Shown here one piece after another: positions 1 to 33,279 of a DNA stretch of 33,279 bases; the first letter of the stretch is position 1; the number at the start of each line of letters is the position of its first letter. A model generated the notes under the pieces. The model ran no database searches and was not told the origin of the DNA. It saw only the letters and a list, made by a program, of their open reading frames with translations. The position numbers and the translations under genes are program-made. This stretch comes from Prasinococcaceae sp. CCMP 1430 (Eukaryota > Prasinodermophyta > Palmophyllophyceae > Prasinococcales > Prasinococcaceae), in contig RQSC01001009.1 in NCBI GenBank assembly GCA_013416795.1, forward strand, positions 4,500-37,778, read 5' to 3'.

Positions 1-87
1 GGCGGGGGTCGCCGGCACTCGCTGTTCGGGGCGCACGGGGCGGCGGCTGCCACGGGGCGGTGCGTGCGCGCCCCGCGCCGGACTCCG

Positions 88-1646
88 ATGGCGTCCGCGG
101 GGTGCCTGTGCTGCTGTGCGGCGGGATGCTGCGCGCGTGGGGTGTGCGCGGGATGCGCGCAGGTGGCGGTCGTCGGCGTGCGCACGCGTGGATGCTGGAC
201 GCGCGTCGCCCACGCCCTGCTCTTCGCGGTGGCTGTGGTCCTCGAGTGGGTCTTCCGGTGCGCCGCGCGCCCCAGCCGCGTCCTCGCCGCGGGCCTAGAG
301 GTGTCTGTGCAACCGCGAGAGCGTCGAACGCTCCCACCTGCCCATCGAATACGCACTCGGCTGACCCGGCCGCGAGCGCCCACGCACCCACGACGCACAT
401 CTCACAGGGACTATGCCTACGGCGCGACGCAGCACCTGTCCGCGCTGACGGACCAGTGCCTGCTGGGAGATCAGGCATGCGTCGGCACGGAGGCGATGCT
501 GCGCATCTCCCTTGGCGCCTTCGTCGTGTTCGGCATCCTCGCGCTGCTAACGGCGCGGGTGCTCGACGCAGAGTCCCCGCGCGCGTTGATCCACCGCGGG
601 TGCTGGCACCTCAAGCTGCTGCTCATGTGCGGAGCCATGGCGGGCTTCCTGTTCGTGCCGGGCGACGGCGTGCGAAATGGCTACGGCTGGTTGGCGCGTG
701 TATGCTCCGGGCTATTCCTCTGCGCGCAAGTCGTCATCCTCCTCGACGCGGTGTACAGATGGAACCAGTGGTGGGTGGATGAGTTTGACAGGTGGAAGTG
801 GGCCTTGGTCACTTCGTCGCTGGTCCTGTTCGGCTGCGGCATAGCGCTGACGGCCGTGAGCTACGTCTACTACGTGCCGAACAGTAGGTGCTCCACCAAT
901 CTCGCTGTTGTCACGGTGTCCCTCGTGCTTAGCCTTGTCCTGACTTTGATCTCGGTCGCTTTCGAGAATAACAGCGCAGGGCTGCTGACATCGGCGGCCT
1001 TCTTCGCGTATACCATGTTCTTGGTGTGGAGTGCGCTGGGCTCTCAGCCCCCCGAGGAGCCCTGCAACACACTCGGCTTGGAGGCCGGTTCCACGTGGGT
1101 CCAAATTATCTCATTCGCGCTGGTGTTCGCGTCCCTGGTCGTGAACGCCTTCAGCAGCACGGGGTCGAGCGATGCGTTCGCCGTCGCAAAAGTCGACGCC
1201 GCCGTCGAAAAGCTAGGCGCGGAAGACACCAAAAGCAGGGAAGCGAGTCTGTACGGCGAAGACAACAAGCGGCCGCTATGGAAGTATTGCTACTCGCACG
1301 TGCTCATCGCGCTCGCAGTGGCGTACAGCGCCATGTTGCTGACGGGCTGGGAGCTCAGCGACACCGACGGCGACACCCAAGAGTTGCTCGACACAGGCTG
1401 GGCACCTTTCTGGATCAAGGTGAGCGGAGCTAGGACTCGAGCGTGTGTTGGTGTGCTGCTGTGCTCGGCGAAAGAGCGCGCGCGCGTTCCATCCATCTCC
1501 CTTTTCTCGCGCAGGTGCGCGAGCGCTGCTGACGGAGCGGACCGATGCGCGCGCTTCAGGTTGCCACAGCCTGGGTCGGGCTAGCGCTTTACGGGTGGAC
1601 TCTGGTCGCCCCAGCTCTCTTCCCTTCCAGAGACTTTGGGCCGTGA
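88..1646 (+). CDS. SERINC family membrane protein (serine incorporator), three exons
   Basis: Exons 88-257, 408-1419 and 1560-1646 give 422 residues, the usual SERINC size. The protein starts with a Cys-rich stretch, as SERINCs do, and has about ten hydrophobic helices. The family signature is clear: 'HVLIALAVAYSAMLLTGW' and the C-terminal 'WTLVAPALFPSRDF'. Intron 1 (150 nt) starts GTGCGC and joins WVFR to DYAYG, matching the W-I-L-R-D/E region of relatives. Intron 2 (140 nt) starts GTGAGC and joins WIK to VATAW; reading through it would destroy the conserved last helix. Both introns carry CTGAC. SERINCs are endomembrane and plasma-membrane proteins linked to lipid distribution and, historically, to serine incorporation into lipids. 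The ATG at 88 is the first in frame; an upstream GTG at 64 was ignored. The gene is convergent with the SMP/C2 gene. Family is certain, function inferred. Confidence 0.9.
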
Positions 1647-1785
1647 GTGGCATCGCATGCACGGCGAGTGGGTCCTCGTTCGCCGCGCATTGCATCCCTG
1701 TGGATCTTTTCTAACCGTGTACTATTATTATTCTCCCTCGCGCGACGGTGCGCAAGGCGCACCGCCAATGAGGGCGCGCACGAAG

Positions 1786-4368
1786 CTACTGCAACTTTTG
1801 CGTCGTAGTGAGGCGCGTTTTGCTCCTGTTCAGCATGGAGTTGCTCTTGCTCAGCTTCCTGCGTGCTCGGGGAGGAGACTGCGGCACTGCTCCTTGCACG
1901 CGCGTGATCTCCTCCAGCTCGTCCAGCGTCTCGCTCTTGTGGCCCATGCAACACAGCCAACCCATGCGGCTGAGCACTGCCCGAGAGCGTGCACGCATCT
2001 GCTTGCGGCTGAGTATCTTGAAGAGCCTGCTGCTGCCATGCTCCATGGCCAGCCGCAGGCGCCGCACCTCGTCGTCGTCCGTGCGCACGTCCTCGAAGTC
2101 GATGCGCGTTGTCTCCTCCTCCGTGATGATGGGGAAAACGAAGAGGTTCACGTGCAGCGTGCCGCACGACGCCTCCCCCCTGCGGCAGTGCCGAATCGGG
2201 AACTCGGTGTGGCGGTACATGCCGTGGCCGCGTAGGTCAGTGAGATCAATTTGCACCGACCCAAGGCTGTCGTCTGCGCCCAAGGCGTCCAAGTCAAACA
2301 GCTGGGAGCGCGGGGCGCAGCAGGCGCGCGCGTGTCGAGTCGGCCGCGCGTGAGCGACGCGTCAGGCACCGGACAGGCACACATGGCGCGCGTGCGCGTC
2401 GCAACGCGCTGTGCCTCCGAGCGCGCCCGCACATCGAAGCTCAGCTTGCTGTGGCCGACGTCCAAGATGTTGAGAGGAATCAAGAACTGCTCGTTCCACA
2501 CCGGGTTGCGTGTTGAGTAGATGGTCTTGCTGCGAAGCGTCTCCTTCCCGATTGAGATGATGCAGTAGGGATCCGAGAAGCCCTGAGGGCGCGGGTGCGG
2601 CGAACGTGCGCGTGTCGAGTCGGGCGCGCGTGGACGACGCGTCAGCAATCGGGCAGGCAGACACGGCGCATGCGCGCGTCCTCAAGCGCAGCGCATTCAA
2701 GCGCGCCCGCACACTGTAGTCACCGATAATGACGCCTTCGGCCCTCTCGAGCTCAACGAGCATCACCATGGGGTCCTCGAGTGGGTTGAACTCGCGCAGG
2801 CGCTGCAGCGCCGTCATTGATGCGCCCGAGAGCATGACTTGATCGGGACTGAATGCCGGACCGGCGCTCGCATCCACAGCCCCGGCCGTCGCCCCGCCTC
2901 TCGTGCGCTCGGCGACAACAGTGGGACTTCCTATTGTCGCCGCCGGCCCGGCCGCTGCAGCCACGCTCTTCGTCCCTCCATTGCCCATCCCGGGGCCTTT
3001 CGCCTCCGCGGTCCCACTGATAGCATCCGCCTCGGCCTTCCGCGCCCGAGCGATCACCTCCTCGCTAGCGGGCTCGTCGAGCTCATGCGCGAGGTGCCCC
3101 CTGCAGAGGTGCTCGCTGGGATAGAAGGCCATCTCCACGCGCGCGTTGAAGTCCTCGCCCGCCAGCCACAAGGTGTGCGTGAGCAACCAGCCAATTGACT
3201 CCAGCGGCGCGGTCAGCTGCGTGTACACCAGCCGCGCGCCGTGATGGCGCGCGGCCACACTCCCGTCGGCACTCTGCATCCCCTTGGCGGCGTGCGGGAT
3301 CACCACGCGAAGAGTGACGGTACGCTGCCACTCGTGCTGCACCACCAGCGTGTTGGAGGCGCGCACACCGGGCTTGTCGAAGTTCGCGTGGCCGCTCTTG
3401 TCGACGCCGACCTCGTCGGTGGCGCAGACGCGGTCGCTGTGCTCGTCCAGGAGCACCTCCACCTCGATGCTTTCGTTCGCGAGCCCCTCGGGCAGGCCGC
3501 GGAGCTCGCGGACCTTGACGTATAGAATGCCGCGGACTTTGGTGGAGTCTGCTTTGGTGCGCATGACGTCGATGTGCAGCGCCTTGGGCGCGAGCATGAG
3601 GTTGCACAACGCGCGATTGATGCCCCTCTCGATGACGGGCATGACGCCCAAATGGCTTGCGAGGCTGCTGCCGATGAGCTCCAGGTTGAGGTCGAGCTGC
3701 GGCGCGCGTAGCATGGAGATCTCGAGCGCCTCGAACAGCGGAAACCGACCAGTCAGGGGGCCGAAGGTCACCCTGAACGGTGCGCGCAAGGTCACCCTAT
3801 CCAGGCGGACGGGGACCGTCGTCAGGCGCCCCTTGAAGAACTGCACGCCTATGCGTGCCACCAGCTGGCTGGGCCATACGAGATCAATGTCAAGCATCGC
3901 CGCGTTCTCGACGTCCGAGCCCTTGATGGCCGCTAGCGTTGGTGCCCTTTCGCCGAGGTCGATCTCGTTGAAGACGATGTCGGTGATGCCTGCCTTTCCG
4001 GACACGATGCGGCGCAGCTGTGCCTCAACGCCCGTGCGCAGGATGCGGCAGATGGCGTCGTTCAGGTGTGGCCACAGCTGCTGCAAGATCGCGTTGAGCC
4101 AAACGGAGCGCCCGGCGTCGGGCGTGGTCATCCACATGGGCAGATTGCCGAGGATCTCCTTCAGGTCGTCCACCTTGAGCTGGGTGATCTGGTGCGCGCG
4201 TGCTCGTCGGCCTTCGAGCTTCTTCAGGCGGCGCAGCACCGCGAAGCCGCCAACGTGGGCGCCAATGACGCCCGTGATTGCCAGCCCGCTGCCGCGCAGA
4301 AAGAGGCGCGCCACCCTGCCCACGGCGCGACTGGCTACGCCTGCAGCTGGGAGCACAGCGCGAACCAT
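1786..4368 (-). CDS. SMP/C2-domain lipid-transfer tether (extended-synaptotagmin/plant-SYT-like)
   Basis: Exons (minus strand) 4368-2713, 2582-2433 and 2301-1786 encode 773 residues. A weak N-terminal hydrophobic segment (about 23-45) is followed by an SMP-type lipid-binding domain (about 70-275). A divergent C2 domain lies near 278-415, then a Ser/Ala/Gly-rich linker, then a better C2 domain (about 533-645) rebuilt by splicing. Its exon joins give GDYS-GFSDPYC and LSFD-LFDLDALGADD, with the calcium-loop aspartates in place. The tail is basic. Family members bridge the ER to the plasma membrane and move glycerolipids. Both introns are phase 0, 130-131 nt long, begin GTGCGG and resemble each other in sequence (see repeats). 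The start is uncertain: the frame stays open upstream to about 4710, but that part is low-complexity and looks like leader. Confidence 0.82.
2302..2432 (-). repeat. Introner-like intron copy B (intron 2 of the SMP/C2 gene)
   Basis: This 131-nt phase-0 intron starts GTGCGGGCGCGCTC and ends in CCCAG. Read on the plus strand it shares long blocks with the intron at 2583-2712. These include an exact GCGCGTGTCGAGTCGG, the block CGACGCGTCAG, and the donor-proximal GCGCGCCCGCAC. By eye about three quarters of positions align with only one-base gaps. The flanking exons are not similar to each other, so this is intron homology and not an exon duplication. Confidence 0.7.
2583..2712 (-). repeat. Introner-like intron copy A (intron 1 of the SMP/C2 gene)
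   Basis: This 130-nt phase-0 intron starts GTGCGGGCGCGCTT and ends in CCTCAG, with a GCTGACGCGTC branch-site candidate matching CCTGACGCGTC in copy B. Similarity runs the full length of the two introns and stops at the splice sites, as expected for introner elements or for intron-to-intron gene conversion. Confidence 0.7.
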
Positions 4369-5418
4369 GGCGCTCGGCACGCGGGCGGTCGGCGGCGGCC
4401 GACCGCGTGCGACGCGCCGCAGCCGCGCGCTCTCCCGCGCGCGTCGGCCGCGCCGCACCCAACAACGGATCCAAAAGAGCGACGCGAACGCGCGCGCGCG
4501 CGGCGGCGCGTGCGCGCGCCGCTGGCTGCAGTCGAGTGTCTGGCGACGCCCGCCGTCAGTGGTCACCCACCACGGCACCAACGAGAAACGCCCTTCAAAA
4601 GTGCACATGCAACGCGCCGGCCAGCCGGCCAAAAAAAAAAAAAGAGGTGCCCCAAACGAGGTGTTTGTTGGTCGAAATCGATACAAAATCACAAAAATAA
4701 TCAAAATCAAAATCCTCGCCTGTGTGCGCTCGATGCGGCCATGTCACCGAACTCAACTCCAGCTGGGCTCCCCCGACATTTGGGGGGTGAGGACCTGTGT
4801 AGGGTCTATGACATGAAGCGACTTTAGTGCTAATTGATGTATATCAGCGGCGTGGGAACGGTTGGGGTTCGCGCGCCGGGCCGCGCGAGAATATCGCCGA
4901 TGGGTCCCGCTCGCCTCGGTCGGTATTAAGGTTTATACAAAAAGGGTTTATTGTGCCAAAAACGGATGTCATGTGATGGCGGTGGGCGCCGGGCGCTCGT
5001 CGAAGGGTTTGGGTTGGCCGCGCCCCGGGCGCGAAGGCGGAGGGCAATCCGGCGCGAGGGATCGCGCCCGGCGCGCCCAACCCAAACCCTTCGACCGGCG
5101 CCCAGCGCCATCACATTCCATTCCATTCGCTCATTTATCAGACCCTTTGATCGCATGAACCCCAACGTTGATCTTATCCACGCGCGCGCGCCCGGATTTT
5201 TCCTCCGCGCGGCGGTCGGGGCCGTTTCGAGTGCGTTTTGATGTGGATTTCCCCGCGCGCACCCCGTTGGCCTCAAATGCGCGGGCGGGAGGGGGGGTGC
5301 GCCGTCGGGCTCGGCGCCATGCGGGCAGGACGGGGACCGAGGCCAAGATGGCCGTGGCGATCTCGAATGCCAAGCGCGGCCGCGGGGAGCGGCCGCGCGC
5401 GGCGCCGCCGCCGGCGCT
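4369..5418. other. Intergenic spacer, AT-richer, with a large hairpin
   Basis: No protein-coding frame here resembles a known family. It holds the leader and promoter of the SMP/C2 gene, a 12-13 base A run near 4631-4643, and an A-rich stretch (about 4675-4715). An ACCCTAC variant telo-box lies on the minus strand near 4797-4803. The long inverted repeat is listed separately. GC-rich DNA at 5180-5418 is the downstream region of the 47-residue gene. Confidence 0.6.
4971..5116. repeat. Large imperfect inverted repeat with telomere-like arms
   Basis: The left arm (4971-5034) and right arm (5061-5116) are reverse complements with two small gaps and a loop of about 26 nt. The perfect core of each arm is GTCGAAGGGTTTGGGTTGG, and the outer ends are ATGTGATGGCG and CGCCATCACAT. 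The arms include GGGTTTGGGTTGG, close to telomere-type repeats. No clear target-site duplication or transposase is present. It may be a MITE-like element, a cruciform, or a structured transcript. Confidence 0.75.
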
Positions 5419-5674
5419 TTACCAGTAGCCCTGCTTCTTGCCCTGCACGCCAATCACGCCGAGGGTGATGGTGAGGAACAGGCCGAGGTGCCACGCGATG
5501 GTGGGCAGCCACTGTGGGAGGTGGGGGAGAGGGGGGAAAGAGGGCGAGGCGGGCGGACCGCGCGCAGCGGAGGCACGGGCAGGCGCCGAGCGGGTAGCGC
5601 GGCGGTCAGCGCCAGTAGCATACCCTAGTGGCACCCGCGGGCACGTCCACGGCGGCGCACTCCGCGGCCGCCAT
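5419..5674 (-). CDS. 47-residue single-helix membrane microprotein, two exons
   Basis: Exons 5674-5624 and 5511-5419 (minus) encode 47 residues: a short Ala-rich N-terminus and one hydrophobic helix, ending in GKKQGYW. The intron (112 nt) starts GTATGC, contains CTGAC and has a strong pyrimidine tract before CCCACAG. It joins 'AGATR' to 'WLPTIAWHLG' in phase 0. The start codon sits in a good context (a G follows the ATG). The size, single helix and aromatic/basic C-terminus resemble accessory subunits of respiratory or photosynthetic membrane complexes, but I do not recognise the family. The coherent splice structure argues that it is real. A larger upstream exon is possible because the frame stays open well above the ATG. 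Confidence 0.5.
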
Positions 5675-6402
5675 CACACGTGGCACGTGCACGGCAGGGC
5701 GCGAGCGGGCCAGATCCGCGCGCGCGCGCGCGACACTCGCCCGGCCTCGCGCCGCGCCCGCGAGCGCGCGGCGCGCGCGCGGCGCGCCGGGGCCAGGCTC
5801 GGGCGCGCGGTGGACATCATCACGGCGGACATGGCTGCGGTGCGACGCGACGGGCGTTGCTTGTGGCGCGCGCACCCCCACACACACACACGCACCGGTC
5901 TCGCCCTTTCGGGCCCGCACCCCCCGGCGGTCGCCCGCGGCCACAAAAAAAAAGCACGCGCCTCGGAAACTTTCGGCCCGCTCCCGCCGAACCGCCCGGC
6001 CTGCCGCGATTCTCTCACCTCGGTCCGCATCCCGACCCCGCGCGGGAGCGCGGCCGTGCGCCGCCGAAAATGCTCCGTCCGTAAACCGCAAACGCAAGAA
6101 TTTGCCTATAAAAAAAAGGGCCCGCGAACCGCGCCAAATCTTTTTATTTCCGGCGTGTCGAACGAAAGCAGGCGGAGGCTGGCTGGCGGCACGAGCGCCG
6201 AGGACGAAGAATTGGTGGGGAAAGAAGTCCGGAAATGTGGGGAAGGCCGCAGCAGATTCTGTCGGACGCACTCACACAGTCGTCCCGCGCGACGTCTCTC
6301 CGCAGACTGATGATCGATGACAAGTCAATGAACGCCTCCGTCATCATGCAGAGGCAATGGTTTGGCGCTGTGTACAGTCCACAAGCGTGCATTACGAGGC
6401 CC
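5675..6402. other. Intergenic region, low complexity
   Basis: This stretch lies between the 47-residue gene and the FAM91 stop. It holds alternating GC-rich repeats (5718-5790), a short CA repeat (about 5878-5893), an A run (5945-5954), and a TATAAAAAAAA box on the plus strand at 6107-6117. No supported plus-strand gene follows the TATA box before the FAM91 3' end. A short non-coding transcript there cannot be excluded. CTGTACAC at about 6370 may belong to the FAM91 3' end. Confidence 0.5.
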
Positions 6403-8937
6403 TCACCCGAGCGCCGCGAGCTCCTGCGCGAGCAAGGGGGCTTGCAGGTGCTCGCAGTCGGCGACGTCGAAGGCGCGCAGCGCGCGGCCGTCGAACCCCA
6501 GGGCGAGCTCGGGGAGCGCGTCGGCGTCGCGCTGGTCCATCAGGCTGCTCTCGGCGGCGCTCTGCTTGAGCTCGTATCCGGAGGCGTCCAGGTCGAGCGA
6601 GGCGACCGATGGGTCGGCTCGCTCAAAAGCGTCCGCGTCGAACGCCTGCCCGGGCTCGGCAGAGCAGCTGAACGCGGCGATGGCGCGGGCGAGCCGCGCG
6701 AGGCGACGCATGCGCCTGCTAGCGAGCCGCAGCGCGGCAGGCTCGAGGAGGCCCGCCGAACCCACGCGATCGGCGGACGCGGCACACGCCGCCGGCGCGT
6801 GCAACGGGAATCCGAGCGACAGCGCGCAGGGCACCCACTCGCCGCTGGACGCATCCCTGTGCGCGGATATGGAGCCGGGCATCGCGTCGACCCCAATCGC
6901 ATTCGCCCACGCCGCCGCCGCGCCCGCGAGCTCGGTCGGGGGGTCGTCTGCCTCCTCGCCGCCATCGCCGCCTCTCCGCTCCCCCTCGGTCGCGAGAGGC
7001 AGCGCTATCTCCACGCTCCCCCCTTCTGCGACGTGCGCAAGCAGCGCGTGCTTGCAAACCTCGCCGTTGAGGGCGCTCAGGATGGCGGCTGCGTCACCAT
7101 GCACAGTGCTCTGTGACTGCGGCTTGCGCGCGCTGCCCCCCCCACCGCCGCCACCGCTCCCGCCACCACCGCCGCCGGACCCACCCCCGACGGAGCCGCT
7201 GTTGCCACCCTCGCTGGGCCACGGCACTATAGTCACGGAGCGAGCGCCCCGCAGCGCGCTCGGCAGGGAGGACAGCCGCGTGCCGCGCGGCAGCACGATA
7301 GAGCGTGGCCCGCGGCGTGATGCAACGAACAACGCGAGCTTCGCCCACGCGCTGGCGGCCACCGCCATTGGCGCCGCCAGCGCTGGCGGGGGTTTCACGC
7401 CGGCCACCGCGAGCAGCGGCACCGGGGCGCCGGTGGTGCACACGACTGCGTCGAAGCTGGCGAGCAGCCTCGCGGTGGCAGTAGCGCCCATCTGCGTCTG
7501 CAGCGCGTCCGAGCGGAACACCTCCACCACGCCCGCTCGCAGCAATGCGGAGAGCGTCACGCGCAGCGCCTCCGCCATCTCCACGCTCTCGCGCACGCCC
7601 CGCTCGAAGGAGCTGGGCGGCGGGAGCGCCTCGAGCTCTGACAGCAGGTTGCGAGAGGCGTCCGCCTGCAGCCGGCCAGCCTCGAGGAGAGTGACCGCAT
7701 GCATCATGAGCCCCGGCGAGAGATTCATCATGAGCAATCCCACCGCCTCGTTGTCTAGGACGAAGGCGAAGCATCGCCCACCATTAAGAGCGAGCGTGGG
7801 CGTGGCAAGCAAGGAATCGGTGCTCGTCGCTTCGTCATCGAGACCGGCCATGGCACCGTCACCCATGCTGCCGGAGACACAGTCCGCGCCACTGACGCTG
7901 CCGCTGATGCTCTGCCTGGCGCTGATCGCCTCCGACGCAGGAACGGCGAAGCCCAGCCTGCACGCCAACGAGAGCGCCCGCTGCATCATTCGCACGGGCG
8001 CATCCAGCAAGTCGGCGAGCTCCACCACCGCCACACGCTCGCTGGCCGCGAGCAGCACTGCATACACGAGCTGCTCGATGCTCAGCCTGTCGTCACCGGC
8101 GGCCGTGTTCTTGTTGGACACGAACCCTTCGAGCGGCGGCACCACGAAAGCATCCTCTGGCGCGACCGGCACGATGACGTAGGCGGCGCCGCGCCTGAGC
8201 AGCCTGCGCGCCGAGAGGAGCGCACCGCTGTGCAGGTCGCCGACGAGCACCCCTTCGCCGTCGTGGTCGCTCGCCGATGCACTGAGCAGCTGGAGCAGGT
8301 CGTGGTCGCGCGTGAGCGCCGCTGCTGCTGCGTTGTCGAGGGCGTCGGTCGCGCCCGCGATCATGTCGGCGGTCCTCGTCATCGCCGCAGACGCTGCGGG
8401 CCCCGTCGAACACACCCTCCACCATGGTTTCAGCGGCGGATCCTTCGGCTGGGCCGGCAGCTGCTTCGCCACGGCCTGGCGCCTATTAAGGCGCCACTGC
8501 ATCTTGAGCGCCTTCGCAGCATTCATCGCCGCGATGTATTCGTTTCGCCCGACGCCGAGGACGCGCACGACGTCGGCGGAGAGGATGTTGGGCAGCTGGT
8601 CGTACGAGCCCTCCTCGTACATGTAGCTCTGCAACATGTTCGTGTAGTACGAGAACGGCGTCACGCCGCGCGAGAGGAGTGGCCCTGCGAGATGGTAGGG
8701 GAAGAGCGAACGCATCGACACGTTCGTCTTAATCAGGCTCGCGTAGTACTCCCCTTCATCGATCGCGGCGCGTAGCTCTGGCGCATCTTCAAAGGCATCC
8801 GCGCGCCGCGCATGAAATGCCAGCGATCGACGCAGCCAGTCGTCCACAGGCACGCGCTCCTTCACCCTCGGAGGCAGCTCTGCGTATGGTCTGCAAGCCT
8901 CGATGTGCGCCACGAGCACCGACTCGGTCGTCGTCAT
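6403..8937 (-). CDS. FAM91 family protein (Golgi vesicle-capture adaptor)
   Basis: A single exon of 844 residues, the same length class as animal FAM91A1. The N-terminal half carries the FAM91 signature: 'PYHLAGPLLSRGVTPFSYYT', 'SYDQLPNILSADVVRVLGVG' followed by RNEYI, and 'PPLEGFVSNKN' followed by the ELADLLD helix and 'ACRLGFAVP'. The C-terminal half matches the second FAM91 domain more weakly and holds a Gly/Ser-rich insert (encoded near 7136-7190). In animals FAM91A1 works with WDR11 and the golgin-binding TBC1D23 in capture of endosome-derived vesicles at the trans-Golgi; that role is inferred here. The ATG at 8937 was chosen because the residues before it are only a basic low-complexity extension with a GTG. 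The next gene (-) lies 541 bp upstream. Confidence 0.92.
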   Translation of the reverse strand: MTTTESVLVAHIEACRPYAELPPRVKERVPVDDWLRRSLAFHARRADAFEDAPELRAAIDEGEYYASLIKTNVSMRSLFPYHLAGPLLSRGVTPFSYYTNMLQSYMYEEGSYDQLPNILSADVVRVLGVGRNEYIAAMNAAKALKMQWRLNRRQAVAKQLPAQPKDPPLKPWWRVCSTGPAASAAMTRTADMIAGATDALDNAAAAALTRDHDLLQLLSASASDHDGEGVLVGDLHSGALLSARRLLRRGAAYVIVPVAPEDAFVVPPLEGFVSNKNTAAGDDRLSIEQLVYAVLLAASERVAVVELADLLDAPVRMMQRALSLACRLGFAVPASEAISARQSISGSVSGADCVSGSMGDGAMAGLDDEATSTDSLLATPTLALNGGRCFAFVLDNEAVGLLMMNLSPGLMMHAVTLLEAGRLQADASRNLLSELEALPPPSSFERGVRESVEMAEALRVTLSALLRAGVVEVFRSDALQTQMGATATARLLASFDAVVCTTGAPVPLLAVAGVKPPPALAAPMAVAASAWAKLALFVASRRGPRSIVLPRGTRLSSLPSALRGARSVTIVPWPSEGGNSGSVGGGSGGGGGGSGGGGGGGSARKPQSQSTVHGDAAAILSALNGEVCKHALLAHVAEGGSVEIALPLATEGERRGGDGGEEADDPPTELAGAAAAWANAIGVDAMPGSISAHRDASSGEWVPCALSLGFPLHAPAACAASADRVGSAGLLEPAALRLASRRMRRLARLARAIAAFSCSAEPGQAFDADAFERADPSVASLDLDASGYELKQSAAESSLMDQRDADALPELALGFDGRALRAFDVADCEHLQAPLLAQELAALG

Positions 8938-9478
8938 CGCCGAGCGCGCAGGCGCGCGGCGCCGAGCTCTTGCTCTCTCCCTCACTCTGTCCTAACAGCA
9001 GCCCGCTGCTGGAGCGCCGAGCGGCGCCCGCGGCGCCCGCCGCCGCCGGCCGCAGGTAGTGGGCCCCGACTACTCGGACCTGCCGCACAAGCGCGCGAGG
9101 AGCGAAGGCACAAAAAGTTCTCGCGCAGTGAAAGCGCGTTCGGGTTTCGATGACATGTGCGGACGGGTGGGTGACCGCAGAATTTTCTTTAATTTTGATA
9201 CAGAGAAGCAGCTACTGTATGTGGGGTTTGAGGTACACCAATGATTCATATGGTAATATATGTACAATGATCTTTAGGGTTTACAATGAGTACACAGTGC
9301 GCGGTGCGTCCAGGCCAGAGGCGGTGCGCGCCCACGACGTCGCCTCATCGCCACCGCGGCACGAGCACCGGGGGGCGCGGTACACGACCAAGAGGTGTCG
9401 AGGCATGTGCTGGGAGCGCAGGTGCCACGGGTGCGCCTGGTGCGCGCGCGCGAGCCTCGCGCGGGGAGGCCGCCCGCG
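8938..9478. other. Intergenic region: FAM91 leader and GGCT-like 3' end
   Basis: There is no supported gene. An AT-rich island (9180-9300) carries AAACCCTAAA (minus) followed by ATTGTACAT and a TGTAA signal. On the minus strand it can serve as the 3' end of the upstream GGCT-like gene and the promoter of FAM91. GATACAGAGAAG at about 9197 recalls U6 snRNA, but the rest of U6 is absent. Confidence 0.5.
9273..9282 (-). promoter_or_regulatory. Telo-box AAACCCTAAA upstream of FAM91
   Basis: A perfect plant-type telo-box in the sense orientation, 336 bp upstream of the FAM91 ATG, in an AT-rich island. In land plants telo-boxes bind Myb/TRB-type factors in promoters; this role is inferred. Confidence 0.4.
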
Positions 9479-10395
9479 CTACGCCGCGCGCGCACCTCCG
9501 CCGTCGCCGAACACAGGGCGCAGGATGCGGTCGTGGACGCTCCACACGGCGCCGCCGACGGCGCGGGAAGCAGCAGCTGCCTGCGCTCCTGCGTCGGCTC
9601 CAGCCGCCGCGGAGGCAGCGGAGGCCGAGAGCGCCGCAGTCACGCCGACAGGAAGCGCGAGTGCAGCCGTAACCAGAGCGCCCGCGACCGCCTGAGGACT
9701 CTGGCCTTGCTCGTACGTCGGCAGCGCGGCCAGGTACGTCTGCCACTCCTCCGAGAGCTTGTGATGCCGAGCACCTGCGCGGAGCAGACCAAGATAACGC
9801 TCAGATGGCAGCGCGCCCTCGATGCGGGCATCGTCAGGGTACGACAGCGTGCGTGCGGTGACGATCTCGCCAGAGGAAAGCACGCATTCGACTTCAATGG
9901 GCGTGTAGCCGGTCTCCGTGGCGAGCACGCGCTCCCAGCCCCCTGGGCGCGCGCGGAGGGAATCGAAGGCATGATGGTGCGTCAGCATCGCGGCGGACTC
10001 GTGCAACACTCGCGAGGGCTCGCCTATGAGCGTGCGCGCACCGTCCGCTCCGCACCTTCGCTCAGGCCGTAAACGACGCCGTGCGCGCTTGCGCCAGCGC
10101 ACTCGGCGACCGATGCGAAGGCCGGTTCGCTGTAGGGTAGGCCGGGCACGTCAAAGCGGAGCTCGTATCCTCGCAGCACAGAGGCATGCGCGCTCACGGC
10201 TTGGGCCTCGTCGCCCATGCGCCGCTCCAGCGTGGCGACGTCGACGTTGGCGCCATATGCAAAGTAAAATTCAGCGATCGGCGGCGGCGGCCGCAGCGCG
10301 CTCACCGCTGCGCGCGCGGGCGCGCGCCGGTGCGCGCACCGGAACCCGCCGTGCGCCGCCCCCCGCGTCGCCGCGCGTCGCCGCGGCGCCCGCAT
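9479..10395 (-). CDS. Gamma-glutamylcyclotransferase-like (GGCT/AIG2 fold) protein, two exons
   Basis: Exons 10395-10056 and 9942-9479 (minus) encode 267 residues. After a basic 40-residue leader, possibly a transit peptide, comes the nucleotide-like loop signature 'FYFAYGANVDVATLERRM' (about 43-60), equivalent to YGSNM in this fold. The intron (113 nt) starts GTGCGG, contains GCTGACGC and ends CCCAG. Splicing rebuilds 'HGVVYGLSEGGWERVLATET' followed by GY; Glu123 is the likely catalytic acid. Relatives release 5-oxoproline from gamma-glutamyl peptides or act on related amides. The C-terminal 80 residues are Ala-rich and hydrophobic, beyond the usual domain, and could be a membrane or amphipathic segment. 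Substrate is unknown. Without the intron the two halves fall in different frames. Confidence 0.75.
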
Positions 10396-10900
10396 GTTCG
10401 TTCGCCTGGGCACTGTCGCACCCACCACAAAAAAAGAAAGGCGCGCGTTTTTTTTTGTGGCTGGATCTCAAATCAATTCACATGCGCGCCGCCGCATTTT
10501 CGCCCGCATTTCTCCCAAACAATTCCGAGTTCCATCACTTTTTCACATGCGCTCTGATCGAGCTTGAAGCATACACACTGTACTGTACTGCAGTGCCCTC
10601 GGCCTCGAGATCGAGGCTGTGACAGCAGACCCTCTTTGTGGAACCTACCCTAATTCCGCTCCCGCCCCCCCCCCGTTTCGCGCTCCGCGGCGCCCCGCCG
10701 GCCGCGCGCTTCCGCCATCCCTTTTTCGCTGCCTTGCCGCGGCGGGCGCGCGTGGCGCGCCGTGGCCCACACGTGCGCGATCGCATCCCGCTTCCCCTCG
10801 TTAGGGTTCATACACGCCAGGGTTTACATCTATTTTACACACGCGCGCAGTCACGGCCTTCCCCCCCCCCCCCCCCCCCCCCCCAACCCACCCCCATCCC
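10396..10900. other. Intergenic region with poly-C tract
   Basis: This stretch lies between the GGCT-like start and the DCC stop. It holds A/T runs (10430-10457), the motif ACTGTACTGTACTG (about 10576), a GAACCCTAACG telo-box on the minus strand at about 10799-10809 (405 bp before the GGCT-like ATG), and the C tract at 10861-10884. No gene is supported. Confidence 0.5.
10861..10884. repeat. Poly-C homopolymer (24 nt)
   Basis: Twenty-four consecutive C residues followed by AACCCACCCCCATCC, 17 bp downstream of the DCC stop codon. The complementary strand is G-rich. The length is probably unreliable in the assembly. Confidence 0.9.
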
Positions 10901-11371
10901 CTATGTGGCCCTGCCGCCGTCCTCGGAGGGCTTCAGCCAGGGGACGGGGCGGTTGATTTGCTTCCTGAGCACGGCCGGCGGGAGCGCGCATGCCTCCTGC
11001 TTGCCGAAGAGCCGGTAGCGGTTGCGCGCGACGAGCATGTAGCAGAAGTCGCGCACGAACGCCGGGATGATGAGGAAGGCCGCGAGCAGCCACCAGAGGC
11101 CGCCGAGCACGCGCATCACTCGGAGCACGGCGGTGGACTTGACGAAAGACCGCGATTTGCCACCCCCGGTCGGGTACCGCTCTACGGTCACGATCGTAGT
11201 GAGGTCCATGGGCTGGCCGTGCGACGACAGCAGGTGCTGGCCGTCGTCGCTCTGCTGCGTCACGAAGTACACCTTGGAGTGCGCGTCTCGCGCGGCGACG
11301 AACTTGACGAAGCCCGAGCACAGCTTGCAGTCGCCGTCAACCAGCACCACGATGCTCTCCGGAGGTGCCAT
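10901..11371 (-). CDS. DCC family thiol-disulfide oxidoreductase (YuxK-like)
   Basis: A single exon of 156 residues. The family motif is at the N-terminus, 'VVLVDGDCKLCSGFVKFV' (about 8-25), with Cys15 and Cys18 as the candidate redox pair (D-x-D/V-C-x-x-C). It is followed by a region matching the conserved 'STAVLRVMRVLGGLWWLL' block, an arginine-rich 'ARNRYRLFGK' segment and a short tail. The length fits the family (about 130-160). Members are predicted thioredoxin-fold-related redox proteins, often membrane-associated through the W/L-rich helix; substrates are mostly unknown. The ATG at 11371 was chosen because upstream residues are basic low-complexity. It is divergent from the MORN gene across 379 bp. 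Confidence 0.85.
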   Translation of the reverse strand: MAPPESIVVLVDGDCKLCSGFVKFVAARDAHSKVYFVTQQSDDGQHLLSSHGQPMDLTTIVTVERYPTGGGKSRSFVKSTAVLRVMRVLGGLWWLLAAFLIIPAFVRDFCYMLVARNRYRLFGKQEACALPPAVLRKQINRPVPWLKPSEDGGRAT

Positions 11372-11750
11372 CGCGCCTCCCCGGCGGGTGCCCTGCCCGC
11401 AGGGACGGCGCCGCGGGCGGCGCGCAAGCGCAAGCGCTGTGGCTCGACGCCCTGGTCGCGCTCGCTCATCACACCGCACCACCCGCTCGCTATTTGTTTA
11501 GGGTAACCTAAACATCTTCTTTTCCAATATGTTAAGTATATTGATATGTATTATGAACCCTATTCATGATTTCGTGTCAGAACGCATCTTGGCGCTTTGC
11601 GCGTGCGGGCGGCCGAAGCGCCAGCCGTGGCAGCCGAGCGCGGCGCGCCGCGCGCGGTCGCGGCAGAGCGCGCGCTGCGCGCTTGCACCTCGGGCGGGCG
11701 GGTGGGCGCGGGCAAGTGCCGGGCGGACGCTCGCGCCGCAGCACGTACGC
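11372..11750. promoter_or_regulatory. Divergent promoter between DCC and MORN-filamin genes
   Basis: The 379-bp spacer has an AT-rich core (about 11490-11580) in otherwise GC-rich DNA. It holds three telo-box-like motifs: TTTAGGGT (11497-11504, sense for DCC), the facing CCTAAAC (11507-11513) and AACCCTA (11556-11562, sense for MORN). The first two form GTTTAGG-GTAA-CCTAAAC, an inverted pair. Confidence 0.5.
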
Positions 11751-14132
11751 ATGGTGCAGCTGGAGGAAGTGCCCACCGACGGCGGCGTGGCAGCTGCCGC
11801 TGCCGCCGCCGCCGCGACCGGTGTGTCCGCCGAAGACTTCGCCGAGGCGTACCGCAGGCTCCCCGAGGCAGTGCGCCAGGCCATGCCGCTGGTGACCTCG
11901 GACGTGTTGGAGACAAACGGCCCCGACGCCCTGCCCGAGGGTGCCATCCCCGTGATCGAACAGACGATCAAGTATGCCACTGGCGACACGTACACGGGTG
12001 AGACCATAGGCACGATTCGTCACGGCGTCGGTGTGCACCAGTGCGAAAACGGCGACGTGTACGAGGGCGAGTGGCGCGACGACCTCCGGCACGGTGAGGG
12101 CTGCATGACCTTCGCGCGTGGCCTGGAGTACAAGGGCTCGTGGGTGCGCGACAAGGCTGAGGGCGACGGCGTTTGCACGTACGAGAACGGCGATGTGTAC
12201 GACGGCGAGTGGAAGTCAGACCAGCGGTGGGGGTGGGGCGTGTTCGATATGGCCAGCGGCGACAGCTACGAGGGACAGTGGTTCGGCAACGCCATCGAGG
12301 GGAAGGGGCGCTACACGTACGCCGATGGCGCTTACTTCGAGGGCGAGTTCCGTGATGGGCGCCGGCTGCGCGGTACGTACGCGAGTGCCGACGGCCGCGT
12401 TGAGTACGTCGGCGCGTGGAAGGATGGCGCGCGCCACGGCCACGGCGTGTACCACGAGACGGGGCGGTACAAGTACATGGGCGAGTGGGCGGACGACATG
12501 CGCCACGGCGCAGGCAAGTGCGTCTTCGCCGACGGCGTCACATACGAGGGCTCGTGGGCTGACGACCGCTATGCTGGCCGCGGCAAGCTCACGACGCACG
12601 AGGAGACGCTCGAGTGCGAGTGGGTCGACGGCGTCGCCGAGGGCGCGGGCACGCTGGCCGCTACCAGCGGGGAGACGTACGCGGGCACCTTCAAGGGCGG
12701 CGTCTACCACGGCGTGGGGACATGGAAGGGGCCTGAGGGTGAGCGCTATGAGGGACACTTCGTGCAGGGCAAGCGTCACGGGAAGGGCCGCTGCGTGTGG
12801 GCAGACGGCTCGAGCTACACTGGCGACTGGACAAACGGCAGGCGGCATGGCTACGGCGTCTGCGTGTTTGCGGACGGCGTGAAGTACAAGGGCGAGTGGG
12901 AGGACGACGAGTGGGTGCAGAGCGGCGCAGAGCCGTCGCTTTGCACGATGTACGGGGCGGGGCTGGCGCGCGCGCGTGCCGGTGACACGGCGTCCTTCGT
13001 CGTCGAAGCGCGCGACGAGCTGGGCAACGCCAGGCTGTCGGGCGGCGACGGCTTCGTCGCGTATCTCGAGGAACGCGGCGAGGAGGAGGAGGGTGTCGGC
13101 CGCAGCGAGGATGGCGGCGCGCAGAAGGGCGCGCTCGTCGCGTACGGCGGGAGCGACCGTGTGTGGTGCACGGTGGACGACCGCGACGATGGCACGTACG
13201 GCGTGTCGTACATGTGCACGCGTGCGGGCCGCTACTCGTTGTATGTGATGCTCGGCGCGGAAGAGCTCGTCGGGGCGTCGCCATATGCGGTGACCGTCGT
13301 GCCCGCCAAGCCCGCGCCGCGGCGCTGCAGCGTGTCGGGTCACGGCCGTACGCAAGCGCTAGTCGGCGAGGAGGCGTCGTTTGCGGTGCAGGTGGTGGAC
13401 CGCTTCGGCAACGCCGTGCAGGTGGCGGCCGAGATCGATGTGGCCATCACCAGCTCGCAAAAGGTAGGCGAGGTTGTCGACGTGGCCATTGAGCACGAGG
13501 GAGAGGGGCGTATGCGGTGCACATACACCGCCGACGAGCCCGGCTTTTACCGCATTGATGTGAGCTCAGACGGCAGCCCAGTCGGTGCGTCGCCCTTTTC
13601 TCTTGCAGTGAGGAGAGAGGAGGTGCTCGCCGTCGAGGCGGCGAAGGGCTCGGAAGGCGGGCGGCCCGCGGTCGGCGCTGGCACCGCAATCGTAGCGTCG
13701 GTGCGCGCAGCTGTGCCGCTTCCGCAGGAGGTCGAGAGCGGCGACGCACGCGCGTTTGCCCCGGACGACCAGGTGACGCTCTGGGAGCGAATCGCCGAAA
13801 CAGAGTGGATGTTCGACGGCGTCGAGGACGGTTGGGACTCGGACGTGGAGCACGAGACCGCCGAGGAGAAGTACATGCGCGAGAACCCTGACGTCCCCGT
13901 CGTCACGGACCTACGGGACATCCACAAGGTAGGCAAATTGCAGAGGTTTCAGAAGGAGAAGGAGCTGAAAGCTCGCCAGGAACGCCTCGCTGAGCTCCGG
14001 AGGAAGCTCGAGGCTGAGGAGGGCCCTGCGCCCACACCGAGGCTCGCGCGCGGAGCTGGAACGAGCGCCGCGGCGGCAGAGCAGGGGACGGAGGAGGACA
14101 TCGGCGCGAGCATTTGCGACCTAGACCTCTGA
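11751..14132 (+). CDS. MORN-repeat and filamin-repeat protein with coiled-coil tail
   Basis: A single exon of 793 residues. After an Ala-rich leader, about 14 MORN repeats (about 80-390) follow the pattern Y-x-G-x-W/F...G-x-G, for example 'YEGEWRDDLRHGEG' and 'YTGDWTNGRRHGYG'. Two filamin/ABP280-type Ig repeats follow (about 398-520 and 524-623). Each has a 'G-x-G...G-x-x-A-x-F-x-V...D-x-x-G' core and ends 'GASPYAVTV' or 'GASPFSLAV'. The C-terminus has an acidic WDSD stretch and a charged coiled coil (about 727-757, KEKELKARQERLAELRRKL). MORN repeats act as membrane- or protein-binding scaffolds, and filamin repeats in cytoskeletal crosslinking; a cortical or flagellar scaffold is plausible but inferred. 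The ATG at 11751 is preferred over that at 11529, whose extra residues are basic low-complexity. Confidence 0.85.
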   Translation: MVQLEEVPTDGGVAAAAAAAAATGVSAEDFAEAYRRLPEAVRQAMPLVTSDVLETNGPDALPEGAIPVIEQTIKYATGDTYTGETIGTIRHGVGVHQCENGDVYEGEWRDDLRHGEGCMTFARGLEYKGSWVRDKAEGDGVCTYENGDVYDGEWKSDQRWGWGVFDMASGDSYEGQWFGNAIEGKGRYTYADGAYFEGEFRDGRRLRGTYASADGRVEYVGAWKDGARHGHGVYHETGRYKYMGEWADDMRHGAGKCVFADGVTYEGSWADDRYAGRGKLTTHEETLECEWVDGVAEGAGTLAATSGETYAGTFKGGVYHGVGTWKGPEGERYEGHFVQGKRHGKGRCVWADGSSYTGDWTNGRRHGYGVCVFADGVKYKGEWEDDEWVQSGAEPSLCTMYGAGLARARAGDTASFVVEARDELGNARLSGGDGFVAYLEERGEEEEGVGRSEDGGAQKGALVAYGGSDRVWCTVDDRDDGTYGVSYMCTRAGRYSLYVMLGAEELVGASPYAVTVVPAKPAPRRCSVSGHGRTQALVGEEASFAVQVVDRFGNAVQVAAEIDVAITSSQKVGEVVDVAIEHEGEGRMRCTYTADEPGFYRIDVSSDGSPVGASPFSLAVRREEVLAVEAAKGSEGGRPAVGAGTAIVASVRAAVPLPQEVESGDARAFAPDDQVTLWERIAETEWMFDGVEDGWDSDVEHETAEEKYMRENPDVPVVTDLRDIHKVGKLQRFQKEKELKARQERLAELRRKLEAEEGPAPTPRLARGAGTSAAAAEQGTEEDIGASICDLDL

Positions 14133-14154
14133 GGCGCCGCCATGCTACAAATGT

Positions 14155-14168
14155 TTACAAAAATTACA
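14155..14168 (-). terminator. Paired TGTAA polyadenylation-signal candidates for the BT1 gene
   Basis: On the minus strand TGTAA occurs at 14168-14164 and 14159-14155, 8 and 17 nt past the transporter stop codon. TGTAA is the usual poly(A) signal in chlorophyte algae. Cleavage downstream would place the 3' UTR inside the C-terminal codons of the convergent MORN gene. Confidence 0.35.
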
Positions 14169-14176
14169 ACAGGATC

Positions 14177-15931
14177 TCACTCAGCTGGTATGTCGACGAG
14201 CTCGACGCTGGCCACATCCTGTGCCTCCGCACCGCTGCCCTGCTCTGCGAGCGCGTTGTCGATGAGGCGCACATTTTCTGAGTCCATCCCTTGTGTGATC
14301 CCGGCGCCCTCCGGATCGCCGTCGCTATCGCCTCGGCCATCACCGCCATGGTCCACATCGATGGGGTCGTTGGGCGTGAGGTTCGGTACGAGCAGAGGGA
14401 TTAGGAGGATCGGAAGCATGCGGCACAGCGACTTCAGGGTGATTGCCGTTGACAGATTGTCGTAGTTGTCGCCACGCACTTTCAGGAATTCGAGGAGCGA
14501 CGTGCCGAGCAGCTCGGCCACAGTCGTGCCAAAGTTCGAGAGCGCCATCAGCATCGCGAACAACGTGGCCTCTACGTCGCGCGGGCAGACCTTGCTGGCG
14601 AGGACGAATGAGGGCATACTGAAGAAGCGACGGATGCACGCTGTCACAGCCGTGTCTCCGATGAGCATTGCGTGGTCCGGGATGCCGATGGCCAGGTTCC
14701 AGCGCATGACGAGAGCCAAATCCATCAGGTTGGACAAGCACAGCGCCACCTGCGCGAACGTGAAGATGCGTCTGTAGTTCACGTTCGTGAGCTTGGTGTT
14801 GTAGAGGACGACGCCGGCAAACAGGCCCAAGTTACCAAAGCAGTCAACGAAGCCGAGAAACGTGGCAGTGAATTTGGGTCCATCATCGGCCTTGGTCATC
14901 CACTGGAACAGAGCGTCAGAGACGTACGGCTGCAGGGCCTCGCGCGCGAAGAGAAAGAGCGCAACGCGCGCGAGGACCGGGTGAATCGTGCGCAGACAGA
15001 TCCGCACAGCGATCATGAGCGCGCCCGCGATGGCCAGCGTGACGCCCGCGCGCAGAGCCATCGACTCGCAGAAGACGTTCACGAAGGTCAGCGTGGACGC
15101 CGACGCAGCCATGAAAACCGCCAAGCCGCTCATCGCCCTGTTGTTCCTGAACCAGCTGAGGTCCGGCCGGCGTTTCTGCGGGGGCAGCCTCTTCTCCTCG
15201 AGCCAGCCGCGCAGGCCGCCGATGAGCACAGACAGCGCCGCGACATTTGTCGTCAGGAAGAGCACCTGGGGTCCGAACGCATCGGCGATCGCGCCGCTGG
15301 TCGTGCACGAGTACACGCCGCCCACCGCCAGCGCGCCCCAGCACAGGCTCTGCAGATCCGACGCGGCTTCCGGCACCTTGCGACTGAGCTCCGCGGTCGT
15401 CGCGTCAACCATGATGTCGGGGGTCGCCATGCTCACGTTCATCAGGATCAGAAAGGGCACCGCGCTCTGCGCCGTGAGCGGCAGCGTGCCGAGGCTTGTC
15501 CAGGCGATCACGCCCGACACGCCGGCGATCACCACATAGCTCGTCCTCCGGTAACCGAAGATGGGCAACGCATCGGACAGCATGCCGAACACCGGCTTCA
15601 TGTTCCAGGGGAGCTTCGCCGAGGCATAATAGCGCAGGGAGTCCGCGCCGTCGACGCCGAGCACCTGCGAGAAGTAGAGCTTGCGCGCGAGCTCGCCGGT
15701 GGGTTCGCCTATGCCTTGGTTCATGCCATACTGGGCGACGGCGAGCAGCACGAATCTGCCGAAGCGGGCGCGCAGCCTCTTCAGGAAGCGAGTGAGGTTG
15801 ACCGCGGGCGCCACAAGCGCGGCACCCGCCGCGCCGCAACGCCGGCCCATGCCCTCACCGCCCGCCTCGGTGCCAGCCAGGGCGTCCGCGTGCGGGTCGC
15901 CGACCATCCCCCAGCGGCCCCCCTCCGGCAT
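14177..15931 (-). CDS. BT1 family folate/biopterin-type transporter
   Basis: At least 584 residues in one exon, with about 12 hydrophobic helices of the MFS fold. The BT1 signature is plain: 'KLPWNMKPVFGMLSDALPIF' followed by GYRRTSY. Further support comes from 'QGIGEPTGELARKLYF', 'ATPDIMVDATTAELSRKVPE' and 'CPRDVEATLFAMLMALSNFG'. Family members carry folates, pterins or related compounds in kinetoplastids, cyanobacteria and plant plastids; substrate and membrane are inferred only. The C-terminal tail is acidic and hydrophilic. The start is uncertain: in-frame ATGs lie at 15931, 15906 and 15850, and the frame runs into the N gap at 15955, so an N-terminal targeting sequence could be hidden there. 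It is convergent with the MORN gene, stop codons 44 bp apart. Confidence 0.88.
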   Translation of the reverse strand: MPEGGRWGMVGDPHADALAGTEAGGEGMGRRCGAAGAALVAPAVNLTRFLKRLRARFGRFVLLAVAQYGMNQGIGEPTGELARKLYFSQVLGVDGADSLRYYASAKLPWNMKPVFGMLSDALPIFGYRRTSYVVIAGVSGVIAWTSLGTLPLTAQSAVPFLILMNVSMATPDIMVDATTAELSRKVPEAASDLQSLCWGALAVGGVYSCTTSGAIADAFGPQVLFLTTNVAALSVLIGGLRGWLEEKRLPPQKRRPDLSWFRNNRAMSGLAVFMAASASTLTFVNVFCESMALRAGVTLAIAGALMIAVRICLRTIHPVLARVALFLFAREALQPYVSDALFQWMTKADDGPKFTATFLGFVDCFGNLGLFAGVVLYNTKLTNVNYRRIFTFAQVALCLSNLMDLALVMRWNLAIGIPDHAMLIGDTAVTACIRRFFSMPSFVLASKVCPRDVEATLFAMLMALSNFGTTVAELLGTSLLEFLKVRGDNYDNLSTAITLKSLCRMLPILLIPLLVPNLTPNDPIDVDHGGDGRGDSDGDPEGAGITQGMDSENVRLIDNALAEQGSGAEAQDVASVELVDIPAE

Positions 15932-15954
15932 CCGCCAGTCGCGCGGCGGCCGCG

Positions 15955-16160
15955 NNNNNNNNNNNNNNNNNNNNNNNNNNNNNNNNNNNNNNNNNNNNNN
16001 NNNNNNNNNNNNNNNNNNNNNNNNNNNNNNNNNNNNNNNNNNNNNNNNNNNNNNNNNNNNNNNNNNNNNNNNNNNNNNNNNNNNNNNNNNNNNNNNNNNN
16101 NNNNNNNNNNNNNNNNNNNNNNNNNNNNNNNNNNNNNNNNNNNNNNNNNNNNNNNNNNNN
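15955..16160. other. Assembly gap (206 N)
   Basis: An unsequenced stretch between two divergent membrane-protein genes. It probably hides their shared promoter and perhaps N-terminal codons of either. Frames that read through the N run are artefacts. Confidence 0.98.
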
Positions 16161-16264
16161 CGGCGGGCGTCGCCGCGGCGGGTGGCGGGCTCGCCCGCGC
16201 GCTCGCGCTCGCGTGCGCCGACCACTACGAGTGTGGCGACAGCAGCGGCTACCCGACGGTATCC

Positions 16265-16903
16265 ATGGCGATGCGACACGAGCCCGGGCGCTCGCAGGCA
16301 CAGGCGTGCCTGATTCCCGCGGCGGTGTGCCTGGCGTCTGCCGACGCGGCCGTGTGCGCCGCGGTGCTCGCAGCGCGGACAGGCGCAGCAGTTGCGGCGC
16401 TCAGCGGCCTGTCAGCGGCGTGTGCTGTAGCCTCGGCGCCCGCTCTGGTATACGCCGTTATTGAGGACGCTCGATCCGATGCGCATGTGCACGCCATTGT
16501 CGCATGGACGGGGCTACGCCTCGCCGGGGGCTTGCTCCTGTTGCCGTGCCTGTGGGCTGCTGCGCTCGCGCGCCGGGCAGGCGCGCTCCTGCTCGCCCTG
16601 AACGGCGTCCGCACCGTGCTGGCGTTGGGCCTGCTCGTGTGTGGCGCCAAGCTGGCCTCGCGGGGGCCGAAAGGAGACATGCCGGGCAGACTGCAGTGGG
16701 GCACAGTCTTCGCGCTCCTGGTGTTCCTCCTGCTGCTGCTGCCAGAGGCGGCGGCAGTGCGCGTGCGGCGCTGCGGCGTCCAGGTAGTGGCGGCCGGCGG
16801 CCCACGCGCCGCCTACGGCAGCAGGCCTGCAGACGACGGCGATGGGGCCGGCGGCATAACCACCGCTCCGCCACGTGCCACGATAGGAGGATGGGCGACG
16901 TAG
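16265..16903 (+). CDS. Five-helix membrane protein of unknown family (5' end uncertain)
   Basis: An open frame of 212 residues from the first good ATG after the gap, still open upstream to the gap. It has about five hydrophobic segments, for example 'LIPAAVCLASADAAVCAAVL', 'GLRLAGGLLLLPCLWAAALA' and 'WGTVFALLVFLLLLLPEAAA', then a Gly/Ala-rich tail. I recognise no family. The regular spacing of helices, with Arg/Lys in the loops, supports this strand over the low-complexity antisense frames. The protein may begin inside the gap. ATAGATAGCTAG and CTGTAC lie just past the stop. Confidence 0.5.
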   Translation: MAMRHEPGRSQAQACLIPAAVCLASADAAVCAAVLAARTGAAVAALSGLSAACAVASAPALVYAVIEDARSDAHVHAIVAWTGLRLAGGLLLLPCLWAAALARRAGALLLALNGVRTVLALGLLVCGAKLASRGPKGDMPGRLQWGTVFALLVFLLLLLPEAAAVRVRRCGVQVVAAGGPRAAYGSRPADDGDGAGGITTAPPRATIGGWAT

Positions 16904-17845
16904 TGGTAGTGGGCGATCTCTCTTGAGATAGATAGCTAGTGCTGTACTGATGGACACATGTCTTTATCTCGAACTCTGTTGTCATGCTTGGCGGTTTGGC
17001 GGGAAATCGCACCGTGCCACCGTGCGTGGGTGGCGGCGCCCGCGGTGCAGCCAAGGGGCGCCCTCACTTCGCTCCCTCTCGTGTTGACGGCATGGGTCCC
17101 ACACACTCTTCGAGCGCACACGCTCGCTTCGGAGCTTCCTGCCACGGCCTGACACGTTGACGGCCCTTGCTCGGTCACTGCACCGGTGCGTGTCTGGCGC
17201 CGTGCATACAACAATGATGGCCGTGAGTTCCAATGGCGGGGGTGCCGCGGCGGCTCATCTTTTCACGTGCTCATCGCGCGGGCGCGTGCCCTCGGTGCCC
17301 TCGGCTCTCTGCCCTCCCCCATCTTCCCTCTCGCTCCCTCCGTCCCGGCCCGCCACGGTTGTAGAGGCGTGCGGCGCCTCCTTCGTGAGGACGGTGGGCG
17401 TGCTCGTGGGCATGCACACGTCCTTGGGTCCGCGTGCGCGACGCCCAGTCAGCGCGCCCGCGTGGCGCCTCGCCGCGAACCAAAGCGCGCGGCCACGATT
17501 GCGCGCGCGCGGACGTGCGTCGCACGCGCGCACTTGAGCAGGCGAATGATGGGCGGCGCGGGAGCGGGCGGGCGGCCGGCCGGCGGTGATTGCTATGGGC
17601 GCACGCGACAGGGGGGGAGCCGGCCCGGGGTGGGGAGCGCGCGGGTCGGGGCGAGCGTCCCCTGGCCGCGCGGGGGCGCGCGCGCATTTTTTTTGGAGTG
17701 TCAGTTTTTGCGCACGGCGGCGGCGGCGCCGCCGGGCGCGCGAAAATCTGCGAACAGCCCCTCGCCGGTGGGAGGGGGGCTGCTTCGCCGCCGGCTGAGG
17801 ACAGCTAGTGCCGATCGCCGCACGGCCCTTGCCCCCTCGCGCGCG
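16904..17845. other. Long leader/promoter region of the LNR-LamG gene
   Basis: No protein family is recognisable in 942 bp. It contains a perfect E2F-type site (listed separately), a GC-rich pyrimidine-rich stretch (17290-17350) and an eight-T run near 17686-17694. The frame of the downstream gene is open back to 17186, but its composition is low-complexity and there is no ATG-supported domain, so I treat it as leader. Confidence 0.5.
16995..17006 (+). promoter_or_regulatory. E2F-type site TTTGGCGGGAAA
   Basis: An exact match to the canonical E2F/DP palindromic-type site (TTTSSCGSSAAA). It lies 92 bp past the five-helix gene stop and 840 bp upstream of the LNR-LamG ATG. E2F sites drive S-phase genes in plants, animals and green algae. 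Function here is inferred from the motif alone. Confidence 0.4.
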
Positions 17846-20800
17846 ATGGCGGCCGGGCGCGCGTCGGCGTCGCTCTGGATGAACGCCGCGGCGGCGGTCC
17901 TCGTCGCCAGCATGCACGCACTGGCCTGGTCCGACGCAGCCTCGGCGCCGGCGACCAAGGCGCTGCTGTGGGGCTGGGGGGTCTCGGGCTGGCAGCCATC
18001 CAACGGCGGCGAGTACGGGTGCGGCCCCTCCGATCGCAAGGACTGCCAAGGTCGGTGCCTGGGCGCCTTTTACGTCGATTTCTGGACGGGCGACGGCGTC
18101 TGCGACGACGGCTGGTTCCTGCCGGGCGGGCTGGGCGCTGACCTGTCCTGCGAGCAGTTCGGCCGGGATGGCGGCGACTGCCCGGCGCCGAGCGACTTCG
18201 AGGCGAGCCTCCCGCAGGTTCCGTCGCCGTTCGTGCGCTTCCCGCTGCGCGAGGACAAGAACGCGCCACCGAACGCCATCTGGTCGTCCGAAGGGGCGGC
18301 GGGGACCTACAAGGGCACGCTTGCGAACGCCGAGTGGCAGTTCGACTACCTGCTTAATGCGAACGTCCTGCACTGCACCAAGGCGGAGGGCGACGAGGCC
18401 TTCCTCGACGACATCCCGTACGGCGGTGGCCAGGCCGGCTTCGCCATCTCCTTCTGGTTGCGTAACACGCCCGACAAGCCGGGCAGCTACTTCGAGTACC
18501 TGTTCTCGCACGGCCTCGAGCAGCCCGACCTGTGGGCGCCGAACAACATCAACATTTTCATGCCCGAGAACGGCCACCCCGCACGCGGCATCGTGCGCAC
18601 GATTCTCAAGGACTTCAACGACAATTCCTCCAGGTGGTACTATTTGGACACGGACGGCCTCGCCAACGTCAACACGCCCCGGGATCTGCATGGGCACCCC
18701 ACCCTGGATGACGGCCGCTGGCACCACTACGTGGTCGCCGTGACGGGGCCCCAGGGCTCCAAGGGCGACAAAAAGGGCTACCGCGTGTACCTGGATGGGA
18801 AGCTGTCAGCCGTCGCACGCGGCGGGCCCGGGCACGAGGCGTCCGGCGGCGACCCCGTTGACCCCAAGGGCCTGATCCACCTGTGCGGGAGAGCCGACAA
18901 CGACCCCTTCAGGCACTACGGAGGCTACCTGACGGAGATGGCGTTCTACAACCAGTACCTCAGCGGTAAGGAGGTGTACGCGCTGTGGAACGCGCAGTAC
19001 CAAGTCCTCTTCGCGTCGAGCTCGCCCGCCAAGAGCGCCGCCGAGGGCGCGGCCGGGAGCGGAGGCGACGTGCCGCCGCCGACCTGCGAGGAACTCATGA
19101 CTCAGACCGACTGCAACGGCGCGTGCTTCGGGGACGTGTACCTCGGCTGGGTTGAGGACAAGGTCTGCGACGATGGCTTCTACGGCCGCACGGACAACGG
19201 CGGTCTGGACATGTCGTGCCACGCGTGGCTATTCGACGGGGGCGACTGCAACGGCGAGGCCGACCCCATCGCGGGCCAGTTTGTGCCTGCGCCGAAGGCG
19301 AACTTCAAATTCAACGACGGCGCAGGCACCGAGGTGAAGAGCGCTGACGGCAAGCTCACGGGACACACCGACGGCGCACAGTGGGTCCACGACGACGCTT
19401 TCGGCGAGTACGTTCTGCAGTGTACAAAAGAGAAGAGCAACAGCATCACCCTTCCCGACATTGCGTATGGCAAGGATCACAACCACGGGGGCTTCACAGT
19501 GAGCTTCTGGTTCAAGAACCCGAGCTCGCCCGGCTTCCTCTTCGAGTACATCTACTCGCACGGCCAGGATGTGCAACGCTGGGCGAGAGATAATCTGCAC
19601 GTGTATCTTCCGGAGGAGTCGCACCCGGCCTCGGGCGTGGTGCGCACCATCATCAAGGACGAGGACGACGACAGCGAGTCCGAATACTACCTGGACAGCG
19701 ATGGCGAAATTAACAACAACTCGCCGCGTGCGCTGCCGGGACAGGTCGACGTGAACGATGGCGAGTGGCACCTGTACACGCTCAGCGCCGGGAAGAGCGT
19801 GCGCCCGCCCACCGGCGGCCCCAGCCTCCCGGGTGCCACGACCGGGGGGTTCAGCGTGTATATCGACGGGCGCTTTGCCGGTCACGGCGTCAACGGCGGC
19901 GACGATTTCAACCCGAGCGGCAACATTCACATCTGCGGGCGCTCCGACGACGCCCCCGAGCGCAACTTTGGAGGCATGGTCGCGGACGTCGCAATCTACG
20001 ACCAGCCGCTGACCGGCCTGCAGATCCTGGGTCTCATGGCGAAGAATTGCCCGACCACATCGTGGGGGCCGTGCTCGAAGCCATGTCAGGACGCCGACGG
20101 GCCGGGCACGCGCTCCCGCTCGTACGCGGACGGCGCCAGAGCGAACCTACCGTGGTGCAAGGGGGTGCCGCTCACGCAGACCTGCAACGCGCAGGTGTGC
20201 GGTGAAGGCCCCGGTCCCCAGCCCCAGCCCCAGCCCCAGCCCAAACCACAGCCCAAGCCGCAGCCCAAGCCGCAGCCCAAACCGCAGCCCAAGCCGCAGC
20301 CGAAACCAAAGCCCGCCACGCCCTCCCCGCCCGCGTCCAAGGGCGGCGGTGAAGCTGCCAGCGCGGAAAGCGAATCGCCGTCACTGCATGGCGGTCACAT
20401 TGCCGCAATCACTGCGACGGCTGTCGTCGTAGTGGCAGCGGTAGCTGCCGGCGTGTTCCTCTTCATGCGAGGTCGACCCGCCCCCGACCGGCGAACCGAC
20501 CTGTACAGGCGCGTGGCCGACCTGGAGGCCGAAGGCGAGTTGGACTTTGGCACCGACGCGGACACCCACACGCACGGCACCTACCGTGCGCCCGAAGAAC
20601 CGGATAGCCTCGACGACGCCGAGGAGGTGCTGGGGACCCCGGCGGCTGCGGGGCTGTCCCGGCTGCCCCACACCTCTTCCGCAGTTGCGGTGCGCATCGG
20701 CGGTGGCGACGCTGGCGCGCGCACTGCGGCCGTCGCTGGCAGCACTGCCGCCTCGCCCACTGAAATGCCCACCGAGTCGCCCACCCTGGCCAGCGTGACC

Positions 20801-20866
20801 CCCGTGGGATCCGCCGGCACCGACACGAGTGACGAGTCCCCACGCGACGACCACCCGTTGCTGTGA
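17846..20866 (+). CDS. Receptor-like surface protein: tandem LNR-LamG units, TSP1-like module, TM helix
   Basis: A single exon of 1,006 residues. Signal peptide (about 1-34). First Notch/LNR-like Cys module (about 59-112, ending FGRDGGDC), then a laminin-G/concanavalin-like domain (about 129-388). Second LNR-like module (about 414-469, ending LFDGGDC) and second LamG-like domain (about 484-732). The two LamG units share 'FEYLFSHG'/'FEYIYSHG', 'GIVRTILKD'/'GVVRTIIKD' and 'IHLCGRADN'/'IHICGRSDD', so they are an internal duplication. A thrombospondin-1-like module (about 735-787, WGPCSKPC) follows, then a (PQPK)n stalk (about 790-825), one TM helix (about 851-876) and a Ser/Thr-rich cytosolic tail of about 130 residues. 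The architecture suggests a type I surface receptor or adhesin binding glycans; the ligand is unknown. Confidence 0.87.
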   Translation: MAAGRASASLWMNAAAAVLVASMHALAWSDAASAPATKALLWGWGVSGWQPSNGGEYGCGPSDRKDCQGRCLGAFYVDFWTGDGVCDDGWFLPGGLGADLSCEQFGRDGGDCPAPSDFEASLPQVPSPFVRFPLREDKNAPPNAIWSSEGAAGTYKGTLANAEWQFDYLLNANVLHCTKAEGDEAFLDDIPYGGGQAGFAISFWLRNTPDKPGSYFEYLFSHGLEQPDLWAPNNINIFMPENGHPARGIVRTILKDFNDNSSRWYYLDTDGLANVNTPRDLHGHPTLDDGRWHHYVVAVTGPQGSKGDKKGYRVYLDGKLSAVARGGPGHEASGGDPVDPKGLIHLCGRADNDPFRHYGGYLTEMAFYNQYLSGKEVYALWNAQYQVLFASSSPAKSAAEGAAGSGGDVPPPTCEELMTQTDCNGACFGDVYLGWVEDKVCDDGFYGRTDNGGLDMSCHAWLFDGGDCNGEADPIAGQFVPAPKANFKFNDGAGTEVKSADGKLTGHTDGAQWVHDDAFGEYVLQCTKEKSNSITLPDIAYGKDHNHGGFTVSFWFKNPSSPGFLFEYIYSHGQDVQRWARDNLHVYLPEESHPASGVVRTIIKDEDDDSESEYYLDSDGEINNNSPRALPGQVDVNDGEWHLYTLSAGKSVRPPTGGPSLPGATTGGFSVYIDGRFAGHGVNGGDDFNPSGNIHICGRSDDAPERNFGGMVADVAIYDQPLTGLQILGLMAKNCPTTSWGPCSKPCQDADGPGTRSRSYADGARANLPWCKGVPLTQTCNAQVCGEGPGPQPQPQPQPKPQPKPQPKPQPKPQPKPQPKPKPATPSPPASKGGGEAASAESESPSLHGGHIAAITATAVVVVAAVAAGVFLFMRGRPAPDRRTDLYRRVADLEAEGELDFGTDADTHTHGTYRAPEEPDSLDDAEEVLGTPAAAGLSRLPHTSSAVAVRIGGGDAGARTAAVAGSTAASPTEMPTESPTLASVTPVGSAGTDTSDESPRDDHPLL
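20212..20320 (+). repeat. Imperfect 12-nt coding repeat encoding (PQPK)n stalk
   Basis: Repeated CAGCCCAAGCCG-like units encode a Pro-Gln-Pro-Lys stalk just before the transmembrane helix. Third-position variation between units suggests older expansion under protein-level constraint. Confidence 0.8.
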
Positions 20867-21378
20867 CGACGCCACCAAACAAAGGTAGTCTAGTGGATGC
20901 GCTCGAACGCCAATTTCGCTGCAGGTTACAAGTTGCATGATCTAGAGGGCCGAAAAGAGAGAGAGAGAGAGAGGGAAAGAGACGGCATACACGGGCAACA
21001 GCGAGCCCACCAGGAGAGAGCGCACCATGACGACCGCCAGTCGCTTTTTGACGCGACCGCGTGCCAATTCTGGCAGCGCGCGCCCACGACGGCACGCCCG
21101 ACGGGGAGGCCAACGTAGGATGAAATCTCAGGCCTCAATAGCGAGGCAAGACGAGGATGCCTGCACCTTATTGTCTATGGCACGCCTGTTACGGCGCGCA
21201 CAAAACAAGCACTCGCACGCCCACGCGTCGCACACAAGCTGCGCGCGCTGCTTCTTCACACACACGTCCGCTGCCGTGATCGGCGGCGATGGGTCGCCGT
21301 CACAGCATCGACGACGAGCCAAGAGGGAGGTAAGAATTTCTGTTTATTTGGCACACATGGCTCAAGGCGCCGAGGCGC
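20867..21378. other. Intergenic region between convergent genes, with GA microsatellite
   Basis: This 512-bp stretch lies between the LNR-LamG and NSUN stop codons. It contains a GA repeat (about 20956-20975). Short frames here show no domain or family resemblance. Confidence 0.5.
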
Positions 21379-22501
21379 TCAGGCAGAGTGGGGACGTGTC
21401 AAGAGCGACGCAAACGTGGGGCCATGACCACCTGATGCATCAGGCATGACCACCCACCCATGCTCTCGCCTCTCCGCCCGCAGCGCCTGGGCGAGAGCCT
21501 GCGGGAGCGGGCGCCGTGCGTCAGCGTGCGACAAGCACCCGCGCCTCACGTAGACGCGCACAGGCGGCAGAGCGCTCGCGCACCTGCGCATCATCGCCGA
21601 GCGTGTCGACAGCGCGCGCCCCGTCACGTCGACGCCGTCTGAGCAGTTTTGTGACCACCCCATCATTCTCCACATCATTGATTGAGCATGTGGAGTACAC
21701 CATTCTGCCGCCCGGCCGCAGCGCATCGAAAGCCGCAAGAGCCATCGACAGCTGCGTCTCCGCGTTTCTCCTTGCTCGGCTGGTGCTCCACTGATCCCTG
21801 CGCACGCGCGCGGCACCGCCCGCCTGCCGCACTACGTGGGCCTCGGACGAGCACGGCGCGTCGACCAGAACAGCGTCGAAGCCCGCGCCTGCGCGCTCGA
21901 AGCCGAAGTCCTCCGGCGAGGGCCGCCACCTCCGCGCGTCGCGTCGCGCGAACCTCACGTCCACGTCCACACCGTGGTCGGCGCGCGGTCCGTGCTCTAG
22001 CAGCACACGCCGCAAGCGCGCGGCGCGTGATGCGCTGACGTCGTTGCACACAAGCAGCTGCTGCTCGATCCCACCCACGCGCTCGTACTGCTCGCCCTGG
22101 GGCGCGCCTGCCCCGCGCTCCGCGAGCATGTGAGCGAGCACCAGCGACTTGCCTCCCGGTGCCGCGCACATGTCCAGAACAGCGCGGTCGGTGGAAGACA
22201 CACCCAGCAGCACCGGCGGGAGCAGCGAGGCGCCGTCGAGCAGATACGACTGCCTGCCGCTCTCGCCGGCGGCGCTGGCGCCCGACGCGGAGGCGGCAGG
22301 CTGCAGCGCGGCGAGCGGCTGCGGCAGTGGCAGCACAGACGCGCGCGCATCGCCCGCCGGACAGGCTGGCCCGCGCCGCGCGAGCTCCACCTTGCGCCCC
22401 GGCGCCTCGAGCGCCTCACGCAGCGCTGGCCAGCGCGCCCCGAACACCGCTGCGAAGTGCTCCTCGAGGCTCACCGCCATCCCCCTTCCCGCTGCCCGCA
22501 T
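21379..22501 (-). CDS. NSUN-family RNA 5-methylcytosine methyltransferase, two exons
   Basis: Exons 22501-21584 and 21498-21379 (minus) encode 345 residues. SAM motif I is 'VLDMCAAPGGKSLVLAHML'. Motif IV is 'AVLVDAPCSSEAHVV', with the product-releasing Cys. Motif VI is 'YSTCSINDVENDGVV', with the catalytic Cys. The 85-nt intron starts GTGCGC, contains GCTGACGC and ends CCCGCAG. It joins DTLGDDAQ to ALAQALRAERREHGWVV, recovering the family's C-terminal 'VMPDASGGHGPTFASLLTR' block. Reading through the donor gives a premature stop at 21521. The compact size and lack of an N-terminal domain resemble NSUN3/NSUN4-type enzymes (organellar tRNA or rRNA), but the substrate is inferred. A second ATG at 22480 is equally possible. 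Confidence 0.85.
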
Positions 22502-22836
22502 CGCTCCTGAGGTGATGGAAGGGGCGCGCCGGCGCGGCGCGCGTGCCCGCGCGCGGCGCCTCCCCGCCAAGCGCGCGAAGGTGCTGGGACGCGCGACCCG
22601 CGCACGCGCGGCGGACACGGCGCGGCGACGGCGCGAGCGTGCACTCGAAGGGCTGTGAGCCTGTGGGGAGGCGCCCCCCCTCATCCCGAGCTCCCTCACA
22701 GGTGCGACCGTGTGGCGCCCACTCGCTCGCGCGCGCGAAAACACCCGCTGCACCACTCGCACGCACCGCGCGCGGCCGAAGCGGTGCCGGGAAAACGCGC
22801 GACTGTCAGAAAGGTGTGATTTGATCATGCGAATTC
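22502..22836. other. Intergenic region, nothing recognised
   Basis: This 335-bp GC-rich spacer lies between the NSUN start and the stop of the glycosyltransferase fusion. No motif, RNA or conserved frame was seen; the NSUN promoter must lie here or in the fusion's 3' end. Confidence 0.5.
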
Positions 22837-25800
22837 TCAGCCTTCTTTTTGGCCTGCCTCCGTAGCTATCGTCATATTGTGCGGCAGCAGCGCGATGCCA
22901 ACCACGCACTCCTGCCACGAGCTCTGCCTGTTGTGGATGGCCTTCTCCTCGCAGTACTGCGTGAGGTCGCAGCAGAGCGCGTAGCCATCAACAGCGATGA
23001 AGGGCGGCATGTAGCCCGTGCGCGCGCGCCCGACCATCTGGTAGTATGCGAGCCTGCCCACGGAGCTGCTCCCGGGCGAGCCCACGAACATGTCCGCACG
23101 CGCGAGAAGCTCAACGTCGGCGGCGATGGAGAGGCTCGCGTGCTGGTCCAGTGCTTCCACGTCCCGAAACTCCATCCACACGCCATCCTTTCGCGCGAGT
23201 TGCTCGCGAGGGAAATCCAGGTACGTCCACTCGAAGCGCGGGTCCGTGACGAGCTCCTCGAGCGCGGGCACGTCGTCCGTCGCAACGAACACACGGGTGA
23301 CGCCGTAGGCGGCCTGCAATTCGAGCAGCGCGTCGAGGTAGACCTGCACCGAGTAGCACTTGCGCCCATTCTTGCGCAGGCCATCGGCAAACATGTGGTT
23401 GCGCGGGCCGCGCTCGTCTCGCAGGTTGTCCTCGCCCTGGTCGCACGCATCGCCGCGGCGAATGTGCACGGACGCAGTCGGTCCGGCCCCGTCGCCACCA
23501 TCCGCGCTACTCCCGTCGCGACGCGGGATGCGCCGCAGGTGCTGCGCGGCGTACTCCATCACGCGCGCGTTGGGGCGCGCTACCAGCTCAGCAGACATGG
23601 CGGCAGCGGCATACATAGTGAGCTTGCCGTGCTCGGCCTCCCCCGCCGCAATGGCGTCGAACAGCTCCTGCGCGCGCTGTGCGGGCACGTCGAGCGCGCC
23701 CGGAGGTGCAGACAGCAGGGTCCGGTCCTCGTCTCGGACCGGCCGCTCCGGCGGGTCGTAGAAGCAGTAGTACCCCCATCGCTCCCCGTCGTGGGCTTTC
23801 GCAAACTCGAGCGCCTCGGGCGTGTTGCAGTCATCCATGCGCTCTGTCCAGCGCCACTGCTTCTCCTGGGCAGCCGCTGCGGGGACAGCACGCAGGCCGC
23901 GCTCGTGGGTGAGGCCCCACACACCGTGTGCCACAACGCGCAGCACCGTCTTGCCCATGGTGAGCTGCTCCCAGTTCACGATGTCAACGGAGGTACGCTT
24001 CTCGGGCCACCGGCCGCCGGGCACCGTGTCGCGAGCCAGCCTGCGCATCGACGCCCAGAAGCGCGCCTGGCAGCCGGTGCGCCGCTCGGCCCCGAGTTGC
24101 GACAGGAAGTTCTCCGCGGGCGGCAGATACGACAGGGAACTGTCGAGGCGCACTTCGCACGAGTCGCCCGTGTAGCCGTAGGGGCACCGACGCAGCGTCG
24201 TTGCGATGGGCACGTCATCGTCGCGGCACGTCGCACCGTCAGCGCCTTCTGGGATCGGCACGGACAGCGGGAACAAACGCCGACCGTCGGCCTGTTGATC
24301 CCCTGCATCGGTGCCACTGGCACCAGCACCCGCACTCGCTCCAAAGCTTCCTACTGCCTTGGTACTCTCGGCCCATGCCGGCCTCAACTGGTCGGCGGCG
24401 CCGTCGCCCTCCAGCTGCAGGTCGATGTGGTCCTCATGCAAGTTGAGGTTGTACCAGATGGCGAACTCAGAGAGCGCCGAGGAGCTCTTGAGCAGGAAGT
24501 CGCAATGAGATAGAACAAGCGCATCCACGAGCGCCTCGGCCGCTTTCGCCCGGGCGCCGGCGGCCGTGCCCAACACTCTCCGCCAGTCAACGTCTTTCTC
24601 GTCAGTGGAAGCGCCCTCCCGCAGGTGCATAGGAGTGTGCTCCTCGCGCTCACCGACGTTCGCGATGTTGGCCGACCCCACGGCGGCAATGAACTCACGG
24701 TACATGCTCGGGTCATCAGTCGCCACAAAGACCTTGGAGCCAGGGTGGGCGTTGAGGTACTTGGTCGCGAGCTCAGCAAAGGGCAGCACCTCCACCCGGG
24801 GATGCACGGTCTTGTCGGTGCCGCGCAGGTGCACTCCGAGCAGCTTCGCCCCCCGGTTTGCCTTGGTATCCACGCGCTCATACATCGCACGCACGCGCTG
24901 AGAGACGACCTCCAGCACCTCCGGACGAGGGCGGAGCCACTGGTGAACCAAGCGGTTGGCAAGTGCTCTCACACGAAGGCGATGCGCAGCGTCGTACGAG
25001 TGAAAGTCAAAGTACGCCGAAACAGGCGGCGAGAGCTCTCCATAGCTGTACAGGTCCATGACGTGCACCACTCGCACCTCGCGCACAGGAGCAATCACGC
25101 CACCGACAGCAACGGTCTCGTCGCCTAGACGGTACGTGCTGACGGGCTCGAAGAGATACTCCCACACCGATGGGCCGACGGCAGCCGAGTGATACGCGTT
25201 TGGGCCCACGTCGCAAGAATCGTGTGGAGCCCAGGCAAAGGCACCGAGGTGCACCGCGGGAACGTATCCCTTGGCCGCAGCGAAGCGCAGCTGGTTGAGC
25301 ACGCGCTCAATCTGTGCAAAGAGCCCATGGTTCGTGTGGTCGCTCACCGAGAGCAACACAGTCACCGGCTTGGCTTTCGGGGATGCAGGCGGCGCTCCGA
25401 TGTCGTGCTGGTCGCGGCGCAAGACTTGTTGACCCCCTCGCGCGTCGCACTGTAGCACGTTGTACGGGGCGTTCGGCGCCTCTGCAGGGCAGCGCGCGCA
25501 CTCCACGCTGGTCGCGGCGGCGAAGGCCTCGCGTGCGTTGCCTCTATAGCCGTCGCACAGCGCTAGAGGGGCACCCATGGCATCGACCGCGGCGTCCGGG
25601 GCGAGCTTGTTCACCATGCCCTCGTGTGGGCGCTCCGATGTCAGCGGATCCACACGATACCACACACACGAGCCTTCGCGCACGGCATCTGCCAACATGC
25701 GCGCTTCAGGCCGGGTGCGCGCGAACGAATCGGCGGCCGACATCTCAGCGGCCGACCTGACGCGATTGGCTATGTTTGACACGATGGGGCCAAAGGTGTC

Positions 25801-28800
25801 GGCACCTTCCCTGTCCTCGTGCTCGAGGCAGCGGCGAGGCCACAGCGAGCGCCAGAGCAGCGAGGGGCGCACGTGGCTCAGTAGCGCTCTGCGTGCGGCA
25901 CCGAGCTCGAGCTGGAGAAGGAGGAGGAAGGCAAAAGAGGGGGGTGGGGCAGCGGCGGAACGAGAGTGTGTCATGAACATGCGAGGGTCAGCCGCACGGC
26001 GCTTGGGCGCGCTTGCACGGCAGACAATCGGAATGCGCGGGCGACTTCCATGATCCAGTGAATTCGCACCTTGGTGTACGTGTCCATCACCGCCTCCAGC
26101 CACCGCACTGACGGCGGCGGCAAACGCACTGACGACGCACCCCACTGCAGCGAGGGGCGTAACGACTGATCGGCGACGAGGAACTTGGTGAAGACAGGCA
26201 GGCATCCAACTGCCGCAGATGGCACATCTCTCTGACCGTAGTTGCCCGTCTTGCCCAGCGGCACCATACAGAAGTCACTCTTCGACATCTCCGTCAGGGA
26301 GTCTATTGGCTCAGAGACCTCCCACTTGTGCACCATGCTGAGCTCCTTCTCCGTCTGCACCATTTTGAAGCCCGTCTTGTTGCGCAGGTGCATGTACGCT
26401 TCGTACCTGCTGGGCTCAATGTTGGCCTTGGTGTTGATTGCCCCTGAGAAGAACATGCGATTGGTCCTCGGAGCGCCCTCGAAGTATTCGTTTTGCGCCT
26501 CCATGTCCAGCTCAAGCTTTGGCAGCTTGCGCAAACACGGAATGCCCTCTTGCATCGCATGCTTCTCGGCACTGTACGGATTGACGCCGTCCTGGACTCC
26601 CACGAAAGCTGGCACCATCATGTCCACGCCTGGCCAGTACAGGACCCTGGCAACGGCACGATACGGCACGTCGCAAAAAACATATCATGCGCGTGTCAGT
26701 CGCTCGGCAAACACACGTGCACACTCACCCCCACACAGCCTCGTGCTCTGCTGGCAGCAGTCTACGCTGCACTCAGCGCCGCACGCACCTCGGATCGAAG
26801 GTCTGGTCGGGTTGGAACGGCATGAGGTGGTCCGCGACGCCCGACAGCTGGAGCGAGCCGAACGGGCGATACGGGCTCAGTGGATGCAACTCGTCCCAGC
26901 GCTCGGCCTCGGTCTCTCTGAGGCGTCCAGATTCGACGTCCAACCTGTGCGCCGCCGCGATCTTGTGCGCCCGCCATGGCAAGGTATCCGTCCCGAACCA
27001 CATGTGCATGGAAGATCGCCAGATGGACGACCAGCCGTCCTCGTTGGGCGTGAGGATGTAGTGATTTGGCGGTGCGCGCGGGGCGTACACATCGCCCGCA
27101 TGCGAGCTGTTGTTCGCTCGCGCCGCATCGACGTACGCGTTCCAGTGGGGGAATTCTGAGCGCACCCAGCGCATCGCGGGCAAAACGGTGTTTTCCTCTG
27201 TACAGCCGTACACCCAGAATGCCTGCGCCTTGGCCGGGTCGGCCACCACATACTTGCTGCGCATCAGGCGTTCGCCCAGGCGTTCGGGCAGCGACCACGA
27301 GTAGCACGCACGGCGCAGCAGAGGGGGGATCTCGTATACATATACGGAGAGTCGATGGCCTCCGTCGCCCTCCCGCGCCTCAGGGGGGTGGTTTTCGCTG
27401 AGCATACTGCCGTCGAGCCCGCAGTCGAGCCCCCACCTGCCAGGCGGGCACCGACAGAAACCGTAGCTGCAATAGCCGTGGCCCTGACAGTTGTTGGGGC
27501 ACGCATCCAAGGGTGGCTGGTGCCAGTGTCTGGATTCCAGAAGGTCCCTCCACAGGTCCGGGCCGAGGATATTGCCCGCGCCTCTCAACAGCTTTGCGTG
27601 CTGCACAGCGATGTCGACGCCGCTACGTACGTCCGGAACGGGGTGGTAGCCTTCCGCCTCGCGGTCGGCGATGATCTCAGATTCGACGACGTTGCGCGCG
27701 ACGGGAGATTCGGGGATGACGCACGTGGCCTCAGTGAAGCCATCGCGCGCGAGCATCGCGGAGAAACATCGGCACTCATATCCGAGCGAGGTCGAGCGCG
27801 GCTTCTCGCCGCTTGAATCACTGCGCTCGTCGGTCACGCGCGCGCACCATCCGCCTGAGCCACACCGGCCGTCGCACAGGTCTGCGCGCACGGCTGTGAT
27901 GGCAGCCACGCGCTCGGAGATGCCGCTGGGTGGTGCCGGGAGGCGCGCGAGCAGGTCACGCAGATCTCCCTCCCCCGCTCTGTCCATACCGCCGCCGCGC
28001 ACCCTCACACTCATTCTGCGGTTCACCCATTTGCCGCTCGCGATCGCCGCGTAGTCTTCGACCGAGAGCGCGCCGGGCGGCAGCAGCTCGGGCTGCGAAG
28101 TCGGACCGCCCTTGATCCAGCTCGCGAGCGGGACGTAGCGCAGCGCGGACAAGGGCGGGGAGCCGTCTCGTGAAATGGACGCCACAGTGAGGGTGTCCTC
28201 GCCCGCTGCGTCCACGTAACACAAAACGCCCTGTACCCTCACGAGGTGCGGCTCGATCTCCGGAGGCAGAGGCAAGAAGTACGGCTCGTCGGCACGGCTG
28301 AAGAGGCGCGCCGCCTGGGCAACGCAGGAGCATGGCAGCGCGCCGAGCCAACGTAGCGGCGGATGGTGACCGCCAGGGGCTGGCTCACCAACGCGCCCGT
28401 CCTCGGTGCCGAAGAGCTCCTGCAAGAGCAGGAAATTCACGCGGCCGTCGTTGGGCGACTCGTTGGCCTCCCACATCGCCATGGAAGCCAGCAGCGAGAG
28501 GTTGATGGGCTCGTCGGCGGCGCCTACCCCTGCAGGAGCTTCGCACGCGGGCAGCATGGGGACGTCACACGCGTTCCCACGCCACGGCGGCGAGCACGTG
28601 CACTTGCGGCGCAGTTCATCGCACGTGCCCCGCCCGCTGCACGCCGCGGGGCACGGTGACACATTCATGGCGGGCCCGGTGGGTGCTCGTTTGCGTTCAC
28701 GTTCGTTCTGCCGGTGCTGCCGGTGGTGCGCTTGGGTCTGCTCCTGCTTCCTGGGCGGCGGCAGCAGCCTTCTCGGAGCCGGCGCTGGGCTGCCGTCGCT

Positions 28801-29106
28801 CGTGGTATGATCGCTGCCCAACACGCCGGCAGGCAAGGGCGCTGCGCGGCGCGTGGCATCGAGCGTGGCGAATGCGGGCTGGCCCCGCGCCCGCTCCAGC
28901 TCCCCTACCGCCTTGCCGCTGCCAAGGCCCGCCACCATGACCTTCCCCCTCTCGAAGTGCCATCTCGCCGCCGCCACCGCGGACCCCCCCCCGATGCCGA
29001 GCTTCACGCGCCCAGCCTCGAGCGCCGCGAACAGGCACAGCAGCACCGCGGCCAGCGCGCCGCGCCGCGCGAGACCCCCCTGGTGCCTGCCCCCCTGGCC
29101 AGCCAT
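22837..29106 (-). CDS. Giant fused glycosyltransferase: EGF modules, GT47 exostosin and two fucosyltransferase-like domains
   Basis: Exons 29106-26789, 26646-26070 and 25911-22837 (minus) encode 1,989 residues. N-terminal type II anchor 'ALAAVLLCLFAALEAG' (about 17-32). EGF-like modules lie near 152-180, 407-464 and 535-562. GT47 exostosin domain (about 583-1000) starts RLSVYVYEIPP. A fucosyltransferase-like fold (about 1150-1480) has 'GVHLRGTDK', 'VFVATDDPSMY' and 'HCDFLLKSSSALSEFAIWY'. An EGF-like 'CPYGYTGDSCEV' (about 1541) precedes a second fucosyltransferase-like fold (about 1560-1975) with 'VHIRRGDACDQG', 'VFVATDDVPALEELV' and 'DMFVGSPGSSSVGRLAYYQM'. Intron 1 (142 nt, GTGCGT) rebuilds 'DPRVLYWPGVDMMVP'. 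Intron 2 (158 nt, GTGCGA, CTGAC, long pyrimidine tract) is phase 0 and joins MDTYTK to LELGAARRALLS, completing the exostosin C-terminus. Likely a Golgi enzyme for a complex glycan. The alternative is two genes overlapping by ATGA at 25971-25974. Confidence 0.78.
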
Positions 29107-29178
29107 TCCATCGCCGCCCGCGCTGCCCGCGCCGCCGCGCACCCCTCTCCGTTAGGGTATCACCGCCTGCTCCACGCC

Positions 29179-29180
<2 letters not shown>

Positions 29181-29219
<39 letters not shown>
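29181..29219. repeat. Poly-G homopolymer (39 nt)
   Basis: Thirty-nine uninterrupted G residues, 75 bp upstream of the glycosyltransferase-fusion ATG. It could form quadruplexes. True length is likely uncertain because such runs are hard to sequence. Confidence 0.9.
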
Positions 29220-29223
<4 letters not shown>

Positions 29224-29300
29224 CTGCGAGGGGCGCCCCGCTCGTGCGCGGTCTGGCGCCCCGGGCCTGCGAATTGTGCTGCAGCAGGGACATGCATACT

Positions 29301-29335
29301 AAACCCTATTAAAACCCCAAACCCAAACCCGAAAC
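29301..29335 (+). repeat. Short telomere-like repeat block / telo-box
   Basis: AAACCCTA followed by AAAACCCCAAACCCAAACCC and GAAACC: degenerate plant-type telomere repeats. It lies 190-225 bp upstream of the zinc-finger/UBA ATG in the sense orientation. Confidence 0.6.
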
Positions 29336-29525
29336 CGCTGATGTGCGCCTGATGAGCGCAGCTCACCAGCGTGTCTGATGCGACATGCGGGCGCCACTGC
29401 GCGCGGGCGCAGCGCAGCAGTGGCGCGGGGCGGGCGCCCCCGCTCCCCCCTTGCATCCGGACGGCTCCACCCGCCCCCCCCTCCCCGAACTCGGCAGACA
29501 CGCGTCCGCGTTGACGGCAGCGGCG

Positions 29526-31278
29526 ATGGACGGCGGTGGCGGTGGCGGCGGGGGCCTTGAGGGCGGCGGCGCGGTCGGCGGCGGGGCGAGCCTCGAGGAC
29601 TTCTTCGGTCAGGCCTGCTGCTTCTGCGGCAGCGATGTCAGCGAGGACGACGGCAATGAGGGCAACGCCATCGTGGCGGTTTGCTCGGGGTGTGACATGT
29701 CAGCGGTGCACGCCGAATGCCTGTTCAACAAGGCGAAGGTGGGGGCGCGCGACCGCAGCCACTGATGTGCGCACGCTCGAGCACATTGCCTCGGCTACGT
29801 CGCTGACGCGCATCGAACCCGCCCCACGCTTGCCACTCGCTGCTGTCTTTCGCTCGCATTCGTTGCACCAGGGGGCTGTGACCAACTCGATGAAGATGAA
29901 AAAGCTTGAGGCCTGTTTCAAGGCGCAGGCGCGTGGCTCGACGCTGCGCTGGTTCATCCGGACGTACAAGACGCCGTGCTGCAAGGCGCTGGCGCCCGCG
30001 CTGGGTGGCCTCACCGACGCGCAGCGATCATCATGCGACCCGACGCGCGTGTGCTCAGGCCACCTGATTGCCATCGAAAATCTGCGAGACGTGCTCAAGA
30101 AACGGGAGCTTATGTCTGCCGCGAGCGGCAGCGGCGCAACTTCACAGTCGGCACAGCCGGTGCCCCGTCCCCACGTGCGCAGCGGCCTCAAGACCAAGTC
30201 GGCGATAGCGCGTGCCGACCCTGCCGTGCTGGCGAACGCCGCGCGTCAGCGCGAGGCTGCGAAGCGGCAGAGCGACGCGCTGGATGCACAGCGGCGGCGT
30301 GCCGGAGCTCGCCAGCGTGCCGAGCAGATGGTGCCAACTGCAATTGGGGGCGTTGGGCTCGCGGAGTCAATGACCGCGGCTGTTGGGCACACGCTCGCCG
30401 ACGATCAGCGAGCTGCGCACAAGCGCACCAAAATTAACACGAACGCGCGCAAGCATGCGAAGCGTGCAGCAAAGCGCGCCGAGGCGCGCGCGATCAAGGA
30501 GCGAGAGGAGCGCGTGGAAGAGGCAACGCGACAAGCGATCGAGGCGAGCATGGCAGAGCAGAGCACGCGAGAGGAGGAAGAGATGCATGCCGCACTTGCG
30601 GAGGTCGAGGCGGCCAAGCGTGAGGCGCAGGCCCTCGGATACGAGGTTGTCACGTCCGTCATGCGCGCCGTGGGCGCCTGCAAAATCGGGGCGCACGTGC
30701 GCGCCCTTGGGCTCACAAGTATGGGGTACAGCACGGAGCGCTGCTGCGCCGCACTGCAGGCCTGTGGCCTGGAGGCCGACGTGAGCGCCCTCGCGACATG
30801 GCTGATCGACGTGCCCGAGGAGGAGGGGCCTGGCGTCTCAGTCGATGTGCTCGCGGGCGATGTCGACGTGAGTGAGGAGATGATGGAACTGCAGGACTTT
30901 GCCGAGAACATGAACATAGCACGCGAGGTTGTGGACGCGGCGGTCGTGGCAGCCTACGGGGACATCAGCGTCGCGATGCAGGGCATCTGCCAGCGACTCT
31001 TTGCCGCGGAGGACGACCTCGTTGAGGAGCCGTCGACGGACAACTTTTACTACGAGCAAGGCGACTACGAAGGTGGCGGTGGAAGTGGCGAAGAAGGGGA
31101 GGACGGCGATCCCTGGGGCGCACTCAGCGACGCCGCTGAGATGGCCGCCCCGGCTTCTGATTGGGGTGCTGCGCCCGCCTCGGATACGCCACAGGCATCA
31201 AGGTGGGGGGCCTCGCCCGCGGTTGAAGCCGATGTGCTGGGCGACATGGTCAGCAGGTTGCCAGCCGATCTCATCTGA
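29526..31278 (+). CDS. Zinc-finger and UBA-domain protein, two exons
   Basis: Exons 29526-29738 and 29872-31278 encode 539 residues. After a Gly-rich start, a PHD/RING-like zinc module spans the junction. 'ACCFCGSD' and 'VCSGCDMSAVHAECLF' are in exon 1. 'TPCCKALAP' and 'CDPTRVCSGHL', which may complete the ligands, are in exon 2. The 133-nt intron starts GTGGGG, contains GCTGACGC and ends CACCAG, phase 0; without it exon 1 stops at 29765. A long basic then acidic coiled coil (about 200-330) follows. Next is a UBA domain (about 340-380, 'MGYSTERCCAALQACGLEAD') and a second helical UBA/CUE-like segment (about 400-440). The C-terminus is acidic and Trp-poor. This suggests a ubiquitin-pathway adaptor or ligase; the exact family is not recognised. 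Confidence 0.72.
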
Positions 31279-31290
31279 GTGATGTGATGG

Positions 31291-31337
31291 TACTGTACAG
31301 TATTAATTTATTAGTCACTAGGTGGAGTACAGTACTC
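31291..31337. terminator. Palindromic GTAC motifs between convergent 3' ends
   Basis: The 113-bp spacer between two convergent genes holds a perfect palindrome TACTGTACAGTA (31291-31302), an AT-rich core with AATAAA on the minus strand (31307-31312), and GAGTACAGTACTC (31325-31337). Related TGTAC motifs occur after several other stop codons in the window. Confidence 0.4.
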
Positions 31338-31391
31338 GTGCTCGAGTGAGCTGCACGCAGAGCCGCGCACTGCGCACCGGCTCGCGCAGCT

Positions 31392-32792
31392 TCAACGCGC
31401 GTCTGGGCTTCGTAGGCGCTTCAGCAGACCAGCGACGCCGGTAGGGCCCTGAAATCGCCGCTTGCCTGGCTGCTTCCGCGCGGTCTTGGTTTTGGGAGCG
31501 GGTGCTGCAGCGGTCTGCGGCAGCGCCACGCCCTCCTCTGCATGAACGCATGGTGACGAATCGAAGCGCTCGGCGTCAGTGGAGCGCAGCTCGCTCAGTC
31601 TGGGCCACCAGGGCCGCGAAGTCGAGGGCCCGTCTGTGTCCACGCTCGTGGTCGCACCGACGACACCGTCAACGCTCTGCGACGCCAACATGGCAGCAGC
31701 GCGGGCGGCACTCAGGGGCTTGGCGACGTTCTCGGCGAACGCGTCCCACGGTGAGCCTGGGGTGACAGCGACAGCGAAGGCCGTAGCACAGACTTGCGCG
31801 CGCGGGAGCGCAGCTTCGCGATTAGGCTCGAACGCCAGCGCATCGGCACCAAGTGCAGTCCCCTCCCCTTGGACCGTCACCGGCGTTGCCGCTGCGACCT
31901 CAGCTACGACTTGGTGCGTGTAGCTGCGCACGGCAGAGTCGAGCGCACTGATCTGCTTTCCGCCCTCGTGAACGGCCAGGGCCGGCGCCGGCGTCGAGGC
32001 ATCGCGAGCGAGTGCTGCCGCCACGGTCGCCGCCCGCGCGTCCGCGCTTTGCGGGGATGCGTCCTCCGTGGCCTTCATGGCATCGAGCTTTTCGAGTCGC
32101 TTTTTCAGGCGCTTCGCCCGCTTGCGCTGCGTGCTGCGGCTCGGCGCCCCCGCTGCTCGTCGCGCCCCTGGTTGCTGCTGCTGCGGCTGGGGATGCTGCT
32201 GCATTGGCATTTGCTGCTGCTGCTGCTGCTGCTCTTGCTGCTGCTGCTGCTGCTGCTCTTGCTGCGGCTGCGGCGCGGGCTGCTGCCGCTCCATCGCAGC
32301 GGCACCGTTCCGCGCCTGCTGCATTCCCTCGGCAGCGGGCGAACGGCCATCCCTCAGCGCATGCGCGTCGCGCGGGTGACGCGCTCTGAACGCCGCCTCG
32401 TCCAGGGCCGCTGCCAGCTGCGCTGCCTCTCCCTCGAGCGTCCTGACGTAGAGGACGTCGCCCTCTCGCAGAGCACGTATCGGCGTGCCGTGCGCGACCA
32501 CCGTGCGGTCGCAGCCCGGCGCACCTGGGTTGTCGCTCGGCCGCAGATGCACGCTCGCGAGCCCCTCGGCGCCCACAGCCTGCGCGGCGAGCGCGTGCAC
32601 CGTGGGCGGCCTGCCCGCCGCGCGCAGCCCGCGAGGCCGCAGCGGCACACTCGGCCTTCCCACTTTCCCCCCTTCCCCCCCTCCTCCTCCGCCATCCTCG
32701 CCACCACCGCGCGCTGTGGCGGGCGCCGCGGCCGCTCCGCGCTCGCCCGCGCTCCCGAGGACCGACACCGCAACCTGAACCTGAGCCGCCAT
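31392..32792 (-). CDS. PolyQ protein with possible N-terminal ubiquitin-like fold
   Basis: A single exon of 466 residues; function not recognised. After a Gly/Ala-rich start, residues about 60-125 ('AAGRPPTVHALAAQAVGAEG' ... 'ALREGDVLYVRTLEGEA') have the length and hydrophobic pattern of a ubiquitin-like beta-grasp, of the type that opens coilin-like nuclear proteins; this is a weak inference. A polyglutamine region (about 175-215, with Met and Pro interruptions) is followed by a basic, lysine-rich helix 'STQRKRAKRLKKRLEKLDAM', a likely nuclear signal. The middle is Ala-rich, and the C-terminus is basic ('KTARKQPGKRRFQGPTGVAG'). The ATG at 32792 directly follows AAACCCTAAC. The frame stays open upstream but without domains. 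Confidence 0.6.
   Translation of the reverse strand: MAAQVQVAVSVLGSAGERGAAAAPATARGGGEDGGGGGGEGGKVGRPSVPLRPRGLRAAGRPPTVHALAAQAVGAEGLASVHLRPSDNPGAPGCDRTVVAHGTPIRALREGDVLYVRTLEGEAAQLAAALDEAAFRARHPRDAHALRDGRSPAAEGMQQARNGAAAMERQQPAPQPQQEQQQQQQQEQQQQQQQMPMQQHPQPQQQQPGARRAAGAPSRSTQRKRAKRLKKRLEKLDAMKATEDASPQSADARAATVAAALARDASTPAPALAVHEGGKQISALDSAVRSYTHQVVAEVAAATPVTVQGEGTALGADALAFEPNREAALPRAQVCATAFAVAVTPGSPWDAFAENVAKPLSAARAAAMLASQSVDGVVGATTSVDTDGPSTSRPWWPRLSELRSTDAERFDSSPCVHAEEGVALPQTAAAPAPKTKTARKQPGKRRFQGPTGVAGLLKRLRSPDAR
32165..32285. repeat. CAG/CTG trinucleotide repeat region (coding polyQ)
   Basis: Dense CTG triplets on the plus strand (CAG on the coding strand), with runs of up to about eight uninterrupted glutamine codons broken by GAG, ATG and CCG codons. 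Probably length-variable. Confidence 0.85.
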
Positions 32793-32802
32793 GTTAGGGT
32801 TT
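32793..32802 (-). promoter_or_regulatory. Telo-box AAACCCTAAC abutting the start codon
   Basis: On the minus strand AAACCCTAAC is immediately followed by the ATG of the polyQ gene, so it lies in the 5' leader or at the transcription start. It is the tightest example of the motif in the window. Confidence 0.45.
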
Positions 32803-33279
32803 TGTACAGGGTATCCGTGTTGGGGGTTTTCGGCCACCTTCTCGCCTGCCGCACAGTAAGATTCTAACCGTATTGTTGATATCGATCTCGCATTGAAAAA
32901 GTGACCTTGAGGTGACTTCGATGGGAATGAGCAGATGTGGATGAAAAGGGGTGCGAACGAGCACAGGAGGCGGCTGGCCGCGGCGGCCCGCAGCCGCTCG
33001 CGCCGAAACCGCAGCCGAAACCGAAACCGCGAGCGCGAGCGCCGCCTCGTTGGTCGCGAGATGCGCAATCGTACCGGGTCACTTGAAGGCGTGTGTACCG
33101 GGGACGAAAGGGGGATGCGCGCTGATAGACCGTGGATGTGAGGGAGGACCGGGTGGAGCGTGGGGGGCGCCCGCCGCGGACAAAAACGCGGTTGGGCGCG
33201 GCGAAATTGGAGAGGCGCGCGTTGCCGCGGCGCGCGCAGCGGCGGCCGTCTCCGCCGGCGACTCGCCCCTCGCCGCGGC
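32803..33279. other. Upstream region of the polyQ gene to window end
   Basis: An AT-richer segment (32855-32960) leads into GC-rich DNA with a short GAAACC/GAAACCG repeat (about 33004-33030). No gene is supported. GGCGCGGCGAAATT near 33196 weakly resembles an E2F half-site. Confidence 0.45.

Follow-up and report, generated by a model that had tools for sequence, protein, structure and literature searches.

Golgi glycosylation is usually pictured as the work of separate enzymes acting in turn, and fusions of such enzymes are few. Those described include the GT47-GT64 proteins EXT1, EXT2 and EXTL3, LARGE (GT8-GT49) and the chondroitin synthases (GT31-GT7); the source that lists them describes the function of such GT-domain clustering as unclear and reports the GT47 domain of EXTL3 as unlikely to be active (PMC9178029). 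According to the account of GT47 clade E, ExAD and ExAD-like proteins occur in plants, green algae and haptophytes, carry a membrane anchor and two EGF-like domains ahead of GT47, and ExAD adds arabinose to extensin (PMC5371791). Three GT domains per chain have been described for A111/114R of chlorovirus PBCV-1 (860 aa), a proposed Gal-, Xyl- and Fuc-transferase (PMC7826918, PMC9614988). Predicted genes of GT23, the family of FUT8, have been reported from several microalgal phyla, and a bifunctional N-glycan enzyme from diatoms (PMC12507850).

The locus analysed here lies on the minus strand (as do all features given below) of a window of 33,279 nucleotides, i.e. the whole stretch of DNA that was studied. 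The front half of its product resembles ExAD in layout and likewise belongs to the green lineage; it may be likened to ExAD by domain order and is not assigned to clade E, whose account makes no mention of FUT8-like modules after GT47 (PMC5371791). With EXT1, EXT2 and EXTL3 it would share a Golgi GT-domain fusion that includes GT47 (PMC9178029); however, these proteins, LARGE and the chondroitin synthases have two domains and other partner families, and EXT1 and EXT2 keep a GT47 acidic residue which is replaced by Pro here. A111/114R is similar in its number of GT domains, one of them a proposed fucosyltransferase, and in its origin from an algal virus, whereas its accounts mention neither an anchor nor EGF-like domains (PMC7826918, PMC9614988). 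Moreover, its Fuc domain was modelled on the alpha-1,3-FucT of H. pylori, while the third transferase module of our protein best matches FUT8 structures. FUT8, the brown-algal GT23 proteins and NodZ have in common with our protein the donor-site motifs (in module 2) and the GT-B fold (in the model of module 3), but a fusion with GT47 is not described for FUT8 and the brown-algal enzymes in the account consulted (PMC11468063), and module 3 is devoid of the FUT8 residue Lys369. A chain composed of GT47 and two FUT8-superfamily modules was not found in the literature searched, which was largely that outside subscription journals. The statement of the earlier note that no enzyme with such an architecture has been described agrees with this limited search, although the front layout (ExAD) and a chain of three GT domains (the chlorovirus) were already known. 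GT fusions as such are thus familiar, and what is new, as judged from the literature searched, is the union of GT47 with two FUT8-superfamily modules in a single chain.

We propose, with a probability of roughly 0.55, that this single spliced gene encodes a type II membrane-anchored, probably Golgi-located multi-glycosyltransferase, which builds a short glycan without release between steps. The chain would be anchored as a type II protein facing the Golgi lumen, and its EGF-like and Cys-rich front would recognise the acceptor. Module 2, the surest enzyme of the three, would transfer a residue derived from a nucleotide sugar by a metal-independent mechanism of the FUT8/NodZ type, while the GT47 module and module 3 might add the neighbouring sugars, or else hold the acceptor or bind the product. 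The short glycan would be made on a glycoprotein or polysaccharide of the wall or the extracellular space. The gene structure, the order of the modules, their motifs and the sequence and fold matches come from the analysis itself, whereas we infer location, activity, donors, acceptor and coupling. A bolder version of this proposal, which we consider speculative and unlikely, is a conserved single-chain assembly line of small algae. It would have an ExAD-like GT47 at its front, followed by two FUT8-superfamily modules, and would attach a set motif of two or three sugars to a glycoprotein of the wall or of scales in a single pass; the donor would not be GDP-fucose, and module 3 would be the first member of a new GT family. 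A conserved chain of GT47 and two FUT8-superfamily modules would allow a direct test of whether enzyme fusion fixes the order of a glycan, and the fusion would place GT23-like proteins of microalgae, which are little known, in a concrete context.

The architecture has at least one fused relative. A search with residues 570-1989 (7,990 candidates sharing most words scored, E <= 1e-3) returned a single match, the metagenomic protein P0001 (1,936 aa), which is 63% identical over this region with 99% coverage and represents four member sequences on nine contigs (sources lgn, ena). The two proteins can be aligned end to end, with the anchor and both EGF-like domains included; gaps occur in the stalk near the N-terminus and in some of the linkers. 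The transferase parts are conserved (GT47, 64% identity; module 2, 74%; N-terminal and C-terminal halves of module 3, 55% and 76%; tail, 76%), and the anchor region (38%), the stalk (28%), the second stalk (25%) and a linker (34%) less so. Conserved modules joined by diverging linkers are what a multi-enzyme chain would be expected to look like. The gene of P0001, as predicted from a metagenome, is probably one uninterrupted frame; pattern matches of P0001 in viral contigs numbered zero.

The order of the modules is anchor, EGF-like domain, Cys-rich region, EGF-like domain, GT47 (module 1), Cys-rich cap, FUT8/NodZ-like module (module 2), EGF-like stub and divergent FUT8-like module (module 3). 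The hydrophobic stretch, a putative type II signal anchor or signal peptide, is located at 29011..29061 (residues 16-32, the Kyte-Doolittle maximum with a 17-residue window); in P0001 the corresponding maximum starts at residue 15. Pfam reports two EGF stretches in the spliced protein, the best of which is EGF-like domain 1 (28558..28653, residues 152-183; PF23106 over the cut-off; 64% identity with P0001 over residues 151-183). This is followed by the Cys-rich region (27505..28557, residues 184-534; no Pfam match, 52% identity) and by EGF-like domain 2 (27415..27504, residues 535-564; 80% identity), which was placed by its Cys pattern and whose counterpart is the best PF25024 stretch of P0001 (476-507). 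The Cys-rich cap ahead of module 2 occupies 25381..25761 (residues 1016-1142, 49% identity with P0001), and the EGF-like stub, which is common to the protein P0114, occupies 24139..24228 (residues 1527-1556, 57% identity). The earlier note had read the polypeptide as bearing a membrane anchor and EGF-like modules, together with three glycosyltransferase-type modules, and had suggested a search for the same fusion in related algae. The anchor and EGF-like modules are supported by the hydrophobic maximum and the Pfam matches and recur in P0001; the three transferase-type modules are supported by profile and sequence matches; and the search yielded a chain with the same modules in environmental DNA.

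Module 2 (24379..25380, residues 1143-1476, motif HLRGTDK at 1326) has numerous relatives. A two-row profile found at least 112 proteins among 7,997 scored candidates, including proteins of Pleurochrysis carterae (EukProt label) and Prymnesium parvum, several with precomputed FUT8 or NodZ Pfam domains. One of the relatives (P0062, 559 aa, from a metagenome) combines a FUT8/NodZ-like domain with a methyltransferase in one chain (precomputed Pfam PF13847 and others). In an alignment of module 2 with 42 of the 112 relatives, picked by eye for coverage, H, R, G, T, D, K and a Ser are invariant in all 43 rows. Against the PDB, the profile matched FUT8 (2.1e-14) and NodZ (6.9e-14), and more weakly POFUT1 (0.0076), POFUT2 (0.11) and two unrelated chains (0.14 and 0.3). 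The FUT8 residues described as fixing GDP-fucose are His363, Arg365, Asp368, Lys369 and Ser469 (PMC11468063). The equivalents of the first four, as aligned to FUT8, are all present in HLRGTDK (43/43 rows). The invariant Ser (residue 1443, 43/43) aligns, with a one-residue gap, to the Ser neighbouring Ser469, provided that the numbering of the FUT8 Ser pair, which places Ser469 in this alignment, is as we take it to be. The FUT8 family PF19745 has a cut-off of 27.6 bits, which was reached only by P0021 (28.7 bits) among ten proteins scanned; exon 3 gave 14.2 bits (in module 3), and P0001, where module 2 holds the best stretch, gave 22.2 bits. Modules 2 and 3 were therefore filed under the FUT8/NodZ/O-FucT superfamily, nearest to FUT8/NodZ, and not as FUT8 proper, which refines the superfamily label originally given to them.

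Both modules also exist outside the fusion. The proteins P0002 and P0003 (Pleurochrysis carterae, EukProt label) differ from our protein in possessing the cap and module 2 with neither GT47 nor module 3, and P0114 in possessing the EGF-like stub and module 3 with neither GT47 nor module 2; all three may be partial predictions. The cap pattern CDGY...C..CP...LQC precedes module 2 in P0002 and P0003 as well (by eye), so cap and module 2 travel together there. Second copies of exon 3, of module 2 (P0003 as query) or of module 3 (P0114 as query) were not found in the assembly, nor was another GT47 protein (in both cases the counts are lower bounds).

The family precedent for the donor is fucose. 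It is nevertheless possible, if somewhat doubtful, that the fusion is real and that modules 2 and 3 use another donor, such as a nucleotide of rhamnose or mannose. This would be consistent with the gene content of the assembly (24.5 Mb in 145 contigs, GC 67%): none of six GMD matches in the genome was over the cut-off (best 53 bits vs 415), the best gmd-type match being a dTDP-glucose-4,6-dehydratase-like protein (363 bits, cut-off 365), and fucose pyrophosphorylase gave no match in the genome, with a weak control that was over the cut-off in only 1 of 14 genomes. The lack of hits for these two GDP-fucose genes argues against a plain fucosyltransferase label for the modules, within the limits set by the uncertain completeness of the assembly and the stretches masked as N. 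On the other hand, module 2 retains the FUT8-type donor residues, and four PF10250 (O-FucT) matches over the cut-off, one of which contains an in-frame TAG, occur elsewhere in the genome (loci L010-L014, which include a fifth match under the cut-off). The PF10250 family is not confined to fucose. The FUT8-family search of the genome (no matches) was uninformative, as it also missed the present locus and every control genome.

A rather unlikely alternative is that module 2 alone is active in the fusion, GT47 and module 3 being pseudo-transferases that bind the acceptor or have a structural role, for which the GT47 domain of EXTL3 offers a precedent (PMC9178029). Module 1 (25762..27354, residues 585-1015, a span that takes in both introns) is GT47 by sequence: the spliced protein matches PF03016 with E 7.4e-10 (39.1 bits, cut-off 33.4), and P0001 stays under this cut-off (25.7 bits). 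A PDB sequence search with the module matched no GT47 structure. In GT47 proteins, an acidic residue on helix C-alpha-4 is described as conserved and linked to activity (PMC9178029). By our placement, this residue is the Glu of EXT1 and the Asp of EXT2 that stand six positions ahead of a Cys, which forms part of a GC/AC pair; ungapped placement from the Cys puts Pro915 at this position in our protein, with an Asp two residues earlier, and P0001 has Pro as well. Because of this replacement, the activity of the GT47 module is doubtful, and it can be considered a predicted enzyme only.

Module 3 (22840..24138, residues 1557-1989, motif HIRRGDAC at 1781) has Ala at the position of Lys369 of FUT8, a position occupied by Ala or Ser across its five-row alignment, and its relative P0114 has Gln instead of the motif His. 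Lack of the Lys would fit a module without activity, but NodZ, which the PDB names as a fucosyltransferase, reads HVRHGN and then G, and hence has no Lys either. Moreover, all five rows of module 3 retain R, G, D, ATDD and one Ser (residue 1914), and the identity of GT47 and of the C-terminal half of module 3 with P0001 is near or equal to that of module 2, which also speaks against two inert modules. The original claim of three catalytic domains thus finds partial support: module 2 keeps its FUT8 donor-site residues, whereas the claim is weakened for GT47 by the Pro and for module 3 by the missing Lys.

A model of module 3, built on a 19-row alignment (15 rows FUT8/NodZ-like), matched the GT-B fold common to FUT8, NodZ and POFUT, with FUT8 as the best structural matches (Foldseek); most of its N-terminal half has pLDDT < 65, and the listed query TM-scores are low (0.21-0.38). 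The predicted structure of the entire exon 3, from two sequences, reached a pLDDT of 30.7, and searches of PDB sequences that used exon 3, or either half of it, as query were unproductive. A joint alignment of modules 2 and 3 was discarded, as the module 3 relatives fell on module 2. None of 414 pattern matches of the module 3 profile in viral contigs, or of 129 in prokaryote genomes, was confirmed. Module 3 may represent an undescribed branch.

The gene model on which the fusion depends consists of three exons, which join into 5,970 nt, an uninterrupted frame of 1,989 codons followed by its stop. Exon 1 (26789..29106, 2,318 nt) carries the start codon, the anchor, both EGF-like domains with the Cys-rich region between them and the N-terminal half of the GT47 module; exon 2 (26070..26646, 577 nt) carries the C-terminal half of this module, and exon 3 (22837..25911) comprises 3,075 nt, stop included. 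Intron 1 (26647..26788, 142 nt) and intron 2 (25912..26069, 158 nt, with a pyrimidine tract) are both GT-AG, and the latter joins the two reading frames in phase 0. Open in-frame GT-AG joins were common: of the donor-acceptor pairs within the ranges tested, 158 of 443 were open at intron 2 and 10 of 167 at intron 1. An open frame alone is weak proof, as such joins are frequent by chance, so the relative P0001 was decisive, and each open join tested at both introns was scored against it. Intron 2, exactly as placed in the earlier note, ranked first (842; the runner-up, with an acceptor 6 nt downstream, scored 829), as did intron 1 (386; runner-up, 325). Splicing of intron 1 also improves the GT47 domain, since exon 1 alone gave 14.8 bits and the exon 2 stretch 29.1 bits against the 39.1 of the spliced protein. 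GC at third positions ranges from 0.75 to 0.84 within the coding sequence, and GC by codon position is nearly flat in the introns (0.62/0.60/0.62 in intron 1, 0.62/0.58/0.67 in intron 2).

That the exostosin frame, left unspliced, stops at 25971 proved correct; its tail (VRIHWIME...LACS) has no counterpart in the alignment with P0001. The union of the frames by the intron at 26069-25912 into a protein of 1,989 residues was likewise substantiated, by the open frame, the best score and the absence of a gap. The restored exostosin C-terminus is sustained by P0001, in which 36 of the 50 residues at 966-1015 are identical, without gaps, and not by Pfam, whose best exostosin stretch reaches residue 956 and so stops short of the junction at 965/966. 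Two independent genes overlapping at ATGA, with 26069-25912 unspliced, are highly improbable, for although both frames are long and open and the downstream one may begin with a signal-like stretch (MFMTHS...FAFLLLLQ), its hydrophobic part is the pyrimidine tract of intron 2 read as codons, codon-position GC is flat there, the joined pair was the best of 158, and P0001 is one chain. We conclude from the sequence that the locus is one spliced gene with two introns and not two overlapping genes, as P0001 is a single chain aligned without a gap at either splice junction and the intron 2 join scores best. Simple open-reading-frame annotation would give two overlapping genes here, which the spliced model corrects.

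An extra intron in exon 1 (GTGAGC...GCCCAG, near 28388-28314) was rejected, because P0001 conserves the peptide that it encodes (RWLGALPC.CV.QAA). Neither TGTAA nor AATAAA occurs on the minus strand between 29200 and 22500, which has no bearing on either gene model. A run of about 38 C (minus strand) at 29180-29220 precedes the start codon by about 75 bases, and telomere-like words of the TTTGGG/TTTAG type lie upstream, near 29295-29345 (by eye).

Elsewhere in the assembly, contig C136 (476,838 bases, about 40% GC) carries two clearly different rbcL genes among loci L006, L007 and L008; the third copy is partial, L007-like as far as present, and runs into N. By eye, these genes appear to be of the green type (form IB); rbcL and the GC of 67% would suit a green alga. 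Organelle sequences may have been joined in the assembly, or DNA of more than one organism may be present in it. In the window, ten long frames were scanned (64-20863 and 21524-22918), seven with a Pfam match and three with none. An RsmB/F-type RNA methyltransferase adjoins the gene downstream on the same strand; this and the other neighbours (Serinc, SMP-domain, FAM91, MORN+filamin, BT1 transporter and laminin-G-like proteins by Pfam) look like ordinary nuclear genes.
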